Source: Lachnospiraceae bacterium
Lineage (GTDB): Bacteria; Bacillota; Clostridia; Lachnospirales; Lachnospiraceae
Length of the DNA: 64,000 nucleotides
NCBI GenBank assembly: GCA_017460885.1
Contig: JAFUAB010000051.1
Coordinates: forward strand, 1-64,000
Direction: 5' to 3'
Shown: one piece after another, positions 1 through 64,000 of the stretch
Layout of the letters: each line of letters begins with the position of its first letter
Position numbering within the stretch: position 1 is the stretch's first letter
The notes under the pieces: model-generated
The model's input: the letters and a program-made list of their open reading frames with translations, nothing else
Database searches by the model: none
Told to the model about the DNA's origin: nothing
Translations under genes and position numbers: made by a program

Positions 1-1
1 T

Positions 2-64
2 GTGCTGACTGCGTTCGGTCTCGGATACGCCATCGGACGCAATAGTAAAAACACACGAGAATAG
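2..64 (+). CDS. C-terminal end of a gene cut by the window edge
   Basis: An open frame runs from the window edge to a TAG and would encode a tail ending GLGYAIGRNSKNTRE. The small-residue-rich stretch followed by a charged end resembles the C-terminus of a short membrane protein, but no family can be named from about 20 residues. A weak hairpin with a T-rich tail follows about 60 bp downstream, consistent with the end of a rightward transcript. Confidence 0.3.
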   Translation: MLTAFGLGYAIGRNSKNTRE

Positions 65-122
65 CCGCCCCGGTCCTGGCAGACTTTTGAGCGGCTATAC
101 TCGTTATAGTTATATCTAAGGT

Positions 123-154
123 TGCCTGACCGTTTCGTCGGTGGCATCCTTTTT
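123..154 (+). terminator. Possible rho-independent terminator
   Basis: TGCC/GGCA and ACCG/CGGT pair across a short loop with a bulge and are followed by a run of T. The stem is short, so this is a tentative end point for the rightward gene at the window edge. Confidence 0.35.
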
Positions 155-271
155 ATTTGCTCTTATCTTATCATCTGCCAAGGGCTTTGTCAAATCGGGA
201 TTTTTACTGAAAACGGCTTGAAATCAGCTCAAAAACTGCTCAGAATGGTCATCACCTGCTCTAAAACGCCG

Positions 272-946
272 TCAATCCCGTCCAAACAAATCCCTCGTAT
301 ACACCTTACTTCTACAATCATCTAGCTCCTCATCATAACGATTCGCCACTATGACCTTCGAACGACTCTTGAACTTCTCCAGATCATTCACAACCTCTGA
401 ACCGAAGAATCTGCTCCCATCTTCCAGCCCCGGCTCATAAACTATCACTTCCACGCCTTTTGCCTTTATGCGCTTCATGATGCCCTGTATGGAGCTGTTC
501 CGGAAGTTATCGGATCCGCTTTTCATGGTAAGGCGGTACACGCCAATGATCAGCGGTTTCCAGTCCGCTGCTGAAAGATCGCCACGGTTATAACCGCCGG
601 ATGCGACCGGTTCATAAAATCCGGCAAACTTTAACACCTGCTCTGCGATGAAGTCCTTACGAGTCCTATTGCTTTCCACAACGTCACTGATGAGCTTCTC
701 CGGCACATCCATAAAATTAGCCGCCAGCTGCTTGGAGTCTTTCGGCAAGCAGTAACCTCCAAAGCCGCAGGATGGTGCGTTATAGCCATCACCGATTCGT
801 GGATCAAGGCTTATCCCGTTTATGATATCAACAGTATTAAGCCCTTTGGACTCTGCGTAGGTATCAAGCTCGTTGAAATACGCCACCCGAAGGGCGAGAT
901 ATGTGTTAGCAAAGAGCTTTACAGCCTCTGCCTCTGTTGAACCCAT
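272..946 (-). pseudogene. UDP-glucose 6-dehydrogenase, 5'-truncated remnant
   Basis: The product matches the C-terminal two thirds of the HasB/Ugd-type UDP-glucose 6-dehydrogenases, which make UDP-glucuronate for capsules. It has the central [19 protein letters not shown] helix, the catalytic-Cys motif [10 protein letters not shown] and the final NAD/UDP-binding half ending YTRDLFGRD. The N-terminal Rossmann NAD-binding domain of about 150 residues is missing. Upstream, the frame stays open to an ATG at 1024, but those residues do not resemble the family. An AAAGGAGAG sits before the internal ATG at 946. Without the NAD domain the protein should be inactive. It is probably a leftover of a polysaccharide locus; a second sugar-nucleotide relic (UDP-galactopyranose mutase) lies at 37.6 kb. 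Confidence 0.8.
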
Positions 947-1058
947 CCATACCGCTCTCCTTTCGCTGCGTGGTCTTTGTTTAGCCACTGACTTTATCAG
1001 AGAGTCCGCTACATAGCAAGGCATTTTTCAAAGGCCACGGAAAGTTTGTGAGGTATGA

Positions 1059-1107
1059 CAAAAGCCCCCGGTGTCCCTTCTTCTAATAAAGGGATCGGAG
1101 GCTTTTG
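1059..1107. terminator. Bidirectional terminator hairpin
   Basis: CAAAAGCCCCCGGTGTCCC pairs with GGGATCGGAGGCTTTTG around a short loop. A- and T-runs flank the stem on both sides, so it can terminate the leftward nuclease gene that ends at 1134. Confidence 0.7.
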
Positions 1108-1133
1108 GTTAATCTGCTTTGCGTATTTTCACA

Positions 1134-2036
1134 TCAATGAGCCTTCAGAAGACCACCCTTGAAATCTGCAAGGAGCTTATCTAAAAAGCTCTCATCGTTC
1201 GATGCTTTTACGACATCATCTGCCCTACCGTTCTGTACAAGAAAGGCCATCAGATCAGCCGTATCCTTCTTCCCTTTTGTAACTCCCTTGTTCTCAACCC
1301 TATCCAATACTTCACACATATTCTTGGGCTCATCTCCTTTCTTCATCTCAATGGCCACATCCCTGAATCTGGTATCCCTGGTCAATGCCGCCATTAAGCT
1401 CAATACCTCACGCACATGCTTAATCTGCCACGATGGTGGAGTGTAACTGTTATCCTTCCTCATCTGGACGAGATAATCTGCCACAATCCTGAAATCACTC
1501 TTAAATTTCTCCACCTGCTTGTCCGTTAAATACGCTATCTCAAACAGGTTTATCGGATAATCGTGGACAAAAGGCTTTAACTTCTCATCCAGCTTATCCC
1601 CCAGAACCTCATAGATGGTCTTTGCTTTATCCCATCGTTTCTTATACCCCATATATAGGACAAGCGTCACTACCGGGTATCTTTCGATGACTTTACGTCT
1701 CTTCCCATTTTCATCGGTCTCATACGAAATCTGATCCCTGTATGCCGCGCCGTCATATCCGATATTACGGAATGGCATATCGTCCTCCGGCTCGGTCTCG
1801 TTTTCAAAGCCGACATATGCGATGCGGATTTCATTCTGTTTCCAGTATTTGGACAAGTCGCGCTCCTGATCCCTTATCTCCTTCGGCTCAGACAGATATG
1901 ACGACCTTTCCCTTCCCTGTTCCAGCTCATCCTCTTTGACACACTCTATGCCATCAAACAACAGGTTATTCACTATATCTGCAAAAACATCATTTATTGC
2001 TTCAAGATCCTTCTCGGCTATATCCTTCGCCGCCAT
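1134..2036 (-). CDS. Rpn family recombination-promoting nuclease / putative transposase
   Basis: The 300-residue protein matches the Rpn/PD-(D/E)XK 'putative transposase' family that is highly expanded in gut Clostridia. Visible hallmarks are the N-terminal DVFADIVNNLLFDG, the RDLSKYW...IAYVGFENETEPEDDMPFR core carrying the expected nuclease residues, and YPVVTLVLYMGYKKRW. The C-terminal third is helical and variable. E. coli RpnA-type relatives cut DNA and promote RecA-independent recombination; whether this copy does so is inference. A near-ideal promoter lies 40-70 bp upstream and a terminator follows, so it is monocistronic. The length is normal for the family. Confidence 0.85.
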   Translation of the reverse strand: MAAKDIAEKDLEAINDVFADIVNNLLFDGIECVKEDELEQGRERSSYLSEPKEIRDQERDLSKYWKQNEIRIAYVGFENETEPEDDMPFRNIGYDGAAYRDQISYETDENGKRRKVIERYPVVTLVLYMGYKKRWDKAKTIYEVLGDKLDEKLKPFVHDYPINLFEIAYLTDKQVEKFKSDFRIVADYLVQMRKDNSYTPPSWQIKHVREVLSLMAALTRDTRFRDVAIEMKKGDEPKNMCEVLDRVENKGVTKGKKDTADLMAFLVQNGRADDVVKASNDESFLDKLLADFKGGLLKAH

Positions 2037-2259
2037 CCGAAATCCTCCAAAAAATCATCCTCTGCACCATCGTCATCATACCATAAAAACGGCTGTTTTT
2101 CAATGAAGAAGAGGATAGTCCGTAAACCCTTTTTACCCTTACGTCAACTTCAGGATTAAGTGGGCATGAAAAAACGGAAAGACGATCTCTCACCTCATCT
2201 TCTCCGCTGCTATCAATCAAGTCCAGAATATGTGCAACCGGAAACTGCTTATCCGACAT
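2002..2259 (-). pseudogene. GNAT-family toxin, truncated and frameshifted
   Basis: The first ~40 residues (DLIDSSGEDEVRDRLSVF, SCPLNPEVD) match the N-terminus of small GNAT acetyltransferases that sit beside short antitoxin-like genes in Lachnospiraceae. After about residue 50 the similarity stops. The frame then runs through the promoter and start region of the Rpn gene. The acetyl-CoA site is absent, so no active toxin is expected. It starts 11 bp inside the end of the antitoxin gene, the usual arrangement for a toxin-antitoxin pair. Confidence 0.6.
2075..2103 (-). promoter_or_regulatory. Promoter of the Rpn nuclease gene
   Basis: Leftward TTGAAA, a 17-bp spacer and TATGAT. The spacer ends in TTTTTATGG directly before the -10, and the same layout recurs at 2489-2517 and 7530-7558. 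It overlaps the 3' end of the decayed GNAT gene. Confidence 0.75.
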
Positions 2260-2440
2260 GATACTTCCGCCACTTCTTCATAACTTTTTTGAGCGTTTCA
2301 GGATCACTGATAATCAGTTTCTCGCTTTTTCTTGGATTCTTCCGGGCATCTTCAAGAGACGACTCATATGCGTCCATGAAGGCAGCCGCCTTGTCCTCGC
2401 CCTTTATTTTTACACTTTCAAAGATAGATGACGTTGCCAT
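2249..2440 (-). CDS. Antitoxin-like small protein (partner of a GNAT toxin)
   Basis: The 63-residue protein has an N-terminal TSSIFESVKIKGEDKAAAFMDAYESS region, a basic linker and a C-terminal helix ending KKVMKKWRKYHVG. This layout is typical of short proteins encoded just before GNAT-fold toxins in clostridia. GGAGGTGGAGAATT precedes the ATG. The toxin frame begins inside its end but is broken, so this is probably an orphan antitoxin. Function is inferred from gene order and resemblance. Confidence 0.6.
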   Translation of the reverse strand: MATSSIFESVKIKGEDKAAAFMDAYESSLEDARKNPRKSEKLIISDPETLKKVMKKWRKYHVG

Positions 2441-2488
2441 AATTCTCCACCTCCTATCTCGTGATATATAACCCTTTGCTTATAGTCT

Positions 2489-2517
2489 ATCCCACCATAA
2501 AAACGCCCGTTTTTCAA
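2489..2517 (-). promoter_or_regulatory. Likely promoter of the antitoxin gene
   Basis: TTGAAA plus a 17-bp spacer nearly identical to that of the Rpn promoter (ends CGTTTTTATGG), then a poor -10, TGGGAT. The shared 25 bp point to a common origin, but the -10 is weak. Confidence 0.5.
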
Positions 2518-2524
2518 TTGTTCT

Positions 2525-3026
2525 GACTGCCTTGAAACCGTTTTTACCCTATGGTGTGGATAGCTTTAAAACCACCCTCGTCCTCCATGCTGATTGCCTT
2601 GAAACTACATTTATGATTGCCCTCAGACCACCTCGGACTGCTCTGATACTTCTGTTGCCCTCTGACGGATTGCTTCAAAACCATCATTTCCTTACGGTAT
2701 GGATTGCTCTAAGACCATCGTTACCCTATAATGCAGATTGCCCTAAAACCATCGATATCCTACGGCGCGGATTGCTCTGAAGCCACAATGGATCGCCTTA
2801 AAACCGCTCTTGCCTTAATGTATGGATTGCCTTAAAACTCTTCTTATCCATGCTACCGATTGCCTTAAAACTACCATTGTCCTGCTGTGGGGACTGCCTT
2901 AAAACTCTTCTTGCCTCCTGACGCGGATTGCTCTGAAACCTTTCAGGATTGCCATAAAACCATCGTTGCCAGAATGTGCGGATTGCTTCAAGACCACTCT
3001 TGCCCCATCCCTTAAACCATCGATGG
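2525..3026. repeat. Degenerate 34-bp tandem array (about 17 units)
   Basis: Starts of the conserved box, near GGATTGCYTTAAAACCAYC, fall at 2525, 2559, 2592, 2615, 2636, 2668, 2702, 2736, 2770, 2791, 2825, 2858, 2892, 2926, 2947 and 2981. Most steps are 33-34 bp; four are 21-23 bp, as if the second half of the unit (near TTGCCCTAYGGYGC) had been dropped. The whole unit is conserved, not just one part, so this is a decayed minisatellite and not a CRISPR array. No convincing gene overlaps it. Confidence 0.8.
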
Positions 3027-3098
3027 CCACAGTCGCGTTATGAAGAGAGGAATGCCGACAATTCCACGCAGAGAGAGGTTTTGTCGCGACACAGGGCT
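3027..3098. repeat. 72-bp palindromic repeat element, copy 1
   Basis: It begins CCACAGTCGCG and ends CGCGACACAGGGCT. The ends form an imperfect inverted repeat, and TTCCACG in the middle is conserved with the copy at 7571-7642, which has the same length and orientation. The rest of the interior has diverged. The two copies bracket the small-enzyme operon at 3.2-7.5 kb. Confidence 0.7.
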
Positions 3099-3226
3099 TT
3101 ACTTCATTCTCCGCACAGCCTTGTTATATTCTATGTCTAAGCTCATCCAGATAATCATAAGTCCCGACTTTCCCTGGGCAGCCTTCCATACGAATTCTCA
3201 GGTCTACCGTTATGAAGCTCCCTATC

Positions 3227-3688
3227 TCACATCCCAAACTCGGCACATAGCTTATCATACCGAGCCTGCTCCTTCTCTTTGATTGGCTTTGATAGGTCGT
3301 TCATGCAGTGGTGAACAACATCAGCATCCTTCAACACCTCATCCATAGGGCTGTCCACTGTCAGCTTGTCATCGTGATGATATATGGCGGAGCAGATTGT
3401 CTCCGTCTCTGCCTCATCCGTCAGGTTCAATTTTCCAAGTATATCCCTTGCCAGATCTGCGCCCTTGTGGGCATGGTCATCATAAGATCCGCTCTTATAT
3501 GCGTGAAGGTCATGGAGCATTGCAGCCATTGACACAATCTCCGGATCAAGCCCCCTCTTCTTGGCAATCATTGTAGCGGCAAGGGACACGCCATACAGAT
3601 GTACTATAGCACTGTTGCGTTTGTCGGCATCCCCGATCTGATTCAGCTCATTATCCACATATTTTCGAAGTTCTTTTAATCTGCCCAC
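3227..3688 (-). CDS. HD-domain phosphohydrolase
   Basis: A 153-residue single-domain HD protein. Metal-ligand motifs are visible: the first His in AIVHLYGVSLAATMIA, the HD pair in AAMLHDLHAYKSG, then HHDD and a late Asp in KDADVVHHCMND. Such proteins hydrolyse phosphoester bonds of nucleotides or related small molecules; the substrate is unknown. The start is GTG with CCGGAGGAGATATAG upstream. It is the last gene of the leftward small-enzyme operon. Confidence 0.8.
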   Translation of the reverse strand: MGRLKELRKYVDNELNQIGDADKRNSAIVHLYGVSLAATMIAKKRGLDPEIVSMAAMLHDLHAYKSGSYDDHAHKGADLARDILGKLNLTDEAETETICSAIYHHDDKLTVDSPMDEVLKDADVVHHCMNDLSKPIKEKEQARYDKLCAEFGM

Positions 3689-3728
3689 CTATATCTCCTC
3701 CGGATTCCTTCCAATCAGCCTGACAATA

Positions 3729-4337
3729 TTACCTTCCTTTGCTCTTCCGGAAATCCTCTATCTCCTGCCCTATCGTGTTGTAATCCCTCTCGAAAAGCTC
3801 ATCATAGGCCTGCAGCCACAACACATCCGCGGGCACTTTTTCTAACAGTTTTTCCTGCACAAAGAGCTTGCTCTTCTGTTTATATCATGGGAGACTGTTC
3901 CTCTCAAGCAAGCGATTTAGCTCCGTCCTCCACAGGATCGTGATCTTCCTCTTGTCTTTGACTTTCGGATTCGGGGATGCGTCACGAAAGATGTAGAAAT
4001 CCACATCCCCGTTCTCGTCCGACTCCACAGTGATTATCCCCCAATGATCGGGCACATGCTCTTTGATGTGGGCTGCATGAGACGTGCCAACAACAGCTAT
4101 GTTCCTGTCATAATACCAGTCATAGTTCTTCACCTGCTTTTCCAGGCGGGTATATGTATCCGCATCACTTTTTATCTCTATGCCGTACAGCAGTTTCGGC
4201 GTGATCATCACCACATCCGCTCTCGCGCTTCCCGTCCTCTTCTCTTCGAGTATCCTGACCTTGCCGAATGTCTCCTCCAGGAAAGAAAACAGCGGCTCCC
4301 TGATGTCTTTATCATAGAGTGTTTCTTTGCGTGTCAT
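3729..4337 (-). pseudogene. sce7726-family protein interrupted by an in-frame stop
   Basis: Residues 1-150 match sce7726-family proteins, which have a restriction-endonuclease-like fold: LYDKDIREPLFSFLEE, RADVVMITPKLLYGIEIKSDADTY and a WGIITV segment. The frame stops at TGA (3885-3887) after ERNSLP, yet the same frame continues for 51 more sense codons (YKQKSKLFVQEKLLEK to FRKSKGR, ending TAA at 3729). Those codons match the expected family C-terminus. A single stop mutation is the simplest reading. The 150-residue product may still fold, since the nuclease-like core precedes the stop. Start ATG 4337, coupled to the gene upstream. Confidence 0.7.
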
Positions 4338-4339
4338 GT

Positions 4340-4648
4340 TTATACGTCACCAGCCCAATCTTCAAGCCCATGATAGAGCATTTCGTTATATCTGGCGTTT
4401 GCCTCCTCGCTTGCCTTCTTTTCCTTCCACGCCTCGATTTCGCTGCAGATCGCAAGCATCTCATCAACGATCAATTCTGCGCTCCTCGGTTTTACATTAT
4501 GAAGATACCCCATCATCCTGCTCATTGCCTTCGGGCTTCCAAGCTGCTTTGCAATCTGCGCCCCAAGTTCCTCCGGAAACCCAAGCTGCCTGATTGCCGC
4601 CACAAGCTCATCTCTCGCCCTCGACCACTCACGCCGGTTATCCGTCAT
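4340..4648 (-). CDS. Conserved small protein in the deformylase-like operon
   Basis: A 102-residue, mostly helical, charged protein (RARDELVAAIRQLGFPEELG, AKQLGSPKAMSRMMGYLHNV). It resembles short uncharacterised proteins found beside deformylase-like genes in gut Clostridia. Its ATG overlaps the TGA of the upstream gene (ATGA), showing translational coupling. No catalytic motif or membrane segment is visible, and no function is assigned. Confidence 0.6.
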   Translation of the reverse strand: MTDNRREWSRARDELVAAIRQLGFPEELGAQIAKQLGSPKAMSRMMGYLHNVKPRSAELIVDEMLAICSEIEAWKEKKASEEANARYNEMLYHGLEDWAGDV

Positions 4649-5055
4649 ATGATAATACCCTCCAAGTGGTCACACTCGTGCTGGATGATCTGCGCAATCT
4701 GCCCTTCGTATTTCTGCGTATGCTCCTGGAATGACTCATCCTTATATCTGACACTGATCTTACGGAAGCGGGTCGTCTTCCTCATGCCCTGCAAAGAGAG
4801 GCAGCCTTCCTCAGTCTCATACGGCTGCGATTTCTGGATGATCACAGGATTTACCATCACCATATCTATCAAACCGAGCGAAACGATAATGATCCGCTTT
4901 TTCTGTCCGATCATGTTTGCCGCCATTCCCACGCAGTGTTCCCGATGGGCAGCCAGGGTGTCACGCAGGTCTGTGATTATATGCTTATCAAACTCTGTGG
5001 CGTCCTCTGATTTCTGGCCCAGGAAAAGGACATCCTTCATTATCGGCTGTATCAT
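4645..5055 (-). CDS. Peptide deformylase-like protein
   Basis: A 136-residue member of the peptide deformylase fold, which removes the formyl group from nascent N-termini using a metal ion. The three family motifs can be seen: GMAANMIG (motif 1), EEGCLSL with the metal-binding Cys (motif 2), and QHECDHLEG with both His ligands and the catalytic Glu (motif 3). It lacks part of the usual N-terminus and motif 1 departs from GxGxAAxQ, as in the short accessory deformylases of Clostridia. It is probably a secondary copy and not the essential enzyme, which is usually encoded near fmt. Confidence 0.8.
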   Translation of the reverse strand: MIQPIMKDVLFLGQKSEDATEFDKHIITDLRDTLAAHREHCVGMAANMIGQKKRIIIVSLGLIDMVMVNPVIIQKSQPYETEEGCLSLQGMRKTTRFRKISVRYKDESFQEHTQKYEGQIAQIIQHECDHLEGIII

Positions 5056-5082
5056 TTATCTGCCCTCACCATCAAAGACACT

Positions 5083-5475
5083 TTAAAACTTCACAACCTC
5101 CGGCGCATCCGTAAAGGAGCTGAATGTCGCCGTGGCATCCTTGAAATAGAACACCTCGGTGTTGCCGTCATCAGCCTTATACATGGATTGCAGCGAGGGA
5201 TATGCGTCAAGCATCGACTGGCGGGCTTCAACACGATCATCCTCGACAAGCTCTCCCGCCACGCGGAGCCATTTGCCGTCCTTAAATGCACAAACCTCAA
5301 CCTTCGGATTGGCGTGGATCTGCTTCGACACATCCTTCACCTTGCCCGTCTGAATGTACAGCTTGCCCTCAAAGATGTGGGCTGTCCCGAAAGGCCTGAC
5401 CCTCGGCTGGTCTCCCTCGACTGTCGCCAGGTAATAAGTCTCCGCTTTTTTTAAGAAATCCGCTACTCTTTGCAT
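5083..5475 (-). CDS. Pyridoxamine 5'-phosphate oxidase family protein
   Basis: A split-barrel FMN-binding protein of about 130 residues: FLKKAETYYLATVEGDQPRVRPFGTAHI, then YIQTGKVKDVSKQI and VEVCAFKDGKWLRVAGELVED. These small relatives of PdxH bind flavin or haem-like cofactors and often act as reductases of unknown substrate. The ATG at 5475 is preferred because AAGGAGGGAAACACTT precedes it; the open frame extends 25 codons further upstream without a ribosome site. It follows a second paralogue in the same operon. Confidence 0.8.
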   Translation of the reverse strand: MQRVADFLKKAETYYLATVEGDQPRVRPFGTAHIFEGKLYIQTGKVKDVSKQIHANPKVEVCAFKDGKWLRVAGELVEDDRVEARQSMLDAYPSLQSMYKADDGNTEVFYFKDATATFSSFTDAPEVVKF

Positions 5476-5492
5476 AAGTGTTTCCCTCCTTT

Positions 5493-5969
5493 TTATGATT
5501 CGTTTACAAGTTTTCCGGTCATATGCTCTATTTCTATTTCCAAACAGCACACTCGCGGGAATGCGTTTTTCATTTCCCTTTCAAGGAAGGCTTCATCATC
5601 TGTGAATTTTCTGCATAAGTTTTCGCATATGATGCGCTTCCTGCCTTCGTCCTCTACGACATGCATCCTGCCGAATATAACAACGCTGTTGATATTCAGA
5701 GCCCACTCGCCTTCCCTGCGGTAGCCCTCATCATATACACAGTAACTTACCTTGTCGCACGCCTTAATGGCATCAAGTTTATGCCCCTCTTTTGCACAGT
5801 GAAAATACAGCCTGTTGTCGCTTTCCGAATACCAATGATCAAGAGGAATTCCATAAGGATACCCATTATCTCCGATAACTGAAAGTACGCCCCTCGGCTG
5901 TTCCTTAAGTATCCTGATGCATTCCTCATCACTGATCTGCTGCTTGAACCGCCTCATTTGTCTGAACAT
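5493..5969 (-). CDS. Pyridoxamine 5'-phosphate oxidase family protein (NimA-like)
   Basis: A 158-residue split-barrel flavoprotein of the nitroimidazole-resistance-like group. MRRFKQQISDEECIRILKEQPRGVLSVIGDNGYPYGIPLDHWY and LYFHCAKEGHKLDAI are typical of the family. The His and Asp of the PLDHWY segment lie in the expected cofactor pocket. GAGGAGAATATA precedes the ATG at 5969; a GTG seven codons earlier overlaps the previous stop. The cofactor is probably FMN; the substrate is unknown. Nitroreduction is a family possibility, not shown. Confidence 0.8.
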   Translation of the reverse strand: MFRQMRRFKQQISDEECIRILKEQPRGVLSVIGDNGYPYGIPLDHWYSESDNRLYFHCAKEGHKLDAIKACDKVSYCVYDEGYRREGEWALNINSVVIFGRMHVVEDEGRKRIICENLCRKFTDDEAFLEREMKNAFPRVCCLEIEIEHMTGKLVNES

Positions 5970-5979
5970 TATATTCTCC

Positions 5980-6672
5980 TCACTCGTCACAGAGCAGAAC
6001 CGCGAATCCTAGATCATATGCAACAATCCTCTGTCCGTGGAACTCCTCCGGCGTTCCGGTCATCCCGCCTTCTGCCACCCTCTTTGCCCCATCAAGAAGC
6101 CTTCCTATGATGTCAGGCTTGATGGGGATATCGGCATGAGACGGCCACAGTTCATCAAAATCAGATGCCATCGCACTCAGCCTTCCAAGGCTTTCAATGT
6201 AGTCATCCATGTTTCTGTGGGATCCGAACATGAATATCCTTCCATGCTCCTGCACGGGATCCCCACTTATAAGAACTCTGGCGTCAATGTCAAGGACTGC
6301 AACGCTCCCCGCCGTATGGCCGGGAAGATGGATGATCCGGAGTTTCCTGCCGCCCAGATCCAGCTCATCTCCGTCTTGAATTGGCATCAGTCTGCCGCCC
6401 TTGCCATACCTCCTGTAATTCTCTTCCTCTGCCGGATGCATATAGAATGCCTCAAACTGCTCGTTGCTTCCGATGTGGTCCATGTCTGCATGAGTGTTCA
6501 AAAGCTCTATCGGCAGGGATGTAAGGGTAGCGGCTATATCCTTCGCATTATGAACCTGCATGCCGGAATCTATAAGCAGGGCTTTTTCTGCTCCTGTCAG
6601 CAGGAAGAACCGTACCCCGTGATCCTCAATTCTCCAACTGTTCCGATTTATCTGGATGATCTCATAGTCCAT
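5980..6672 (-). CDS. MBL-fold metallo-hydrolase
   Basis: A metallo-beta-lactamase-fold hydrolase of about 230 residues. The metal-binding motif is THADMDHIG (HxHxDH is altered at the second ligand, HADMDH). The later ligands lie in HLPGHTAGSV, ISGDPV and a final WPSHAD. The TTG-initiated frame is two codons longer, but AGGAGAAGTTTGGCA fits the ATG at 6672. Substrates in this family range from thioesters to lactones; none can be assigned here. Fourth gene from the end of the flavin/MBL/GNAT string. Confidence 0.8.
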   Translation of the reverse strand: MDYEIIQINRNSWRIEDHGVRFFLLTGAEKALLIDSGMQVHNAKDIAATLTSLPIELLNTHADMDHIGSNEQFEAFYMHPAEEENYRRYGKGGRLMPIQDGDELDLGGRKLRIIHLPGHTAGSVAVLDIDARVLISGDPVQEHGRIFMFGSHRNMDDYIESLGRLSAMASDFDELWPSHADIPIKPDIIGRLLDGAKRVAEGGMTGTPEEFHGQRIVAYDLGFAVLLCDE

Positions 6673-6693
6673 TGCCAAACTTCTCCTATCTGT

Positions 6694-7152
6694 TTATTTC
6701 AATACCTTCTCAAATGCTATGTCCCCGCGTTCGTACTCATAGTCATCCAGTTTTATTTCCTTGAAGCCATACTTTCCGTAAATATGGAGTGCGGGGCTCA
6801 GCGTGCTGTTTGAAATGATAAACAGCCTACCCGCCCCATGATCCTCTGCCCATTTCATGGCGGATTCAAAAACCGCGCTTCCCGCCCCTTTATGTGGCAC
6901 ATTCTTGTTTGACCCCAGTTTGCATATTTCCCATGTGTCTCCGTCCATGGGCTTTGCCATGCAGGTAGCAAGAGCCGTTCCCCCATCGTCCACAGCGAAA
7001 TAAATCATGGCACCTTCATCCAGTTCATCCTCGATCTTTTCAAACGTCTCAAAATCCTCCGGCTCCAGATGTCCGAAGTTTTCAATTATCCACGATGAAT
7101 TGAAATCTATGAAGTCCTGTCTGTACTTTTTATCGTATTCTACGACTTTCAC
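6694..7152 (-). CDS. GNAT-family N-acetyltransferase
   Basis: A 152-residue single GNAT domain. The acetyl-CoA loop reads VPHKGAGSAVFESAMKWAEDHG (the Q/RxxGxG/A motif appears as HKGAGS). The core strand IYFAVDDGGTALATCMAKP and the C-terminal YGKYGFKEI are typical. The start is a GTG just past the TGA of the preceding gene, suggesting coupled translation. The acceptor substrate is unknown. Confidence 0.85.
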   Translation of the reverse strand: MKVVEYDKKYRQDFIDFNSSWIIENFGHLEPEDFETFEKIEDELDEGAMIYFAVDDGGTALATCMAKPMDGDTWEICKLGSNKNVPHKGAGSAVFESAMKWAEDHGAGRLFIISNSTLSPALHIYGKYGFKEIKLDDYEYERGDIAFEKVLK

Positions 7153-7158
7153 TGCCCA

Positions 7159-7482
7159 TCACTTCCTGATAAACTTCTCATCTTCTACGTTATCTGCCAT
7201 TGACTGATACCGCTCCACGGTCATATGGAGATCGTACTTCTCCCGCAACACGGCTATCTTCTCCATCATCGGAGTCTTGTGGTGGATGTCGATGGCTTCC
7301 TGATCTCTCCACGAATCTATGAGCAGCACGGTTTCAGGGTCATCGAACGATGCATAGTACTCATATCTGATGTTCCCATCCTCTGCCCGGATTGCGTCCG
7401 CTGTGCCGGATGATATCATCTCATCCGCAAATGCACGCGCCGATCCATTAGTTCCTGTGTATCTGATATTTACCGTTATCAA
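7159..7482 (-). CDS. Antibiotic biosynthesis monooxygenase (ABM) family protein
   Basis: A dimeric alpha/beta-barrel ABM domain of about 108 residues: ITVNIRYTGTNGSARAFADEM, then IRYEYYASFDDPETVLLIDSWRDQEAIDIHHKTPMM. The family includes cofactor-free quinol monooxygenases and haem-degrading enzymes. A TTG at 7482 gives the usual family N-terminus (MITVNI) and has AGGAGGAAGGAATCAGA upstream. An ATG eight codons earlier has no ribosome site. This is the first gene of the leftward small-enzyme operon and has its own promoter. Confidence 0.75.
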   Translation of the reverse strand: MITVNIRYTGTNGSARAFADEMISSGTADAIRAEDGNIRYEYYASFDDPETVLLIDSWRDQEAIDIHHKTPMMEKIAVLREKYDLHMTVERYQSMADNVEDEKFIRK

Positions 7483-7529
7483 TCTGATTCCTTCCTCCTT
7501 CGCCATTCCATAAGGAAATAACGCTTATA

Positions 7530-7558
7530 ATTTTACCAAAAAAGTGCTCATTTCTCAA
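7530..7558 (-). promoter_or_regulatory. Promoter of the small-enzyme operon
   Basis: Leftward TTGAGA, 17-bp spacer, TAAAAT. The spacer ends CACTTTTTTGG, matching the CGTTTTTATGG layout of the promoters at 2075 and 2489. It drives the string from the ABM gene down to the HD gene. Confidence 0.7.
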
Positions 7559-7570
7559 CGAAAACAAGCC

Positions 7571-7642
7571 CCACAGTCGCGATATGAAGAGCCTTATCCG
7601 CCCGTTTCCACGAATCCACTCTCCATAACGCGACACAGGGCT
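7571..7642. repeat. 72-bp palindromic repeat element, copy 2
   Basis: Same length, orientation and ends (CCACAGTCGCG ... CGCGACACAGGGCT) as the copy at 3027-3098; only the ends and a central TTCCACG are conserved. It lies just upstream of the small-enzyme operon promoter, so the two copies flank the operon. Confidence 0.7.
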
Positions 7643-7720
7643 GATTTGCATAATCATACATATCTATTATCGGCTCAAATACTGGGAACTATAGCCCCGA
7701 GTCCAAAATTCCTCTTTAAA

Positions 7721-7777
7721 CGCAAAAAAGCGGCGGCCACAGATCCTTTTAAGACCCATAGCCGCCACTCATTTGCG
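7721..7777 (-). terminator. Rho-independent terminator
   Basis: Leftward reading gives GGCGGC...GCCGCC with a stretch of seven T after the stem and outer pairing CGCAAA/TTTGCG. It ends the transcript of the small acidic protein genes at 7.85-8.54 kb. Confidence 0.8.
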
Positions 7778-7851
7778 TTATTCATTTCATCCGTCCTTAT
7801 CGCTCACCTTGGAGCCGAAATCACTCCACTCCGCACATCCGGGAAATGTTC

Positions 7852-7947
7852 CTATACTGTCATCATACTCAGTTTCTCGCCCTCTATTTTAAGGTCCATT
7901 CCCTCTTCCTCGAACCGCTTCTCGTCAAAGCTGTCCCATCCGAGCAT
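7852..7947 (-). CDS. Short acidic ORF, possibly the shifted 3' end of the gene upstream
   Basis: After the stop of the acidic protein frame, another frame holds DMLGWDSFDEKRFEEEG and KIEGEKLSMMTV. This looks like a genuine protein end and extends to a TAG just before the terminator. The two frames overlap by about 25 bp. Either a frameshift separated a single gene into two, or this is an independent tiny gene from the ATG at 7947, which has no clear ribosome site. Confidence 0.35.
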   Translation of the reverse strand: MLGWDSFDEKRFEEEGMDLKIEGEKLSMMTV

Positions 7948-8197
7948 ATCGCAGACTGGCCTTCGCCGCTGTTTCCGCCTCAGCCTTCGTCGCTGTCTCC
8001 GTCGGTGCCTCTGACGCCTCTGCCGTGGGCTGCTCCGTATCCACTGTGGGCTGTTCCACTCTCTCCACTGTGGGCTGCTCTGCCTCTACTGCGGGCTTGT
8101 CCGCGCTCGTTCCCTGCGGACTAAGCGCCTCCGCCAGAGCCTTTGCCTCATTGATGGGAGCCGTCTGCCCCGCCTGTGCCTTTTTTCTCGTAGCCAT
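7925..8197 (-). CDS. Acidic, repeat-containing small protein
   Basis: About 90 residues starting MATRKKAQAGQ, then an acidic linker with imperfect repeats of EQPTVE/EQPTVD/EQPTAE, ending SLRYARMGQL. It is low in complexity, probably unstructured and not a recognised family. The frame continues 26 codons upstream of the ATG at 8197 without a ribosome site and overlaps the preceding gene. The repeat units are also near-identical in DNA, indicating slippage growth. See the short frame at 7852 for a possible displaced C-terminus. Confidence 0.5.
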   Translation of the reverse strand: MATRKKAQAGQTAPINEAKALAEALSPQGTSADKPAVEAEQPTVERVEQPTVDTEQPTAEASEAPTETATKAEAETAAKASLRYARMGQL

Positions 8198-8537
8198 AAC
8201 CCTTTCCGAAGGCTGCCTGCATCTCCATCCTCTCCTCGAGGGTTGTCTCCCGGCGGCTCCTGCGGTAGGCTTCAAGTGCCTCCGCTGTTTCCTTCTCCTC
8301 CGCTGCCCTGCAGGCTTCCTCGTTGAAAAGGTCTCTGTAAGGCGTGTAGGCGAGCTTCTGGCGGCATTCCGTGGGGAGGATCCTGTTGTTGCTCTTCCAT
8401 CTGCAAACCCCGTCCGCTCCGAAGAAGATCTCGCCGTCCAGCGCCCTCTGGCTCATCTTCTCGATCTCCTTCTCGGCTGCGGCCTTCCAATACTCTCCAA
8501 GGCTTCCTGAAAGTTCCTGCTGAAATCTGCTCGTCAT
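8148..8537 (-). CDS. Small conserved accessory protein
   Basis: About 130 residues starting MTSRFQQELSGSLGEYWKAAAEKEIEKMSQRALDGEI, followed by an Ala/Glu/Arg-rich helical C-terminus. It resembles short uncharacterised proteins of clostridial integrative elements. GCAAGGAGGATAAAGCG precedes the ATG at 8537. It is transcribed from promoter module P1, a sequence also found before three other small genes here. No function is known. Confidence 0.55.
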   Translation of the reverse strand: MTSRFQQELSGSLGEYWKAAAEKEIEKMSQRALDGEIFFGADGVCRWKSNNRILPTECRQKLAYTPYRDLFNEEACRAAEEKETAEALEAYRRSRRETTLEERMEMQAAFGKGYGYEKKGTGGADGSHQ

Positions 8538-8586
8538 CGCTTTATCCTCCTTGCCCCGCGGGCTGTGCTTGTCTTTTGTTATGGAC

Positions 8587-8686
8587 ATATTACCGTTACG
8601 GCACACGATAGCAAGCGGATTCTGCGATATTTACTGCCATAAAGTACACAAAAATAAGAGGCTGTCATGCCCCTTATCTGGTGTAG
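8587..8686 (-). promoter_or_regulatory. Promoter module P1 with upstream palindrome
   Basis: Leftward TTGCTA (8609-8614), 16-bp spacer and TAATAT (8587-8592), followed by a leader containing AAAAGACAAGCACAGCC. Upstream of the -35 is an imperfect palindrome (8644-8686) with TACAC/GTGTA outer arms and ATAAG/CTTAT inner arms. The same layout is seen at 9871, 10651 and, partly, 29802. Confidence 0.65.
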
Positions 8687-8707
8687 ATCACACAGATAAT
8701 CACCCTC

Positions 8708-8737
8708 TTGACAGAAGTATATACTTTAGTCTATACT
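8708..8737 (+). promoter_or_regulatory. vapBC promoter with palindromic operator
   Basis: TTGACA, 18-bp spacer, TATACT. AGTATA (8716-8721) and TATACT (8732-8737) form an inverted repeat across the spacer and -10, a plausible site for VapB autorepression. AAAAGGAGG precedes the ATG at 8761. Confidence 0.75.
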
Positions 8738-8760
8738 TATATTAAAAGGAGGTAATTATC

Positions 8761-8994
8761 ATGGATGTAGCAAAAGTATTCTCAAATGGCGGCAGTCAAG
8801 CGGTACGTCTTCCAAAAACCTGCCGGTTTGACAACGAAGAGGTATTTGTTAACCGCATTGGCAATGTAGTTATGCTGTTTCCAAAAGAAGATCGCTGGCA
8901 GAGTCTTCTCACAAGCCTTGATCTCTTTACGGATGATTTTTTATCTGAAGAGATAGGACAGCTTCCTCTGGAAGAACGTGAGGTTGTCATATGA
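8761..8994 (+). CDS. vapB: VapB-type antitoxin (SpoVT/AbrB fold)
   Basis: 77 residues. The N-terminal swapped-hairpin DNA-binding domain is evident: AKVFSNGGSQAVRLPKTCRF, EVFVNRIGNVVMLFPKE. The C-terminal tail, SLLTSLDLFTDDFLSEE, would wrap the toxin. The TGA overlaps the toxin ATG by 4 bp. The pair is a type II toxin-antitoxin module that should repress its own promoter through the palindrome upstream. It lies opposite in direction to its neighbours. Confidence 0.85.
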   Translation: MDVAKVFSNGGSQAVRLPKTCRFDNEEVFVNRIGNVVMLFPKEDRWQSLLTSLDLFTDDFLSEEIGQLPLEEREVVI

Positions 8995-9395
8995 TCCGCT
9001 ATATGTTGGATACCTGCACCATAGCTTACGCCAAAAACAGAGAACCCGCTTGCGTATTGGAAAGGCTTCTGCAGCATGATCCGTCTGAAATCTGCATCTC
9101 ATCTATAACAATGGCAGAGCTTGAATTTGGCGTATATAGAAGCTCTAAGCCTGAAAAGAACAGGATGGCTCTGCTGATGTTTCTCTCAAACATTGCAATT
9201 TTGCCTTTCGATTCAGACGCAGCCTTTGAGTATGGGGATATAAGGCAAAAGCTAAAAACCGCCGGGATCATAATTGGTGGAAATGATATGCTTATTGCCG
9301 CCCATGCTCGTTCCCGGAATTTTACGCTGGTTACTCACAATACACGGGAGTTTAACCGAGTCGAAAGGCTAAATGTTGAGGATTGGGTCATTTGA
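8991..9395 (+). CDS. vapC: VapC-type PIN-domain toxin
   Basis: 134-residue PIN domain ribonuclease. The four acidic residues are visible: Asp in YMLDTCTIAY, Glu in TMAELEFGVY, Asp in GGNDMLIAAHA and a late acidic residue in THNTREFNRVE. VapC enzymes usually cut initiator tRNA or rRNA; the target here is unknown. The gene is translationally coupled to vapB. Its 3' end overlaps the convergent gene that ends at 9388. Confidence 0.9.
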   Translation: MIRYMLDTCTIAYAKNREPACVLERLLQHDPSEICISSITMAELEFGVYRSSKPEKNRMALLMFLSNIAILPFDSDAAFEYGDIRQKLKTAGIIIGGNDMLIAAHARSRNFTLVTHNTREFNRVERLNVEDWVI

Positions 9396-9612
9396 CCCAG
9401 TCAACTACATTTTCCATCTGCGCTTCCCATTCCGCTTTGCTCAGGATCATCCCGATCCGGCTCTCTATGCTCAAGCCCAGCGGCTGTGCCTTGAAGTCCT
9501 CAAATATCCTCCTCGCCATCGGCTCCGCTTCCTCGAAGGTGTATCCCTTCGCCTCGATCTTGTGGATCACGCTCATCAGGTTCCTGTAGGTCAGGTTCTT
9601 CATCTGCTTCAT
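9388..9612 (-). CDS. Small conserved accessory protein
   Basis: About 74 residues: MKQMKNLTYRNLMSVIHKIEAKGYTFEEAEPMARRIFEDF and an acidic C-terminus ending ENVVDWVK. It is predicted all-helical and not a recognised family. GAGGGAGGACCAGAG precedes the ATG at 9612. It lies downstream of the 9626 gene, probably in the same transcript from promoter module P2. The last 8 bp overlap vapC on the other strand. Confidence 0.5.
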   Translation of the reverse strand: MKQMKNLTYRNLMSVIHKIEAKGYTFEEAEPMARRIFEDFKAQPLGLSIESRIGMILSKAEWEAQMENVVDWVK

Positions 9613-9625
9613 CTCTGGTCCTCCC

Positions 9626-9826
9626 TCAAATGTACTCGGAAAGCTCATCGTACTGCGCTTTCAGTCTTGTGTATTCCTGTGCGATGCAGGTCTGGCGGAA
9701 ACCGTTCTTCTCTGCCTTTCCCTTCTCCCAAAGCCTGTCAAGCTCTGCCTTGCGGTCTCTTAAGATGAAGTCCAGTTCATCGATGTCTGTTTTTGCTGTC
9801 TGCAGGTCTTTTTCAAATCTCGTCAT
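9626..9826 (-). CDS. Small coiled-coil protein
   Basis: 66 residues, MTRFEKDLQTAKTDIDELDFILRDRKAELDRLWEKG..., with heptad-like spacing of hydrophobic residues through most of its length. GAAGGAGGGCAGAGACC precedes the ATG at 9826. The frame extends 23 codons upstream, but that part lies in the leader of promoter module P2. No recognised function. Confidence 0.5.
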   Translation of the reverse strand: MTRFEKDLQTAKTDIDELDFILRDRKAELDRLWEKGKAEKNGFRQTCIAQEYTRLKAQYDELSEYI

Positions 9827-9870
9827 GGTCTCTGCCCTCCTTCGGTTGTGCTTGTCTTTTGGTAGTGTGT

Positions 9871-9972
9871 ACATTACCGTACTATCGGAGGCCATAGCAA
9901 CTTATATCTGCAAATTGTCGGCTCATAATGTACACAAGGATAAGGAACCGTTAAGCCCCTTATTTGTGTACA
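9871..9972 (-). promoter_or_regulatory. Promoter module P2 with upstream palindrome
   Basis: Leftward TTGCTA (9895-9900), 18-bp spacer, TAATGT (9871-9876), leader with AAAAGACAAGCACAACC. The upstream palindrome (9929-9972) has perfect 9-bp arms TGTACACAA/TTGTGTACA plus ATAAGG/CCTTAT. It also lies just beyond the stop of the small gene remnant upstream. Confidence 0.7.
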
Positions 9973-9974
9973 AT

Positions 9975-10086
9975 TCAGCGCTCCTGCCTTAAGGCTTCAA
10001 GCTCCCTCCTAAGATACAGGAGCTCTTTGCCTTAGCCTTTCGCTGACATATCCATAGTTTACCTTGTCCATAGTTACTATGCCCAT
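9975..10086 (-). pseudogene. Tiny coiled-coil gene broken by a frameshift
   Basis: GAGAGGAGGTTACT precedes an ATG (10086) opening MDKVNYGYVSERLRQR after a short leader. This frame stops early. A second frame continues exactly where it leaves off, as KELLYLRRELEALRQER, to a TGA at 9975. Joining the two gives a plausible protein of about 37 residues with a helical heptad pattern, so an indel near 10030 is likely. Confidence 0.4.
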
Positions 10087-10098
10087 AGTAACCTCCTC

Positions 10099-10332
10099 TC
10101 ATAAAAACGGGATCTCCGGGTCTGCTGCATATCCCCTCGTGTCATACATCATCTCCATCGCATCCCTGTATCCGCTGAGCCGGGCAAGCTCGTCCCTCAG
10201 TCCCCACGCTTCCCTCTCCAGCGGCTCGTAAAAGCCCGCGGGAGCAAAGCCGCAGCCGAGTGCCTCATCCGCTGCGATGAAGTTTTCATTCTCTTTAATC
10301 TTTCTGATCAGTTCCTTCTTCTGCCTTGTCAT
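10099..10332 (-). CDS. Small conserved accessory protein
   Basis: About 77 residues: MTRQKKELIRKIKENENFIAADEALGCGFAPAGFYEPLEREAWGLRDELARL. A charged helix is followed by a conserved-looking GFAPAGFYEPLE turn and a second helix. AAAGGAGG lies directly before an ATG at 10341, too close to serve it, and fits the ATG at 10332. Co-transcribed with the gene at 10348 from promoter module P3. Unknown function. Confidence 0.5.
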   Translation of the reverse strand: MTRQKKELIRKIKENENFIAADEALGCGFAPAGFYEPLEREAWGLRDELARLSGYRDAMEMMYDTRGYAADPEIPFL

Positions 10333-10347
10333 GGTCTCCATCCTCCT

Positions 10348-10608
10348 TTACAGCCTTGCGTCCTCGTGGTCATCGAGGTGCTTGAGGTATTCGTCAACCT
10401 CTCCGAGGTCCTTCAGCATGTCCCTGTAGGCCCCGAGTCCGCATTCCCTGATCACCAGGTAGTAGCCTCTGCCGTTCTTGAGGACTCCGAGGCGGTTCTG
10501 CTCCGCTATCTTCGTGGCCGTCCGTGTGAGCTTCCCGAGTCTCTGGATCTCCCTGTCCTCTCCCCTGTCGCTCATGCTTTTGCATCCTGTCCTGTCGATG
10601 TACCTCAT
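10348..10608 (-). CDS. Small conserved accessory protein
   Basis: 86 residues, MRYIDRTGCKSM..., with a basic helix (QRLGKLTRTATKIAEQNRLGVLKNG), a short beta segment (RGYYLVIRECGLGAYRDM) and an acidic end. AAAGGAGGGCAGAGGC precedes the ATG. It is the first gene behind promoter module P3 and is not a recognised family. The basic/beta layout could suit nucleic-acid contact, but that is only a guess. Confidence 0.5.
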   Translation of the reverse strand: MRYIDRTGCKSMSDRGEDREIQRLGKLTRTATKIAEQNRLGVLKNGRGYYLVIRECGLGAYRDMLKDLGEVDEYLKHLDDHEDARL

Positions 10609-10650
10609 GCCTCTGCCCTCCTTTGGCTGTGCTTTCCTTTCGGTATGGAC

Positions 10651-10750
10651 ATATTACCGTTACGGCACAGGATAGCAACTCATATCTGCAAATATGTGAG
10701 GCAAATGCTGCACAAAGATGTAGGAGAATACCGCCCCATGATCTGTGCAG
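10651..10750 (-). promoter_or_regulatory. Promoter module P3 with upstream palindrome
   Basis: Leftward TTGCTA (10673-10678), 16-bp spacer, TAATAT (10651-10656), leader with AAAGGAAAGCACAGCC. The upstream palindrome (10708-10750) has perfect arms CTGCACA/TGTGCAG, different in sequence from those of P2 but at the same position. Confidence 0.7.
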
Positions 10751-10751
10751 T

Positions 10752-11519
10752 TTATGACGCAAGCATCTGTCCCACCGCCCTGTTATAGAACTCCGCATTG
10801 CTCTCAAAGCCATAGGAATTCCGTCCCAGCTCCCTCGCGGCGCGTAGCGTGGAGCCTGATCCTGCGCAGGGGTCTATGACCACATCGCCCGGATCCGTGA
10901 AGATGCTTATCAGCTTCATCAGCAGATTCACGGGCTTCTGAGTAGGATGGATCTTCGGGATTTCCTTCCCATCGCGTCTGTACTCGAACCAGTCGAACAC
11001 CATGTGCTTCTTGCCATCCTCCCCAAGATTCCTGAACTTCGGCAGCTTGTCCTTGTACAGCACAAGGGCATATTCCGTTGCCCCCACGATCCGCATGTTG
11101 CTTTTAAGGACCTGCGGGGAGAAGTTCTTCGTAAAGGTCAGGCTGATGTGGTGCCTGAACCCCTCCTTCTCAGCCAGCATCATCAGGTCAAGCATCTGCT
11201 CGAATGCGTAGAACACGATGAGGCATGGAGCGTCCTTCTCCCCTTTCCCCGGCTCCTTCTTAAGCATCCGGGACGCATAATGCAGGAACTCCGCAAGGTT
11301 GAAGCTGTAGTCCGTATGGAATGCCGCCTTGTGCGCCTTCTTGGCATCCTCCCCGTTCCTGTTGTCGCCGTCCACATACCAGTCCCTTCGGGAAGCATAA
11401 AACCTGTCCCCGAGGTTGTACGGGATGTCGGCTATCACAAGCTGCGCCCTCGGCACGTTGTATCCTGCGATGTTCTGAAAGTTATCATGAATAAGTTCGC
11501 ACTTTACTGTATTCTCCAT
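10752..11519 (-). CDS. DNA methyltransferase, N4-cytosine/N6-adenine type
   Basis: 255 residues with the order of motifs of a beta-class amino-methyltransferase. Catalytic motif IV ADIPYNLGD is near residue 32, the target-recognition region lies in the middle, and the SAM-binding DPCAGSGSTLRAARELGR is near the C-terminus. KIHPTQKPVNLLMKLI before it is typical. The DIPYN variant of (D/N/S)PPY occurs in phage-type enzymes. The start is ATG 11519 with GGAGGATAGAG; the frame is open far upstream but without start signals. No restriction partner is nearby, so it is an orphan methylase of the phage or mobile-element kind. Confidence 0.85.
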   Translation of the reverse strand: MENTVKCELIHDNFQNIAGYNVPRAQLVIADIPYNLGDRFYASRRDWYVDGDNRNGEDAKKAHKAAFHTDYSFNLAEFLHYASRMLKKEPGKGEKDAPCLIVFYAFEQMLDLMMLAEKEGFRHHISLTFTKNFSPQVLKSNMRIVGATEYALVLYKDKLPKFRNLGEDGKKHMVFDWFEYRRDGKEIPKIHPTQKPVNLLMKLISIFTDPGDVVIDPCAGSGSTLRAARELGRNSYGFESNAEFYNRAVGQMLAS

Positions 11520-11634
11520 CTCTATCCTCCCCGCCCCCAGATGGGCATAAAAAAGGCACCGCCCCGCGTGGGAGTGATGCCTCAACACCATTGTTATTAA
11601 ATTGTTAAAATGCAGGCATTTATCAAACGCCGTA

Positions 11635-11663
11635 TTGCAAAAGTCAGACACGAGCGTTATAAT
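11635..11663 (+). promoter_or_regulatory. Promoter of the dinJ-yafQ pair
   Basis: TTGCAA, 17-bp spacer, perfect TATAAT. The antitoxin ATG at 11699 follows with GAAAGGACGG upstream. Confidence 0.75.
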
Positions 11664-11698
11664 TACGGCACAGACTATTTGAAAGGACGGTGACCCAA

Positions 11699-12034
11699 AT
11701 GGCAAACACACCAACCCAATCAAAGCCCATAAAAACGGCCAACTTCAGCATGAGGATAGAGGAAGACAAAAAAGCCTCCCTGGAACTGCTCTATGCCGGG
11801 CTCGGCATGACCCTCACGGAAGCGGTCAAGGTCTTCTTTGAGAAATCCCTCAATGTAGGTGGCATCCCCTTCGACCTGAGAATGGAGAACTACAGCCGGG
11901 AGACCCTCGAGGCCATGCGTGAGACCCTCGACATAGAGGCAGGCCGCATCCTGGCAAAACGCTACAGTTCAGTCGATGAGCTCTTTGCGGAAAACGATGC
12001 GGAGATCGCGGCGGAGGAGCTTGCCAATGCTTGA
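11699..12034 (+). CDS. RelB/DinJ-type antitoxin
   Basis: About 111 residues with a ribbon-helix-helix N-terminus: TANFSMRIEEDKKASLELLYAGLGMTLTEAVKVFFEKSL is the classic RelB/DinJ signature. The tail (YSSVDELFAENDAEIAAEEL) is acidic and should bind the toxin. The ATG at 11699 is favoured over an in-frame GTG three codons upstream because of ribosome-site spacing. The end overlaps the toxin start by 8 bp. Confidence 0.85.
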   Translation: MANTPTQSKPIKTANFSMRIEEDKKASLELLYAGLGMTLTEAVKVFFEKSLNVGGIPFDLRMENYSRETLEAMRETLDIEAGRILAKRYSSVDELFAENDAEIAAEELANA

Positions 12035-12308
12035 CATCATCCAGACCACCCAGTTCAAAAGAGACTACAAGAGGCTCGTAAAACAGGGCAAGGACGTCAG
12101 TCTGCTGAAGCCCGTCATCACCACGCTGCAACAGCAGAAACCCCTCGATAAAAAATACAGGGACCACCCTCTCCATCATAACTGGGCCGGTTTCCGTGAA
12201 TGCCACATCGAAGGCGACTGGGTCCTCATTTACAAGGCCAATGAAAAAGAACTCACCCTGATCCTTTCAAGGACAGGAAGCCACCGTGACACATTAAACA
12301 TCGAATAA
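12027..12308 (+). CDS. YafQ-family mRNA interferase toxin
   Basis: 93 residues of the RelE superfamily. FKRDYKRLVKQGKDVSLLKPVI and the active-site block DHPLHHNWAGFRECHIEGDWVLIY retain the His/Asp residues of E. coli YafQ. The C-terminal SRTGSHRDTLN holds the last catalytic His. YafQ cuts mRNA on the ribosome; the same role is expected here. Overlap with the antitoxin implies coupled translation. A hairpin terminator follows. Confidence 0.88.
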   Translation: MLDIIQTTQFKRDYKRLVKQGKDVSLLKPVITTLQQQKPLDKKYRDHPLHHNWAGFRECHIEGDWVLIYKANEKELTLILSRTGSHRDTLNIE

Positions 12309-12318
12309 TAATACTAAA

Positions 12319-12353
12319 GGGCTGTGAATGGGATCTTCCTTGCCTCACAGCCC
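12319..12353. terminator. Convergent terminator hairpin
   Basis: Perfect 9-bp stem GGGCTGTGA/TCACAGCCC between the convergent toxin and tail-protein genes. The T-run is weak, so termination strength is uncertain. Confidence 0.55.
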
Positions 12354-12362
12354 GTTTGATTC

Positions 12363-13211
12363 TCAGCCGCATATCTCCGGGTAATCCTCACATGCCCTTA
12401 TCATATCCGCCACCGCTGACCAGTTGCTCGCCGCCTTCACGCTGGAAAGCAGGGACTCAGGCACGTACACATAGCAGGAGCCGCTTAAGATCGGGCTTCC
12501 CGTGAAGGATGCCGTGGTCGCCGTGGGCACCGACGTGATGTTCGGGAAGATGACCGCGGTCAGGCTCGTGCATCCGTTGAACACGTTGCCGCTCACGTTC
12601 GTAACCGCCGCAGGGAACTTCAGCTTCGTGAGTCCTGTGCAGTTGTAGAAGGTGAATCCCCCGATCTGGGTGAGTCCTGTTAAGGTCACGTCCGCAAGTG
12701 CCGTGCATCCCCGGAAAAAGTACTGCGACGTCGTCCTGATGGCCGGAAGGCTCACGCTCGTAAGCCCCGTGCAGTCCCTGAATACCCCCTGCTGTGCCGT
12801 GCCATATGCAGCGTCTGTGCCGCCGGATGAGCTCAGTACGGGAGCCGAGAAGCTCTTCAGCGCCGTGCAGCCCGCAAACGCCCCGTCCCCGATGGACGTG
12901 AGCTTTGAGAGCGTAAGCGCACTGTCCGGGAGCCTTGCGCCCCTTAAGGCGTCGCTGCCCATCGTCAGGATCTCGCCCCATGTGATATCAAGAGTCGTGA
13001 GCCCCGTGCAGTCACGGAGCGCCCCTGACGGTATCGCCGTTATCGATGGGAGGACGATCTTTGCCAGCGTCGCCCCCGCCCCCTGGAATGCGCACTTCTT
13101 TATCGCCGTAAGAGCGCTGTCCTCGAAAGCCCCTCCGATGAGGGAGAAGTCCTTCGAGAGCAATGCCTTCATGATCACGGCGTCGCTGTATGTCAGTTTC
13201 GTGTCAGCCAT
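12363..13211 (-). CDS. BspA-type leucine-rich-repeat protein (prophage-associated)
   Basis: 282 residues, mostly LRR_5/BspA-type repeats: repeated 'GAFxGCTALxxxxxPxxxxI' units such as SIGDGAFAGCTALKSFSAPVL and GVFRDCTGLTSVSLPAI. The C-terminus ends in a short cap (YVYVPESLLSSVKAAS, EICG). There is no signal peptide or membrane segment. Together with the next gene, which shares the repeat type and cap, it fits a phage tail or receptor-binding accessory. Secreted BspA proteins look similar but carry export signals. AGGAGGTATGAA precedes the ATG. Confidence 0.7.
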   Translation of the reverse strand: MADTKLTYSDAVIMKALLSKDFSLIGGAFEDSALTAIKKCAFQGAGATLAKIVLPSITAIPSGALRDCTGLTTLDITWGEILTMGSDALRGARLPDSALTLSKLTSIGDGAFAGCTALKSFSAPVLSSSGGTDAAYGTAQQGVFRDCTGLTSVSLPAIRTTSQYFFRGCTALADVTLTGLTQIGGFTFYNCTGLTKLKFPAAVTNVSGNVFNGCTSLTAVIFPNITSVPTATTASFTGSPILSGSCYVYVPESLLSSVKAASNWSAVADMIRACEDYPEICG

Positions 13212-13300
13212 TTCATACCTCCTATGCCCCCTGCACAGCCGTCCACGACGCGGCCATCAAACCGCATCCGTCCACGCTGTACAGGGGATGAATTCTCCTT

Positions 13301-15325
13301 TTATCCTGCCGCTATCTCATACTCCGGGTAGTCGCTTATGGGCTCGATGCAGGCGGAGTAGTTCGCCCACTTGCCCGTCGTCTGGTAGGCCTCCACGAGG
13401 TCATCCGGCACGATGATGTGGCCGTTGCTCCTCGATATCGGGCCCGATGAATAGAACAGTGAGCTGGATCCGCTTGTGGTTATCACCGCATCCTCGTTCC
13501 TTATGATGAGCGTGGTGAGCCCACGGAGCGCCGTGAAGTCGTTCGAGCCCAGGCTCTTGACCTTTCCGATGTCCAGCGTTGCTATCGCCGTGTCCCCGGC
13601 AAAAATGCCCGTGGAAAGAGATCCGTTCGAGGACGTCCCCACGAGGTTCGGGAACAGAGCAGTCGTGAGAGCCGTGCAGTACCCGAGCGTGCTTGTCGCA
13701 CCGAGAAGCGTGGCCTTCGGCAGGTCGAGGGACTTCAATGCGCTGCACTGGAAGAATCCGTAGTTGCCCACGCTCGTTACCTCCGGCAGGCTCACGCTCT
13801 CCAATGCCTGGCAGTACTGGAACCCTCCCACGGGAACCGCCGTAAGGGACGGGAAGCTCACGTCTGCGAGGGCAGCCAGGTTCAGGAATGCGTTCTCCGC
13901 TATCGTCGCAAGACCCGTCCTGTCGGTGTACTGCGCCAGGGTTCCCTCGAGGAATGCCTTGTACTGCTGTGCCACGTACTCGAACTGCGCATAGCAGTCC
14001 GTGACTCCCGTGACGTTGCTCCCATCTGGCGAGAATCCCGTGAACAGGTAGTCTGCTGACGATCCCGCGCCTGTCCAGACCGGCGTCCCCTCGGCTGCCA
14101 CGTCGTAGGTGACGGAGGAACCGTAAGGCACGTTGGTGTAGGTCTTTAGGAGCGTTGATCCGTTCCAGAAGCGCACTGTGTATGTCCTCGGCGTTGCCGC
14201 ATAGACCTCGTACACGTTCCTGTCCGCCCTCACGTTGACCAATATGTCCGGGTCAGCAGTCTCCGCATTCGGGCTTGCCGCCCACCCCGCAAAGGAATAG
14301 GTGTATTCCGAGGTGGATGCCTTCTCATGCGTCAGGGACATCTGTGCGTTCGCACCGTCCGTTATCGTCTCCGACCCGAGGAAGGACAGCCCGTCATCGC
14401 TGTAGTAGTAGATGACCGCAGTGATGTGGTCATAGTCTATCGTGATGTCCGGGTACCTCCTGTTTGCCGATGCCACGACGCTCCCAGTGACGGTCGGCAC
14501 ATGGATCGTGCCATATACCTGCGCGGCTGCCACGTTGCTGCCGTTCTGGTCGAGCCCCCTCATCGTGTCGAGGACGTCAAGCATGCCGCTGATCTCCGAT
14601 GCCAGCTCTGCCTCCCATGTGAAGCCTATGAGCCTCACGCGGGAGCTTGCCGGGATGGAATTAAGGATCCCCAGGCTGTCGATGGCATCCGACACGTTCT
14701 CCAGCCGCAGCGTTGTGACATTCGTCACATCCGGGCAGGTGAAGTCCGTGATCTGGCCCTGGTTGAGGACAACGAGCGCCGTTATCGTCCCCGGCAGGTG
14801 CAGGACCTTTATCGCACCGCCGTTCGGGAGCGTAAGCCCCGCGATGGCCGTGCCGTCGAAGTAGACGTTCTCGATGTTCACGCATCCCGATAAGTCCACC
14901 GTTTTCTGGTCTCCCGTCCCAAGACCCGCGCAGTTCCTGATATCGATCGTCTGCAGGAGGGTGTTGTTTCCAAGGTGCAGCTCCTTCAGGTTCCCGTTCG
15001 TGTAATAGCGTCCTGGGTCGCCGAGCTTTAACGAGCGCAGCCTCGTGGCGTAGGAGAACTCCGCATAGCCGACCTTAAGGCCTGACAGGTCGCCCACGTC
15101 GGAGAGCTGGGATGCGCTGTAGATGTAGATTTCAGTGTCATTTACGTTATCCAGCGGGCATTCGAGGGTGTAGGCCGTGTTGCGCGCCGCCCTCGTCTGC
15201 ACGAGGTATGAGCCGAACTTCACCGTGGCATAGCTCTTCGAGGACACACCTGAAGTCATCCCCGTTGTTTGAGCTGAGAGCTCCCGGCACGTTTTCCCAG
15301 ACTGCGTATCTTGGATATTTTCCAT
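13301..15325 (-). CDS. Phage tail-type LRR/InlB-repeat protein, 5' end replaced
   Basis: From about residue 28 (SYATVKFGSYLVQT) it matches large tail or base-plate proteins of gut-Clostridia siphoviruses. Next come TLECPLDNVNDTEIYIYSASQLSDVGDLSG, leucine-rich segments, two InlB-type beta domains (VIYYYSDDGLSFLGSETI; YTVRFWNGSTLLKTYTNVPYG) and BspA-type LRRs. The first 27 residues are translated from inside the methylase gene in another frame, so the true N-terminal part has been lost through a deletion. The ATG at 15325 has no ribosome site. The expressed status is doubtful. It ends with the same YPE cap as the neighbouring LRR protein. Confidence 0.65.
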   Translation of the reverse strand: MENIQDTQSGKTCRELSAQTTGMTSGVSSKSYATVKFGSYLVQTRAARNTAYTLECPLDNVNDTEIYIYSASQLSDVGDLSGLKVGYAEFSYATRLRSLKLGDPGRYYTNGNLKELHLGNNTLLQTIDIRNCAGLGTGDQKTVDLSGCVNIENVYFDGTAIAGLTLPNGGAIKVLHLPGTITALVVLNQGQITDFTCPDVTNVTTLRLENVSDAIDSLGILNSIPASSRVRLIGFTWEAELASEISGMLDVLDTMRGLDQNGSNVAAAQVYGTIHVPTVTGSVVASANRRYPDITIDYDHITAVIYYYSDDGLSFLGSETITDGANAQMSLTHEKASTSEYTYSFAGWAASPNAETADPDILVNVRADRNVYEVYAATPRTYTVRFWNGSTLLKTYTNVPYGSSVTYDVAAEGTPVWTGAGSSADYLFTGFSPDGSNVTGVTDCYAQFEYVAQQYKAFLEGTLAQYTDRTGLATIAENAFLNLAALADVSFPSLTAVPVGGFQYCQALESVSLPEVTSVGNYGFFQCSALKSLDLPKATLLGATSTLGYCTALTTALFPNLVGTSSNGSLSTGIFAGDTAIATLDIGKVKSLGSNDFTALRGLTTLIIRNEDAVITTSGSSSLFYSSGPISRSNGHIIVPDDLVEAYQTTGKWANYSACIEPISDYPEYEIAAG

Positions 15326-15866
15326 CTGTTGCCTCCCTCATTTCCTTTATGATCCTTACCGCCTCGAAGAACAGGTTTGACCTTGCGCCATCATGTATCC
15401 CTGCTCTTTTCCCGGCGATGCTCAGATCCTGGCATGGGCTTCCAAAGGTGATGATGTCCACGGGAGGGAGATCCGCGCCATTGAGCACGGACACATCCCC
15501 ATAGTGCTTCACCTGCGGCAGCCGTTTTGTAGTTACCCTGATGGGATACGGCTCGATCTCCGATGACCAGACCGGCTCTATGCCTGCCAGCATCCCGCTC
15601 AAAGGAAAACCCCCGGAGCCGTCAAAAAGGCTGCCGAGGGTCATCTCGCTATTTACCATATACACATCTCTGGCATGGAGCGTTGAGCCGTCCCTCTGCA
15701 TGTCCGTCATGAACTCGCTGATCTCCGGCATATCCACCATCTCAAGCTCGGCGGGAGCCATCATCACCTTTGTGCTCTTGCCCTCTGCCAGCTTCTCCGC
15801 CAGAGGCTTCTTTTTCCTGCCCGCTCCCGGCCTTGCGCCGCCGCGGTGCGATCCGTCCTTTGCCAT
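15147..15866 (-). pseudogene. Deletion chimera: P27 terminase small subunit N-terminus fused to a truncated C5-cytosine methylase
   Basis: Residues 1-68 (KDGSHRGGARPGAGRKKKP, EISEFMTDMQRDGSTLHARDVY) match the start of P27-family phage terminase small subunits. From residue 69 (MVNSEMTLGSLFDGSGGFPL) it becomes a Dcm-type methylase with SAM motif I and the catalytic GSPCQDLSIAG. That homology stops in FRCVLEEL, and the remaining residues are the tail-protein gene read out of frame. The methylase lacks its target-recognition domain and motifs IX-X. At least two deletions must have joined terminase, methylase and tail genes. Confidence 0.7.
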
Positions 15867-16162
15867 CAGTCTTTATCCCCCTCTCTCCTGTAATACCTGT
15901 GCTTGCAGGCATCGGAGCAGAACATCCTCTTCCTGCCCATCTCATTCATCCTGACTATCCTGCCGCAGCATTTACATCTCACCTGCTGCTTTTCGATATT
16001 CACATCTATCTTTGACGCCCATCCGAAGCCAGCCATACCGTGCCTTTGGCAGTAGCCCTTCACGGCATCAGTCGTGGCTCCTATCGCATCACCGATTTTC
16101 TTGTATCCATCCCCGCGCAGACGCATCTCCCTTATCCTCTGCTTCTGCCATGCGTTCATCAC
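15866..16162 (-). CDS. Helix-turn-helix / zinc-finger phage protein
   Basis: 98 residues. The N-terminal half is a helix-turn-helix (WQKQRIREMRLRGDGYKKIGDAIGATTDAVKGYCQRHG). The C-terminal half is a zinc ribbon with CKCCGRIV and MFCSDACKHRYY. This family is common in clostridial phages between HNH and terminase genes and is sometimes mislabelled sigma-70-like. Its TGA overlaps the ATG of the terminase/methylase chimera. It probably binds DNA; its exact role is unknown. Confidence 0.65.
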   Translation of the reverse strand: MMNAWQKQRIREMRLRGDGYKKIGDAIGATTDAVKGYCQRHGMAGFGWASKIDVNIEKQQVRCKCCGRIVRMNEMGRKRMFCSDACKHRYYRREGDKD

Positions 16163-16193
16163 CAGTTCTCACCTCGCTCTCCCTTGGGGCTGT

Positions 16194-16521
16194 CCGTTTG
16201 AATTCGTTTGATTATTTTTGAAAAAAATCGCCTTTTTTCAAACGGAAGCCCCACGTGGGCCTCTCCTGAAAAGAAAAAAAGCCTACAATGAAATGCAGGC
16301 TTTTTCGGCATACCAGTATGTCCCTAAATTCGACCGTCAATCCCCCGTTTGAAAACCGAAAGTTGCGCGTCTGCCTGGGCGCCGGTCTCCGGGCTTTCGG
16401 GCGTTATAAACAGAGCCCGGGCCCCCGTGGTTGCTGGGTTTGTCGTATATACGCGCATGGCTCCGGCAGCCGCTCGTTTGATTTTTTCCTATCCCCCGAG
16501 GGAATAGGCGGAAATCAAACA
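16194..16521. other. Gene-free interval with nested palindromes; possible phage packaging (cos) region
   Basis: Between the HNH gene and the terminase-side genes there is no supportable ORF. CCGTTTGAA (16194-16202) pairs with TTCAAACGG (16237-16245). A long imperfect palindrome with GTTTGATTT/AAATCAAAC outer arms and TCCTAT/ATAGG inner arms spans 16476-16521. In HK97-like phages the cos site lies at this place. Identification as cos is inference. Confidence 0.35.
16274..16306. terminator. Bidirectional terminator hairpin
   Basis: AAAAAAAGCCT pairs with AGGCTTTTT across a loop of about 13 bases, with A- and T-runs on the two flanks. Confidence 0.6.
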
Positions 16522-16529
16522 CGCCCTCC

Positions 16530-16895
16530 TCAGTAACGGTACTCCGGGTTCCTGTCCTCCCTCTGCGTCTTCTCCGAATGGTGACGGTGGCAGAGCGGAT
16601 TGATGTTGTCAGGATCGAACCGAAGCTCCGGGTGATCCCGAACAGTTTTAATGTGATCCAGATCGGTCGCCATCACGTACTGTCCTTCCTTCAGACACTC
16701 CGTACAGAAGCAGGGCTGGTGGGTCTTGATGTACCACGCCCTAAACTTCCGCCACTTGCCATCGTATCCCCGCTGTGCCGCGCCTGGTCTGTCCTCACCG
16801 CACTTTTCTCTATGTACCGGGCAGTACTTCTGCCCAATCTCGATAAGCTCCGGGCATCCGGGATACCCGCAGGGCTTCCTTGCTTTCCTTGGCAT
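16530..16895 (-). CDS. HNH endonuclease (phage type)
   Basis: 121 residues. Two zinc-binding Cys pairs (CGYPGCPELIE, CPVHR; CFCTECLKEG) frame a classical HNH core, ATDLDHIKTVRDHPE with NPLCHRHHSEKT. Such proteins sit next to terminases in siphovirus genomes and assist DNA cleavage during packaging. The ATG at 16895 has GGAGGTGCCAGTC upstream; an in-frame ATG three codons earlier fits less well. Confidence 0.85.
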   Translation of the reverse strand: MPRKARKPCGYPGCPELIEIGQKYCPVHREKCGEDRPGAAQRGYDGKWRKFRAWYIKTHQPCFCTECLKEGQYVMATDLDHIKTVRDHPELRFDPDNINPLCHRHHSEKTQREDRNPEYRY

Positions 16896-16992
16896 GACTG
16901 GCACCTCCGCTTTCCTGACATAGCCTGTTAAAATGTCCTGTAATAACCTGAAAAATAGCCTGTTAAAATCTTATGAAATTTCCCACAGACTC

Positions 16993-17021
16993 TTGATTTC
17001 CCCCCGCCTATCCCTTATACT
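16993..17021 (+). promoter_or_regulatory. Promoter of the type III antitoxin RNA
   Basis: TTGATT, 17-bp spacer, TATACT. Transcription would begin about 17028, exactly where the 50-nt tandem repeats start. Confidence 0.75.
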
Positions 17022-17027
17022 GTTATC

Positions 17028-17176
17028 AGCAGTGGGGTCTACTGGGTTTCTGTGAAACCGAAGTGACAATGATAAGAGCAGTGGGGCCTACTGGGTTCGT
17101 TCACGAATCGAAGTGGCAATCATAAGAGCGGTGGGTCCTACCGGGTGGCAATCGCTGTCAAAGTGGAAATGATAAC
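17028..17176 (+). ncRNA. ToxI-like antitoxin RNA: three 49-50-nt tandem repeats
   Basis: Units at 17028-17076, 17077-17126 and 17127-17176 share AGCRGTGGG, CTACYGGGT and AAGTGGMAATSATAA. The centre of each unit differs in sequence but still pairs: GGTTTC/GAAACC in unit 1, TTCGT/ACGAA in unit 2, TGGCA/TGTCA (one G-U) in unit 3. Promoter, short tandem repeats, weak terminator and ToxN-type endoribonuclease gene in this order is the known layout of type III toxin-antitoxin loci. There the toxin cuts the repeat RNA into units that then inhibit it. Confidence 0.85.
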
Positions 17177-17207
17177 GGGCTGTGTTTCGGCACAGCCCAT
17201 TTTTTAG
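17177..17207 (+). terminator. Terminator between antitoxin RNA and toxin
   Basis: Perfect 8-bp stem GGGCTGTG/CACAGCCC around a TTTCGG loop, then ATTTTTT. In type III loci this hairpin sets the RNA:toxin ratio by partial read-through. AGGAG just after it is the toxin ribosome site. Confidence 0.9.
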
Positions 17208-17217
17208 GAGTAAAACC

Positions 17218-17772
17218 ATGGAACAGAAGCGTCTCGCCTTATATACGATAGACATGAAGTATGTCCGAAACCTCTCCATTGCCGAGGAACGACGTCGGGG
17301 GAAGAAACACAATCATGTATTTTCAGTTTCCCCGCAAAGCGGAAAGGACATCCGCCCCTTCATCGGTGTCATCGTCATCTGTGGCGACAAGCAGTACTGC
17401 GTCCCATTAAGCTCCCCAAAAGAAAAGCACAATACCATGAACAATGCTGTGGACTTCTCCAAGGTTTATTCCCCGAAAGGGAAGCTCATCGGAGTCCTTA
17501 ACTTCAATGATATGATTCCTGTTCGAGATGATGTGATCAGGCTCCTCGATGTAAACCCCCACAAGGGGGATTCACAGGCGATGATCCAGTACAAGATCCT
17601 CGCCAGAAACCAACTCACCTTCTGCCACCAGAATCAGGACGCCATTGTCAGGAAAGCCAACAAGCTCTATCGTCTTATCACCGGCAAGAAAGCTAATTCT
17701 TTCCTGCGTTCACGATGCTGCGACTTCAAGAACCTCGAGTCAGTCCTGGAGAAGTACGCCCCTAAAGAATGA
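17218..17772 (+). CDS. Type III toxin, ToxN/AbiQ/CptN-family endoribonuclease
   Basis: 184 residues starting MEQKRLALYTIDMKYVRNLS. Family blocks are clear: RPFIGVIVICGDKQYCVPLSSPKEKH, LIGVLNFNDMIPVRDD and HQNQDAIVRKANKLYRLITG, with the end CCDFKNLESVLEKYA. ToxN enzymes are RNases held inactive by repeat RNA; in phage-infected cells the complex dissociates and the toxin aborts infection. TTAGGAGTAAAACC precedes the ATG at 17218. The length is within the family range. The exact subtype (ToxN, CptN or AbiQ) cannot be settled by eye. It lies inside the prophage relic. Confidence 0.92.
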   Translation: MEQKRLALYTIDMKYVRNLSIAEERRRGKKHNHVFSVSPQSGKDIRPFIGVIVICGDKQYCVPLSSPKEKHNTMNNAVDFSKVYSPKGKLIGVLNFNDMIPVRDDVIRLLDVNPHKGDSQAMIQYKILARNQLTFCHQNQDAIVRKANKLYRLITGKKANSFLRSRCCDFKNLESVLEKYAPKE

Positions 17773-17775
17773 CCA

Positions 17776-17961
17776 TCATAGCCTTTTCTGTTCCGCAAGC
17801 ACCAGGAGCAGCGTGCTGTCCACATTATTCGCCGCAACAGGCACTGCGTTCTCCAATCGCCATCCCTGGTTCTCCTTCAATACCTCGTTCACTCGGTCGG
17901 CAATCGATCCCTTATTGAACTTGTCGCTCAACGGTCCCCTGACTAATATTGTCTTCTGCAT
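17776..17961 (-). CDS. Small conserved protein
   Basis: 61 residues, MQKTILVRGPLSDKFNKGSIADRVNEVLKENQGWRLENAVPVAANN, ending in a hydrophobic strand (STLLLVLAEQ). The alternating beta/helix pattern suggests a small ferredoxin-like fold. It is convergent with the type III toxin and 30 bp upstream of the next gene in its own strand. No family assigned. The GTATACGAGGGAGGTGGG region upstream supplies a ribosome site for the ATG at 17961. Confidence 0.5.
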   Translation of the reverse strand: MQKTILVRGPLSDKFNKGSIADRVNEVLKENQGWRLENAVPVAANNVDSTLLLVLAEQKRL

Positions 17962-17991
17962 AATGCCCACCTCCCTCGTATAGTTGTCTGC

Positions 17992-18189
17992 TCAAAAATC
18001 CTCATAAATTCTGGAGACCGCGATCACGAATGCGATGAGACCGATCACACCGAGGATCAGCTGCAGCCATATCGGGGACAGTACCCAGAACCATGGCCAG
18101 GTGATGATTCCGCAGAGCTTCAGTACGATAAACGCAACGGAAAGCGCCTCCACAAAGCCGAAGCCTACGTTGATTGATATGTTCTTCAT
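17992..18189 (-). CDS. Small membrane protein
   Basis: 65 residues with two hydrophobic segments (VGFGFVEALSVAFIVLKLCG; WFWVLSPIWLQLILGVIGLIAFVIAVS) and almost no soluble part. The ATG overlaps the TGA of the MazF gene. Small two-segment proteins of this kind are common in phages and integrative elements. A holin-like role is conceivable but not supported by any specific motif. Confidence 0.55.
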   Translation of the reverse strand: MKNISINVGFGFVEALSVAFIVLKLCGIITWPWFWVLSPIWLQLILGVIGLIAFVIAVSRIYEDF

Positions 18190-18509
18190 CCTTCTCCTCC
18201 CCGCAATCCCAGCTGCACCTTCATCGCATCCTCGATCTCCGTTTCCCTGTCGCACCTTCCCATCCTGTGATCCAATAGCCTCTGGTCTATCGTCATGACC
18301 TGCTCCGCCAAGGCGACGGAATCACCGTCCCCAAGATGTATCAGTATGTGTGTCGGCAGGTTCAGCCGCTTCATCTGGCTCGTGAGCGGGATCACCGTCA
18401 CGATTCCCGATGCCTCGTTGCAGGCGTCATTGCTCACGATGATCACCGGTCGCGCGCCGCCCTGCACGCTCCCTTTGTGCATCGGCAGGCGCGCATGCCA
18501 TATCTCCAT
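18186..18509 (-). CDS. MazF/PemK-family endoribonuclease toxin
   Basis: 107 residues: EIWHARLPMHKGSVQGGARPVIIVSNDACNEASGIVTVIPLTSQ is the MazF/PemK core, with the conserved Arg in GARPVIIVSN and the Thr/Ser of IPLTS. These toxins cut mRNA at short motifs. The usual antitoxin gene would lie upstream; the overlapping ORF at 18427-18708 occupies that position but does not resemble a known MazE. No ribosome site is visible, so translation is probably coupled to the gene upstream. Confidence 0.82.
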   Translation of the reverse strand: MEIWHARLPMHKGSVQGGARPVIIVSNDACNEASGIVTVIPLTSQMKRLNLPTHILIHLGDGDSVALAEQVMTIDQRLLDHRMGRCDRETEIEDAMKVQLGLRGGEG

Positions 18510-18708
18510 CCGGCGCGGCTTTATTAATTCCGCCTATCGGTCCCTCCAATGGCCTACGCGGCTTGTGCATCGACAGGTGGTTCATTAAAATCGCCCGGGC
18601 TTCCCTGACCTTTTGCGTGTCAAAGAATACCGGGCGTCCGTTGATTATCTTTATCTTCCGCTCCTGCGCCGTGGCAGTCGGCGGATTCATCTTCATGAAA
18701 AACTCCAT
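18427..18708 (-). CDS. Unknown protein overlapping mazF, possible antitoxin
   Basis: The frame starts MEFFMKMNPPTATAQERKIKIINGRPVFFDTQKVREARAILMNHL and continues through the first 80 bp of mazF. The first half has a normal composition; the C-terminal part (residues 65-93) is Ala/Arg-rich and probably reflects the mazF sequence in another frame. Its position suggests an antitoxin role, but no DNA-binding motif is seen. Its start lies in the last of four repeated ribosome-site/start segments. Confidence 0.4.
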   Translation of the reverse strand: MEFFMKMNPPTATAQERKIKIINGRPVFFDTQKVREARAILMNHLSMHKPRRPLEGPIGGINKAAPDGDMACAPADAQRERAGRRATGDHREQ

Positions 18709-18806
18709 GTAATCCCCCTTTCGTATGATTCATAAAAAACTCCATAAAATCTTCCTCATCACGAAAAACCCCATATAATCCCCCTCCACTTCATAAAAAA
18801 CTCCAT
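18692..18806 (-). repeat. Four tandem copies of a translation-initiation segment
   Basis: Leftward, the segment ATGGAGTTTTTYATGA recurs with ATGs at 18806, 18774 (ATGGGG variant), 18745 and 18708. Copies 3 and 4 share GGGGGATTA upstream. The first three open only very short frames; the last one leads into the 18427 gene. Spacings are 32, 29 and 37 bp. Confidence 0.65.
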
Positions 18807-18884
18807 CTCGTGCTTGTTCTCAGAATACTGGTGAATTCTTGAAAAATCCCTACATGCGCTTCCAGCCCGGGGTTCCAGTTTCGT

Positions 18885-19017
18885 TGTGGGGAAGGGCAGG
18901 CTTTTAGCCCTTCCCACACTCGGAACTCCCGGAACGGAAGCGTTAGCTATATATAAAGCCTTTTTCTGCTTTGAGGAGGAAAAAGGCAAGTCATCCTATT
19001 TCAGTGCCTTTCCCCTC
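18885..19017. other. Two strong hairpins in a gene-free gap
   Basis: TGTGGGGAAGGGC pairs with GCCCTTCCCACAC (18885-18919, one bulge), and GGAGGAAAAAGGCA pairs with TGCCTTTCCCCTCC (18974-19017). Neither is followed by a clear T-run on the leftward strand. They could mark the end of the helicase transcript that stops at 19084. Confidence 0.5.
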
Positions 19018-19083
19018 CAAAAGGGGAATTTAGGGTTGTCTGCCTTTTTCTCTGTAATTTTCTTTCAGATTTGGGAAATAGGA

Positions 19084-20304
19084 TTAATCCCCTTTTTCCT
19101 TATTCTTTACCTCGAATACAAACCCGGATTTTATATAAAACTCATTCTCCATCTCCCCTACTCTGGTCCTTATTGTGCGTTCTGATACATCCAGATATTT
19201 GGCCATATCCTTTACTGTGACCGGTTCATTAAGGGAGCAGGCCTCAAATGCTTTGTAAATTGACTCCATGCGCTCCTCCGGGGAAACTCTCTTGCTGCTC
19301 TTCGACAGATTTCCCTTCTGAGAGCCTTCCGCTCCCATTTTCTCCAGCTCCCCGCTTCCATCCAGGACATGGACTGGATATTTGAACCAGAAATTGACCG
19401 GCTTGATATTGGCAAACTCACGTAGCGATGACTCCGTCAACAGCATGGAGTTGCATAAGACGTTGTAATACCCGGCATCGAAATCTGCCAGGATCTGCTC
19501 CCTGTCAGGGCTGTTCCCGTTGACCTCGATGGCATTGAAGCCGCAGCGGTTAAGTATCGCCGTGAACTCCTGCGATATCTTTACAAGAGGCAGGAACACC
19601 ACGGTCTTGCGGTCCATACAGTATTTTGTCATCTGCTCCGCGATCTGTTCCAAGTACGGCTCCAGCGCATGGGCCGTGTCCCCCAGGGAATAATCCCCCT
19701 GGCTCATCTTCACCTTTGTAAGGTCGAGCTCCAGCGGTATCATCTGCGCCTTGATGGGCACCAGGTAGCCATCGGTTATGGCCTTCCGCATGGAGTACTC
19801 AAAGGCGCAGGAATCGAAGAATTCAGACAGGCTTTTTTTGTCCGCCCTGTCGGCCGTGGCTGTCATTCCCAGGACTTTCGCCCCTCCGAAATAATCCAGC
19901 ATCACCTGGTAGCTGTCGCTCATCACGTGGTGCGCCTCATCCACGATGATTGTGCCGAAGTGATCCGGCTCGAACCTTTCAAGCCTGCTTGTCCAGCAGA
20001 GTGTCTGTATCGATCCTACTGTGACGGGAAACAGGCTCCCCACGCTCGTGTTCTCAGCCTTTTCCAGCGCGCAGTCTATGCCCGATACGGACTTTATCTT
20101 GTCCATCGCCTGCGTCAGGAGCTCCCCTCTGTGGGCCACGAACAGTACCCTCTCTCCCGCATCTACCTGATCCTTCGTTATGCCTGCTGCCACTATGGTC
20201 TTCCCACACCCTGTCGGGAGCACCATCATTGTCCTTGTGCGCCCCTGCGCCCATTCATCGTGGATCGCATCGCGCGCCTTTATCTGATAATCCCTCGCCT
20301 GCAT
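19084..20304 (-). CDS. Deletion chimera: phage DEAD/DEAH helicase N-terminus fused to AAA-ATPase C-terminus
   Basis: Residues 1-290 are a superfamily-2 helicase of the phage replication type. Visible motifs are the Q-like RDYQIKARDAI, Walker A LPTGCGKTIV, DEAH VDEAHH, motif III MTATADR and half of the C-terminal RecA domain, to NVLCNSMLLTE. Motifs V and VI are absent. The rest, SSLREFANIKPVNFWFKYPVHVL through a winged-helix end (VTVKDMAKYLDVSERTIRTRV), resembles the C-terminus of RepA-like AAA ATPases of related phages. The in-frame junction points to an internal deletion. AAAGGAGG fits the ATG at 20304. Without motif VI, helicase activity is unlikely. Confidence 0.65.
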   Translation of the reverse strand: MQARDYQIKARDAIHDEWAQGRTRTMMVLPTGCGKTIVAAGITKDQVDAGERVLFVAHRGELLTQAMDKIKSVSGIDCALEKAENTSVGSLFPVTVGSIQTLCWTSRLERFEPDHFGTIIVDEAHHVMSDSYQVMLDYFGGAKVLGMTATADRADKKSLSEFFDSCAFEYSMRKAITDGYLVPIKAQMIPLELDLTKVKMSQGDYSLGDTAHALEPYLEQIAEQMTKYCMDRKTVVFLPLVKISQEFTAILNRCGFNAIEVNGNSPDREQILADFDAGYYNVLCNSMLLTESSLREFANIKPVNFWFKYPVHVLDGSGELEKMGAEGSQKGNLSKSSKRVSPEERMESIYKAFEACSLNEPVTVKDMAKYLDVSERTIRTRVGEMENEFYIKSGFVFEVKNKEKGD

Positions 20305-20371
20305 GGGATCCACCTCCTTTCAAACTCCGAGCGGGCTTGTGACCGCCCGCCCGGATTTCCATACAGTCCGT

Positions 20372-20470
20372 TCAATTGAACGGGAGCTCCTCGTCCACTC
20401 CCTCCGGGATGTCCACGAACCCGGGCTCAGGCTTCGGAGGCGTTGCCTTCTCGTCGGCTAAGCTCGTAGC
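20372..20470 (-). pseudogene. C-terminal remnant of single-stranded DNA-binding protein (SSB)
   Basis: A short frame without a start codon ends ADEKATPPKPEPGFVDIP and then EGVDEELPFN before TGA. The Pro-rich linker and the D/E-D/E-LPF tip are the conserved SSB tail that recruits partner proteins. The OB-fold domain is missing; a stop lies just upstream at 20471. It follows the pattern of deletions in this prophage relic and sits directly upstream of the helicase gene, as ssb does in intact relatives. Confidence 0.6.
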
Positions 20471-20584
20471 CTATTGAACTGGCCCGCGACGGCTGACAAC
20501 CTACATGATCCGATTAAGGAACAGTGGTGATCCCCTAGACACGCGCGGACATACGCCTCCTGCCCGGAGGCTGTACCCCCTCTT

Positions 20585-20782
20585 CTACTCGAAAACTATC
20601 TCCTTTACTTTCTTCCCGTAAAGGTCCTCAATGAACTCTTCCGCCGTCAGAATGTCCTCCTTGCCATTTGTTCTTATATGCGCCACCGGCTTCTGACCGA
20701 TGGTTCCATAGTATCCATATGTGGCTTCGTTGCGCCTGGTCTTGAGCCTGCGGTCACCCTTTCCACTTATATCCTTCTTCAT
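20585..20782 (-). CDS. Small conserved phage-associated protein
   Basis: 65 residues, MKKDISGKGDRRLKTRRNEATYGYYGTIGQKPVAHIRTNGKEDILTAEEFIEDLYGKKVKEIVFE. The N-terminus is basic; the C-terminus is acidic and helical. TTTGGAGGAACACC precedes the ATG. No known family is recognised. It lies between the XRE regulator and the SSB relic on the same strand. Confidence 0.5.
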   Translation of the reverse strand: MKKDISGKGDRRLKTRRNEATYGYYGTIGQKPVAHIRTNGKEDILTAEEFIEDLYGKKVKEIVFE

Positions 20783-20842
20783 GGTGTTCCTCCAAATGTT
20801 TTGCCAAATATACTGTCATAGAATCTGTTCCATAGACCCATA

Positions 20843-21826
20843 TCATATGAACGGCAGTCCTTCATCATCTGATTGCTGTGGCTCAGTTTTCCCCAGCACC
20901 CTGTCCATAAAGCCCCTGGCCTTTTCCGTTATCACAAAGTCCCGCTCATGGGCTGACGCAGCATTGTATAGCTTCTCAAGCCTTGCCCCAAGCTGCCCCG
21001 AAAAATCAAGCGCGCTGCCGCATATGTGTGCGAGCGCATCATCTTTGCTGTAGTTTATGTTATATTCCGCTTCTAAATCATAACCATAGAGATCGTATTC
21101 ATATCCGCCATAGGTTTCATCTGCCAGCTTGACAATGAGCATCCTCATCCCATGGATATCGGCGTAATAAATATCCTTCACCGGCGATAATTTTGCATCC
21201 CGGTAGCTATCATTGATATATATGATCTCACCATCCTTGTCCTTGTGGAAAAGCAGGTATCCCGTCTCGTCCGTCTCCTGTTCGTATATCTCCCAATGGG
21301 ACTCATGCCTGTCGATGGATGCTTTCAGCCCCTCGACAAAATCCAGCATCTCCTTAAGCTGCCCCGTGGGCTCGGACAGGTCCGCATTCACAAGGTCGTC
21401 TATGTTGACATTGAATGCCCTTGCTATCTTCCATACAACGTCTATTGAAAGCCTTTTCTTCGAGTCCTCCCCCGCTCCTTTTGCAATGTATCCCCTGCTG
21501 ACGCCAGCCGCATTGTCCAAATCATACATGTTCAGCTTGGCAAGCTTTATCAGGTGTTCGATGTTGCGTGACAAGTATTTAGATGAAAATGCGTTCAGAT
21601 ACCCTTTGTATCCGTCTATTTGAGCCTGCTGGGCTTCTGCCGCCTTCTTCAGAGTCTCGGCAATGGGCTTCATGGCTTCATCCATGTCCATCGCCGCCTC
21701 CTCTGCTTCCTGTTCCAGCTCTTCCAGATTCCCCTTGGCTTCCCGGATATCCCAGATGCTGTTTACCTGTATGATCTTTATGTCCCCATAGTCATTTGAA
21801 AAATCCTTAACTTCCGGTGTGGCCAT
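20843..21826 (-). CDS. XRE-family regulator with extended N- and C-terminal regions
   Basis: 327 residues. After a helical acidic N-terminus (LEELEQEAEEAAMDMDEAMKPI) comes a Cro/C1-type helix-turn-helix: LSRNIEHLIKLAKLNMYDLDNAAGVSRGYIAKG, followed by KKRLSIDVVWKIARAFNVNIDDLVNADLSE. A long C-terminal region (to DDEGLPFI) has no recognised domain; its acidic end resembles the SSB-type tip. GAAAGGAGGAATGACAAT fits the ATG at 21826. It is transcribed divergently from the XRE/ImmA operon, as a phage repressor would be. Confidence 0.75.
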   Translation of the reverse strand: MATPEVKDFSNDYGDIKIIQVNSIWDIREAKGNLEELEQEAEEAAMDMDEAMKPIAETLKKAAEAQQAQIDGYKGYLNAFSSKYLSRNIEHLIKLAKLNMYDLDNAAGVSRGYIAKGAGEDSKKRLSIDVVWKIARAFNVNIDDLVNADLSEPTGQLKEMLDFVEGLKASIDRHESHWEIYEQETDETGYLLFHKDKDGEIIYINDSYRDAKLSPVKDIYYADIHGMRMLIVKLADETYGGYEYDLYGYDLEAEYNINYSKDDALAHICGSALDFSGQLGARLEKLYNAASAHERDFVITEKARGFMDRVLGKTEPQQSDDEGLPFI

Positions 21827-21852
21827 ATTGTCATTCCTCCTTTCCTTCATCC

Positions 21853-21881
21853 ATTCTATTATCATTCTATTGTTTTGTCAA
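21853..21881 (-). promoter_or_regulatory. Promoter of the leftward XRE regulator
   Basis: TTGACA, 17-bp spacer, TAGAAT, ending 26 bp before the ATG at 21826. The -35/spacer region is AT-rich with ACAATAGAATGATAATAGAA direct repetition that could be an operator. Confidence 0.75.
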
Positions 21882-22044
21882 TAGTTCTTTTGGTTATTTT
21901 GGTCTACTCGGTCTACTTAATTGTCCTGACTGTAATTTCACTCGAAAAACCCTTCATAATCTCTTTCTCTTAATGTGAAAATACTCCTCCTCTGCCCAAG
22001 CGCAGATCTGAATCAACTGTGTTTCGTATCTTCTCAAAAAAATA

Positions 22045-22073
22045 TTGACAATCCCACTTTTTGCTGTTATCAT
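22045..22073 (+). promoter_or_regulatory. Promoter of the SOS-type cassette
   Basis: TTGACA, 17-bp spacer, TATCAT, with a leader of about 100 nt before the XRE gene. The leader holds imperfect inverted repeats around GCGAAATTG/CAATCGC. No GAAC-type LexA box was found. Confidence 0.6.
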
Positions 22074-22182
22074 TCGTTTATCAGTTGCGTATGTTGCGAA
22101 ATTGATTATAACAATCGCTCTTTGCTATGTCAATACGAAACTTGCACAATTTATGAAACTGATTCAGAAAGGAAGGAATCAC

Positions 22183-22611
22183 ATGGAATTCAGCGAAAAG
22201 ATCAAGAACGCCAGGACGGCAAAAGGGATATCCCAGAGGGAGCTTGCGGAGGCATCGGGCGTCACGCTGCGGACGGTCCAGAACTATGAAACAGGAGGGC
22301 GGCTCCCGCGCCACCGCGAAACCTACGCGCGCCTCGCCGCGGCCCTGGGCATAAGCGAGGACGTTCTTTTGGACGAGAACGCCGCATTCGTCCTCCGCGC
22401 GAGCGAGCAGTATGGCGGACGCGGCGCGAAGCAGGCAATGGACATGGTGAACGACATCGCGGCCATGTGGGCAGGAGGAGAAATGGACGAGGAGGACATG
22501 GACGCAATCATGCAGTCCATGCAGGAGGCGTACTGGGAGGCCAAGAAGAACAACCGCAAGTACATAAACAAGCGCTACCTTAAGGATGACGGGGAGGACG
22601 CCAATGAATGA
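22183..22611 (+). CDS. XRE-family regulator of the SOS-type cassette
   Basis: 142 residues. A clean Cro/C1 helix-turn-helix occupies the N-terminus: EFSEKIKNARTAKGISQRELAEASGVTLRTVQNYE. The C-terminal helical region (AMDMVNDIAAMWAGGEMDEEDMDAIMQSM) would be the part cleaved or sensed. AAAGGAAGGAATCAC precedes the ATG at 22183. The gene overlaps the ImmA/IrrE peptidase gene. By analogy with ImmR/ImmA of ICEBs1, the peptidase probably cleaves this repressor upon DNA damage. Confidence 0.85.
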   Translation: MEFSEKIKNARTAKGISQRELAEASGVTLRTVQNYETGGRLPRHRETYARLAAALGISEDVLLDENAAFVLRASEQYGGRGAKQAMDMVNDIAAMWAGGEMDEEDMDAIMQSMQEAYWEAKKNNRKYINKRYLKDDGEDANE

Positions 22612-23140
22612 CAGGCTTGTCCTCGAGCCGGCGAACCTGATCATCGAATACGGCACCCGGGATCCGTTCCAGATAGCGCATCTCAGGGGCTATGCCGTCA
22701 AGTTCCTGGAACTGAAGCGGCAGAAGGGATACTGCACGAACATCCTGAACAATTACTTCATCTTTATCAACGAACACCTCTCCCGCCAGATGCAGCGGAT
22801 GACCTGCGCGCACGAGCTTGGGCACATCATCCTCCAGCCCGAAAGGCTGAAGAGGGGTAATGACGGGAGGTTCAAGAGGATCGCGGAGATGGAGCTGTTC
22901 GATATAAAGGACAGGACGGAATACGAGGCCAACCTGTTCGCGGCCAACCTTCTGATTGACACGAATGAGATGATGGATTACCTGCGCGGGGGATACGACA
23001 TAGTTCAGGCGGCAAGCGCGCTCGATGTGAACGTGAACATGCTCGCCCTTAAGTTGTCCCAGATGAGGGACGTTGACCTGCCTTTCCAGGTAAACAGCAG
23101 GTTCCTCGGGAGAATCGAGGATCGGGCAGACAGCATTTGA
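22604..23140 (+). CDS. ImmA/IrrE-family metallo-endopeptidase
   Basis: 178 residues with the zinc-peptidase motif HELGHII in RMTCAHELGHIILQP, followed by YEANLFAANLLID, the usual third-ligand helix. The family cleaves partner XRE repressors in response to DNA damage or signals (ImmA of ICEBs1, IrrE of Deinococcus). The ATG at 22604 overlaps the end of the XRE gene by 8 bp. The Y-family polymerase starts 12 bp after its stop. Confidence 0.88.
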   Translation: MNDRLVLEPANLIIEYGTRDPFQIAHLRGYAVKFLELKRQKGYCTNILNNYFIFINEHLSRQMQRMTCAHELGHIILQPERLKRGNDGRFKRIAEMELFDIKDRTEYEANLFAANLLIDTNEMMDYLRGGYDIVQAASALDVNVNMLALKLSQMRDVDLPFQVNSRFLGRIEDRADSI

Positions 23141-23152
23141 GGGAGACGGACA

Positions 23153-24550
23153 ATGGACTCAAGATCATATATCGCTATCGACATGAAGTCATTCTATGCC
23201 TCCGTGGAATGCGTGGCAAGGGGACTCGACCCGCTGACCACCAACCTATTAGTTGCGGACGACTCCCGCTCCGACCAGACGATCTGCCTGGCCGTGAGCC
23301 CAAGCCTGAAAGCCATCGGCGTGCCCGGAAGGCCGAGATTATTTGAAGCAAAAAGAGCCATAGCCGACTACGAAAAGCGCCATCCTAAGGTCTCATACAT
23401 AACCGCAGTCCCGAGAATGGCGCTGTATGAGCAGGTTTCGGCGCAGATTTACTCTATCATCCTGAAATACGCAGCCCCGGAGGAGGTCCATGTGTACAGC
23501 ATTGATGAATCATTTATCGATGCCACGCCTTACCTTGGCCATTACGAGGCGGAAGCCCTGAAACAGGGCGTGTCCCCGTCACATCTGATGGCGATGACCA
23601 TAATTCGGGACGTCCTGAAGACCACAGGAATCACAGCCACCGTGGGCATAGGCACGAACATCTACCTTGCGAAGGTGGCGATGGACATAGTGGCAAAGAA
23701 AGCACAGCCCGATTCCGACGGAGTCCGTATCGCGGAACTGGACGAAGAATCGTACTGCTACAGGCTGTGGGACCACCGCCCTCTCACCGATTTCTGGATG
23801 ATCGGTCCCGGAAAGGCGAGGAGGATGGAAAGGGCAAACATACGGACTTTGGGCGAGGCCGCCGAACGTTCCCAATGGGACGAGGAATGGTTCTATAGGA
23901 CTTTCGGAATAGACGGGGAGATCATGCTGTCCCATGTCTGGGGACAGGATCCGGTGACGATGGAGGACATCAAGAACTACCACTCGGACTCACACAGCCT
24001 GTCAAACGGCCAGGTGCTTCCGAGGCCGTACAAATACGCAGAGGCGAGGAACGTATTATCGGAAATGATAGATTCCCTGTGCGGGGACATGTTCGCAAAG
24101 AACCTCACCTCCCCCAAGTTCACATGGTGGGTGAGCTACGATTACAAGTCTCTGGAGGAACTTCCGAATTATGACGGGCCCGTTTCTGTGGACTTTTATG
24201 GACGGCTCCATCCAAGGCACAATAACGGGACTGTCAGGATGCCGATGGACACGAACAGCGAGTCAACCGTTGCTCCACTGATACTGGATTCGTTCGACAG
24301 AAAGACCGACCATCGGCTCTTATACCGCAGGCTCGGAGTCTGTGCGGAAGGCGTGCATGAGGACATGGGCTCGTACCAGATGAGCCTCTTCATCGACTAT
24401 GACGCGCTGGAAAAGGAGCGGCATTTGCAGTCGGCGATTATTGAACTGAGGCGCAGATACGGCGCTAATTCAATTTTCAAGGGAAAGAACCTGCTCGAAG
24501 GAGCGACGCAGATGGAAAGGAACATGCAGATAGGCGGTCACAAAGCCTGA
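23153..24550 (+). CDS. Y-family (UmuC/DinB-type) DNA polymerase
   Basis: 465 residues of UvrX/UmuC type. The catalytic signature is intact: YIAIDMKSFYASVECV (first Asp), then VHVYSIDESFIDATPY (Asp-Glu pair). The finger/palm ATVGIGTNIYLAKVAMDIVAKK and the helix-hairpin-helix FWMIGPGKARRMERANI follow. These polymerases perform translesion synthesis after damage. GGGAGACGGACA precedes the ATG. The gene is part of a damage-linked cassette with an ImmA peptidase and SRAP. It also resembles the mobile-element-borne copies often carried by phages and integrative elements. Confidence 0.9.
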   Translation: MDSRSYIAIDMKSFYASVECVARGLDPLTTNLLVADDSRSDQTICLAVSPSLKAIGVPGRPRLFEAKRAIADYEKRHPKVSYITAVPRMALYEQVSAQIYSIILKYAAPEEVHVYSIDESFIDATPYLGHYEAEALKQGVSPSHLMAMTIIRDVLKTTGITATVGIGTNIYLAKVAMDIVAKKAQPDSDGVRIAELDEESYCYRLWDHRPLTDFWMIGPGKARRMERANIRTLGEAAERSQWDEEWFYRTFGIDGEIMLSHVWGQDPVTMEDIKNYHSDSHSLSNGQVLPRPYKYAEARNVLSEMIDSLCGDMFAKNLTSPKFTWWVSYDYKSLEELPNYDGPVSVDFYGRLHPRHNNGTVRMPMDTNSESTVAPLILDSFDRKTDHRLLYRRLGVCAEGVHEDMGSYQMSLFIDYDALEKERHLQSAIIELRRRYGANSIFKGKNLLEGATQMERNMQIGGHKA

Positions 24551-24597
24551 AAATCACCATTCCTCTCCCACTGCTCTGACGAGGGGAAGGAGCGGAA

Positions 24598-25095
24598 ATG
24601 GTGATGCCATCCGGATTTAAATACAAGAGCGTGTACGAGAAGGGAATGCCTCGGCATTATGGCTGGGACAGCTTCAGGATCAAGCACCCGCCGATGCCCG
24701 CAAGCCGATGGGCTAAGATCTACGCCCCGTTCGACGCGCTGAAGGGCTTTGACGAGGCTATCGAAGCGCAGGAGGAGCTGTTCGTGTGCAAGCCGGATCT
24801 TGGCGAGTTTGAGAAGGAGGAACTGGATCGGAGGCTGGGAATTCTCGCAAGGTTGACACGGAACGGGAAAGAAGCCCGGAAGAACCAGGTCATGGCGACC
24901 GTGAAGTATTTTGAGGGCGTGGACGGCGGGCAAGACTGTGAGGAACTGGGGAAGATAAGGAAACTGAGCGGACAGGTGTGGAGCGTGGACGCTGTTCTTA
25001 CGCACACGATCAGGATCAATGAGGAACTGATCGATATGGCTGACCTGCTCTCGGTTGAGAGTCCTGTGTTCGAGATGTTTGATGATGTGCCGTAG
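24598..25095 (+). CDS. YolD-position conserved protein
   Basis: 165 residues: MVMPSGFKYKSVYEKGMPRHYGWDSFRIKHPPMPASRWAKIYAPFDALKGFDEAI. This N-terminal block is typical of short proteins encoded after element-borne Y-family polymerases, the position YolD holds beside UvrX in Bacillus. The rest is charged and helical. GGGGAAGGAGCGGAA precedes the ATG. It may assist or control the polymerase; this rests on gene order. Confidence 0.6.
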   Translation: MVMPSGFKYKSVYEKGMPRHYGWDSFRIKHPPMPASRWAKIYAPFDALKGFDEAIEAQEELFVCKPDLGEFEKEELDRRLGILARLTRNGKEARKNQVMATVKYFEGVDGGQDCEELGKIRKLSGQVWSVDAVLTHTIRINEELIDMADLLSVESPVFEMFDDVP

Positions 25096-25119
25096 GATCG
25101 CCAGAATGAGGAATATAAG

Positions 25120-25749
25120 ATGTGCTGCAGATATTACATAGAAATGTCGCCGGAGCTTAAGCCCTATGTGGATGAAGCTAGAAACAGCGTACTCGGAAAG
25201 AAGATGGTCATCACCCTCGGGAAGCCCCTCAAGACGGAGGGCGAGATATTCCCAACGGACATGGTGCCGGTGATCGCCACCAGCCAGAACAAGAAGCAGA
25301 CCGTATTCCCGATGGTCTGGGGATTCGATGTGAAAGGGCTAGATCGCCCGGTCGTGAATGCAAGAGTTGAGACGGCGAAGGATAAAAGCTCTTTTAAGGA
25401 TTCCTGGCTCACACGCCGCTGCATTATCCCTGCGTCTTACTATTTTGAGTGGGAGCATTTCAAACGCCCGGATGGAAAGACGAAAACGGGCGATAAGTAT
25501 GCAATCCAGCCCAGAAACAGCACCATCACCTATCTTGCAGGGCTCTATCAGCTACAGGAATACCGAGGCCTTACCTATCCTGTGTTCACTGTCCTGACCA
25601 GAGAGCCTAGCGAGGAACTCAAAAAGATCCACGACAGGATGCCTGTGGTCATGCCAGAGGAGGCGATAGCCGATTGGATCAACCCGGAGATCAAGGCTGA
25701 GGATATAATCAGTGCCGCCTTGACAGAAATGGTAGCGGAAAAGGCGTGA
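25120..25749 (+). CDS. SRAP (SOS response-associated peptidase) family protein
   Basis: 209 residues of the YedK/HMCES family, which crosslinks to abasic sites in single-stranded DNA through the N-terminal Cys. Cys2 (MCCRYY after Met removal) is present, with NARVETAKDKSSFKDSWLTRRCIIPASYYFEW carrying the conserved Asn, Arg, Glu and the later active-site His in DRMPVVMP context (KKIHDRMPV). It fits with translesion polymerase and ImmA in a DNA-damage cassette. The length is normal. No strong ribosome site (AATGAGGAATATAAG). Confidence 0.9.
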   Translation: MCCRYYIEMSPELKPYVDEARNSVLGKKMVITLGKPLKTEGEIFPTDMVPVIATSQNKKQTVFPMVWGFDVKGLDRPVVNARVETAKDKSSFKDSWLTRRCIIPASYYFEWEHFKRPDGKTKTGDKYAIQPRNSTITYLAGLYQLQEYRGLTYPVFTVLTREPSEELKKIHDRMPVVMPEEAIADWINPEIKAEDIISAALTEMVAEKA

Positions 25750-25792
25750 ATACGGTAAGATATTTCAGGCAACCGCAACAAAGGAGAATGAA

Positions 25793-26221
25793 ATGAATGC
25801 TATAGATATTCTGAATAACATGGACGAGCTTGCCCAGATGATTGATGATCTGAAACCGGACACATCGGATCTGATAAATACGATCCTCGAAAGTGATGAC
25901 GAGATCCTGCGGGAAAAGGCCACGGAGATCCTCGACATTGGCGAGAAAATGATGGATGTCAGGCACGTATCCGATGAAGAAGAAGAGTTTTATAACTCGG
26001 TCACGGAACACAGCCTCGACCACCAGAGGTACAAGCATATACTTCTGCTGTCTGAGAAGCTGAAAATGCCAGAGGAAGATGCCGCCAAGCTGCTTGACAC
26101 CGATCCAAAGGAACTGACCTACCTGAAATTCAACTACCAGATGATGGAGATGATCCATGGAACCGCCGATGAAGTGGCCAGGAAGTACATAGAAAAGGTC
26201 ACGGGGAAACAGAATGCGTAA
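25793..26221 (+). CDS. Unknown acidic helical protein
   Basis: 142 residues, strongly acidic and predicted helical (MDELAQMIDDLKPDTSDLINTILESDDEILREKATEIL). No motif, signal or membrane segment. AAGGAGAATGAA precedes the ATG. It lies between SRAP and the tandem XRE gene on the same strand and is probably co-transcribed. Not recognised. Confidence 0.5.
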   Translation: MNAIDILNNMDELAQMIDDLKPDTSDLINTILESDDEILREKATEILDIGEKMMDVRHVSDEEEEFYNSVTEHSLDHQRYKHILLLSEKLKMPEEDAAKLLDTDPKELTYLKFNYQMMEMIHGTADEVARKYIEKVTGKQNA

Positions 26222-26239
26222 ATCAGCACTGGAGGTGTT

Positions 26240-26665
26240 ATGATTTCAAAGTACGGTGGCGGAGCAAGGCTCAAAGAAGCACGAAAAAGAATCGGCATCA
26301 GTCAGAAGGATCTGGCAAAAGCCCTGGAACTGAGTCCTGCTTATCTCAGCCTGATCGAAACGGAACGGCAGCCCATATCAGAGCCCATTGCCGTGAAGAT
26401 GCGTGATTTATACGGAATCGATGCCAGATGGCTGATGTACGGAATCGCCCCGAAGGGTGAGAAAAGCAGACTACGTCAGGCGAGGGATGAACTGGGATTA
26501 AAACAGAAAGATATGGCAGAAAAGCTCGGCATCAGCGCACAGTATCTGGGAATGTTGGAAAGAGGCGACCAGGAAATCTCACAACCTGTGGCCATGAAGA
26601 TGCAGGCTCTCTACGGCTTCTCTGCCGAATGGATCCTGTTTGGGAAGGGGCATCCAAGGAAATGA
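26240..26665 (+). CDS. Tandem double-XRE protein
   Basis: 141 residues consisting of two full Cro/C1 helix-turn-helix domains. Repeat 1 is RLKEARKRIGISQKDLAKALELSPAYLSLIETERQPIS with LYGIDARWLMYG; repeat 2 is RLRQARDELGLKQKDMAEKLGISAQYLGMLERGDQEIS with LYGFSAEWILFG. The repeats are of equal length and follow one another directly, so the gene arose by internal duplication. A single chain could bind both half-sites of an operator. ACTGGAGGTGTT precedes the ATG. The stop overlaps the next start. Confidence 0.75.
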   Translation: MISKYGGGARLKEARKRIGISQKDLAKALELSPAYLSLIETERQPISEPIAVKMRDLYGIDARWLMYGIAPKGEKSRLRQARDELGLKQKDMAEKLGISAQYLGMLERGDQEISQPVAMKMQALYGFSAEWILFGKGHPRK

Positions 26666-27075
26666 AAAGAGAATCCGAGATCCTTAAATCCTACGCCGAT
26701 TACCTTAAAGCCTTGGGTATCACTTTTTATGACCGTCAGGGCTTCTCCGTTCGCTATGAGCGTCCTGCAATCGGCTGGGGATATATAGACCTTATAGACG
26801 GCTGGCATACCAATGTTCCCGGTAGCCTGTATATCCACGACTATGTGGGACTTATTGATGGTGGCAAGCGAAGACAGCAGAAAACGCTACGAGAGCTTCG
26901 CTCCCGCTTCCAACCCGCTTATGAGTTTTATGAGGAATGGCCGGAATTTGGCATGGGACAGGCGTTTACGTTCACCGGCCTTGATGACCTGCATCAGCGT
27001 GTGGTGAAGCTTGCCGATAAGCTTGATGAAGCGTATAAAATCGCAAAAGAACTGATAGAGGATTTACACAGATGA
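26662..27075 (+). CDS. Unknown small protein
   Basis: 137 residues starting MKRESEILKSYADYLKALGITFYDRQGFSVRYERPAIGWGYIDLIDG, then a short beta-rich core and a helical end. The ATG overlaps the TGA of the tandem-XRE gene (ATGA), and its own end overlaps the next gene. No family assigned; coupling suggests a shared role with its neighbours. Confidence 0.5.
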   Translation: MKRESEILKSYADYLKALGITFYDRQGFSVRYERPAIGWGYIDLIDGWHTNVPGSLYIHDYVGLIDGGKRRQQKTLRELRSRFQPAYEFYEEWPEFGMGQAFTFTGLDDLHQRVVKLADKLDEAYKIAKELIEDLHR

Positions 27076-27296
27076 AGTATGACGAACTGACCAGCATCAT
27101 CGGCGAATTGGAATTCGATGCCGATCTGCTTGAGAATATTGCCGCAAACGGCAAAAATGAGAAGGCAAACCGTTATATCAGGAATGCGATAACTGAACTG
27201 AAACACGCCCTCTCGGATCTGTCCGATGCAGATTTTGAGACATCCACATCATCGGACGCCATTAATTATGGGATTGAAGATTTTAATGAGGAATGA
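27072..27296 (+). CDS. Unknown small acidic protein
   Basis: 74 residues, MKYDELTSIIGELEFDADLLENIAANGKNEKANRYIRNAITELKHALSDL, helical with an acidic tail. It starts within the stop codon of the preceding gene (ATGA). No motif recognised. Confidence 0.5.
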   Translation: MKYDELTSIIGELEFDADLLENIAANGKNEKANRYIRNAITELKHALSDLSDADFETSTSSDAINYGIEDFNEE

Positions 27297-27307
27297 GGTA
27301 AACAGGA

Positions 27308-27871
27308 ATGAGCAAAAAATCAGATAACTCAGAAGAATACATTGTCAGCAAGGAGAACCCGTCAGTACACCTCTCCTCTTGTCACAAGTGTGAGCGCAGG
27401 CTTAAGATTGAGTGCTACAGCGACAACTTCACCAGAGAGGAAGGCACCTTCATGGGAGCTATGGGGATTGAGACCTATACCTACTGCCCATACTGCGGAG
27501 TACAAGGTACCGGATTCAGCCCATATGACGACGAGCGCGGGAAATTTGATTTTGAACGCAAGAAATCCCACAGCTGGGATGATGAGGACGAGTACGAGGA
27601 TGAATGGGATGACGATGAAGATGAAGACTATGATGACGATGGCTGGTGGCCGGAATCTGATGGAGTAGAACTTGTGGATGAAGAAGCCGAGGATGACACT
27701 GACGACGAGGGCGAGAATCCTTGGGAAATGAGCGCGGACGCTGAATTATTCGAATGCAAATCCTGCGGGGAATCGTTCAGAACCAGCCGGAAGGGTTGTG
27801 ATAAGATTTACTGCTACTACTGCGGGAAGGAAATATCCGCTGCAAAAAGCAAGACGGCAGCAAAGAAATAA
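27308..27871 (+). CDS. Zinc-ribbon protein with a long acidic linker
   Basis: 187 residues. An N-terminal zinc-binding unit (CHKCERRLKIEC ... YCPYCGVQG) and a C-terminal one (FECKSCGESFRTSRKGCDKIYCYYCGKEI) are separated by about 75 residues made largely of Asp and Glu (DEDEYEDEWDDDEDED). AGGTAAACAGGA precedes the ATG. Two zinc ribbons on an acidic tether could bridge nucleic acid or protein partners; no function is assigned. Confidence 0.6.
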   Translation: MSKKSDNSEEYIVSKENPSVHLSSCHKCERRLKIECYSDNFTREEGTFMGAMGIETYTYCPYCGVQGTGFSPYDDERGKFDFERKKSHSWDDEDEYEDEWDDDEDEDYDDDGWWPESDGVELVDEEAEDDTDDEGENPWEMSADAELFECKSCGESFRTSRKGCDKIYCYYCGKEISAAKSKTAAKK

Positions 27872-27881
27872 GGAGATACCC

Positions 27882-28142
27882 ATGTACTATCAGTGCTTGA
27901 AATGTGAGAGGTCTTTTGATGCAGAGTCCGCTCCAGATGCCTGCCCCTTCTGTAAGACCGAAGGCAGGATCGCCATCATAAGCGATGTGGACGAGGACGG
28001 GAACGAACTCACCTACGCCGAGCATATCAAGTCGCTCCGTGAATACTACCTCGCTCATCTCCCACACGGTATGAGCAGATCAGATATCACCGCCATGACC
28101 GATCAGGAGCTTGAAGAGATGGATGATATACTGAGCGAGTGA
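27882..28142 (+). CDS. Small zinc-ribbon protein
   Basis: 86 residues starting MYYQCLKCERSFDAESAPDACPFCKTEG, a single CxxC...CxxC zinc ribbon of rubredoxin-like spacing, followed by an acidic helical region. AAGGAGATACCC precedes the ATG at 27882. Follows the two-ribbon protein directly and is probably co-transcribed with it. Confidence 0.6.
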   Translation: MYYQCLKCERSFDAESAPDACPFCKTEGRIAIISDVDEDGNELTYAEHIKSLREYYLAHLPHGMSRSDITAMTDQELEEMDDILSE

Positions 28143-28243
28143 AAACTGTCGATGCCGGCACTGATATGTTTTGATACACACAGAAATGCTACCGACTTTA
28201 GACTGTGCCGCTATGTGAGATGCAGAGATGCAAGGAGAAAAAT

Positions 28244-28990
28244 GTGACCTCCCCTTACACCTTAGATGATTTCAAAAATCTCATCTGTTACCGCTTGAGT
28301 CCGGGAGATACGGATCTGCCGTCAATCCCCTTTTTTGATATGGCGATCACGTTTTATATGCTTATCGGCAAAGGAAGGGTGGAGAAGGACTTGTCTCCCA
28401 CAAATCCTCCAGATGGCTGCTCTGAGGAGGACGCGGACTGCACTGCGGAGGACGTGAAAGACTCTGCGAACTCTGCGGATGCGGTGAACTCTGTGGAAGA
28501 TGCGATAAATTCTGTAGAAGGAAAGGTAGCGGATACCCACTCCTCAGAAAACGAATCAGCCACCACCCTTACCGAACTCTCCGGAGAACTATTCGCCTCC
28601 GGCATCTTCGAACTCGTCAATGGATGTGTCATATCTCCTATCACAGCAGACTCGCTTGCAGTTTTAAATTGTACCGTTGACGATCTGCTCCCTTTAGCCA
28701 AGGCAAACACTCCCATTTTAAATCCCACCACCGGCTCCGTAGTCACATCAGATGGCGTGTTCCTGACAGCGGATGTTTATGCCTCTTCCGGATTGCTGGA
28801 TGGAGGCGTTCTTAAAGAGGCTGTGGAATATCTGGGTGACGGATATCTGATCATCGCTCTAAATGACAGGCTAATTCTCCTCACTAATGGCCTGAGTGTG
28901 GAGCAGGCAAGGAATATGTTAAATCATGAAGGAACGCTCACAAAGACTGTGTATGAATATAAGGGTGGAAAGATTACCGCAACCCCCTGA
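28244..28990 (+). CDS. Unknown protein with a repeat-expanded acidic insert (DUF5688-like end)
   Basis: About 248 residues. Segments LVNGCVISPITADSLAVLNCTVDDLLPLAKANTPIL and VEYLGDGYLIIALNDRLILLTNGLSVEQARNMLNHEG resemble DUF5688-type proteins, though that assignment is from memory. Between residues 60 and 105 is a slippage-type acidic insert (ANSADAVNSVEDAINSVEG). GTG at 28244 has AAGGAGAAAAAT upstream; an ATG 13 codons earlier has none. Parts of the normal family domain appear to be missing, so it may be degenerate. Confidence 0.5.
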   Translation: MTSPYTLDDFKNLICYRLSPGDTDLPSIPFFDMAITFYMLIGKGRVEKDLSPTNPPDGCSEEDADCTAEDVKDSANSADAVNSVEDAINSVEGKVADTHSSENESATTLTELSGELFASGIFELVNGCVISPITADSLAVLNCTVDDLLPLAKANTPILNPTTGSVVTSDGVFLTADVYASSGLLDGGVLKEAVEYLGDGYLIIALNDRLILLTNGLSVEQARNMLNHEGTLTKTVYEYKGGKITATP

Positions 28991-29029
28991 CAGCTTTCCA
29001 CACTTCTTCGGGAACAGAATTGGCAAAAT

Positions 29030-29260
29030 CTATCGTCTCATCTCATCTGTCAGCCCCAGAATCCAGTCCATCGAGACACCATAAGTTCTGGCAATGGCTA
29101 TCAGGGGCTCTGAATAAGCCATCTCATCCGTGCCATTTAATATCCGCTTGACCTCAGCTTCACTAATCCCTGTTTTTTCTGCCACCGTGTGCGCATCATC
29201 ATCTCCTATCCCAATCCTGATCCTTTCAGATGCAATTTTTCTGTCAAATATCTTCTTCAT
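29030..29260 (-). CDS. Small XRE-family regulator
   Basis: 76 residues forming one Cro/C1-type domain: SERIRIGIGDDDAHTVAEKTGISEAEVKRILNGTDEMAYSEPLIAIARTYGVSMDWILGLTDEMRR. The FMYGVS-DWILGLTDE end is typical of short clostridial XRE proteins. The ribosome site is weak (GGAACTTTAAATT). It stands alone between convergent neighbours; regulatory target unknown. Confidence 0.7.
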   Translation of the reverse strand: MKKIFDRKIASERIRIGIGDDDAHTVAEKTGISEAEVKRILNGTDEMAYSEPLIAIARTYGVSMDWILGLTDEMRR

Positions 29261-29329
29261 AATTTAAAGTTCCTTTTGTCTCTCACAGTCATGCTTCCTG
29301 CTTCCCCTCTGAGGGCTTGTGAGGGCTTT

Positions 29330-29749
29330 TTAAGCCCCTACGAACTTGTTCTTCAAGGTGCTGTTGCTCGGCAAGCGATCCAATGCCCTCCCTAAATCGT
29401 AGCAGTAGGTGTGGTTCTTGCTCGTCCACTCGGTGCTCTTGATTGCCTTCCAGAGCAGGTTTCCTTCCTCTTTCGTGAGGGTCTTGACCATCTGTGCCTC
29501 GTGCGCGAAGTAGTTACCGGAAAGCCTGTCCATGAAGTGCTTCCTGATGCTTGAAACCACCGCGTAGGAAGGTCTGTCCTCTTCGGTTCCCGGCGTGCCT
29601 TCCTTCTTCTTGATGAAGGTCAGTGTGGTGAAAGCTCCGTTGTAGATCATGGTGCTGAAGTGCCCGCAGTCTTCATAATCCGGGAAGTCAGTGCTTATCA
29701 TCCAGCTTCTTAAGTCCTCATTGCTCCAATGCCTGTGGTCTCTGCTCAT
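29330..29749 (-). CDS. Unknown accessory protein behind promoter module P4
   Basis: 139 residues, MSRDHRHWSNEDLRSWMISTDFPDYEDCGHFSTMIYNGAFTTLTFIKKK, then a conserved-looking YFAHEAQMVKTLTKEEGNLLWKAIKSTEW. No catalytic motif. CACAGGAGGAGCGGAAG precedes the ATG. Its leader and promoter resemble those of three small genes at 8.5-10.6 kb, implying common control. Confidence 0.5.
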   Translation of the reverse strand: MSRDHRHWSNEDLRSWMISTDFPDYEDCGHFSTMIYNGAFTTLTFIKKKEGTPGTEEDRPSYAVVSSIRKHFMDRLSGNYFAHEAQMVKTLTKEEGNLLWKAIKSTEWTSKNHTYCYDLGRALDRLPSNSTLKNKFVGA

Positions 29750-29801
29750 CTTCCGCTCCTCCTGTGCTTATCGCTGTGGTTTTCTGCCTTTCGGCATACA
29801 C

Positions 29802-29831
29802 ATATATCACTCTTTTCAAGGGTTTTAGCAA
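29802..29831 (-). promoter_or_regulatory. Promoter module P4
   Basis: Leftward TTGCTA, 18-bp spacer, ATATAT, then a leader with CCGAAAGGC and AAGCACAGGAGG as in P1-P3. The upstream CTGCACAAAGATGTGG matches the left arm of the P3 palindrome, but the right arm is lost. Confidence 0.5.
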
Positions 29832-30027
29832 GCGGAAATGTTGTAATTCTGCGGCATAAACTGCACAAAGATGTGGCTCGGCTGCGACCGGATTTCTGGT
29901 GGATAAGTACAAGAAGTTTCGTTAGCCTTTGCTAACCAAATGGCACAAAAAAAGACCGTCACCGGCGAAAAATCCACAGATGACGGCCTGTTCACCGGGA
30001 GCGGAGCCGGGGAAGCGCCGGAAAGGC

Positions 30028-30066
30028 AAAAAAGACCCGGAAGCAGCTCATCGCCACTGCCAGGTC
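30028..30066 (-). terminator. Rho-independent terminator
   Basis: Leftward GACCTGGCAG pairs with CTGCTTCCGGGTC around a short loop and is followed by TTTTTT. It ends the DsbA/MBL transcript. Confidence 0.75.
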
Positions 30067-30071
30067 CTTTC

Positions 30072-30698
30072 TTAATACCTATATCTTCTCCTCTCCTCGC
30101 CTACCGATGTCTGTCCTGAATGCCCGGAACACAGCACTGTATCATCCGGAAGCGTGAATATCCGCTTAATAATACTCTCCTGCAGGTCTTTCTTATTCCC
30201 GCCCGGATACTGGTAATTCCCGATGCTTCCTCTGAAGATCGTATCGCCGACAAACGCCACGCCATCCGCCTTGGAATAAAACATCACGGAATCCGTTGTA
30301 TGGCCGGGGACATATATCACTTTAAGCCGAAACTCAGGATCTGCTTCCAGACATATCTCATCCCCGTCATCCATATACTGGACACCCTCCACAATTATCG
30401 CTGGTCCGCAAAGCGCTGACAGGTTTTTCCTCGCATCAAGCAGGTATTCATCGGAGCGCCTGTGGGCAAGGACAGGAATGCCAAGAGCCGCTGTTACCCC
30501 ATCCACCGCGCCCATGTGATCAAAATGCCCATGCGTCAGCAGGATCTTCTCAATCATCCAGCCTCTCCCTTGGATGATGGAAAGAAGCCTGTCCGCCTCC
30601 GCTCCGGGATCGATCAGGAATCCATGCTGTGTCTTATCGTCAATATAGAAAAAGCAGTTCTCCTCGAAATATCCCTTTACCGCAACCTCAGCTACCAT
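30072..30698 (-). CDS. MBL-fold hydrolase (glyoxalase II-like)
   Basis: 208 residues with a full metallo-beta-lactamase ligand set: THGHFDHMGAV, PGHTTDSV, FVGDTIF and SGHSGQTS. The N-terminus (CFFYIDDKTQHGFLIDPGAEAD) is that of glyoxalase II-like thioester hydrolases, common as orphan members in Firmicutes. It follows the DsbA-family gene by 4 bp, and both are under the TetR-controlled promoter, suggesting a role in thiol or electrophile stress. The substrate is inferred, not shown. Confidence 0.85.
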   Translation of the reverse strand: MVAEVAVKGYFEENCFFYIDDKTQHGFLIDPGAEADRLLSIIQGRGWMIEKILLTHGHFDHMGAVDGVTAALGIPVLAHRRSDEYLLDARKNLSALCGPAIIVEGVQYMDDGDEICLEADPEFRLKVIYVPGHTTDSVMFYSKADGVAFVGDTIFRGSIGNYQYPGGNKKDLQESIIKRIFTLPDDTVLCSGHSGQTSVGEERRRYRY

Positions 30699-30702
30699 GG
30701 CT

Positions 30703-31425
30703 TCACCTTATGCGGCAGCCTTCAGGACCACAGGCCATGCCCTGACTGACCGTTTTCCCTGCCGTCTCGTCCAGTGTCTTCATGATCGCCGCTTTCATTC
30801 CATCCACGCTCTGCGCGCCAGAGATGCCGTTCTGACCGATAACAAAGAAAGGTACCGCATGAATGCCATATCTTGCCGCTTCCCGCTCGTCCAGAAGCAC
30901 TTCATTCCTGTACTTATCGGAATCAAGGACAGCCTTCACTTCTCCGGCGTCAAGCCCGCACTTCTCACCAATATCCTGAAGCAGCCCCTTGTCGGCAAGT
31001 TCCTTATTGTCGGTGAAATAGGCTTTGTAAAGTGCCTCTTCCAGCTTCTCGGAAAGAGCTGGATCATTCTTGCTCTGTGCCAGCTTAGTCAGCCTATGCG
31101 CATCCATCGTGTTGGTAAAGAGAGTTGTCGCATATTTAAAATCCAGCCCTTCCTCTCTCCCCATAGCGGAGATATGTTCAATCGTCTCCCCTGCCTCTTC
31201 CATGGATATGCCGTACTTATGTGCAAACCTCGTCTGCGTGTCTCCCGCCGCATGATCGCCCGCTGTCGGATCCAGTTGGAACGCTTTCATCTCAATCTCC
31301 ACATCCATGCCGCTGTACTCGGGCATCTGCTGAATCTGGCTGATAGCCTTTTTCAGCCTTGCCTCCCCGATATAGCAGTATGGGCACGCATAATCAGACC
31401 AGTACGTTATTTTCATTGCTTCCAT
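30703..31425 (-). CDS. DsbA-family oxidoreductase (FrnE-like)
   Basis: About 240 residues of the thioredoxin-fold DsbA/FrnE/HCCA-isomerase group. The active site is CPYC in SDYACPYCYIGEARLKKAI, and the cis-Pro loop is HAVPFFVIGQNGISGAQ. An extra Cys pair near the end (MACGPEGCRI) may form a metal or redox site. There is no signal peptide, so it is cytoplasmic. GGGAGGCAGAGGCA fits the ATG at 31425. Divergent from a TetR regulator, with three matching operators between. Confidence 0.88.
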   Translation of the reverse strand: MEAMKITYWSDYACPYCYIGEARLKKAISQIQQMPEYSGMDVEIEMKAFQLDPTAGDHAAGDTQTRFAHKYGISMEEAGETIEHISAMGREEGLDFKYATTLFTNTMDAHRLTKLAQSKNDPALSEKLEEALYKAYFTDNKELADKGLLQDIGEKCGLDAGEVKAVLDSDKYRNEVLLDEREAARYGIHAVPFFVIGQNGISGAQSVDGMKAAIMKTLDETAGKTVSQGMACGPEGCRIR

Positions 31426-31493
31426 TGCCTCTGCCTCCCTTCCCACACGTTTCACAAGCTCCATTCGCTCCATTCGCTCCATTCATCTTTTAA

Positions 31494-31573
31494 TAGAACT
31501 TGTTCTATATATTTCGTTTGACAGTATATCAAACACGTTCTATAATGTCAACAGATAAATAAAACCCGTTCTA
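31494..31573. promoter_or_regulatory. Leftward promoter with three TetR-type operators
   Basis: Leftward TTGACA (31546-31551), 17-bp spacer and TATACT (31523-31528). Three 14-bp sites follow the form TAGAACNNGTTYTA or near it: 31494-31507 (perfect palindrome TAGAACTTGTTCTA), 31529-31542 (fills the spacer) and 31560-31573. Centres are 35 and 31 bp apart. Binding at the middle site would block RNA polymerase. Confidence 0.75.
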
Positions 31574-31681
31574 AAAAAAGTCACGATGCGATTACACTCT
31601 CTTTCTCAGCGCATAGGCAGTACTTGGGCAACAGGAACGGTATGAGCACAAACACCACAAGCAGGAAGGATTGATAACGGT

Positions 31682-32305
31682 ATGCCAAAAAGAAGCGGAC
31701 GCCCGGCCAAGGGTGACGAAAACAACAGCCGGGATAAGATCATAGAGGCAACAATCAAGATAATCAAGAAATCCGGGGCTGATGCAGTCACCGTCAGAAA
31801 TGTCTGCACGAACGCTGACCTGTCCATAGGGACTTTCTACCATTATTTTCGGGATAAGGATGACCTGCTCATGCACTTTCTCCGGGAAACATCGTTTGAG
31901 CTTGATCTTGAAACGCCGCTGACCGATATTGCAGGCAGGATTACGGAGCTTTACATGCACCTGATCCACAGGTACATGGATCTGGGACTGGATTTCATGA
32001 AGAGCTTCTATTCCACGGGAAACCAGTCCCTTTCTGCTTATATGGGAGAAGTGGATGGGGCATTCGCCCCGGGGACCGTCATGGCAAGAAGTGAAAAAGA
32101 AATGATGGATGCGCTGGAAGCCGGAATTATCATCCAGGGCGCAGACCTCCGCACGCTCCACACGGTCTGCATGGACATCTGCACCATCGTAAAGGGATGC
32201 GTATTCGAGTGGTGCTTAAATGACGGGAAACCGGATATCGAGTCTGCCCTGCGCAGGATTATAGAGGGTTATCTGTCCCGCATCTGCCTTGTTCATGATC
32301 CTTAA
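31682..32305 (+). CDS. TetR/AcrR-family regulator
   Basis: 207 residues. The N-terminal DNA-binding domain is standard: RDKIIEATIKIIKKSGADAVTVRNVCTNADLSIGTFYHYFRDKDDLL. The C-terminal ligand domain includes Cys residues (TVCMDICTIVKGCVFEWC) that might sense thiol-reactive signals. The start is ATG after ATAACGGT. Divergent gene order and the three operators point to control of the DsbA/MBL pair, and possibly of itself. Confidence 0.9.
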   Translation: MPKRSGRPAKGDENNSRDKIIEATIKIIKKSGADAVTVRNVCTNADLSIGTFYHYFRDKDDLLMHFLRETSFELDLETPLTDIAGRITELYMHLIHRYMDLGLDFMKSFYSTGNQSLSAYMGEVDGAFAPGTVMARSEKEMMDALEAGIIIQGADLRTLHTVCMDICTIVKGCVFEWCLNDGKPDIESALRRIIEGYLSRICLVHDP

Positions 32306-32308
32306 TCA

Positions 32309-32459
32309 CGCTTGACAGCATTCCTTTCCTGTGGGAGACAAGGGCTTTAAGCCCCTCAACCATCCAAACTTCATCAGCTTTTGTCTGTTACATCCACCCC
32401 TGTGAGAGTCTGACCACCTGCTTACAAGGCTTGATAACGCTTTGGAAGGAATGCCGTCA
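32309..32459. repeat. 150-bp gene-free segment with imperfect terminal inverted repeats
   Basis: Starts with TTGACAGCATTCCTTTCC and ends with GGAAGGAATGCCGTCA; these pair with one gap. Inside is a GGGCTTTAAGCCCC hairpin that could end either neighbouring transcript. The size and ends are like those of a miniature inverted-repeat element, but no second copy was found. Confidence 0.4.
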
Positions 32460-32483
32460 CCACTTCTCAGATGTCCACACCGT

Positions 32484-33584
32484 TCACTCAGAAACGGATG
32501 GAGCACTTTTTATCACTCCCCACGCCAGAAAAATCCCATACAGATACGACGCTCCAAACACTTCTCCCGCAGCTTTCGGACCGCGTACATACCCACACTC
32601 ATCCTGAACAGCCAGGTAACGACTTAAAGCCAGCTCAACCGAGCTCCGCGTCACTGTTTTTCCGGCTGCTCTCGTACTTATGATCAGTTCAGACGTCTCC
32701 ATCCCTGTCCGGGAACTCCTTTTCAGCTCATACTTAAAAGCCGTCGCCCCAGTCCTGTTCTTCCCCCTTCCAACCGTCACGAATTCAAAGCCCTGAAACA
32801 GTTCTATCGCCTTCCATAAAGCCTCACGCCATGAAACCCCATCAACAGCAGTACCTCTCGCTCCACCCGTTCCAACCTTACCGGCTTCAATCGTGTTTTT
32901 AAGAACGGACACAGCCCTCCACCGCCTCCGATGAAGATCCACCCTATCCGCTTCAACAGTTCGGGCAGACACGACCTCACCTGCTCCACCTGCGCCACCT
33001 GCTACACCTGCTCCACCTGCTCCGCTCTGACCATTCGATGTGGTATAAGGATTAGGCAGGGGATGTGGGATGGTGAGCTTATAAACCACTTTCTCATAAG
33101 GCAGAGAAGCATTGACGGCAGCGACCGACACGCCTAACCTGTCAGCGATCTGCTTCTCAGTTAATCCATCGCTTTTCAAGCTTTGGATAAGGTCGATCTG
33201 ATCCGTCATGGGATACACACCTGCTGTAATGAGGAGCTTCTTCGCCTTCAGAATCGAGACATTGAAGTGTTTCGCAACCTCTCGCAGGGATGCACAGTTC
33301 TTACTCTCCTTGACGTCCTTGCTCCCCTTAACATCCTTGTTTTCCTTACCGTCCTTGCCCCGCTCGACATCCTTGCCCCGCTCGACATCCTTGCCCCGCT
33401 CGTCTCTCACAGGAACCTCGGACTTTCCTCGCTCATCTCCATCAGGGGATGACAAGGCTGACAGAGATGACAAGGCTGACAGGGATGACAGAGATGAGGA
33501 TGATGAGTAAAACGCCGCCACCTTATCCAGCAACTCCTCGGTTATAACACTTTGATTCAGTTCCGGCTTCTTCTTTCTTGACAT
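32484..33584 (-). CDS. Helix-turn-helix protein with expanded low-complexity linkers
   Basis: 366 residues. Conserved parts: SLREVAKHFNVSILKAKKLLITAGVY and GLTEKQIADRLGVSVAAVNASLPYEKVVYKL (two helix-turn-helix-like units ending in LPY), and a C-terminal LWKAIELFQGFEFVTVGRGKN ... LSRYLAVQDECGYVRGPKAAGEVFGASYLYGIFLAWGVI. This plan matches a family of uncharacterised DNA-binding proteins in clostridial mobile elements. Three linkers are slippage-expanded: a Ser/Leu run, RGKDVE repeats and a Gly/Ala run. Its 5' flank holds four sets of direct repeats. Confidence 0.6.
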   Translation of the reverse strand: MSRKKKPELNQSVITEELLDKVAAFYSSSSSLSSLSALSSLSALSSPDGDERGKSEVPVRDERGKDVERGKDVERGKDGKENKDVKGSKDVKESKNCASLREVAKHFNVSILKAKKLLITAGVYPMTDQIDLIQSLKSDGLTEKQIADRLGVSVAAVNASLPYEKVVYKLTIPHPLPNPYTTSNGQSGAGGAGVAGGAGGAGEVVSARTVEADRVDLHRRRWRAVSVLKNTIEAGKVGTGGARGTAVDGVSWREALWKAIELFQGFEFVTVGRGKNRTGATAFKYELKRSSRTGMETSELIISTRAAGKTVTRSSVELALSRYLAVQDECGYVRGPKAAGEVFGASYLYGIFLAWGVIKSAPSVSE

Positions 33585-33623
33585 TTATACTTCCTTCCGC
33601 ACTCCCTTACATCTCTGCTCCCT

Positions 33624-34080
33624 TCAATGCTTTACAATGCTTTACAATGCTTTACAAAGCTTTACAATGCTTTACAATCTTTTACGTCTCTGCCCTCCCT
33701 TCAATTCCCGTGTGTGTGACAAGAATTTCAGCACCCGTTACAATCAATACATTATGGACTCTCACAGAAATCTTTGGCTTTATCAGTACCCGTTACAATC
33801 AATACGATAATGTTTTCCACAGAAAAATCCGACTTCATTTTTTCTGTGTGCTGCTGTGAACTTTGCTGATTTTGTGTTCAAATTTAAATAGGTTCTTAAA
33901 AAATCTCACTCACTACTTCCTACTCTTCCAAAGTTCAAAAATTCAAAATCCCTTGGTGGGGATTATGGTGGGGATTATGGTGGGGATTATGGTGGAGATT
34001 ATATTTCCAGTTAAAGACTTATTTACTTTTTTAATGACTTATTTACATTTTTTGCTCTATCTGGTTAAAGACTTATTTAA
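33624..34080. repeat. AT-rich interval with four sets of short direct repeats
   Basis: (a) a 10-bp unit near TTTACAATGC, about six times in phase, 33624-33689; (b) two copies of CCCGTTACAATCAATAC, 55 bp apart, near 33734 and 33789; (c) a 12-bp unit GGTGGGGATTAT, four times, 33954-34003; (d) GACTTATTTA three times, 34015-34080. No supportable gene lies here. Clusters of phased and iteron-like repeats next to a DNA-binding protein gene resemble plasmid or element origins and partition sites; this is inference. Confidence 0.55.
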
Positions 34081-34231
34081 AGCTGAACACAGATATAGCT
34101 TCGCCACCGAGCATGGCTTTGAACTATGCATCGACCGAACTTACGCCCTTAATCACCAATTATATGATCCATCACCTGATTTGCCCTCGTACAGAGCCGC
34201 AGTGGCAAAGGGTTGATGTGCTTGGAAAATA

Positions 34232-34531
34232 TTAATACGCCGCTCTCGCAAAACTCCTTGATGAAGCCCCGACAAGCATTTCTTCTTCGTCGTCAATCTC
34301 ATCATCGTCAACGATTTCGAGCGGTTCACCCAAACCAAGGAATTCGACCACTACCTTAGTGATGTCATTCGTATCCGAATCCGGTTTTATCCGAAATTGA
34401 TTATCTATAACCTCTTTAACTCCGTCCTCCTGCTCAATGCACTCCATTGTGAATCTGACGAAATCATCATAACTGTAAGGCAATGAAGCCAACTTCTCTC
34501 TCATATCTATCATATCAACCGTCATTTTCAT
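34232..34531 (-). CDS. Unknown acidic small protein
   Basis: 99 residues, MKMTVDMIDMREKLASLPYSYDDFVRFTMECIEQEDGVKEVIDNQFRI, followed by an acidic segment (EIVDDDEIDDEEEM). TAGGAGGTGACGAA precedes the ATG. It follows the 34536 gene by 4 bp, so the two are probably co-transcribed. No known family. Confidence 0.5.
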   Translation of the reverse strand: MKMTVDMIDMREKLASLPYSYDDFVRFTMECIEQEDGVKEVIDNQFRIKPDSDTNDITKVVVEFLGLGEPLEIVDDDEIDDEEEMLVGASSRSFARAAY

Positions 34532-34535
34532 TTCG

Positions 34536-34754
34536 TCACCTCCTACTCCTATCAGCAGTCGGGTATTTCCCTATGAATTCATAGTTGTCAAACCCGTAGT
34601 TCTTGAAAACATACTTATATGACGGACTATTTGCTTTATGAGTGTGGGTATAGATATAACCGATCTCCACATTCTCATACCTGGCGTGCCACACATTGTT
34701 AATATCATGCGTGACCTTCTCCGCTTCCTTCTTGGATATTTTTAAGCTTTTCAT
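34536..34754 (-). CDS. Unknown small basic protein
   Basis: 72 residues, MKSLKISKKEAEKVTHDINNVWHARYENVEIGYIYTHTHKANSPSYKYVFKNYGFD. Mixed alpha/beta character, no motif recognised. The ribosome site is weak (GTGAAAGTTATAATGC). Confidence 0.45.
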   Translation of the reverse strand: MKSLKISKKEAEKVTHDINNVWHARYENVEIGYIYTHTHKANSPSYKYVFKNYGFDNYEFIGKYPTADRSRR

Positions 34755-34862
34755 GCATTATAACTTTCACTATTTGGTTCCTGTGCTCCTTCGATCCTGC
34801 TTCCTTCTCAGGGGCTTTTTAGTTCCTTTACATTCTATTTTTGATCCTTACAAGGTTATGGG

Positions 34863-35069
34863 TCACGAGTCGGCTTTCACCCCTATCACATCCTGAACCT
34901 GGCAGGAAAGGCCATTACAGATTCGTTCAACTACTTCGAGAGCCACGTACTCTTCCTTGCCCATCTTGGCCAGGGTGCTTCTCGATAGCCCGGCTCTTTC
35001 ACATAAGTCTGTCTTCTTCAGCCGCTTTTCTTTTAACGTATCCCACAATGGGTCATAGGTCAACTTCAT
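34863..35069 (-). CDS. Short XRE/Cro-type regulator (HTH_26 type)
   Basis: 68 residues: MKLTYDPLWDTLKEKRLKKTDLCERAGLSRSTLAKMGKEEYVALEVVERICNGLSCQVQDVIGV. This is the YozG-like short Cro family, with the TYDPLWxTL start and the LxC end. A near-consensus promoter ends only 7 bp before the ATG and no ribosome site exists, so the mRNA is probably leaderless. Confidence 0.85.
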   Translation of the reverse strand: MKLTYDPLWDTLKEKRLKKTDLCERAGLSRSTLAKMGKEEYVALEVVERICNGLSCQVQDVIGVKADS

Positions 35070-35076
35070 AAGATTG

Positions 35077-35105
35077 ATTATATAGGATTATGTCGGAGAT
35101 GTCAA
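35077..35105 (-). promoter_or_regulatory. Strong promoter placed for a leaderless mRNA
   Basis: TTGACA, 17-bp spacer, TATAAT (all consensus), with 7 bp between the -10 and the ATG at 35069. Transcription should start at or within one or two bases of the start codon. Confidence 0.8.
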
Positions 35106-35270
35106 ACATTTTTTGAAACTGCCAAACTGCCAAATTGCCGTTTTCAGGTACTTTCCGCTGCTCTCAGCTATTATCGGCATTTCCACAGATTTATAGTAGG
35201 GCGACATCCGCTCTGATTTTTCGCATATTAATTACTGGGTGACACCATTTCTCATCTTCCTAAAAATTAT

Positions 35271-35867
35271 TTAACTACTCTTCGAATACTTCACCTCAAA
35301 CCAAATTGTGTCATCGTATCTTACGCTTTCATCAATCAGCTGAAAAAGAATGTAATAATTCCCGGCATCAATGCTCAATACCCCTGTTGGAATCGGAACA
35401 TCGTCGGAAATGTATAAATCCGCTATTATTTCCTGCTTTGCGTCAAGAAGTAAAACTCGCCATCCATCTTCATACAGATGTTTATCCTCGAATGCATCCC
35501 TATTTTCTGTGTTACATCCTACTTTTAGCGAAATCTGTCCGTTGTTTTTAATATCAAGACAATAAATTGCTTCGTCATTTTTCCCAATATTGACATAATG
35601 CCTCGTTCCTAATGCCACATTATCAGCTTGCGATTTCATCTTTCGCCAATCATGGGAGCTGTAAATCTTACCATTTACAACTGAATTATCTATGTTGTGA
35701 AATATTGTGCATGAAATTAAAATAGCAAGAAAAATAAGGATAACAAAGACTATTATTCGTTTAAGCTTTTTCGGTTTAACTTTCAGATCCTCTGCTATCT
35801 CAACATTTGCCTTTATATTTGGTACAAGCCCAAGAAGAGCTGCAATTAGTTCTAAGAATCTTATCAA
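35271..35867 (-). CDS. Membrane-anchored protein of unknown function
   Basis: 198 residues. A single strong transmembrane segment (IIVFVILIFLAILISCTIF, about residues 38-56) follows a short cytoplasmic part. The outside part is beta-rich (KNDEAIYCLDIKNNGQISLKV, GVLSIDAGNYYILFQLIDESVRYDDTIWFEV), like a galactose-binding or pre-peptidase C-terminal fold. AT-rich like the polysaccharide genes next to it. No family named. Confidence 0.55.
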   Translation of the reverse strand: MIRFLELIAALLGLVPNIKANVEIAEDLKVKPKKLKRIIVFVILIFLAILISCTIFHNIDNSVVNGKIYSSHDWRKMKSQADNVALGTRHYVNIGKNDEAIYCLDIKNNGQISLKVGCNTENRDAFEDKHLYEDGWRVLLLDAKQEIIADLYISDDVPIPTGVLSIDAGNYYILFQLIDESVRYDDTIWFEVKYSKSS

Positions 35868-35915
35868 CTTTGATCTGCCTCATAGTACATAGTCAGAATA
35901 AAACTCATATGATTA

Positions 35916-36683
35916 TCACTTCACAAATTTAATCAATGCTTTATAGTATATATTCAGCCATACGCCAAGAACGATGATTCCCGGTAAAGTAGCTGCAATC
36001 ACAGAAATCAACACATTCATCTCACGGCCGCTTTGCGCCATGTTCTGCCCCATTAAAGCAATAAACATCATTAAAATGATGGTAATGATACTGATAGCGT
36101 TTCTCAATGTGATATACTTCCTGCGGTACATGGCTTCTAAGTCTTTATTAGAAATGATAGCGCCTTCAATCAGTGTTCCAGTGATTTTAACGGTTGCAGG
36201 CCTATCAACATGAAAAACTACTACTTCATTCTTTAGCCAGTATTGGAAATCAAGCCGGAGTCCGGCATCTACTGGTTCCAACTTGAAACCATTGGGGTTC
36301 TTCTCTCCTGATTTCATTTCGGTGTTGAACTTGAACGCAATGGCAGCGACGTTTTCTGCCCTGATAGGAGCTTCATTAGCCCCAGTTATATCGTTTCTGT
36401 CTCCCTTAATCTCTATAGTAATCGGATTAGTTTGGGATATGTCATCTTCTGTCAGTTTTGTTTCGCATAGATTGTGGAAGATAATTCTGATTCTCTTCTT
36501 CGGCTCTGATCTAGCACTGGAATCTTCCGAACCGCTTTGTGGTGGAATTTCATAAACCTTTACCCAATAGACAATGTAGCGGCGTTTACGCTCCCATCTT
36601 TCCAGAATCTTGGCAAGAATGACACCACAAACAGCGCTAAAGATTGCCCAGAAGAGATTTGTAAGGATGGAGGTCATGCTCAT
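35916..36683 (-). CDS. Membrane protein of unknown function
   Basis: 255 residues with one N-terminal hydrophobic segment (ILTNLFWAIFSAVCGVILAKIL) and two near the C-terminus (ISIITIILMMFIALMG; VLISVIAATLPGIIVLGVWLNI). The 130-residue middle part is soluble and beta-rich. No motif recognised. It starts directly after the glycyl-radical activase on the same strand, so it may be in the polysaccharide transcript. Confidence 0.55.
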   Translation of the reverse strand: MSMTSILTNLFWAIFSAVCGVILAKILERWERKRRYIVYWVKVYEIPPQSGSEDSSARSEPKKRIRIIFHNLCETKLTEDDISQTNPITIEIKGDRNDITGANEAPIRAENVAAIAFKFNTEMKSGEKNPNGFKLEPVDAGLRLDFQYWLKNEVVVFHVDRPATVKITGTLIEGAIISNKDLEAMYRRKYITLRNAISIITIILMMFIALMGQNMAQSGREMNVLISVIAATLPGIIVLGVWLNIYYKALIKFVK

Positions 36684-37544
36684 TCAGATCTTCATCACCT
36701 CAACCGGCAAATCTGTAACCGCTTTAACCTCAGCCTTATATGCCTCCATAAACTCATCGCTCATGCCTTTATACTCTGGCAAAGCTATATCACTTCCAGC
36801 AGCTCTTAAGCTCTCGTATTTGGAAAGTCCCAAATTGTGTTCCTTAAGCAGTTCAATTTTCAAGACATTATTAGATCGATCTTTTAAGCTCTTTATCAGC
36901 TCTGCTACTGCTTTTCTGTTCTCCACATCATCAGTAAAGCCACCAATCACTGGAACTCGAAGAATCACAGGTTTACCAGAATTAAATACTGTGGACAAGT
37001 TATCATTATAGACATTTATATTGCCATTAAGTATATCCCTGCAACGGTGTTCGTCCATTATCTTTACATCAATATAGAAGAAGTCGATAAATTCAACAGC
37101 TAAAGCTATAGACTCAGGAGAAGAGAACAGGCTCGTCTCTAATGCTATGTGAACCCCCTCCTCTTTCAGTCTCTCACAGACTGGAACGAGATTCTGCATT
37201 TGCAATAGTGCTTCACCGCCTGAGAAAGTGACTCCTCCGGGAAGACGATCTATCTCAGATGCAGATGTTATAGAATAGTCCTTTGCTTCAGTTATATCGC
37301 CGCCATAGAAAGGCTTATCTTTCAGAAGCTCAGTTAACAGTTCGTCAGGTGTAAGTTTTTCACCGTATATACCTTCGATGCCGTCCTTAACATAAGGTTC
37401 TGGTGAAAGTGTTAGATTCTCAGGATTGCAACACCAAGGACAACGTAATGGACAGCCTTTTAAGAATGCAGTTGTACGGATCCCTGAACCATCATGAAGA
37501 GAGAAACGCTGGATTTTGGTGATTAAAACACTATCATTTCCCAT
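36684..37544 (-). CDS. Glycyl-radical enzyme activating protein (radical SAM, PflA-like)
   Basis: 286 residues. The radical-SAM cluster motif CPLRCPWCCNPE (CxxxCxxC) is near residue 31, preceded by IQRFSLHDGSGIRTTAFLKGCP, the signature of activases for glycyl-radical enzymes. FSGGEALLQ (SAM-binding GGE) and the DVKIMD strand follow. Unlike the dehydratase activases, it has no inserted ferredoxin-type Cys clusters between residues 43 and 95; like PFL-activase it should hold one [4Fe-4S]. Its likely substrate is the glycyl-radical enzyme at 46656-48674 in the same leftward gene string. No other such enzyme is in the window. Confidence 0.9.
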   Translation of the reverse strand: MGNDSVLITKIQRFSLHDGSGIRTTAFLKGCPLRCPWCCNPENLTLSPEPYVKDGIEGIYGEKLTPDELLTELLKDKPFYGGDITEAKDYSITSASEIDRLPGGVTFSGGEALLQMQNLVPVCERLKEEGVHIALETSLFSSPESIALAVEFIDFFYIDVKIMDEHRCRDILNGNINVYNDNLSTVFNSGKPVILRVPVIGGFTDDVENRKAVAELIKSLKDRSNNVLKIELLKEHNLGLSKYESLRAAGSDIALPEYKGMSDEFMEAYKAEVKAVTDLPVEVMKI

Positions 37545-37550
37545 AACTTA

Positions 37551-37721
37551 TCAAGATTCCGATGAAAATGGTATCTTACAACATATATCTTGTGCTTCTT
37601 CAATCACTTTATCCATGTCATAAACCTTATAACATCCAAGAATAAGAACCTTATACCAATTATCAGTTAATTCCCTTGCTCAAACTGATCCAAAAAGACC
37701 TACGCCCACTATAATTATCAC
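37551..37721 (-). pseudogene. UDP-galactopyranose mutase micro-remnant
   Basis: From a GTG with AGAGGAAAGCATTA upstream, the frame reads IIIVGVGLFGSV, a TGA at 37680-37682, then ARELTDNWYKVLI. This is the FAD-binding Rossmann start of Glf. The next residues, LGCYKVYDMDKVIEEAQDI, match the extreme C-terminus of Glf (RLGxYxYxDMDxVI). About 300 internal residues are therefore deleted and one Cys/Trp-type codon has become TGA. It was once part of this polysaccharide cluster and shows that galactofuranose synthesis has been lost. Confidence 0.6.
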
Positions 37722-39115
37722 TAATGCTTTCCTCTTCTTACTAATGAGATACTCATATGAAGCAAAGACATCATATCATCCTTAAACATTACCAGTGCCA
37801 CAAGGAAAACAAGTGCCAAATAGCTAATAAAGCCGATGATAGATGTAAACCTGCATGAAATGAAAAAAATACAAACTGTCAAAATGACATATATCCATTC
37901 TCTCGTTTCCAGCCTATACTCCCTCAAATCAATCTGACATCTGCACAACCAGATAAACATAGTCAAGAAAGTGGCATATGAAAACGAAACCATTGAAAAA
38001 TCAAATATCCATCCGAAAATAAAGTTCGCCACCACAGCTATAATAGATGTCTCTATCATAATCCTCAAATACCTTTTCTGCAGATTTAAGGCTTTATATA
38101 GATTCATATAAATCGAATTAATAATGACCACAAAAAGCTGGGACAAGATCAGATACATCATCACTGTCTCCGATGGGATATATTTGGTAAGAAAAACATC
38201 TACCACAAGCCTTAATGGAAATGAACAGGAAACGATAATCGCACCGATAATGATTATTTTCTTCCTTATATCCTTTACCTGCTTATTATTATGATGCTCA
38301 CAAAAATAATTGTAAAGCGTAACGGAAAACGCTCCAAACACGGCATTTACCAGCTTCAACATAGATACGGCAAAAGAATAATATGCAAACTCATTCTCAG
38401 AACATCGGAATTTCACGAACCATCTGTCTATACTTGTAATCCATATGGACATAAAGTTCCCAAACATAATGATCATGCCAAGACCAATATATTCTTTAAG
38501 CATTCTAACAATATCTACCAGCTTTATCGTGGTTTTTACAAACAAGTCTCGGATATCATAAGCAAAGAGCAACCATACAATGACGCTAATAACAAAGTAG
38601 CCAATAGCATAGACTCTGGCATCATCGTTTCGCAAAGCCAAAATAAGAAGTATATTGAAAACGAAAACGGTTATAGATTGTGCATTCAATATCCTCCTAT
38701 ATTGCTTAAACTCCCCAGTCGCTTGAAACAAGATACGAAAAAACATTTGCAGATTAGTTGGCATTACGCATAGAACGGCGATGAATAGATATATATCATG
38801 AATGAAGGGGGATACGATAACCCCTATTGCGGTTATCAGGAACTGAAATACAAAAAGTGTCTTCTGAATAGAGGATAATTCTTTTCTTGACAATTCTTCT
38901 AGGTTCTTTCCCCCATATCGAATGTATACTCCGTCAATAAACCCAAAATGTAAAATACCAACATAGCTTGTATAGAGTAGAAATGTTTTGTAATTTGCAT
39001 ATGTTGGAATGGATAGAAATTTTGGAATTATAAAGCCGTTAAAGACAGAAATAATTAGATTTATAGCATTAGCTAAAAGAACCTGAGCAATGCCCTTTCT
39101 TAATTTACTTCGCAT
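37721..39115 (-). CDS. Wzx-type oligosaccharide flippase
   Basis: 464 residues with about 12-14 hydrophobic segments, a basic N-terminus (MRSKLRKGIAQVLLANAINLIISVFNGFIIPKFL) and the MATE/PST-type pattern of lipid-linked repeat-unit flippases. IDRWFVKF and KALNLQKRYL lie in loops as in relatives. It moves the undecaprenyl-linked unit across the membrane for the Wzy polymerase encoded just upstream. AT-rich codon use is typical of such genes. Confidence 0.85.
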   Translation of the reverse strand: MRSKLRKGIAQVLLANAINLIISVFNGFIIPKFLSIPTYANYKTFLLYTSYVGILHFGFIDGVYIRYGGKNLEELSRKELSSIQKTLFVFQFLITAIGVIVSPFIHDIYLFIAVLCVMPTNLQMFFRILFQATGEFKQYRRILNAQSITVFVFNILLILALRNDDARVYAIGYFVISVIVWLLFAYDIRDLFVKTTIKLVDIVRMLKEYIGLGMIIMFGNFMSIWITSIDRWFVKFRCSENEFAYYSFAVSMLKLVNAVFGAFSVTLYNYFCEHHNNKQVKDIRKKIIIIGAIIVSCSFPLRLVVDVFLTKYIPSETVMMYLILSQLFVVIINSIYMNLYKALNLQKRYLRIMIETSIIAVVANFIFGWIFDFSMVSFSYATFLTMFIWLCRCQIDLREYRLETREWIYVILTVCIFFISCRFTSIIGFISYLALVFLVALVMFKDDMMSLLHMSISLVRRGKH

Positions 39116-39167
39116 ACATTTTATCTTTTTCTCTGAGGTTTTATACTGACTTTATTCGTGTTTGAAT

Positions 39168-40475
39168 TCACATTATATCTGTCATTATTGTGCCATTTAC
39201 TTCTGTATTGCAATCAAAAGAATCATTCTCTTCGAAATGTACAGAGATTAGACAAAAGGAAAGCGCCAACAGAAAATTTGGTGTAAACCATGAAAACATT
39301 TCATAAAAAAAACCCGAAATAAAAAGGCTCAAAATACTTAACCCACACATCTTATGCAGCCTACTGCGACTGTGTATGCTCTTAATAGAAATGTATATAA
39401 AATAGAAAAGAAACAACAATCCGCCGATACCATAATCCAATAGTGCGGTAAGATATGAATTATCAACCGCTGTTGTCCATCCTCGTATTGAGTGTCTTTG
39501 AAGCAAATTATACGCATACAAATATCCCTTGCCGAAAATCTTGCTTAATACACCCCATCCGGCGAAATCCTGTAGCCCATTTCTTATCATTGTTATTCTA
39601 TTATAATTCCCCGCATCATCAGCATCTAATACAAGCATCCAACGATTTAATAACACTCTACCCGCACTCAATATATAGTCTCTTTGGATAATAAATATAA
39701 CAATCATAAAAATTGCAAAAACTAATCCATAGAATATATTACCAATTTCAATAGTGCCTTTCTTTTTTGATAGCCTTTGTACGAGGTAAATAACATTTAC
39801 AATAGCAAAAGAAATCCAGGAACTTCGGGACTTCGTCCCCATAAGGCATATTATCAGAGCAATCTGAGATATCGTATTTATCCATTTACCCTTCATTGGA
39901 TAGTACAAAAGTATACACCAAATATAAGTACAAAACACTGCACAAATAATTGGATGGAAAAAAATTGTCCTTGCCCTGTTATTTTCTGTTCCTAATAAAT
40001 TAGAAAATTGTATTCGGTTCTCAACATCAATAAATCTCATAAAAATACTAGAACGGGTAATTGTCTCATAAACTCCGAGGACCGCATTTACAATTCCTAT
40101 ATTCCGAAGAGTAATTATTATATCTTCTGCATTTGTAAGGCAAACTGCAAAATATAGAAGAAACAGAACGCCTACCTCATAATACAATATCTTTTTGGTT
40201 CCATCGTAAAGACTCCCTGTTATAAGCGCAGATACAAATATTCTGTATATCATAAAGAAAAAATATACGTATATCACTCTTCTAACAGATACACCATTCA
40301 GTCTTCCATCCTCAGTTTGTCTGGAATACAGTACAAATGCAAATATAAATTCAACCGGGAAAATTATATAGCCCATACGTGATTCGATATTATACTTGCA
40401 GAAAATAACGAGAAGTATGAGCATAGAAATCATAAAGATTGGTATATTGATAGATATTTTATATTTCCTTTCCAA
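39168..40475 (-). CDS. Wzy-type O-antigen/capsule polymerase
   Basis: 435 residues, about 11 transmembrane segments. A long outside loop follows the middle of the protein (GRVLLNRWMLVLDADDAGNYNRITMIRNGLQDFAGWGVLSKIFGKGYLYAYNLLQRHSIRGW), and TVDNSYLTALLDYGIGGLLFLFYF is the common O-antigen ligase/polymerase loop. Sequence conservation in this family is low; identification rests on topology, this loop and position beside Wzx. Confidence 0.75.
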   Translation of the reverse strand: MERKYKISINIPIFMISMLILLVIFCKYNIESRMGYIIFPVEFIFAFVLYSRQTEDGRLNGVSVRRVIYVYFFFMIYRIFVSALITGSLYDGTKKILYYEVGVLFLLYFAVCLTNAEDIIITLRNIGIVNAVLGVYETITRSSIFMRFIDVENRIQFSNLLGTENNRARTIFFHPIICAVFCTYIWCILLYYPMKGKWINTISQIALIICLMGTKSRSSWISFAIVNVIYLVQRLSKKKGTIEIGNIFYGLVFAIFMIVIFIIQRDYILSAGRVLLNRWMLVLDADDAGNYNRITMIRNGLQDFAGWGVLSKIFGKGYLYAYNLLQRHSIRGWTTAVDNSYLTALLDYGIGGLLFLFYFIYISIKSIHSRSRLHKMCGLSILSLFISGFFYEMFSWFTPNFLLALSFCLISVHFEENDSFDCNTEVNGTIMTDIM

Positions 40476-40619
40476 TTATCCTCCTAATATTTTTCCTAAG
40501 ATGACACCAAAAAACATTATATTTATGTGCCAATATCTCTACGACATTTCATAAAGAATACAATTGTAGTTATATAGGTAAATTGGCAGCTCAACAATAC
40601 TGACTTAGGTTCATAAATG

Positions 40620-41735
40620 CTATTCATCAGATAATAGATGCCTGCCCAAGTATTCCAAGTACACATCTGTACCTTCGATTCCACGCCTATAGCTCTGTTC
40701 CTTCTTCTGGCAGAATTCCTCAAAACCCATCCGTCCATTATATGTCGATCCGCTATCAAGATGCACGACTTTCAGTTGCGGAAAATATATCGTTTTCCAA
40801 TTGTTAAGATAACAGTCCAGACAAAGAATCTGCTCCTCAAAATACATGAATGTCAGAGGATTGAAAAGCACATCTCTCTCTGCAATATAACGCCTATCGA
40901 AGATAATACAGGGCCCTTGCAAACACACGTTCTTGAGCTGTTTTTTGTACAGTCCAAGCTTATTGATATCAACCGTATCTAAGAGCTGTACATTTTCATT
41001 CTCTATTGGTGATGATGCTGTAGAGTGGAAGCTGTCAGAGGATGCTCCGAGCTTTATGGGGCCCTTGCTTTTATGATGCACGGAACTCACCGTTTGTTCC
41101 AGCGTTCTCTTTATTCTAAATAACGCCCGCATCCACCATGTGAAGCGATATCGTTCCCTCACATATTTCTTGAAAGCAAACATATCCCGGTCATGAAGAT
41201 GCTTTGCGCTTGCCTCCCATTCCCTCTTCATCGTGTAAACCTGTTCTACAGATGGATATCCATCTACTGTCATGCGGGGATTCTGGTGAAAGCATCTGTC
41301 TGGAATCAAAATATCCGGACCCGCTACGTGAAAGGGGTATTCCTCATATAAATCAAATAATTTCCTGACAAAGCCGTGCTGAATAAATAACACGTCCGAA
41401 TTGACCGCTATAATGAAATCAGCATCTATATTTTCCTTTGCATAACTGAATGCAATGTTATTCCCGGCAGCGAAGCCGGAATTTTCTTTATTCAGTATTA
41501 CCTTTACTCTGTTATTACTTTCATACTCCTTAAATAATTGCTCCCCGCATCCGTTCGGAGATGCATTATCCAGGATGATAACGTATGGTTCATCAGCCTG
41601 TGGTGCATCCGACTTGTTGACAGCGGCATTCTCAAGCTTAAATATTGATTTCACACATTTTTTTGTAAGCTCTATTTCGTTGTAATTTAAGATGATAAAA
41701 CATACAGAACACCTCTGTTTTTCCCGATTTTCCAT
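40620..41735 (-). CDS. Glycosyltransferase family 2
   Basis: 371 residues of GT-A fold: CFIILNYNEIELTKKCVKSI, VIILDNASPNGCGEQL, NSGFAAGNNIAFSYA and the metal-binding AVNSDVLFIQ. GPDILIPDRCFHQNP and FMYFEEQILCL belong to the rhamnosyltransferase-like GT2 branch. A 60-residue segment at 225-275 is Ser-rich and variable. A paralogue, switched off by poly-G slippage, lies directly upstream on the same strand. Confidence 0.88.
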   Translation of the reverse strand: MENREKQRCSVCFIILNYNEIELTKKCVKSIFKLENAAVNKSDAPQADEPYVIILDNASPNGCGEQLFKEYESNNRVKVILNKENSGFAAGNNIAFSYAKENIDADFIIAVNSDVLFIQHGFVRKLFDLYEEYPFHVAGPDILIPDRCFHQNPRMTVDGYPSVEQVYTMKREWEASAKHLHDRDMFAFKKYVRERYRFTWWMRALFRIKRTLEQTVSSVHHKSKGPIKLGASSDSFHSTASSPIENENVQLLDTVDINKLGLYKKQLKNVCLQGPCIIFDRRYIAERDVLFNPLTFMYFEEQILCLDCYLNNWKTIYFPQLKVVHLDSGSTYNGRMGFEEFCQKKEQSYRRGIEGTDVYLEYLGRHLLSDE

Positions 41736-41916
41736 CAGAGATACCCTCCCTACAAAACGGGCATCTCACAAGTCAATGGATCTCCAGGTGTTTTACCTCT
41801 GTGTTAGCTGATTTAACAGTTTGAATGGTATAAACTGTATTTACAGTATAAACAGTATTAACGCATATGCATATATGTCGGCAGCTTACATGCCGGTTGA
41901 AGCATTGGCCACTCAG

Positions 41917-42916
41917 CTAATAACCAAGCGATCTCAAATAATCAATATAAGTGTCCACTGCCTTTATCCTCTGCAAGTATTTACCGGCTCGGCATTTCCT
42001 ATATTCGCTGAAGGATTGCTGACCGAAATCTGCGCTGCCTTCCTGCGTATGCCAGACTTGGACATCTGGATAATACGCCATACGATAGTTATTTAAGGTG
42101 CATCGCAGCTTCAAGAAAAACTCTTCCTCATACATAAAAGTATGCGGCTCGAACAGGACGTCGTTATCCGTTATGAAGTCCTTGTCAAAAATAAGACACG
42201 CGCCAAAAAGAATGCATTCGTCACTACATTCAGACCAGCACCCACCATCCGGCGTCATATTCCTTCCTGTATAACCGACAGCATGATCCCTGAGCGGTAT
42301 CAATGATGTTATGGTTCGTTTCAGCCTCAGCAAAATGCCCGTTACTTTATTTCGATATTTTTCTTTCAAGTAACCTTTGAGCGCAAAAAAAGAGAAGTTC
42401 TTCTCCAACTTCTCGACAGTTCTTTGATATTTCTCCTTTCTTGCACTCATTTCGTTTATGCTGAGGAACGATACTGAATGTTGGATAGGGTTCTGATGCA
42501 GATACCTGTCAGGCACATACACATCCACCCCCCCCCACATTGAACGGCGATCGTTTGTACAGATTGCTTATTTCTTCGATGAATCCAGCATTCGGAAACA
42601 ACACATCGTTATTAGCGGCCACTATAAATTCCGAATCATAATTATCCTTTACGTATCTATATCCGACATTATTCCCTTTCGAGAAACCGCCATTCTCATT
42701 GCATATTATCACATGGATTATTTCGGATTCATATTTATTCCTTAACTTCTCTCCACTGCCATTTGAACTTGCATTGTCAACAACCACTATTCTGCAATCG
42801 TCCACGCCTTTTAACTCAAGAATCGACTCAACTGCCCTTGAAGTCAATGCTTCGTTCATGTAGTGCAACAAGATAAATGCCATTCTTATATGGACTTTTT
42901 CATTATTATAAGCCAT
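41917..42916 (-). pseudogene. Glycosyltransferase family 2, out of frame at a poly-G tract (phase-variable)
   Basis: Two adjacent frames make one GT2. The first (42916 to 42509) holds AFILLHYMNEALTSRAVESI, VVVDNASSNGSGEKL, NGGFSKGNNVGYRYV and the AANNDVLFP metal site. The second (from about 42527 to 41917) holds DVYVPDRYLHQNP, FGACLIFDKDFI and FMYEEEFFLKL. They meet at nine consecutive G (42528-42536). With eight G the frame would be continuous (NVGGVDVYVPDR). Both halves are otherwise intact, which fits reversible slippage and not decay. TAATG couples the start to the upstream gene. A homopolymer read error is the alternative. Confidence 0.75.
42528..42536. repeat. Homopolymer tract (nine G on the coding strand)
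   Basis: A run of nine C on the given strand inside a GT2 gene, exactly at the point where two frames join. Tracts of this kind change length during replication and switch expression. Confidence 0.85.
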
Positions 42917-43953
42917 TATCTAAAACTCTCTATCAGTTCGTACCACTGTCTTGCAGATTTCTCCCAACTGTATTTGTCAAGGATCTTCTGCGGATCTGCC
43001 ACAGGTTCCTTCAATATCTCATCCAAATCATAGTCATATTTGTACGGGTCAATGTAATGCGCTGCATCTTCATACACCTCCGGCAAAGACGATGTATTTG
43101 AAATGATAATTGGCGCTCCGTAATATAGGGCTTCCATCGGAGGGATTCCGAAGCCTTCCATCAACGAAGGAAAGAGAAAGGCTTTGCAGTGCATATATAG
43201 TGCCGCCATTTGCTCATCCGTAATGAAGCCTGTATATATAATATTATTATTTTTTCCACTATAGAATGAAAACTTCTCTGTTTTTCGCAACGCTCCTGCT
43301 ATCACAAACAATGCTGTGCGATTACTGTCAGCAATCCTAAAAATCCAGTCTATATTCTTGTTTCTTACAAGACGCCCTAGGAAGAAATAATATTCTCTAT
43401 CTCTTAGTTTATACTCATCTATTATTTTTTCATCAGGGATGATACTTATAATATGTTGCCAGCTATTAGGAATTACTGTGATTTTTTTCTCATTAACATG
43501 TAATTTGTCAATCATTGTACTTTTACTATATTCAGAAACAGTAACCAGTGATTTTGATAACAATATAGCTTCATATGTTTTAAATTTCAATTTAAAAGTA
43601 TTATACTTATTTAATCCCATTACACCATAGAATGGAAATAAATCATGCCATGTAACGATTGAATTATTCTTTCCTACCGCCATACCATTTAACAAATTGA
43701 TATATAAATAATCACGCCTACACAGCTTAAATAATTCAATATATCTATTTATTCCATTTTTACTGGAATATTCCATCATTGAGATGTTCCTCAAATTCAA
43801 ATTCCAGTGTCCAATTAAATCCTTGTCAACTATCAAGTAATACTCTTCAGATTTAATTATAGAATCTAATCCCACCACAATCTCTCTTGCATATCTCGCT
43901 CCACCAGAAAAATTACGGTCAAAATTTCGCCCATCGATCAACACTTTTTTCAT
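42916..43953 (-). CDS. Glycosyltransferase family 4 (GT-B fold)
   Basis: 345 residues. N-terminal acceptor domain starts KKVLIDGRNFDRNFSGGARYAREIV; the C-terminal donor domain has FFLGRLVRNKNIDWIF, IIYTGFITDEQMAALY and the E-x7-E motif SLMEGFGIPPMEALYYGAPII. Such enzymes transfer sugars from nucleotide donors with retention. The overall size is normal. The end couples to the phase-variable GT2 start (TAATG). Donor and acceptor are unknown. Confidence 0.88.
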   Translation of the reverse strand: MKKVLIDGRNFDRNFSGGARYAREIVVGLDSIIKSEEYYLIVDKDLIGHWNLNLRNISMMEYSSKNGINRYIELFKLCRRDYLYINLLNGMAVGKNNSIVTWHDLFPFYGVMGLNKYNTFKLKFKTYEAILLSKSLVTVSEYSKSTMIDKLHVNEKKITVIPNSWQHIISIIPDEKIIDEYKLRDREYYFFLGRLVRNKNIDWIFRIADSNRTALFVIAGALRKTEKFSFYSGKNNNIIYTGFITDEQMAALYMHCKAFLFPSLMEGFGIPPMEALYYGAPIIISNTSSLPEVYEDAAHYIDPYKYDYDLDEILKEPVADPQKILDKYSWEKSARQWYELIESFR

Positions 43954-44002
43954 TCCTGTTTTCCCTTCAAAACATAGAAATATATTAGCATCCTCTTAAA
44001 CA

Positions 44003-45019
44003 TCACTCCAATACCCCCCCATACGCTCTCCATCCTAAGTTCTGGAGCAGACTTGTATCCAAATCCATAAATAACGTTTGTGGAAATCCGTTGCTCTTTT
44101 CATCCTGTATATCATAAACCACTTTCACTCCTGCATCTTTTGCAACTTCCTCAGCCATCTGCTTTATTGAGCAATAAGTAGCTTCATTTGCAGCATTGTA
44201 CGCTGCCCCCGATACTCCTTTTAACAGGACAGTCAATATAGCTGTAACTGCATCCGTGGTATAGAGATAGCTTCTTTCCGTTTCTCCTTTGGTCTTTAAA
44301 ACAATATCCTTCCTCTCATTCATGCAGCGCAGGAAGTATGCAAAGATTCTGTTATCGGTATAGTTCACTCCCGGCCCAAATGTCTGTGTCAGACGTATTA
44401 TTTTCGTTGAAACACCATACTCCTTTGCAAAAGCCACGCACATCGATTCACACATAACCTTGCTGATCGGATAACTATTTCTGACATCAAGTGGTGTAAG
44501 ATCTCCAATTTCATCCTCCGTCACCTTATGCCCCTTCTCAGGGTAACCATAAACTTCCATGGATGACAGGTATATAAATCCATCCACTTTATGTTCCTTT
44601 GCAATCTCAAGCACATTCCTTGTACCGATCAGGGCAGTGTCAATTGTTTCTACTGGATTCGTCACGAATCCTTTGCTACTTGTGTTTGATGCACCGTGGA
44701 TAATGAAATCGATCTGATGGCTGTCCAATTTCCTGGGAACTAATCCTTCAACACTATTCTCTATGAACACAATATGTCTGCCATCCATGTCAATGACATT
44801 TTCAAACCGATTCTCTGCTTTTTTACGATCCCTCACCAGCAGAATAAGGTTAATGTTTAAGTCCTTCTCTATGTTGGCTTTTACGAGCGAATTTACAAGC
44901 GTATAACCTATCAGCCCTGTGGCTCCTGTAATAAATATAATCTTATTATTCAGTTTCTCCCAAGGTATGAAATCAGCGTTTACAACCGTTTCGATATCCT
45001 GCTTAAAAATATCACTCAT
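44003..45019 (-). CDS. NAD-dependent epimerase/dehydratase (extended SDR)
   Basis: 338 residues. NAD-binding FITGATGLIGYTLV, catalytic YPISKVMCE (YxxxK) with a Ser/Thr in YLSSMEVYG, and the extended-SDR C-terminus. The coding strand carries seven G near the end (WRAYGGVLE), a potential slippage site affecting only the last few residues. It lies between a cytidylyltransferase gene and a glycosyltransferase gene. It probably makes or modifies the sugar or polyol that the CDP-transferase and LicD use. Confidence 0.85.
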   Translation of the reverse strand: MSDIFKQDIETVVNADFIPWEKLNNKIIFITGATGLIGYTLVNSLVKANIEKDLNINLILLVRDRKKAENRFENVIDMDGRHIVFIENSVEGLVPRKLDSHQIDFIIHGASNTSSKGFVTNPVETIDTALIGTRNVLEIAKEHKVDGFIYLSSMEVYGYPEKGHKVTEDEIGDLTPLDVRNSYPISKVMCESMCVAFAKEYGVSTKIIRLTQTFGPGVNYTDNRIFAYFLRCMNERKDIVLKTKGETERSYLYTTDAVTAILTVLLKGVSGAAYNAANEATYCSIKQMAEEVAKDAGVKVVYDIQDEKSNGFPQTLFMDLDTSLLQNLGWRAYGGVLE

Positions 45020-45093
45020 AACTTGTTTTGTTCCTTAACATCCTTTCGTGCTCTGTGTTTACGGTCGTGCTCAGTGACTCCCGCCATGCTCTG

Positions 45094-45810
45094 TCAGTCC
45101 AGCTGTGAATTCTCTCTGGCATCATAAAGCGCCCTAAATATATAGAAATCATTCGGTGTTGTGATTTTTATATTGTCTGAGCCGCACTCAGTTATTGCTG
45201 GTTTTAGCCCATAATGGCACATAAGGGTCACAGAATCAATCATGTCATCATATCCATCCTTAAGCGCCTGTTCTTCCTTCTTCAGGATATCATGCAAATA
45301 GAAACTCTGCGGAGCCTTGGCTGATTGCGAGAGATTTCTGTTCATAATATGGTCGACTTCAGCATCCTCATTTAATATGACGAAAGTCTCACTTGCCGGC
45401 GCGCAGGTGATGCATGACCCGTTCTTCTTTACGCATTCTATATTACGGCTGATAAGGTCATGATCGATGAATGGCCTGACCCCATCATGAATAAGAGCCA
45501 CAGTGGCTTCGTCCTCATAAAGCTCTGCGGCCTTCTTCACTCCATTGTATATTGAAAGCTGGCCTGTCCGTCCTCCGGGAACTATGGCTTTGACCTTGTC
45601 CAATCTGTATCGATAGACCAGGTCATTCATATGCCCTATATACTCCTCAAGACAAGCTATCACAATGCCGTCGATGTCGGGATGTGTCTCAAATATTTCA
45701 ACAGTATGCACGATGATAGGTTTCCCATGCACAAGCAAGAACTGCTTGGGCTTCTCGCTCGTCTTCATCCTCCTGCCTGTTCCACCTGCAAATATTACTG
45801 CTACATTCAA
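45094..45810 (-). CDS. IspD/TarI-family cytidylyltransferase
   Basis: 238 residues: AVIFAGGTGRRMKTSEKPKQFLLVHGKPIIVHTVEIFE is the CTP-binding signature, with VPGGRTGQLSIYNGVKKA, LIHDGVRPF and ITTPNDFYIFRALYD following. Members make CDP-methylerythritol (IspD) or CDP-ribitol (TarI, Bcs1). In this setting, next to LicD and glycosyltransferases, a TarI-like CDP-polyol role is more likely than isoprenoid synthesis. The end overlaps the LicD gene start region by 4 bp. Confidence 0.88.
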   Translation of the reverse strand: MNVAVIFAGGTGRRMKTSEKPKQFLLVHGKPIIVHTVEIFETHPDIDGIVIACLEEYIGHMNDLVYRYRLDKVKAIVPGGRTGQLSIYNGVKKAAELYEDEATVALIHDGVRPFIDHDLISRNIECVKKNGSCITCAPASETFVILNEDAEVDHIMNRNLSQSAKAPQSFYLHDILKKEEQALKDGYDDMIDSVTLMCHYGLKPAITECGSDNIKITTPNDFYIFRALYDARENSQLD

Positions 45811-46643
45811 CTTCTTATGTCCTCTTTCCAGGCATTAAATGTATGCATACCAGTTCTTTGATTCTCAGGAGGTAATTTCATATAATCATCACCGTACAAA
45901 AGTCTTAAATGTTCCTTATACATTGCTGTCGTAAAAAACTTTCTGTCTCTAAAATCAACTTTTACTTGTTCAAGATACTCATTCTTTGGTAAATAATCTT
46001 TAAATCTATTAAATGTTAAAATTGCCCCAATATGTTTAGCACTAGAAAAATCAATGTGACGAGCAAGTAAATCTGACCACTTGCTCAATCTGTCTTTTCC
46101 GAATACTTTTGCTAATGGATATAGTGGCACCCTTGCCATTTTCTTAACTAACGTTTTACCTACAAAACCATGATATAACACCCCCTGCATTCCCATTAAG
46201 AGGGACATCAGAGTACACTCTAATCTAAAGAGACTCTTTTTTTCCGGTAATCCATCAAGAGGACAAATATCAATATATAAATTAGTTACAAGATCCTTTC
46301 TTTTTTCAAAAAAAAAGCCTTCATATTTCATATGTATAAATATATTCGAATCTGATAGTCTTACGTAATTAAGATACAGTCTTTTGTCTATCCCCAACAT
46401 ATATTTACCTATGTAACCATCAGCTATTTCACATAGTTTATCATAATCAGGTCGAGGCATATTAACATCAATATCATCATCCCACGGTATAAAACCCTTG
46501 TGTCTTATGGCTCCAAGTAGCGTTCCCCCTGTAAGATAATATCTTAATCCATTATCTTCGCAAAAATCAGCAAATGCACACAAGATTTCATACAGTGCAT
46601 CTTGTATTTCAGTTAAGTCTAATCCCTTTTTTTCGTTCATCAT
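45807..46643 (-). CDS. LicD-family phosphotransferase
   Basis: About 278 residues. The nucleotidyltransferase-fold LicD signature is clear: LRYYLTGGTLLGAIRHKGFIPWDDDIDVNMPRPDYDKL, with the catalytic DDDID. LicD proteins move phosphocholine, phosphoribitol or similar groups from a CDP carrier onto glycans. Directly followed by the CDP-precursor gene, so it probably uses that product. Several ATG/GTG codons occur at the start; none has a strong ribosome site, so translation is probably coupled to the upstream glycyl-radical enzyme gene 10 bp away. Confidence 0.88.
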   Translation of the reverse strand: MMNEKKGLDLTEIQDALYEILCAFADFCEDNGLRYYLTGGTLLGAIRHKGFIPWDDDIDVNMPRPDYDKLCEIADGYIGKYMLGIDKRLYLNYVRLSDSNIFIHMKYEGFFFEKRKDLVTNLYIDICPLDGLPEKKSLFRLECTLMSLLMGMQGVLYHGFVGKTLVKKMARVPLYPLAKVFGKDRLSKWSDLLARHIDFSSAKHIGAILTFNRFKDYLPKNEYLEQVKVDFRDRKFFTTAMYKEHLRLLYGDDYMKLPPENQRTGMHTFNAWKEDIRS

Positions 46644-46655
46644 CACCACAATAAA

Positions 46656-48674
46656 TCACTCATAGATTTTCTCTGCACGTTTAATTATCTGATCCTGATA
46701 ATCTTCTGGAAGTTCTACAAAATAAGCACTAAATCCCCAAACCCTGACAATTAGCCCCTTATACCTTTCAGGATGCATTTTGGCCTCTTTCAATGTTTTG
46801 CTATCTAAAACATTCATTTGCATTTGATAAAATCCTAGCTTTATTGAACTCCTTATAAACTCTATGAATTTTTCTTTATTAGTGAGAATAAAACTAGGAG
46901 GTACAATCAGATCAATTACATTTCCATTCACGCACGGCGAATCATATTGGATATTTCCTGCAAAACTAACCAATTCCGTGTATGACACATCATATGCTGA
47001 TATATGTGTTTCATATGGTTGACCAGACAATCTCCCAGCAAAGTCAGCACCCGTTTTCTTTCCATTTCTCACATAATCAGGAGAACTTAGTCCATATTTC
47101 ACCATTCCACCCAAACTATTAATATGCTTGTCCACAACTTCATTGGATTTAATTATGATATGATTGGTTAATTCAATACTTGAATTGCTGTCATGTGCAA
47201 AACATTTTGAAGTCTTCAGTCTTTGTAATAGTTTCTTGTTAGTATTATAATTTTTAAGGCGAAAACCATTAATTTCATTTAATTTATATTCTTTATCCTC
47301 AAACACATATTTCTTTATATTTAATAGCGAATCTACAGTACTAGCTATGCCGACAGTAGTAACACCATAATTATTATACTTGGCTCCACCCTCAGAAATA
47401 TCTTTCCCGGACTCTGTGCATCCCTCCGTCAATATAGAAAAAAAAGGATCTACCGACCATTTTTGCTCGTTTAAGGAATCTAACGCATCCTCCCAACTGT
47501 CCTTAAGCTGCTTATCATACAGATTTATTAATTCATCATATTCACTAACCTCACTTAATTCATTCTGTGATAAGACTTTCTCGAGAACTTCAAAAAAATC
47601 AAACTTGAGTACATTATTCTGATCTAGGCATTTTCCCGGAATAAATGGCTCCCAACATGCAGAAACTCCATAATTATATACATCACTTTTTAGGAAAATA
47701 CCTTTAGATAGTACGGGAATAATCACATCATCATTTGATAAAAGTGGGCTTCCTGTACTTGACATCAATGCCGCAACTGCCGCCTTTAACAAATCCCTTG
47801 GCATCTGGCTGCTAACTCTGAGTAGCGTCTTCGGATCCGGTCTTTTCAACTCTGCTTGAGCCTTCAGAAATAAATATGTTAAATCGTTACAAAAATATTT
47901 GTCTTTTGATTCCAATCCACCAAGAATGATTATTTGTCCAATATCCCCCATAAGCGATGAACTCTTAAACTCATACCATTCACATAGACATTTCAGGAAA
48001 TCTATTATCATTTCATATGCATCTTCTTTTGTAATAATTCCCTCCCTTATATCATGATGATATGTTTTATCAAGCACCCTATCCAGCAGACCAAGACCAT
48101 TTAATCTATGCCGTGTTTGCCAAAGATACTGATTAAAGAACAAAACCCGCTGAAGAGCCTCATGAAAATGGATAGCAGGATTATTCAATATTCTCTTAAA
48201 TTCCCAAATAAGTCTTTCTTTGTCTAAACTCTGAGTCGAATTCTCTATTGCTATAATTGAACGGTCAATTAATACTTGCAATCCATATATCGTATTTTTT
48301 GCCCTTTCACCATAAATTCCACCAACAGCAATTGCCTTTTCCGCATAATCAATAAAAGCATGGTTTATTATCATATCAAAATCAATTGCGCAATTCCCAA
48401 TAAATGAACCCTTTGCAGCAACTGTCTTATATTCATCTAATGTATAGAAGAAACTAGAACCCTTAACTGGATTCATTCTTATCTCCTGCATAAGTTTTAT
48501 AATATCTTTGGATAAATCCCGATTACCGGTTCCTTTTACAACTCTAAGCTTCATAAAATACGGTAATGCTTTTTTAACATAATTTACTTTGCCGTTTTGA
48601 AGATACTTAAGCGTAAAAGGGATTATGTAATTGATTTGATACAAATCATTTTTGATTTTTGATTTTATGCTCAT
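46656..48674 (-). CDS. Glycyl-radical enzyme of unassigned substrate (PFL-like), within the polysaccharide cluster
   Basis: 672 residues. The PFL/dehydratase fold is recognisable: HFHEALQRVLFFNQYLWQ, the catalytic thiyl site GVSACWEPFIPGKC (Cys340, Glu342; compare GCVEP of dehydratases), SEGGAKYNNYGVTTVG, and the C-terminal glycyl-radical loop IVRVWGFSAYF with Gly about residue 647. All key residues are present, so it should be active when charged by an activase. It is roughly 100-150 residues shorter than pyruvate formate-lyase and choline lyase, mainly at the N-terminus. It is not PFL, which has a Cys-Cys pair at the thiyl site. Flanked by a glycosyltransferase and LicD; its activase is probably at 36684-37544. 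Confidence 0.85.
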   Translation of the reverse strand: MSIKSKIKNDLYQINYIIPFTLKYLQNGKVNYVKKALPYFMKLRVVKGTGNRDLSKDIIKLMQEIRMNPVKGSSFFYTLDEYKTVAAKGSFIGNCAIDFDMIINHAFIDYAEKAIAVGGIYGERAKNTIYGLQVLIDRSIIAIENSTQSLDKERLIWEFKRILNNPAIHFHEALQRVLFFNQYLWQTRHRLNGLGLLDRVLDKTYHHDIREGIITKEDAYEMIIDFLKCLCEWYEFKSSSLMGDIGQIIILGGLESKDKYFCNDLTYLFLKAQAELKRPDPKTLLRVSSQMPRDLLKAAVAALMSSTGSPLLSNDDVIIPVLSKGIFLKSDVYNYGVSACWEPFIPGKCLDQNNVLKFDFFEVLEKVLSQNELSEVSEYDELINLYDKQLKDSWEDALDSLNEQKWSVDPFFSILTEGCTESGKDISEGGAKYNNYGVTTVGIASTVDSLLNIKKYVFEDKEYKLNEINGFRLKNYNTNKKLLQRLKTSKCFAHDSNSSIELTNHIIIKSNEVVDKHINSLGGMVKYGLSSPDYVRNGKKTGADFAGRLSGQPYETHISAYDVSYTELVSFAGNIQYDSPCVNGNVIDLIVPPSFILTNKEKFIEFIRSSIKLGFYQMQMNVLDSKTLKEAKMHPERYKGLIVRVWGFSAYFVELPEDYQDQIIKRAEKIYE

Positions 48675-48744
48675 GTTATCTATGCAACTATATTGCCTGC
48701 ACCTTTTATTCTATGAATCTCACAATTTTTTATCCTTACAGAAT

Positions 48745-49827
48745 TCACTCAATTCCGAATTCATGAAAGAGATTTCGATACTCCCTTTCGATAAGTTTTA
48801 CATTGTATTTAGCTATAATATCTGACTTTGCATTCTGTCCTAGTTTTTGCAATAGATCCTTATCATTAATAATGTTCCTTATGGCTTCAACATATTCTTC
48901 CTTTTTAACACATAGATATCCATTCACCCTTGTTTTAATCACATCCTTATTGCCATCACATTTACTGACTACGCACGGCTTTGCCAAATACATTACTTCC
49001 ATAAGTGCTATAGAGAGGGATTCCCATAAAGAAGTGAATAAGAATATATCAGAACTCATAATTTTTGCAACTGCTTCAGGTCTTCTAACCCATCCGGTTA
49101 TCGTAATATTAGGACTTTTAAGCTCATGTTCTAAAGGTCCAGCTCCAATCCAAAGAAAATTATATTCCGGAAGGGCTTCTGCTATTTCATTAAAAAGTTT
49201 TGGGTTTTTTTGCGGGACGATTTTCCCTGACAGACAAACTGTAGTTTTATCAAATTTCTCTACTAATGGCTTTGCTTGTTCTATTATTTCATCCATTTCA
49301 TCTGGATTTATACCATTAGGGATGCATATCGCATTCTTTGTAACCTGCTTGCTTGCTTCTAACTCTCCGTCTATATCCGCAATTGTTAAGCAATTCTTCC
49401 TATTAGATAACCTCTCTATCAACTTGTATAGATTTCTTTTCCTAATACTCACATCTTGCATCAAAAAACTATAAGCATGTGGTGAATAAAAAACCTTATA
49501 CTTATCGCAATTAATAGCCCATCTTCCTAATATTCCGGCCTTTGTGGAATGCAGATGTATCAAATCTGGATTAAGCTTCTTAACAATTTTCTTAATATGT
49601 ATGAATGCTTTCAAGTCATTTTTTGGTTCTATCTCTCTTGTAAAGCCATTAACCTTTATAAACTGTACTCGTTTATCAAACTGATTTTTGAAATTTTCGG
49701 GAGTCTCTGGACGCGTGGAATATGCTACCACAACTTTATAGTCTTTAACTTGCCAAGTGGTAATATTCTTAACATAATTAAGAACTCCACTTCCCAAACA
49801 TTCGGTTATATGCAATATTGTTTTCAT
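48745..49827 (-). CDS. Glycosyltransferase family 4 (GT-B fold)
   Basis: 360 residues starting MKTILHITECLGSGVLNYVKNIT. The first half holds LIHLHSTKAGILGRWA; the second holds CLSGKIVPQKNPKLFNEIAEALPEYNFLWIGAGPLEHEL and SLWESLSIALMEVMYLAKPCVVS (E-x7-E). ATG 49827 overlaps the stop of the upstream transferase gene (ATGA). It probably adds the second sugar on the lipid-linked primer, by position. The frame extends 15 codons upstream without start signals. Confidence 0.88.
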   Translation of the reverse strand: MKTILHITECLGSGVLNYVKNITTWQVKDYKVVVAYSTRPETPENFKNQFDKRVQFIKVNGFTREIEPKNDLKAFIHIKKIVKKLNPDLIHLHSTKAGILGRWAINCDKYKVFYSPHAYSFLMQDVSIRKRNLYKLIERLSNRKNCLTIADIDGELEASKQVTKNAICIPNGINPDEMDEIIEQAKPLVEKFDKTTVCLSGKIVPQKNPKLFNEIAEALPEYNFLWIGAGPLEHELKSPNITITGWVRRPEAVAKIMSSDIFLFTSLWESLSIALMEVMYLAKPCVVSKCDGNKDVIKTRVNGYLCVKKEEYVEAIRNIINDKDLLQKLGQNAKSDIIAKYNVKLIEREYRNLFHEFGIE

Positions 49828-50612
49828 CACACCGCCCCATGCTTCCCGAGAACAGCCAGTACCGTAGCCCACAGCAATTTCAAATCAGTTCCTACACTCA
49901 TCTCATTTATATACTTTAAATCCATCTCCACCCATTCATCCCACGGAACTTCAGCCCTACCGTCAACCTGCCAGAAACAAGTAAGCCCCGGCTTCACGCA
50001 CCATCTTTGGAAGTCATAAGGATCACCATCTTCCTTCGTTGTCTGTATCGGTCTGGGACCTACCAAACTCATCTCCCCTTTCAGCACGTTCCAAAGTTGC
50101 GGTAATTCATCTATCGTAGTTTTCCTCATAAACTTTCCGACCTTCGTGATTCTTGGATCATCCTTAACCTTAAAGGCCATACCATTTTTATCATCCTCAC
50201 CGACCACCTCAGCAGTGCGACTTTCTGCATCCACGCACATCGATCTGAACTTATGCATCGGGAAGTACTTAAAATCTTTACCCCATCGCTGCCCAGAGAA
50301 TATCACCGGACCACCATCTTCCATTTTTATTGCTATAGCCATAACAAGGAACAAAGGAGACAGAATAATGAGACCTAAAGCAGAAGCGATAATATCAAAG
50401 AGCCGTTTCACAATCTTGTAGGCTATAGGCTTTGCTGCATACACTGCTTTCATATCCATGCCTTCATAAGCACGGATGACTCTACCCATGGAATCAAACT
50501 GAATATTACTGTACTTTCTCTCCACCCGCTGTATAGGTTTCATGTCATGCTTTAGTGCTAATGCCCTATTATGCGAAACACCATCAATTGCCTCCGCCGT
50601 CGCTGAATTCAT
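49827..50612 (-). CDS. Initiating phosphosugar transferase (WcaJ/CpsE type)
   Basis: 261 residues. One membrane segment (LFDIIASALGLIILSPLFLVMAIAIKM) and the catalytic bacterial sugar-transferase domain: GPVIFSGQRWGKDFKYFPMHKFRSM, TKVGKFMRKTTIDELPQLWNVLKGEMSLVGPRP, KPGLTCFWQVDGRAE. It transfers a sugar-1-phosphate to undecaprenyl phosphate, the first step of the repeat unit. The N-terminal multi-span domain of WcaJ is absent, as in short CpsE/PglC forms. GGAGAGATGAAAAA fits the ATG at 50612. First gene of the sugar-assembly block. Confidence 0.9.
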   Translation of the reverse strand: MNSATAEAIDGVSHNRALALKHDMKPIQRVERKYSNIQFDSMGRVIRAYEGMDMKAVYAAKPIAYKIVKRLFDIIASALGLIILSPLFLVMAIAIKMEDGGPVIFSGQRWGKDFKYFPMHKFRSMCVDAESRTAEVVGEDDKNGMAFKVKDDPRITKVGKFMRKTTIDELPQLWNVLKGEMSLVGPRPIQTTKEDGDPYDFQRWCVKPGLTCFWQVDGRAEVPWDEWVEMDLKYINEMSVGTDLKLLWATVLAVLGKHGAV

Positions 50613-50754
50613 TTTTTCATCTCTCCTATCGCTCAATCCTCAGTTCCTCTAAATTGTCCTCTTTGCCATTACACCATGTCATCCTCTGATGCCCATCTAT
50701 ATTCAAGTCTCAGCACTACAGTTCTCTGCCTCATCTAAGAATGTAGGTTTTTCG

Positions 50755-51135
50755 TCAGTTTTCGTCAGTCGCCATTTCAATATACTTGGCAGTCTGTCGT
50801 AAATGGCTCTTTCCCACATCATCTGCCGCCCTATAGGTCTTTATCAGCCATATTTCTGCCTCTGATAATGTTTCGACCCCTATTTCTCCGTCTTCGCCTC
50901 TGATAAGGTAATTCGGAGAGACATCCAGAAATTCAGCTATCTCATCAATATGCTGCGTGTAGGTCTTAACTCCCCTATAACGCCATGCCGTAAAAGTCCC
51001 TCTTCCAAGTCCAATATATTGGATTAGTTCTTTTTCCTGCTTCCCCTGTGCCTTCAAAAGATCAGAAATCCGCTGCAAGACCGGATCAATGGACTCCTTC
51101 GATTTCTTTCCGTTATCCCCTGTGTTTTCAGGCAT
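50755..51135 (-). CDS. XRE-family regulator
   Basis: 126 residues: VLQRISDLLKAQGKQEKELIQYIGLGRGTFTAWRYRGVKTYTQHIDEIAEFLDVSPNYLIRGED is a Cro/C1 domain, followed by a helical end (SEAEIWLIKTYRAADDVGKSHLRQTAKYI). GGGAAGGAAGAGTGGAAA precedes the ATG. It lies upstream of the sugar-assembly block in the same direction and divergent from a strong promoter carrying a perfect palindrome, which it may bind. Confidence 0.85.
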   Translation of the reverse strand: MPENTGDNGKKSKESIDPVLQRISDLLKAQGKQEKELIQYIGLGRGTFTAWRYRGVKTYTQHIDEIAEFLDVSPNYLIRGEDGEIGVETLSEAEIWLIKTYRAADDVGKSHLRQTAKYIEMATDEN

Positions 51136-51208
51136 TTTCCACTCTTCCTTCCCTATCGAATCATATGTAAGTTGTCTGAAAATTTACATATTTCCCACAT
51201 TTTTTCGC

Positions 51209-51237
51209 TTGACAGACAGATATATTCTGTCTATAAT
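51209..51237 (+). promoter_or_regulatory. Strong rightward promoter with a perfect palindrome in the spacer
   Basis: TTGACA (51209-51214), a 17-bp spacer equal to GACAGATATATTCTGTC (51215-51231), and TATAAT (51232-51237). The spacer is a perfect inverted repeat with 6-bp arms GACAGA/TCTGTC. It points into the non-coding region before the IS110 transposase. Confidence 0.85.
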
Positions 51238-51634
51238 GTGCCCTATTCGACAAGGAATGAGCTCCTAAGTATTATTTCGGTGTACAACCAGAATCATGCT
51301 AATGTGTTTTATTGTCAGCTACGATGTCACAATAATGAGTCTCCTTTGTCGGATGTTTCGAGCCCCGCGGTTTTCGTTAGCGTCCTCGTAAGAGTGAACG
51401 CTCTCTCACAGCCTGGGCCTGCGGTATTAGCGAATTTTTGTCATGAAGTCTGCGAACTCCTAGATGAGTTTCGTCTACTCGATACCGCTTCAATTGAAGC
51501 ATCGTGCTAAGACGCTGACATTATGTCGTTGCAATCGTGCCACAGCACTCATGATCAGTTTCGTTTACTACCGTTTACAACTTGCACTTCCAGAAAGGAG
51601 GTCTGGACTTCATATATGTCCAGGATTATTTGTT
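51238..51634 (+). ncRNA. Non-coding 5' region of the IS110 element; candidate bridge RNA
   Basis: About 400 bp with no supportable gene between the strong promoter and the transposase ATG. IS110-family elements are now known to carry a structured guide ('bridge') RNA in a non-coding end. This region has the right place and size, with short pairings such as GCGAACTC/GAGTTCG-like stretches near 51446-51475. No secondary structure could be computed here, so this is a candidate only. Confidence 0.4.
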
Positions 51635-53152
51635 ATGTCAAAACATCAATCACCAAATCTACTCAATACCTCTATCCTCGCAAGAAATGAAACTGAGGTC
51701 CAAATCATTGACGATGGTGTCGAGGTTCAAAAACTTAAGTCCTATGGTGTCGGTATCGACTGTCATTCCCGTTTTATCGTCATCTGCGTTCATGTCAGGC
51801 GCAATAATAAGGTGTTCAAATACATCAAGGAATTTGACACCGAATGGTCTTCGCTTGTCTCTGCCAGGGAATGGGTCATCAATGTAATCAAAAAATATTC
51901 CGACCCAGTGCCAGACACCTCGAAGCCTCTCCATTATGTTATTGAGGCAACAGCAACATACCATATGCCCATACTTCTCGCATGGGAAGGCAACCCTTCT
52001 GTAATCAACCCGACAATAGCCGGGGCAACCAAGCGTAAGACTGATGTGCTCGATGCGGAGCGCCTCTCTTTTCATGACTTATCAAATATTTGGCCTGAAT
52101 CATATATAGTTCCAACTCCAGTTCAAGAATTGCGCGTCCTTATTTCAGAACGAGAGCATTTCGTCAAGCTTGCCACGCGGTGCTCCAATAGGATAAATAA
52201 CATGATCGTGCGCTTCGGTATTACCTCTGCCTCAAAGGGTAGCGTAGTCAAAAACCAGGAAACTCGTGCCCTGATCGAAGATCTGGCTTCTGATCATCCA
52301 TCCAAGCATGAGGGTGTCTGTCCAAAAGGTCTACCAGCCGATGTGAAACAAGTCATCCGGCGCGAATATGAGCAATACGACATATTCACAAATTATGCTG
52401 CCGAGTACCTTGACCGCATCAGGGCTAAAGTCGGCTCCATTGAATGGGAAACCAAGGACGGCACCCTTCCGGGTTCAGAAATGGTGCGCATCCTACTGAC
52501 AACTCCTGGCGTTGGCGAGATAACATGTTTCACTTGGCTTGCATATGTTTCAACTCCTCGCCGTTTTCCAAACGGCAAAGCCCTTAGTGCCTATTGTGGA
52601 CTTGATCCAAGCCTTAAGGTCAGTGCCGGTCATGTGACAAGTGTCAAAAAACGAGGCGGTTGTCGCCCTCTTCACAATATCCTCGTAAACAGTGCCGATA
52701 AAATCATGCGCGGCCATTCAGAGGCTTTCGGAAGATGGGGTTATATGTATGTCCAAAGTGGCGGCAAATGGAAGAAAGCAACCCATGCCGTCGCCCGCAA
52801 ACTGGCAATTGCCATGTACTACATGATGCTGACCGGTCAGGAATTCTCATATGAAAAGTATTCCATGGTCAAGGATGCTACCGTCCTCGATATTCCAGTT
52901 GAAGCCCTTCCAGAACTCAATGGAGACTTCAAACGCTATATCAAAATCCTTCAAGAACATGACCTGAATACCACGGGCGATGTAATCACCTCATATTTGT
53001 CTTGCAACCTTGCCAGCATCAACGGTCTTGGGAGAAAGTTTTTCACCACTCTCCAGGACTTTATCACTCATCAGCGGAAATACCGCGAGGAATACCAAAA
53101 ACTGCATCCAGAATCAAAGGACGCTTCCTTAAGCGTCACCGTCACCGCGTGA
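51635..53152 (+). CDS. IS110-family transposase (DEDD recombinase)
   Basis: 505 residues. The RuvC-like DEDD domain comes first: SYGVGIDCHSRFIVICVHV (Asp), HYVIEATATYHMP (Glu) and KRKTDVLDAERL (Asp-x2-Asp). The C-terminal Transposase_20 domain has a helix-hairpin-helix (LLTTPGVGEITCFTWLAY) and ALSAYCGLDPSLKVSAGHVTSVKKRGGCRPLHNILVNSA with its conserved Ser. All catalytic residues are present. It is longer than the usual 340-420 residues, mainly through a 90-residue C-terminal tail. The ATG at 51635 is the first in frame with family similarity; the frame is open upstream. Confidence 0.9.
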   Translation: MSKHQSPNLLNTSILARNETEVQIIDDGVEVQKLKSYGVGIDCHSRFIVICVHVRRNNKVFKYIKEFDTEWSSLVSAREWVINVIKKYSDPVPDTSKPLHYVIEATATYHMPILLAWEGNPSVINPTIAGATKRKTDVLDAERLSFHDLSNIWPESYIVPTPVQELRVLISEREHFVKLATRCSNRINNMIVRFGITSASKGSVVKNQETRALIEDLASDHPSKHEGVCPKGLPADVKQVIRREYEQYDIFTNYAAEYLDRIRAKVGSIEWETKDGTLPGSEMVRILLTTPGVGEITCFTWLAYVSTPRRFPNGKALSAYCGLDPSLKVSAGHVTSVKKRGGCRPLHNILVNSADKIMRGHSEAFGRWGYMYVQSGGKWKKATHAVARKLAIAMYYMMLTGQEFSYEKYSMVKDATVLDIPVEALPELNGDFKRYIKILQEHDLNTTGDVITSYLSCNLASINGLGRKFFTTLQDFITHQRKYREEYQKLHPESKDASLSVTVTA

Positions 53153-53212
53153 TGACTAAATAAATCAGGTTTCCATATTGTAGGCATATTCAACCACAAA
53201 AGGAGGTTACCC

Positions 53213-53593
53213 ATGCCAAGGAAAAATTCACATCACAATCAAGAGGTGCGAGACGGCTTTCTCGCATATGGTGTTGAAGCACCAACTACTCAGGATGACT
53301 ATGACAATCAGCATTTGTCCGGCCTTTTTATCTTCGGTTTCGTAATAGAACGGACGCGCCGTACAATTTCAACCAGAGATAACACCCAGACTGAGATAGT
53401 CACATATACGATTCAAGATAATGATGGCCACAGATTCTATGTCGATGAATACGCTCCCAAGGACTATCACGATATTGGAAGTTTTGTAGACCTTCCCGTA
53501 TATGTTAAAACATTCCGTAAAAGAAACGGAGATATCGGTTACTCATTCGGTGTCCAGGCAACTTCCTCCCAGACGCGAGGTGAACATTTCTAA
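53213..53593 (+). CDS. Small protein encoded behind the IS110 transposase
   Basis: 126 residues, MPRKNSHHNQEVRDGFLAYGVEAPTTQDDYDNQHLSGLFIFGFVIERTRRTI, then a beta-rich part (VTYTIQDNDGHRFYVDEYAPKDYHDIGSFVDLPVYVKTF) that looks like an OB-type barrel. AAAGGAGGTTACCC precedes the ATG, 60 bp after the transposase. It ends just before a terminator, so the two genes may share a transcript. Not a recognised family; an accessory role in the element is possible. Confidence 0.55.
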   Translation: MPRKNSHHNQEVRDGFLAYGVEAPTTQDDYDNQHLSGLFIFGFVIERTRRTISTRDNTQTEIVTYTIQDNDGHRFYVDEYAPKDYHDIGSFVDLPVYVKTFRKRNGDIGYSFGVQATSSQTRGEHF

Positions 53594-53619
53594 TTGATCC
53601 TATCATCAAACTTCAATCT

Positions 53620-53656
53620 AAAAAAGCCTTGACGATTGATCGCCGAGGCTATTTTT
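53620..53656 (+). terminator. Rho-independent terminator
   Basis: AAAAAAGCCTTG... pairs GCCT with AGGC around GATTGATC-containing loop sequence and is followed by ATTTTT. Ends the IS110-associated transcript. Confidence 0.65.
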
Positions 53657-53732
53657 CACTCTTCTATTATTCAATAATCAAAATCGACCTACATTCTTAT
53701 GTGGACAAAATATGCCGCCAAAGGTGGTATTA

Positions 53733-53794
53733 GGGGGCTGTGAGAGACAAGAACATCCATTTTATGATTAGGACGACAAAAGCCCCTTTTTATT
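53733..53794. terminator. Second terminator-like hairpin
   Basis: GGGGCT pairs with AGCCCC across a long loop and is followed by TTTTTATT. The long loop makes function uncertain. Confidence 0.4.
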
Positions 53795-53903
53795 GGAATG
53801 TCAGTCAGCAAACCCGCATAAATACTGGATTCTTGAAAGGCGATTTCAAGAAAAATACCCTTTTGTCGGGTTAATCATTTTATTGCAATTAAAAAAGAGC
53901 CTT

Positions 53904-54347
53904 TCAGCTCCTCTTCATCATCATCATTCCTACAGCGGTCACAAGTCCGATACCAATCACCGCCCCAGCCATATCAAAACCGATATCTACAACATCAAAG
54001 TGTCGCACAGGTACGAAGATCTTAACGGTCTGGTCTAAGACACTGATTATCATGCACAGCCCTATAGCCTTTAACAATCCGCTTCCACTCCTGTGCGAGT
54101 CAAGCATTGCTATCCCACTCGCAATCCCAAGCACTCCGTATTCAAGTATATGACCCAATCGCCTCACAGCCAGCTTATCGTTCCACCACGCTCCGTTGCT
54201 ATCAATTCCGAGGCGTTCGTAAACCTTCACAAGCACCGCTCTCAGCCCTTCGCTCAATCTGGCGTTATCATTTATGTTCTGAGTGGTGAGGAATAAGATC
54301 CCAACCACTACAAGTGCTATCGGTATATATCTTATTATCCGTTTCAA
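53904..54347 (-). CDS. VanZ-like family membrane protein
   Basis: 147 residues with four hydrophobic segments. The family motif is visible: LAVRRLGHILEYGVLGIASG (the R/K...H...EY core) and the later DQTVKIFVPVRHFDVVDIGFDMAGAVIGIG. VanZ proteins confer low teicoplanin resistance in Tn1546, and relatives act on lipid-linked cell-surface precursors; the substrate is unknown. It lies by itself between terminators and an unknown gene pair. Confidence 0.88.
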   Translation of the reverse strand: MKRIIRYIPIALVVVGILFLTTQNINDNARLSEGLRAVLVKVYERLGIDSNGAWWNDKLAVRRLGHILEYGVLGIASGIAMLDSHRSGSGLLKAIGLCMIISVLDQTVKIFVPVRHFDVVDIGFDMAGAVIGIGLVTAVGMMMMKRS

Positions 54348-54439
54348 GAAAAAATTTTAATCTGTGTTTATTTTGCTACCTTTTGAGGATGGCACTATCC
54401 TCAAAGATTTTTATGCCCTAATACTTCTTTGTGGAAATC

Positions 54440-54937
54440 TCAATCTATATCCTCAAGTCCTTGCCACTCTCTTACTATCTTCCACTCCCTCAATCCTATC
54501 CTTTTGAAGTCTCTGGCTGTGTCGGCATCAGCCCCCTGAATGTTGATTCTTATACCGTTCTGCTGGGCTTGGATTATCGCTTCCATCGTCCCACACCCCT
54601 CACAAACTGAGATGTCTGCAATGCGGCTTAATGCTCTGGTTCTGAAGCTACTCTTCTTCCCACACCGTGGACATGTGAAGCTTTCATCCCTGTCAATCTT
54701 CTCCTGCTCTTCTCTCAGGTGAGCGAGGGATGTGTTTATCTCTTCATCAGAGCTGATTACGTGGTAACGATCAACTGATGGAATGAGCTTCAGCTGCGAA
54801 CCGTTATCCCAACTGATGAGCAAGTCTCCCACGCCATCATATCCTTCAAATGATCCCTGACTCCCCTGAGCCAAGGGCTGTGGATCGTTCATCTTATCAA
54901 CTACCATCCTCATTCCGGGGAAAAGCTTCTCTCTCAT
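54440..54937 (-). CDS. DUF4314-type protein with a zinc ribbon
   Basis: 165 residues. The N-terminal 65 residues (LFPGMRMVVDKMNDPQPLAQGSQGSFEGYDGVGDLLISWDNGSQLKLIPSVDRYHVI) match the small beta-barrel DUF4314. Next is a zinc ribbon (FTCPRCGKKSSFRTRALSRIADISVCEGCG), then a helical end. Its ATG overlaps the stop of the upstream gene. DUF4314 occurs in clostridial mobile elements; function unknown. Confidence 0.75.
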   Translation of the reverse strand: MREKLFPGMRMVVDKMNDPQPLAQGSQGSFEGYDGVGDLLISWDNGSQLKLIPSVDRYHVISSDEEINTSLAHLREEQEKIDRDESFTCPRCGKKSSFRTRALSRIADISVCEGCGTMEAIIQAQQNGIRINIQGADADTARDFKRIGLREWKIVREWQGLEDID

Positions 54938-55599
54938 CGCTCTTCCTCCAGAATCGCCTCAAACACTTCAGAATCGGAAAGCCCATCCATCATCCTGCTC
55001 TGGCAGACGTGGTAATCAACCCTTACTTTAGCCCTGCTACTGTCTGTACGATCGGACTCTTCTAACAGCCCTATCGCTCCTACCGTCAGCTTGTGGTCAT
55101 CATCGAAGAGAGGTTCGCTACTTTGCCCACTCTCCAGTACCACCAAACTGTCCCACTCGGATTCATAGGCATAAACGTAAGTAACTGTAGCCTCATCAAC
55201 CTGTCGCTCTATCATCGTCCAAGCAGTGGAGGGGGCTTGATCATACCATTCAACAATCTCCCCATCGACTGTGCTATATGGAACAGTGACAGTGATGAAA
55301 CTGTAGATGCTTACATCCCCTGTGTTCGTTACAGCCGGACGGATGTTGATCTCTTCTCGTGGTACCAGCGGCTCGGAAGGACTTTCATACTCAGAACCGA
55401 TCAATTCTCCTCGCACGTTACCAAACGTGGTGCTTATCTCGTTCCCACCATGGTTGAAGAGAAGATAGCCTGCTCCAAGTAATACCAGTGCGGCGAGCGT
55501 AAGAATTATTACCGTGGGAAGCTTTCGTCTCCCACGCCCTGACTCTCCATTAGAGCTTGTTTTATTTATGTCTTCAAGGAGTACCCCCCCCGGGAACAT
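54934..55599 (-). CDS. Single-span membrane protein preceded by a poly-G tract
   Basis: 221 residues from ATG 55599. One membrane segment (LPTVIILTLAALVLLGAGYLLF, about residues 27-48) and an outside domain with beta-sandwich character (NIRPAVTNTGDVSIYSFITVTVPYST). The DNA of codons 3-6 is a run of eight G. The only ribosome-site-like start (GAGGACAGAA before ATG 55615, giving MANRTNVPGG) is out of frame unless the tract loses one G. The gene may therefore be in an 'off' or weakly translated state. No family recognised. Confidence 0.55.
   Translation of the reverse strand: MFPGGVLLEDINKTSSNGESGRGRRKLPTVIILTLAALVLLGAGYLLFNHGGNEISTTFGNVRGELIGSEYESPSEPLVPREEINIRPAVTNTGDVSIYSFITVTVPYSTVDGEIVEWYDQAPSTAWTMIERQVDEATVTYVYAYESEWDSLVVLESGQSSEPLFDDDHKLTVGAIGLLEESDRTDSSRAKVRVDYHVCQSRMMDGLSDSEVFEAILEEER
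55584..55591. repeat. Homopolymer tract (eight G on the coding strand)
   Basis: Eight C on the given strand at the 5' end of the membrane-protein gene. Seven or ten G would fuse the frame that starts at 55615 to the rest of the protein. Confidence 0.7.
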
Positions 55600-55615
55600 T
55601 TGTTCGATTTGCCAT

Positions 55616-55967
55616 TTCTGTCCTCATTTCTGCGGTTTCTTGCGTTTTTGATCTATTTCCTACTGAATTTACAGTTGTTGCCAGTTTCAAGTTTTGCACT
55701 TCGCGTAGTGCCTGTGTGAGTCGAGTGCCTTGACCGGGAGCGCAGCGAGGCACATAAGCCCGATTAACGGTTCGCTGATCTCCAGCCCTCACTCACCAGC
55801 CTTATACCCTTTGTCATTTCAGGATTTTTCTCTCACACTGAGCACCGGACTACAAAATGTATATTTGTGGCAGTTCAGGGGCTAATCTGGCTTCAGTCTC
55901 ACACACTCCCCAGCCCTTTCAGAACTTTCAGCCCTTCCCAAGCTTCAATGTGGGGAGAACCTTATTA
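55616..55967. other. Gene-free leader region
   Basis: About 350 bp upstream of the membrane-protein gene without a supportable gene or a clear consensus promoter. It contains GAAAGGGCTG and short GC-rich hairpins only. Confidence 0.3.
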
Positions 55968-56438
55968 CATGTATAACCATTTCTCTCGGTCTTAACTTCA
56001 CCCGTGTTCGTCTGTGTTCTAACTGCCGTATCCCATCAATCCAAGAAGAAATGGTGATACTTTCAGTCGCGTCTCACCAGCGTATCCTCTTAAGCTCAGG
56101 AAAGCGGGTTATACCTTCAAATACTTATTGCATGTATAACCATATCTCTCGGTCTTTCCACCACCCTGAAATCAAAAACCCAGTAAAATAGCGGTCTCGG
56201 CGTATCATATCAATCCAACCAGATATGGTTATACATTCAAATACGCATGTAATTAAGCTCATGGGATATGGTTATACATGCAGTACGCGAACTGCTCAAA
56301 TAACCCTCTTTCCTTACATTGGCATGGGGCGTGTATGTTTTTCAGCGGCATGTATAATACCTTTCTTATGGTCTTAAGATGAGGCGGTTTTTTTCACTGC
56401 ATGTGTATTACCTTTTTAATGTACTTAAGATGAGGCGG
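55968..56438. repeat. Repeat-rich non-coding interval with inverted iteron-like elements
   Basis: CATGTATAACCATWTCTC recurs at 55968 and 56131. Its inverse (GAWATGGTKATAC) is at 56048, 56222 and 56265, each time after CGTATCNNATCAATCCAA in the first two cases. Another pair, CATGTRTAWTACCTTT then CTTAAGATGAGGCGG, occurs at 56349-56387 and 56400-56438 (51-bp period). The first set has a period of about 163 bp. No gene is supportable from about 55800 to 56640. Confidence 0.7.
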
Positions 56439-56648
56439 TCAAATTTCGGTACAAGGTCGAGGGGCGATTGCTGGAAAGTGCTTAAAATAAGGCTTTCAGC
56501 CGCGTCCTCTTAAGACCGAAAAACATTTCTACACCTTATTTTGCAATGAGTGTAGCAATTTGTGTAGCAAACCCAAACCAACCGCTTTTCACCTCAAAAT
56601 GCCATATCATCGCATGACCTTTGGATAGCCAACTCAAGCAATAAATGT

Positions 56649-56954
56649 TTAATTTATACCAGTCTTCATTTTCGGAATAAACTCTATCTTAAGGGTTGAA
56701 TTCATTGCCTCTGCAAGACGTTTAAGCAACCCAAGGCTGGGATTCCTTGTCCCGTTCTCCAATCTGCTGATATCTGCCTGGCTGATTCCCGATGCCTCTG
56801 ACAACTGCATCTGTGTCATCCCAGATTGAATCCTGGCCTGCATCAAGGCACGCTTTATATCCAATTCCGGCTGAATCTTCTCATATTCCTTGCGAAACTC
56901 CGGCTCTTCCATCAATTCCTCTGTAAGGATATCCAGATCACTTTTTTCCGCCAT
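56649..56954 (-). CDS. higA: HigA-type antitoxin (XRE domain)
   Basis: 101 residues: helical N-terminus (KSDLDILTEELMEEPEFRKEYEKIQPELDIKRALMQAR) followed by GMTQMQLSEASGISQADISRLENGTRNPSLGLLKRLAEAMN, a Cro/C1 domain. The typical HigA arrangement has the toxin gene first, as here; the antitoxin ATG at 56954 is 1 bp after the toxin stop. It should bind both the toxin and the palindrome in the shared promoter. Confidence 0.88.
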   Translation of the reverse strand: MAEKSDLDILTEELMEEPEFRKEYEKIQPELDIKRALMQARIQSGMTQMQLSEASGISQADISRLENGTRNPSLGLLKRLAEAMNSTLKIEFIPKMKTGIN

Positions 56955-56955
56955 C

Positions 56956-57309
56956 TTATCGCTCCTTCCTCGCATAATACTGATCACGTCTCTTCTTTGC
57001 GAGGTCGATTTCTCTTCTCGGTGTTGGTTTCTGCTTCTTCACGCATCCATTCGTACAAATGATAATTCGACCTTCGTCAAAGAAGTAAAGAATGCGAACC
57101 GTATCTCCACTCTCCTCTGTACGGAGTTCAAATATGCCATCTCCTAATGGCTTGCTCAAAGGCTCGCGCGCGTAATTGCCGAATTCTTCCAGCAAATGTA
57201 AATCACCGACAACCTTTGCTTTCAGGGACGGTCTGAGTGATCTGATAAAATCCCCCAATGGCTTATCACCATTTTCATCCCTATAAAATACGGTTCTAAA
57301 CTTCTCCAT
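56956..57309 (-). CDS. higB: HigB/RelE-family toxin (phage-derived Gp49-like)
   Basis: 117 residues: FRTVFYRDENGDKPLGDFIRSLRPSLKAKVVGDLHLLEEFGNYAREPLSKPLGDGIFELRTEESGDTVRILYFF is the Gp49/HigB core, with the conserved Lys and Arg (ELRTE, VRILYFF) and the C-terminal KKQKPTPRREIDLAKKR. These RNases cut mRNA on the ribosome. First gene of the pair. GAAAGGATAGGA precedes the ATG. Confidence 0.9.
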   Translation of the reverse strand: MEKFRTVFYRDENGDKPLGDFIRSLRPSLKAKVVGDLHLLEEFGNYAREPLSKPLGDGIFELRTEESGDTVRILYFFDEGRIIICTNGCVKKQKPTPRREIDLAKKRRDQYYARKER

Positions 57310-57321
57310 TCCTATCCTTTC

Positions 57322-57367
57322 AATATGCTATATATAACATATTACATGACCACTGACTGTTTGTCAA
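57322..57367 (-). promoter_or_regulatory. higBA promoter and operator
   Basis: Leftward TTGACA, 17-bp spacer, TAATAT (57339-57344). Directly downstream and overlapping the -10 is an AT-rich palindrome with AATATG/CATATT arms (57322-57343), suitable for HigA autorepression. Confidence 0.8.
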
Positions 57368-57402
57368 TATGCTTTGATAGGATAACAGAATAGACTTCAA
57401 TA

Positions 57403-57885
57403 TCAGCTATTCCTGAGCCTTCCTTTCATCTCATCCTGCCTGAATGCCGTGGCAAGCGTCGCCGCCACCACTTTCTGCATCTCGTCGCTCAGCATGCTGT
57501 ACTCCCTGGCAAATCTCGCTGCTGACATTTTGATAGACTCATTGCTGATCCCGGCGATGACTTCTTCCAAAGATTCCCCTTCTTTTCTGTCCTCAACAGC
57601 GACCAGAAAATCGAACGGCACATTGAATTCTTTTGCTAAAAGCTCCAGCGTATCCAGATCGGGCATTCGCCCTGCCCTTTCCCAGACAGAAACCGTATTC
57701 TTCGTCACGCCGATTCTCTCAGCGAGATCCACCTGCCGGTATCCTTTTCCTTCCCTCAGCTCTTTCAAGCGGCTGGCAAAGGTCATCTCCCTTTTGTCAG
57801 GAAGGACTTCTTCCTCTGGAATTCCTTCAGAAACCCACTGCGCTTCTGAATCGATAATGCCGTCTTTGATCTTTTTGCCGTCCAT
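57403..57885 (-). CDS. XRE-family regulator
   Basis: About 160 residues. An acidic N-terminal arm precedes a Cro/C1 domain: FASRLKELREGKGYRQVDLAERIGVTKNTVSVWERAGRMPDLDTLELLAKEFNVPFDFLVAVED. The helical C-terminus probably dimerises. GAAGGAGGCGTT fits the ATG at 57885. It is divergent from the small gene at 58088, with two identical-type operators between, so it probably controls both. Confidence 0.88.
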   Translation of the reverse strand: MDGKKIKDGIIDSEAQWVSEGIPEEEVLPDKREMTFASRLKELREGKGYRQVDLAERIGVTKNTVSVWERAGRMPDLDTLELLAKEFNVPFDFLVAVEDRKEGESLEEVIAGISNESIKMSAARFAREYSMLSDEMQKVVAATLATAFRQDEMKGRLRNS

Positions 57886-57962
57886 AACGCCTCCTTCAAA
57901 TACACCTGCCAATGCCAAACTCTCTGCCTGGCTGGCTGCTAAACTGACTTCTAAACTCACTT

Positions 57963-58049
57963 TTAATATTCTACCACGATTACTTGACAATCGCAAAAGG
58001 ATATTTTATACTATCCTCATGGTATTCATATGCGATTACTTAATAATCG
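57963..58049. promoter_or_regulatory. Divergent promoters with two 17-bp palindromic operators
   Basis: Rightward TTGACA (57984-57989), 17 bp, TATACT (58007-58012). Leftward TTGTCA, 16 bp, TATTAA (-10 at 57963-57968). CGATTACTTGACAATCG (57977-57993) overlaps both -35 boxes. CGATTACTTAATAATCG (58033-58049) lies just past the rightward start. Both are inverted repeats of the same site. Confidence 0.8.
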
Positions 58050-58087
58050 TATCTGCAGTTTTCTTTGAGTTTTGAAAGGAGTCTATT

Positions 58088-58513
58088 ATGTACACACCAA
58101 CATTCCCAAGGGTCACCATCAGGCTCGAATCCCTCAATCTGGCACACGGCAAGCCAAAACTGCTTGACTGTCAGGCACAATCCGTTGAACTCGACGGGCG
58201 CATCACATTCTATCTGGATCTTACCAACTCCAAACTGAAGCAGAACCACTTCTCGTATGGATTCTTGAGCTCTATAATGTTGTGTTTCTCGAACAGGAAC
58301 GCTATGGCATTGTCCATACGATCATCTTCAGTGCCATCAGTTTTTTTCAACCACCTCAAGTCCAAACGTCAGGATTCTTTCCTCTCCCAGCAATCTGTCG
58401 AACTTTACATAAGCAGTCCTGTGATGCCGGTTGATTTTAACGATCCTGTTCTCCATACCCTTAAGCGGACCATCCAGAATATTGAGTTCACCGTTAATGA
58501 TCACGCCCAGTGA
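58088..58513 (+). CDS. Unknown protein, C-terminal part doubtful
   Basis: GAAAGGAGTCTATT precedes the ATG and a regulated promoter lies upstream, so a gene starts here: MYTPTFPRVTIRLESLNLAHGKPKLLDCQAQSVELDGRITFYLDLTNSKLKQN. After about residue 55 the composition becomes poor, and the last third runs antisense to the LoaP-like gene. Another frame in the same place (LELYNVVFLEQERYGIV) looks equally protein-like. A frameshift or truncation at about 58250 is therefore possible. Confidence 0.4.
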   Translation: MYTPTFPRVTIRLESLNLAHGKPKLLDCQAQSVELDGRITFYLDLTNSKLKQNHFSYGFLSSIMLCFSNRNAMALSIRSSSVPSVFFNHLKSKRQDSFLSQQSVELYISSPVMPVDFNDPVLHTLKRTIQNIEFTVNDHAQ

Positions 58514-58846
58514 CATATCTACCGCTCCGTCTTCTCCTGTAAAATGACTGATGATCCTTTGTTCGGATTCAGATACCGGGGCATATCCTTCGCTGTTTTT
58601 AAGGACGCATATGTAATTGCTGTATCCCCTTAGCCTTTCATGTACATATTGCGGATCAGCGGTATCTATGAATACATATCCCGGAAAGGCCGGTTTTAGC
58701 TTTACTGACTTAACCCCGTCCTCTCTCCAGAATACCTTTTTCTGAGGGATCCAGGCTCTGAGATACTTATCCGGGTTAAAAGTCACTCCTATACAGTCAA
58801 GAACATCCTGCTCATTTCTGGTAATAGTCCATATCACATACCACAT
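58337..58846 (-). CDS. LoaP-like NusG paralogue (processive antiterminator)
   Basis: 169 residues: MWYVIWTITRNEQDVLDCIGVTFNPDKYLRAWIPQKKVFWREDGVKSVKLKPAFPGYVFIDT is a NusG N-terminal domain, and MSLGVIINGELNILDGPLKGMENRIVKINRHHRTAYVKF is the KOW domain. Specialised NusG paralogues of this kind (LoaP in Firmicutes, UpxY in Bacteroides) promote read-through of long polysaccharide or metabolite operons. It lies within the capsule locus. ATG 58846 is the first with family similarity; the frame is open 36 codons further. Confidence 0.85.
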   Translation of the reverse strand: MWYVIWTITRNEQDVLDCIGVTFNPDKYLRAWIPQKKVFWREDGVKSVKLKPAFPGYVFIDTADPQYVHERLRGYSNYICVLKNSEGYAPVSESEQRIISHFTGEDGAVDMSLGVIINGELNILDGPLKGMENRIVKINRHHRTAYVKFDRLLGEERILTFGLEVVEKN

Positions 58847-59146
58847 GTCATTTTCACCGCTGCTTCTTTCTTTGACAGTGCTTCCCCAAAGTCGCCATCG
58901 CAGTAAGGATCTGTACAAAAAATACATATTGCCTGTTTTTCCCACCAATAGCACAGATCTTAAAGCATAGCTTCGCCAGCCGGATCCACATGAGCAAACA
59001 CGGACTCACATTTCATGTATGCCCATGTTCGATCACATAAATCCGATTCCATACTTCCGGGGAACTATTCCGTATCAGTTCCTTATGTCCCCTTCATGAC
59101 CCGAAAGGTGCCGTGCGCAACAATCCCGGGTCTCCGGTTTTGGATT

Positions 59147-59229
59147 ATCTCTCCCGCTCGATATGAACGGGAGAGATTGCGTATTTCTTCAAGAAATGCT
59201 GATCCGGATCAGCAGGTCTCAGGACCTGC
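59147..59229. promoter_or_regulatory. Stack of four palindromes in the LoaP leader
   Basis: In order: ATCTCTCCCG/CGGGAGAGAT with an 11-nt loop (59147-59177); ATTTCTTCAAGAAAT (59183-59197); TGCTGATCCGGATCAGCA, a perfect 18-bp palindrome (59197-59214); GCAGGTC/GACCTGC with a 4-nt loop (59212-59229). No strong T-run follows. They lie between the secreted-protein gene and the LoaP gene and could be termination or antiterminator-recognition structures. Confidence 0.55.
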
Positions 59230-59264
59230 CGGCTCTCTGTGTAAACAGATAAGGCCGCAGTTCC

Positions 59265-59897
59265 TTAGTTAAGGATGAATCTGACAGGACCTGACTTGGT
59301 CAGATCAAGCACTACATGATTCTTCCTGAGTTCCTTGATGGTCAGTGTTACCCACTTACCTTCAGAGAACTGCTGTACGGTGAGTTTCTCATTGCCCGTG
59401 ATCTTAGGCAGATAGAAATTAACCGTTACAGTGTTGCCGTCTTTTACAGGCAGGATGGCATTAAATACGTTGATCAGCTTTGCGCCTTCGGGAATGTCAG
59501 CCTTGACCTGGCTGTACCCGGGAGTCTTTGTAGTCAGCTTTCTTAAGTAAACATGCTGGGTTGAAGCCACTCCGTTGATCTGGATCTTGTCACCCTGAGA
59601 AACAGCGTATACGTCTGCCGCAGGAATGCCTGCAGGTGACGATACAGCGTTGTTGGCTACTTCCTCATAAGTCATACCGTAAGACTGCGCAACAGCCTGA
59701 ATTGCAGCCGGCGAACGATAGTCCATAGCCTTCTGCTCTGTGCCTGACATAGCCGATGTTCCGATCGTGGTCGAAGCAACAGGCACAACTGCTGTATCAG
59801 CTACGTCAGCTGCGGTCGATGATGGTGCTGCCAGAGCGGTCATGGAACCGGCCATTACGCTTACGGCAGCGATCAATGCAACAAGCTTTTTCTTCAT
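59265..59897 (-). CDS. Secreted protein of unknown function
   Basis: 210 residues with a clear Sec signal peptide (KKKL...VALIAAVSVMAGSMTALAA, cleavage after ALAA). The mature part starts low-complexity (TAADVADTAVVPVAST), then a helical segment (SPAAIQAVAQSYGMTYEEVANNAVSS) and a beta-rich C-terminus (HVYLRKLTTKTPGYSQVKADIPEG). It resembles secreted proteins encoded beside LCP enzymes in capsule loci of Lachnospiraceae. AAAGGAGAGGAAAGATG provides the ribosome site. Confidence 0.65.
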   Translation of the reverse strand: MKKKLVALIAAVSVMAGSMTALAAPSSTAADVADTAVVPVASTTIGTSAMSGTEQKAMDYRSPAAIQAVAQSYGMTYEEVANNAVSSPAGIPAADVYAVSQGDKIQINGVASTQHVYLRKLTTKTPGYSQVKADIPEGAKLINVFNAILPVKDGNTVTVNFYLPKITGNEKLTVQQFSEGKWVTLTIKELRKNHVVLDLTKSGPVRFILN

Positions 59898-60025
59898 CAT
59901 TCTTTCCTCTCCTTTCTATAGATTTTTGAGACGGTTCGTCTCCCCACATTCCCGGTGAGCAGATTATGTTCTGCGTCACCGGGATTCAATGATGTGGTAT
60001 ATCAACAGACTTGCGTCCATAGATA

Positions 60026-60904
60026 TCAATCGGTCTGATCCAGGCTTTCGTAAAAGCCGTCATCCTCGTCGGACAGGTATCTGGTCAGCTGCGCGCTTCC
60101 CGAATCTGTCAGCGACGCTATGACCACGAACTGCCGGTCACTGTCCTCGTCCCTCAGTCCGTCAAGTGTCACGATAAATGAATTCTCAACATTCAGAGGC
60201 ACAACAGGATCTGTTCGGACCATTCCCAGGCTTCGGTGGTTTTCATAATCCGTTATCCATTTACTGCATCCGGATACCGTAGTATAGTCATGACGTCTCA
60301 TTATGTCTGACCCCTCGTCATAATATGCCGCGATGATCTCATAGGTTAAGGTTGTATACGGAAGCACAATGTACATGGTCCTATGGGCATCGAAATAATC
60401 CGGATCCTCATACATATGCAGATCATAGAAAGGACCTGACTCATCGTCATCCGCTCCATGGATGATCGTATTGAAGTCGCTCATATCCATGTTGTTGTAC
60501 ATTTCAGTATATACGCACCCATGTTCATCAGGCTGACCGTCTGACCCGTGAGTCTGATAATGATCATCTGACTGACTTGCTCTCAGGATGGGATAATCCA
60601 GATCCGTACCCGGTATGTAGAGCCATGCATATATATCCGGATTCTCTGCCTTAAGGGCTTCAAAGTCTATCAGGTCATCCTCGGCGCTTTCCGACGCCGT
60701 TCCTGACTGATTTACCCAAGGAGCGGCTGTCTCGGCTTCCGAAATATCTTCCGCGGGGTCCGCCTCCTTTTCCTGATGTGTTTCCTCTCCTATTGAATCA
60801 GGCTGATCGTCATTGCCGGTCCGTCCGGAACATCCCGTCCCAAAAACGATCGCTGCACCTATGATCATGATCAGACCGCATATACAAAAGAGTTTTTCGT
60901 TCAT
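60026..60904 (-). CDS. Class B sortase-like lipoprotein lacking the catalytic His and Cys
   Basis: 292 residues. Lipoprotein signal with FGTGC (lipid-modified Cys25), an acidic linker to residue 75, then a sortase B-type barrel: NPDIYAWLYIPGTDLDYPILRASQSDDHYQTHGSDG and EDPDYFDAHRTMYIVLP. At the place of the catalytic His (IYGHN in active enzymes) it has IIHGAD (Ala151), and at TLSTC it has TLDGL (Leu250). The Arg is kept (DRQFVV, Arg257). It should not have transpeptidase activity. It sits directly after an LCP gene in the capsule locus; a binding or scaffold role is inferred. Confidence 0.8.
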   Translation of the reverse strand: MNEKLFCICGLIMIIGAAIVFGTGCSGRTGNDDQPDSIGEETHQEKEADPAEDISEAETAAPWVNQSGTASESAEDDLIDFEALKAENPDIYAWLYIPGTDLDYPILRASQSDDHYQTHGSDGQPDEHGCVYTEMYNNMDMSDFNTIIHGADDDESGPFYDLHMYEDPDYFDAHRTMYIVLPYTTLTYEIIAAYYDEGSDIMRRHDYTTVSGCSKWITDYENHRSLGMVRTDPVVPLNVENSFIVTLDGLRDEDSDRQFVVIASLTDSGSAQLTRYLSDEDDGFYESLDQTD

Positions 60905-60915
60905 GCCTTATGCCC

Positions 60916-62118
60916 TTATTGATGCACTTCCTTATAAAAAACCTCAATAATAAGCCTCTGCAGGGCGTCCTCATCCGGATAGAACTCATCAAATACCGAA
61001 TCCGGATTGTCCTCTGCAGCCACGTACTCTCCCTCCAGGGTATATATATCACCGGAATCAAACCTGAAATTCCCGGCCATGCCCGCCAGATATGCAACTT
61101 CACTGGCTGTTATGTTGGTCACCATCTGTTCGGCCAACGCATTATACAGCTTCACCGGAGTTGTGATGTCCGACCTCGTCTGTTCCTTGATCCTGTCGAT
61201 AAGCTCCGTAAGATATTGCTTCTCACGTTCCAGGCGTCCGTTTGCGCTCTCTCTTACCGCGGTGTCTCTGACGGTCACGTACCTGTATGCGGTCTCACCG
61301 TCCATATGCAGCTCGTCACCCTGTTTGAAGATCAGCTTGTGATCTCCGCTGGTCGTCACATCCTCCAGCACTGTCAGATCCACGCCGCCGACAGCATCCG
61401 TAATAGTCCTGACCGCGGCCATGTTTACAGCCACATATCCGTGGATCGGTATGTTATACATCAGATTGTCCACGGCCCTGACCTGATACTCGCAGCTCTG
61501 CTCCAAACCGTTCCCAAACCCATGCTGAGTGTTGATCTGTCCCGTAACGGTAGAAACATACGATCCGTTTTCGTCATATACTTCAATCGGCACCATCGTA
61601 TTACGGTTGATCGCAATAACACGGACCCTTTTATCTCCCGGATCGATAACCATCAGGAATAGTGCATCCGCCTGTCCGCCATTGGTCGCTCCCACGACCT
61701 CCCGCAGTGTTTCATCCCTTTTGTCCACTCCCATAAAAAGGAATGTCAGCAGAGAGTTGTCATATTCATAAATACTTCCGGCATATCTGATCCAGCCCTC
61801 CTGCCACTCAAGCTGTTCCTCTTCAGTCAGCACGGTTTCCGCTGTCTCTGCCGTGACCAGCGTCGGTGTGGGGCTTGCCGCCTGCACACTGAGGTTGTGC
61901 CGTCCTATGATGCCTGCTGCCGCGACTCCCCCGGCCACACCCAAAATGATCACAGCAAGTATGACCGCAGTGATCAAAAGCATACGTTTTCTTTTTTTCC
62001 TCTTCCGGGCTTTCGCGCGAGCGGGATTCAGTACCGCTTCCTTTTCGGCGTCAGCCCTCCTGTCGCGCCATCGCTTGGTTCTTGTACTCATTTTACTGTC
62101 ACCCGAATCCGTGTTCAT
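60916..62118 (-). CDS. LytR-CpsA-Psr (LCP) family phosphotransferase
   Basis: 400 residues. A highly basic cytoplasmic start (ARAKARKRKKRKR), one membrane segment (MLLITAVILAVIILGVAGGVAAAGI) and the LCP domain: FLFMGVDKRDE, ADALFLMVIDPGDKRVRVIAINRNTMVPIEVYDENG, YVAVNMAAVRTITDAVGGVDL, and Arg-rich RDTAVRESANGRLEREKQYL. LCP enzymes attach lipid-linked polysaccharides to the cell wall. The ATG at 62118 overlaps the preceding gene's end region. Fits the capsule locus. Confidence 0.9.
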   Translation of the reverse strand: MNTDSGDSKMSTRTKRWRDRRADAEKEAVLNPARAKARKRKKRKRMLLITAVILAVIILGVAGGVAAAGIIGRHNLSVQAASPTPTLVTAETAETVLTEEEQLEWQEGWIRYAGSIYEYDNSLLTFLFMGVDKRDETLREVVGATNGGQADALFLMVIDPGDKRVRVIAINRNTMVPIEVYDENGSYVSTVTGQINTQHGFGNGLEQSCEYQVRAVDNLMYNIPIHGYVAVNMAAVRTITDAVGGVDLTVLEDVTTSGDHKLIFKQGDELHMDGETAYRYVTVRDTAVRESANGRLEREKQYLTELIDRIKEQTRSDITTPVKLYNALAEQMVTNITASEVAYLAGMAGNFRFDSGDIYTLEGEYVAAEDNPDSVFDEFYPDEDALQRLIIEVFYKEVHQ

Positions 62119-62121
62119 GTG

Positions 62122-63090
62122 TCATTTAACGGTCACATTGACATAAGCAGTATTGGACACATTACCGTCCGAATCCGTCACAGTCAGCCCAACGCGATAA
62201 GTACCCTTTGTATTTACGTCAAATCTGGTATATTTCAATGTCGGAAACAGCGTCATGTAATTATCCTTATCATCGCTTAATGTCCCGATGACATTTACCC
62301 ATGCGGGATAGGTTCCGACGGTGGTTGATATTGAACTGCTTTTGAGTGCTATGGCAGGTCTGGCACCGGCTTCCGCTGCTGCTGCCGCGGCGATTTCGGC
62401 CTCTCTCGCCTGATTCGCGGCTCTGGCTGCCTCCGCCTCCGCCGCTCTCCGGGTTTCCTCCAGAATTTCGGACCTGATCTCATCCTTCAGACGCTTCAGG
62501 TCGTCCCTGCTCAGATCATCCAGACTGACCGGTTGCTCCGTACCGTCATTGTCAGTTTCCCCTTCATCCCCTGCCGGGTTTTCGTCTGTGTCCGGATCTT
62601 CATCCTGAGGTACTTCCTCCTGATCGGAGTCATCCGATACACTCGCTCCGGTTTCATCCGCCATCATCACTTCGCCCGGATCCGAATCAGCGTTCAGTTC
62701 CCCGCTTTCACCCTCAGGTACGGGTACGGACTCAGGCACGGTCACGGATTCCGGCTCACTGAAATCCGCCGCAAAGACTCTTGACTGCTTCGCCACGTTT
62801 CCGGACTTGTCGCTGACGGCATAGGTTACTATCGCTCTGGATCCATCCCTGTCCTCGACGATCTTTTCCACAAGGATCCTGTCCGTCACGTCTCCATCGC
62901 CGGAATCCATGGCGGTGACCCCTTCATACAGCAGGCCTTCATCCATATCCCGTTCATAAACAATATCATTGCTGCTGAATGATATGACCGGAGGCTTACT
63001 ATCGCCCAGAAATCTGACGACCGCGACCGATACGATCAGCAAAACATTTATGATTCCGATTGTAACTATAGGCCATTTCCTGTTATTCAT
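62122..63090 (-). CDS. Membrane-anchored protein with two Ig-like domains
   Basis: 322 residues. One N-terminal membrane anchor (IVTIGIINVLLIVSVAVVRFLG). Then a DUF5011/HYR-type beta domain (KPPVISFSSNDIVYERDMDEGLLYEGVTAMDSGDGDVTDRI), a long acidic low-complexity linker, a charged helix (DLKRLKDEIRSEILEETRRAAEAEAARAA) and a second Ig-like domain (FDVNTKGTYRVGLTVTDSDGNVSNTAYVNVTV). It lies between the CpsD kinase and LCP genes, where a Wzz/CpsC-type chain-length protein would be expected, but it is not of that family. Confidence 0.75.
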   Translation of the reverse strand: MNNRKWPIVTIGIINVLLIVSVAVVRFLGDSKPPVISFSSNDIVYERDMDEGLLYEGVTAMDSGDGDVTDRILVEKIVEDRDGSRAIVTYAVSDKSGNVAKQSRVFAADFSEPESVTVPESVPVPEGESGELNADSDPGEVMMADETGASVSDDSDQEEVPQDEDPDTDENPAGDEGETDNDGTEQPVSLDDLSRDDLKRLKDEIRSEILEETRRAAEAEAARAANQAREAEIAAAAAAEAGARPAIALKSSSISTTVGTYPAWVNVIGTLSDDKDNYMTLFPTLKYTRFDVNTKGTYRVGLTVTDSDGNVSNTAYVNVTVK

Positions 63091-63970
63091 CTTTGTTCAG
63101 ATCGATCATTTCCACTTCCGGATGATCATTCATATTCGAAGCAGCCGATGCTTTGACATTTTTTCCGGCTTTCCCGGACTTCTTTTTGGTGTCTGTTCGA
63201 TCTTTGACGTCAGAATTCGTATTTTTATCCAGAGAGGAGTCCGGCAGATTACCATATTCTCCGTAATTACCGTAGTATTTGCCGTAATATCTGCCATAAT
63301 ACCTTCCATAATATCTTCCGTAGGTACCGTAATGACCTCCGGACGACATATCCACCTTATTGAGTACCGCTCCAAGTATCCGACAGCCCGATCTGTCAAG
63401 CTGCTCCTTTACATTCTGTGCAAACCGGTAGCTCACGGCGTTATTCTCTATGACCATCACCGTTCCGTCACATTTCGTGGCTATTACAGCGGCATCGATC
63501 ACACTTCCGAGCGGTGGAGTATCCACGATAATGAAGTCAAAGATCTTTCTGGCATCCTCCAGGAATCTGGTAAACTTACTCCCTCCCATCAATTCACTCG
63601 GGTTAGGTGGTACAGGGCCGGCAAACACAACAAAAAGCGAGGGAAAATCAGTCTTGCAGAACACCTCCTCTGCCTTTCTCTGCCCAACCAGAAAATGCAC
63701 CAGACCATACCTGATCTGTCCGGTTCTGTATCTGGACACCAGCACGCTCTTGCGCAGATCCGCATCCACCAGAAGAGTCTTCTTGCCGGCTTCTGCAAAT
63801 GCCTGGGCAAGCCCCATGGATACACTGGATTTTCCTTCATTCGGAGTACAGCTGGTGATTGCTATGACCTTAACGTCCTCCCCGCAGAATTCCACGTTCG
63901 TTCTGAGTGATTTATAAGCTTCTTTGATCCTGAAGGACGATCCTTTTGTCTTAAGTATTACTTCCTGCAT
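63083..63970 (-). CDS. CpsD/CapB-type tyrosine autokinase
   Basis: 295 residues. Walker A SCTPNEGKSSVSMGLA, Walker A' LLVDADLRKS and Walker B FIIVDTPPLG are all present, as in bacterial BY-kinases that control capsule chain length. Near residue 228 there is a Tyr cluster made of repeated GRYY/GKYY units, about 11 Tyr in 27 residues, followed by a basic tail. Tyr-cluster phosphorylation regulates the complex with the CpsC adaptor. No CpsC gene is in the window, so it may lie just outside. The start at 63970 lacks a strong ribosome site. Confidence 0.9.
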   Translation of the reverse strand: MQEVILKTKGSSFRIKEAYKSLRTNVEFCGEDVKVIAITSCTPNEGKSSVSMGLAQAFAEAGKKTLLVDADLRKSVLVSRYRTGQIRYGLVHFLVGQRKAEEVFCKTDFPSLFVVFAGPVPPNPSELMGGSKFTRFLEDARKIFDFIIVDTPPLGSVIDAAVIATKCDGTVMVIENNAVSYRFAQNVKEQLDRSGCRILGAVLNKVDMSSGGHYGTYGRYYGRYYGRYYGKYYGNYGEYGNLPDSSLDKNTNSDVKDRTDTKKKSGKAGKNVKASAASNMNDHPEVEMIDLNKDE

Positions 63971-64000
63971 TTCTTGATCTCTTTTTTCTTTTCTTTTTGG

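Follow-up and report, generated by a model that had tools for sequence, protein, structure and literature searches.

Glycyl-radical enzymes encoded in surface-glycan gene clusters form a distinct clade with a putative role in repeat-unit modification

The window, by which we mean the whole stretch of 64,000 nucleotides analyzed here (Lachnospiraceae bacterium, contig JAFUAB010000051.1), carries on its minus strand a surface-glycan gene cluster that includes a gene for a glycyl-radical enzyme (GRE). The genes are given below in minus-strand order.

49827..50636, minus strand: initiating polyprenyl-phosphate sugar-phosphate transferase (Bac_transf), at the head of the cluster; Pfam 4.3e-66
48745..49872, minus strand: GT4 glycosyltransferase (Pfam), immediately upstream of the GRE; loci L043 and L056 have a gene of this ORF cluster in the same place
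46656..48674, minus strand: GRE with Cys340-Trp341-Glu342 and Gly647; first 55 residues basic (net +9)
45807..46649, minus strand: LicD-family phosphotransferase, 6 bp after the GRE; Pfam 1.6e-37
45094..45810, minus strand: IspD/TarI-like cytidylyltransferase (CDP-polyol type); Pfam IspD 2.6e-38; NCBIfam ribitol-5-P type 158.8 against a cut-off of 166
44003..45019, minus strand: NAD-dependent epimerase/dehydratase (SDR); Pfam 8.3e-42
42916..43953, minus strand: second GT4 glycosyltransferase (Pfam)
41917..42916, minus strand: GT2 gene in two ORFs (42509-42916 and 41917-42540), interrupted by a poly-G tract, which the plus strand shows as a C-run at 42528
40620..41735, minus strand: GT2 glycosyltransferase; Pfam 1.9e-14
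39168..40475, minus strand: Wzy-type polymerase candidate; Pfam Wzy_C 1.6e-9
37721..39115, minus strand: probable Wzx-type flippase (inferred assignment), a 464 aa membrane protein with no Pfam match that clusters with a 478 aa ORF of L044
36684..37544, minus strand: radical-SAM GRE activase, 286 aa, CxxxCxxC; TIGR02494, Pfam Radical_SAM and Fer4_12

A first-pass annotation of this DNA had set the GRE between a GT4 and a LicD gene, and Pfam supports both neighbors. The coordinates and residue count that it gave for the GRE also stand; the strand, absent there, is now assigned as minus. At the split in the GT2 the tract length is 9 versus 7 between the two assembled copies of the locus (contigs C33 and C50), and the gene looks like a phase-variable glycosyltransferase. 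The cluster is present twice in the assembly (G000:C33 and G000:C50:77455-79470), and across 20 kb the copies agree to 99.985%, differing by two gap openings and by no mismatch; because the contamination listed for the genome is 6.64%, contig C50 may represent a second strain. An IS110-like transposase ORF, recognized by eye, lies at 51464-53152 of the window, just upstream of the first gene of the cluster.

The GRE ORF (46656-48674) encodes 672 aa from an ATG on the minus strand, and the plus strand is full of stops. Pfam places PFL-like (E=1.7e-61) and Gly_radical (E=4.7e-12; 46.8 bits, cut-off 22.2) domains in the protein, both above cut-off, and the AlphaFold2 model has an eliminase-type fold (pLDDT 93.2, pTM 0.93). 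The marks of the superfamily are present, namely the C-terminal glycyl loop and a barrel fold with the thiyl Cys loop, together with the C-x-E mark of the eliminase class (C340-W341-E342). An intact thiyl site and glycyl-radical loop had been noticed earlier in this 672-residue enzyme; the Cys of SACWEP is residue 340 and the radical Gly of RVWGFSAYF is residue 647. This is a real gene for a complete glycyl-radical enzyme, and chance is excluded. The Cys pair of PFL was also said to be missing, which is borne out by C340-W341 and by a TIGR01255 score of 33.3 bits against 994.2. Calling the N-terminus short, as the first-pass annotation did, holds only partly: up to residue 160, which aligns with chain residue 252 of 5i2a, the protein has some 90-100 residues fewer than solved GREs, but the end is not truncated. 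As the structural alignment begins at residue 36 of the window GRE against chain residue 28, the N-terminal part is shortened internally and its first ~35 residues are extra.

Grouping with an assigned GRE family, which the first-pass annotation had named as the result that would speak against its proposal, was not found, since the NCBIfam models fall far under cut-off and the protein belongs to a separate clade in the tree described below. The scores are 227.7 against 678.2 for TIGR01774 (PFL2/glycerol dehydratase), 176.1 against 1050 for the CutC model and 194.1 against 1109 for the PflD type (NF007437). The equivalog models for CutC, HypD, sulfopropanediol dehydratase, 4-hydroxyphenylacetate decarboxylase and indoleacetate decarboxylase, taken together, give 125-176 bits against cut-offs of 1000-1150.

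A scan of 392 genomes of the order Lachnospirales found the clade in eight, one of them the genome of the window; bit scores of the seven relatives span 447-520, and the next-best GRE in these genomes reaches 217. A collection of 84,980 species genomes yielded at least 80 clade loci, the seven from the order among them, which with the window makes 81. A tree of 95 GREs, built by quick search, drawn from the midpoint and excluding eight clade members below 600 aa, splits 73 glycan-locus GREs from 22 other GREs of the order with 100% SH-aLRT. The hosts include Lachnospiraceae and other Bacillota, Eggerthellaceae, Breznakiella, Synergistota, one Saccharibacteria record, Methanobrevibacter and one Thermoplasmata record, many of them metagenome bins in which single placements could be binning errors; to judge by their titles, Hungatella hathewayi DSM 13479, [Clostridium] aerotolerans DSM 5434 and Breznakiella homolactica, the last with a complete genome, are isolates. 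Going by this distribution of sequences, the clade seems to have moved between phyla and domains.

Archaeal records with a glycan GRE and an activase (L048, L050, L062, L121 and L079; Methanobrevibacter and Thermoplasmata) suggest transfer between domains within gut communities. In one of them, Methanobrevibacter sp. 87.7 (L121, 3332-5202), the GRE is read as two ORFs of 390 and 205 aa, and this copy may be broken or misassembled. The single complete spirochaete chromosome of Breznakiella homolactica (NZ_CP067089.2) holds two separate glycan GRE loci (L093 and L111) about 25 kb apart. The 23 pattern matches on viral contigs include no relative, and none of 26 plasmid records covers 80% of the query in one place, 20 of the 26 being listed at ~30% identity or less. 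No report of a GRE in glycan assembly appeared among the PMC matches listed, a scope mostly outside subscription papers and preprints. The GREs named in the literature consulted, PMC7077986 included, have small metabolites or nucleotides as substrates and serve mainly catabolic or central pathways. The clade is undescribed in the material searched, and it would give GREs a new role, with an active site of its own.

The window activase (36684-37544), which was not listed in the first-pass annotation, lies in the same cluster as the GRE and reaches 202.6 bits with TIGR02494 (cut-off 174.35), so that the window has a complete GRE system, enzyme and activase, within one glycan cluster; the two proteins are a candidate functional pair. 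Pfam gives no match to an auxiliary Fer4 dicluster domain in this activase. Activases accompany the GRE in 73 of the 81 loci, on the same strand in 72 of the 73 and with a median gap of 25 bp, and in none of the 40 control loci defined below; five of the eight loci without one end within 2 kb on one side. Auxiliary ferredoxin clusters are usual in eliminase activases. Within the 75 residues after CxxxCxxC, 57 of the 73 clade activases have at most two Cys and 14 keep four to six, and in those 57 the auxiliary clusters look lost, as far as Cys counts can tell.

The proposed tie between the GRE and glycan assembly extends beyond the window, with at least one glycan-assembly gene in 76 of the 81 loci, alongside the activase frequency given above, and a Wzx family in 55. 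The five other loci (L064, L091, L102, L112 and L114) include a short contig and, by eye, loci with sugar-type genes that fall outside the glycan-assembly families counted. One locus, L075, has a GRE-activase-Wzx trio apart from glycosyltransferases. By eye, the closest GREs of the order outside the clade (contexts L143-L147) do not belong to glycan clusters. Beside the GRE of L034 (295-4566; the same locus as L063), genes resembling phosphonopyruvate decarboxylase, an iron alcohol dehydrogenase and a nucleotidyltransferase fusion were recognized by eye, and a phosphonate decoration on that glycan is possible.

Four clade members are fusions, GT2-GRE in L079, L083 and L097 and Wzx-GRE in L104, with domains checked by Pfam in L083, L079 and L104. 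The fused GT2 resembles GlfT1 and GlfT2 in its N-x-GG-x-GGF motif and DDD, and its best solved-structure profile match is GlfT2 (E=1.7e-12); a single-sequence search puts GalT1 first (E=0.0019), not GlfT2, and GalNAc-T2 is structurally almost as close to it as GlfT2. The likeness to GlfT1 has its limit in the equivalog model NF050113, whose cut-off of 330 is far above the 74.2 of the L083 fused GT2 and the 65-88 bits of all six GT2s scanned. Additionally, clade proteins begin with a basic stretch: the net charge of the first 55 residues has a median of +9 in 68 clade proteins, with values from -6 to +18 and 61 of 68 reaching at least +5. In 20 other GREs the median is +2, and if three incomplete or distant ones are added, 7 of 23 reach at least +5. 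Beyond these 55 residues the clade proteins are slightly negative. The basic N-terminus together with the flippase fusion suggests that the GRE acts at the membrane surface on a lipid-linked unit, a reading drawn from charge and gene fusions.

To define what the GRE loci share, we counted three galactofuranose markers, namely UDP-galactopyranose mutase (the representative passes TIGR00031 with 422.8 against 303.75), a beta-1,6-galactofuranosyltransferase family (representative at 259 bits against the NF007326 cut-off of 420) and GT2s with N-x-GG-[AS]-GG-[FYW]. Thirty-six GRE loci count as complete, having 8 kb or more on either side, and the 45 of 81 excluded are the window and 44 loci in which one flank is below 8 kb. 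For the 40 controls, stretches were drawn from genomes of the order around the Wzx family (20) or the initiating transferase (20), with the GRE absent from all of them. By motif, galactofuranose markers occur in 28 of 36 GRE loci versus 3 of 40 controls (Fisher p=1.8e-10), a comparison in which the controls are unmatched by host or species, L128 and L161 come from genomes with a GRE elsewhere, five controls are shorter than 19.8 kb against 20.2-22.0 kb for the GRE loci, and 15 of the 36 GRE loci belong to one rabbit metagenome series, the GRE loci being partly related. With a looser GT2 profile the counts are 29 of 36 versus 8 of 40 (p=1.9e-7); taken singly, the mutase occurs in 17 of 36 versus 2 of 40 and the GT2, by profile, in 21 of 36 versus 7 of 40. 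Complete GRE loci without any marker number 8 of 36 by motif and 7 of 36 by profile, and the window cluster has none of the three. Among the six nearest tree neighbors of the window GRE, the mutase is found in L045, the beta-1,6 family in L077 and the GT2 in L116, with no marker in the available DNA of L043, L044 and L056. At the level of whole genomes the galactofuranose link is uninformative, as the mutase occurs in 173 of 392 genomes of the order; it is present in all eight GRE-bearing genomes of the order, and at least four genomes of the same family lack it.

The same controls bear on the earlier suggestion that the GRE feeds the CDP/LicD branch. LicD occurs in 6 of 36 GRE loci versus 8 of 40 controls (p=0.77) and the IspD-type gene in 6 of 36 versus 3 of 40 (p=0.29), and this link was dropped as a general rule after the comparison, the galactofuranose genes being enriched instead. 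In L043 and L056, which are among the nearest relatives of the window GRE (53-55% identity), the GT4 lies upstream and no LicD is found in DNA that ends 2.6-5.3 kb upstream.

Our preferred reading, held with modest confidence, is that the clade GRE works close to the membrane and eliminates water from a carbohydrate of the surface-glycan repeat unit before flipping. The activase would set the radical on Gly647, from which it would pass to Cys340 as a thiyl. Within the membrane-bound unit as it grows, Cys340 would then abstract a hydrogen from a carbinol carbon of a sugar or polyol, Glu342 would deprotonate the hydroxyl there, and a neighboring hydroxyl would leave as water, giving a deoxy-carbonyl residue and regenerating the thiyl. 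This would carry over to a repeat-unit sugar the direct-elimination scheme described for eliminases in PMC7077986; the same source gives C-x-E as the mark of GRE eliminases, and in the window GRE, for which the first-pass annotation had suggested dehydration or C-C/C-O cleavage, the motif favors elimination. The target is probably galactofuranose in most of the family, its exocyclic 1,2-diol resembling glycerol; in the window the upstream GT4 would add the target sugar, or the target would be a polyol within that unit. The modification would precede export of the unit by the Wzx flippase. A more specific form, which we put forward tentatively as a possibility, is that a membrane-bound GRE with glycosyltransferase and flippase removes water by radical chemistry from the exocyclic diol of a furanose on its lipid carrier, or from a polyol arm, writing a deoxy-carbonyl sugar into the glycan, and that the coat would differ between anoxia and exposure to oxygen because the radical dies in oxygen.

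Thirteen positions are invariant in all 68 clade sequences (C340, W341, E342, G647, K237, D244, Q247, K282, R286, Y335, N354, R548 and R644), so the eliminase C-x-E is kept throughout, and the nearest folds to the window GRE are those of propanediol (PD) dehydratase, CutC and glycerol dehydratase. Compared with glycerol dehydratase, however, C-x-E is retained but His164 is replaced by Asn94 and Asp447 by Asn354, with Asn at these positions in 66/68 and 68/68 clade members and in 16 of 17 rows of a sister family at each; Tyr339 of that enzyme aligns with Gly246 and Tyr640 falls in a gap. His164 and Asp447 presumably act in acid-base steps in glycerol dehydratase. With Asn at both positions the chemistry may not be dehydration, and an epimerase or other outcome is possible. 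In the neighborhood clusters, whose ORFs were scanned in part, we saw no constant reductase or aminotransferase partner, and the missing reductase, which could use a carbonyl product, counts against dehydration. Set against the conserved C-x-E and the dehydratase folds, these points leave a different radical reaction on the same glycan, such as epimerization (hydrogen off one face and back on the other), rearrangement or C-C cleavage, rather unlikely in our estimate.

The remaining alternatives differ in where, or whether, the GRE meets the glycan. It could alter a nucleotide sugar such as UDP-galactofuranose, with the glycosyltransferase adding a furanose that is already changed; a later step is indicated by the Wzx-GRE fusion, by the positively charged N-terminus and by the trio that stands alone in L075, and we regard action on the nucleotide sugar as quite unlikely. 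The idea inherited from the first-pass annotation, a free sugar phosphate, polyol phosphate or CDP-polyol feeding the LicD/IspD branch, draws on the LicD, IspD-type and SDR genes directly after the GRE in the window, on the LicD gene that also adjoins the GRE in L045, and on GREs solved with anhydrohexitol phosphates according to the titles of 8id0 and 8id7. It has to contend with the lack of LicD and IspD enrichment, the fusion of relatives to a glycosyltransferase and a flippase, and the DNA of L043 and L056 without LicD, which make it decidedly unlikely. Lastly, the protein could be a passenger catabolic GRE, or a switch that senses oxygen, encoded in glycan loci but with no action on the glycan itself. 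In its favor, the sister family looks catabolic and oxygen destroys glycyl radicals; yet the glycan loci in several phyla, the fusions and the fully conserved catalytic residues render this reading very improbable.

If the preferred reading of dehydration on the repeat unit is true, radical chemistry joins surface-glycan assembly in a role common to gut bacteria and methanogens. It would also predict sugar residues to seek in the coats of anaerobes, with a coat chemistry that depends on anoxia. The cultured carriers Hungatella hathewayi DSM 13479, [Clostridium] aerotolerans DSM 5434 and Breznakiella homolactica offer a test set.

Among known GREs, 1,2-propanediol dehydratase (5i2a), glycerol dehydratase (1r8w) and CutC (5fau/6nd3) share 22-25% identity with the window GRE, which differs from these eliminases in its shortened part before residue 160, its extra and basic first 35 residues and its glycan context. 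The probable dehydratases PflD and YbiW (8yjo, 8id0 and 8id7) are at 20-23% identity, with G-C-V-E and V-A-G in 8id0 and 8yjo; the structure titles of 8id0 and 8id7 name 1,5-anhydromannitol- and 1,5-anhydroglucitol-6-phosphate, so carbohydrate-type GRE ligands are known. All five aligned solved GREs have G-C-V-E and V-A-G and none has D-P-K, whereas the clade has A-C-W-E, V-W-G and D-P-K. Similarly, 18 classical GREs have G-C-V in 18/18, the Glu in 17/18, the His in 15/18, the Asp in 13/18 and Ala before the radical Gly in 17/18. His189 is not claimed as the counterpart of glycerol dehydratase His281, where the alignment has a gap. The active-site type defined by A-C-W-E, D-P-K and W-G has no characterized member in the material searched.

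The sister family, found at E<=1e-90 in 19 of 391 genomes of the class, comprises proteins of mostly 656-700 aa (L145 and L174-L187; L143 has 755 aa) and was compared as 17 rows from 16 contexts. It shares N94, D244, Q247, D280, K282, A339, W341, N354 and W646 with the clade, each in 16 of 17 rows and with D280-P-K282, and has other residues at the clade's K237, H557, F571 and D588. Its context is not glycan assembly: AraC-type regulators occur in 8 of 16 loci, one or a few lie near GH4, rhamnosidase or raffinose-synthase-type genes, another has a sugar ABC transporter, an ADP-dependent sugar kinase and a class-II aldolase alongside, several have no recognized sugar gene, and the activase of L145 has Fer4 clusters. 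The sister family is a candidate for a new radical sugar catabolism. The simplest reading of these sequences is one radical carbohydrate reaction that would serve breakdown in the sister family and glycan building in the clade; if the reaction is shared in this way, the clade-only residues (R176, Q186, G193, K237, H557, F571 and D588) would set a larger or membrane-bound substrate.
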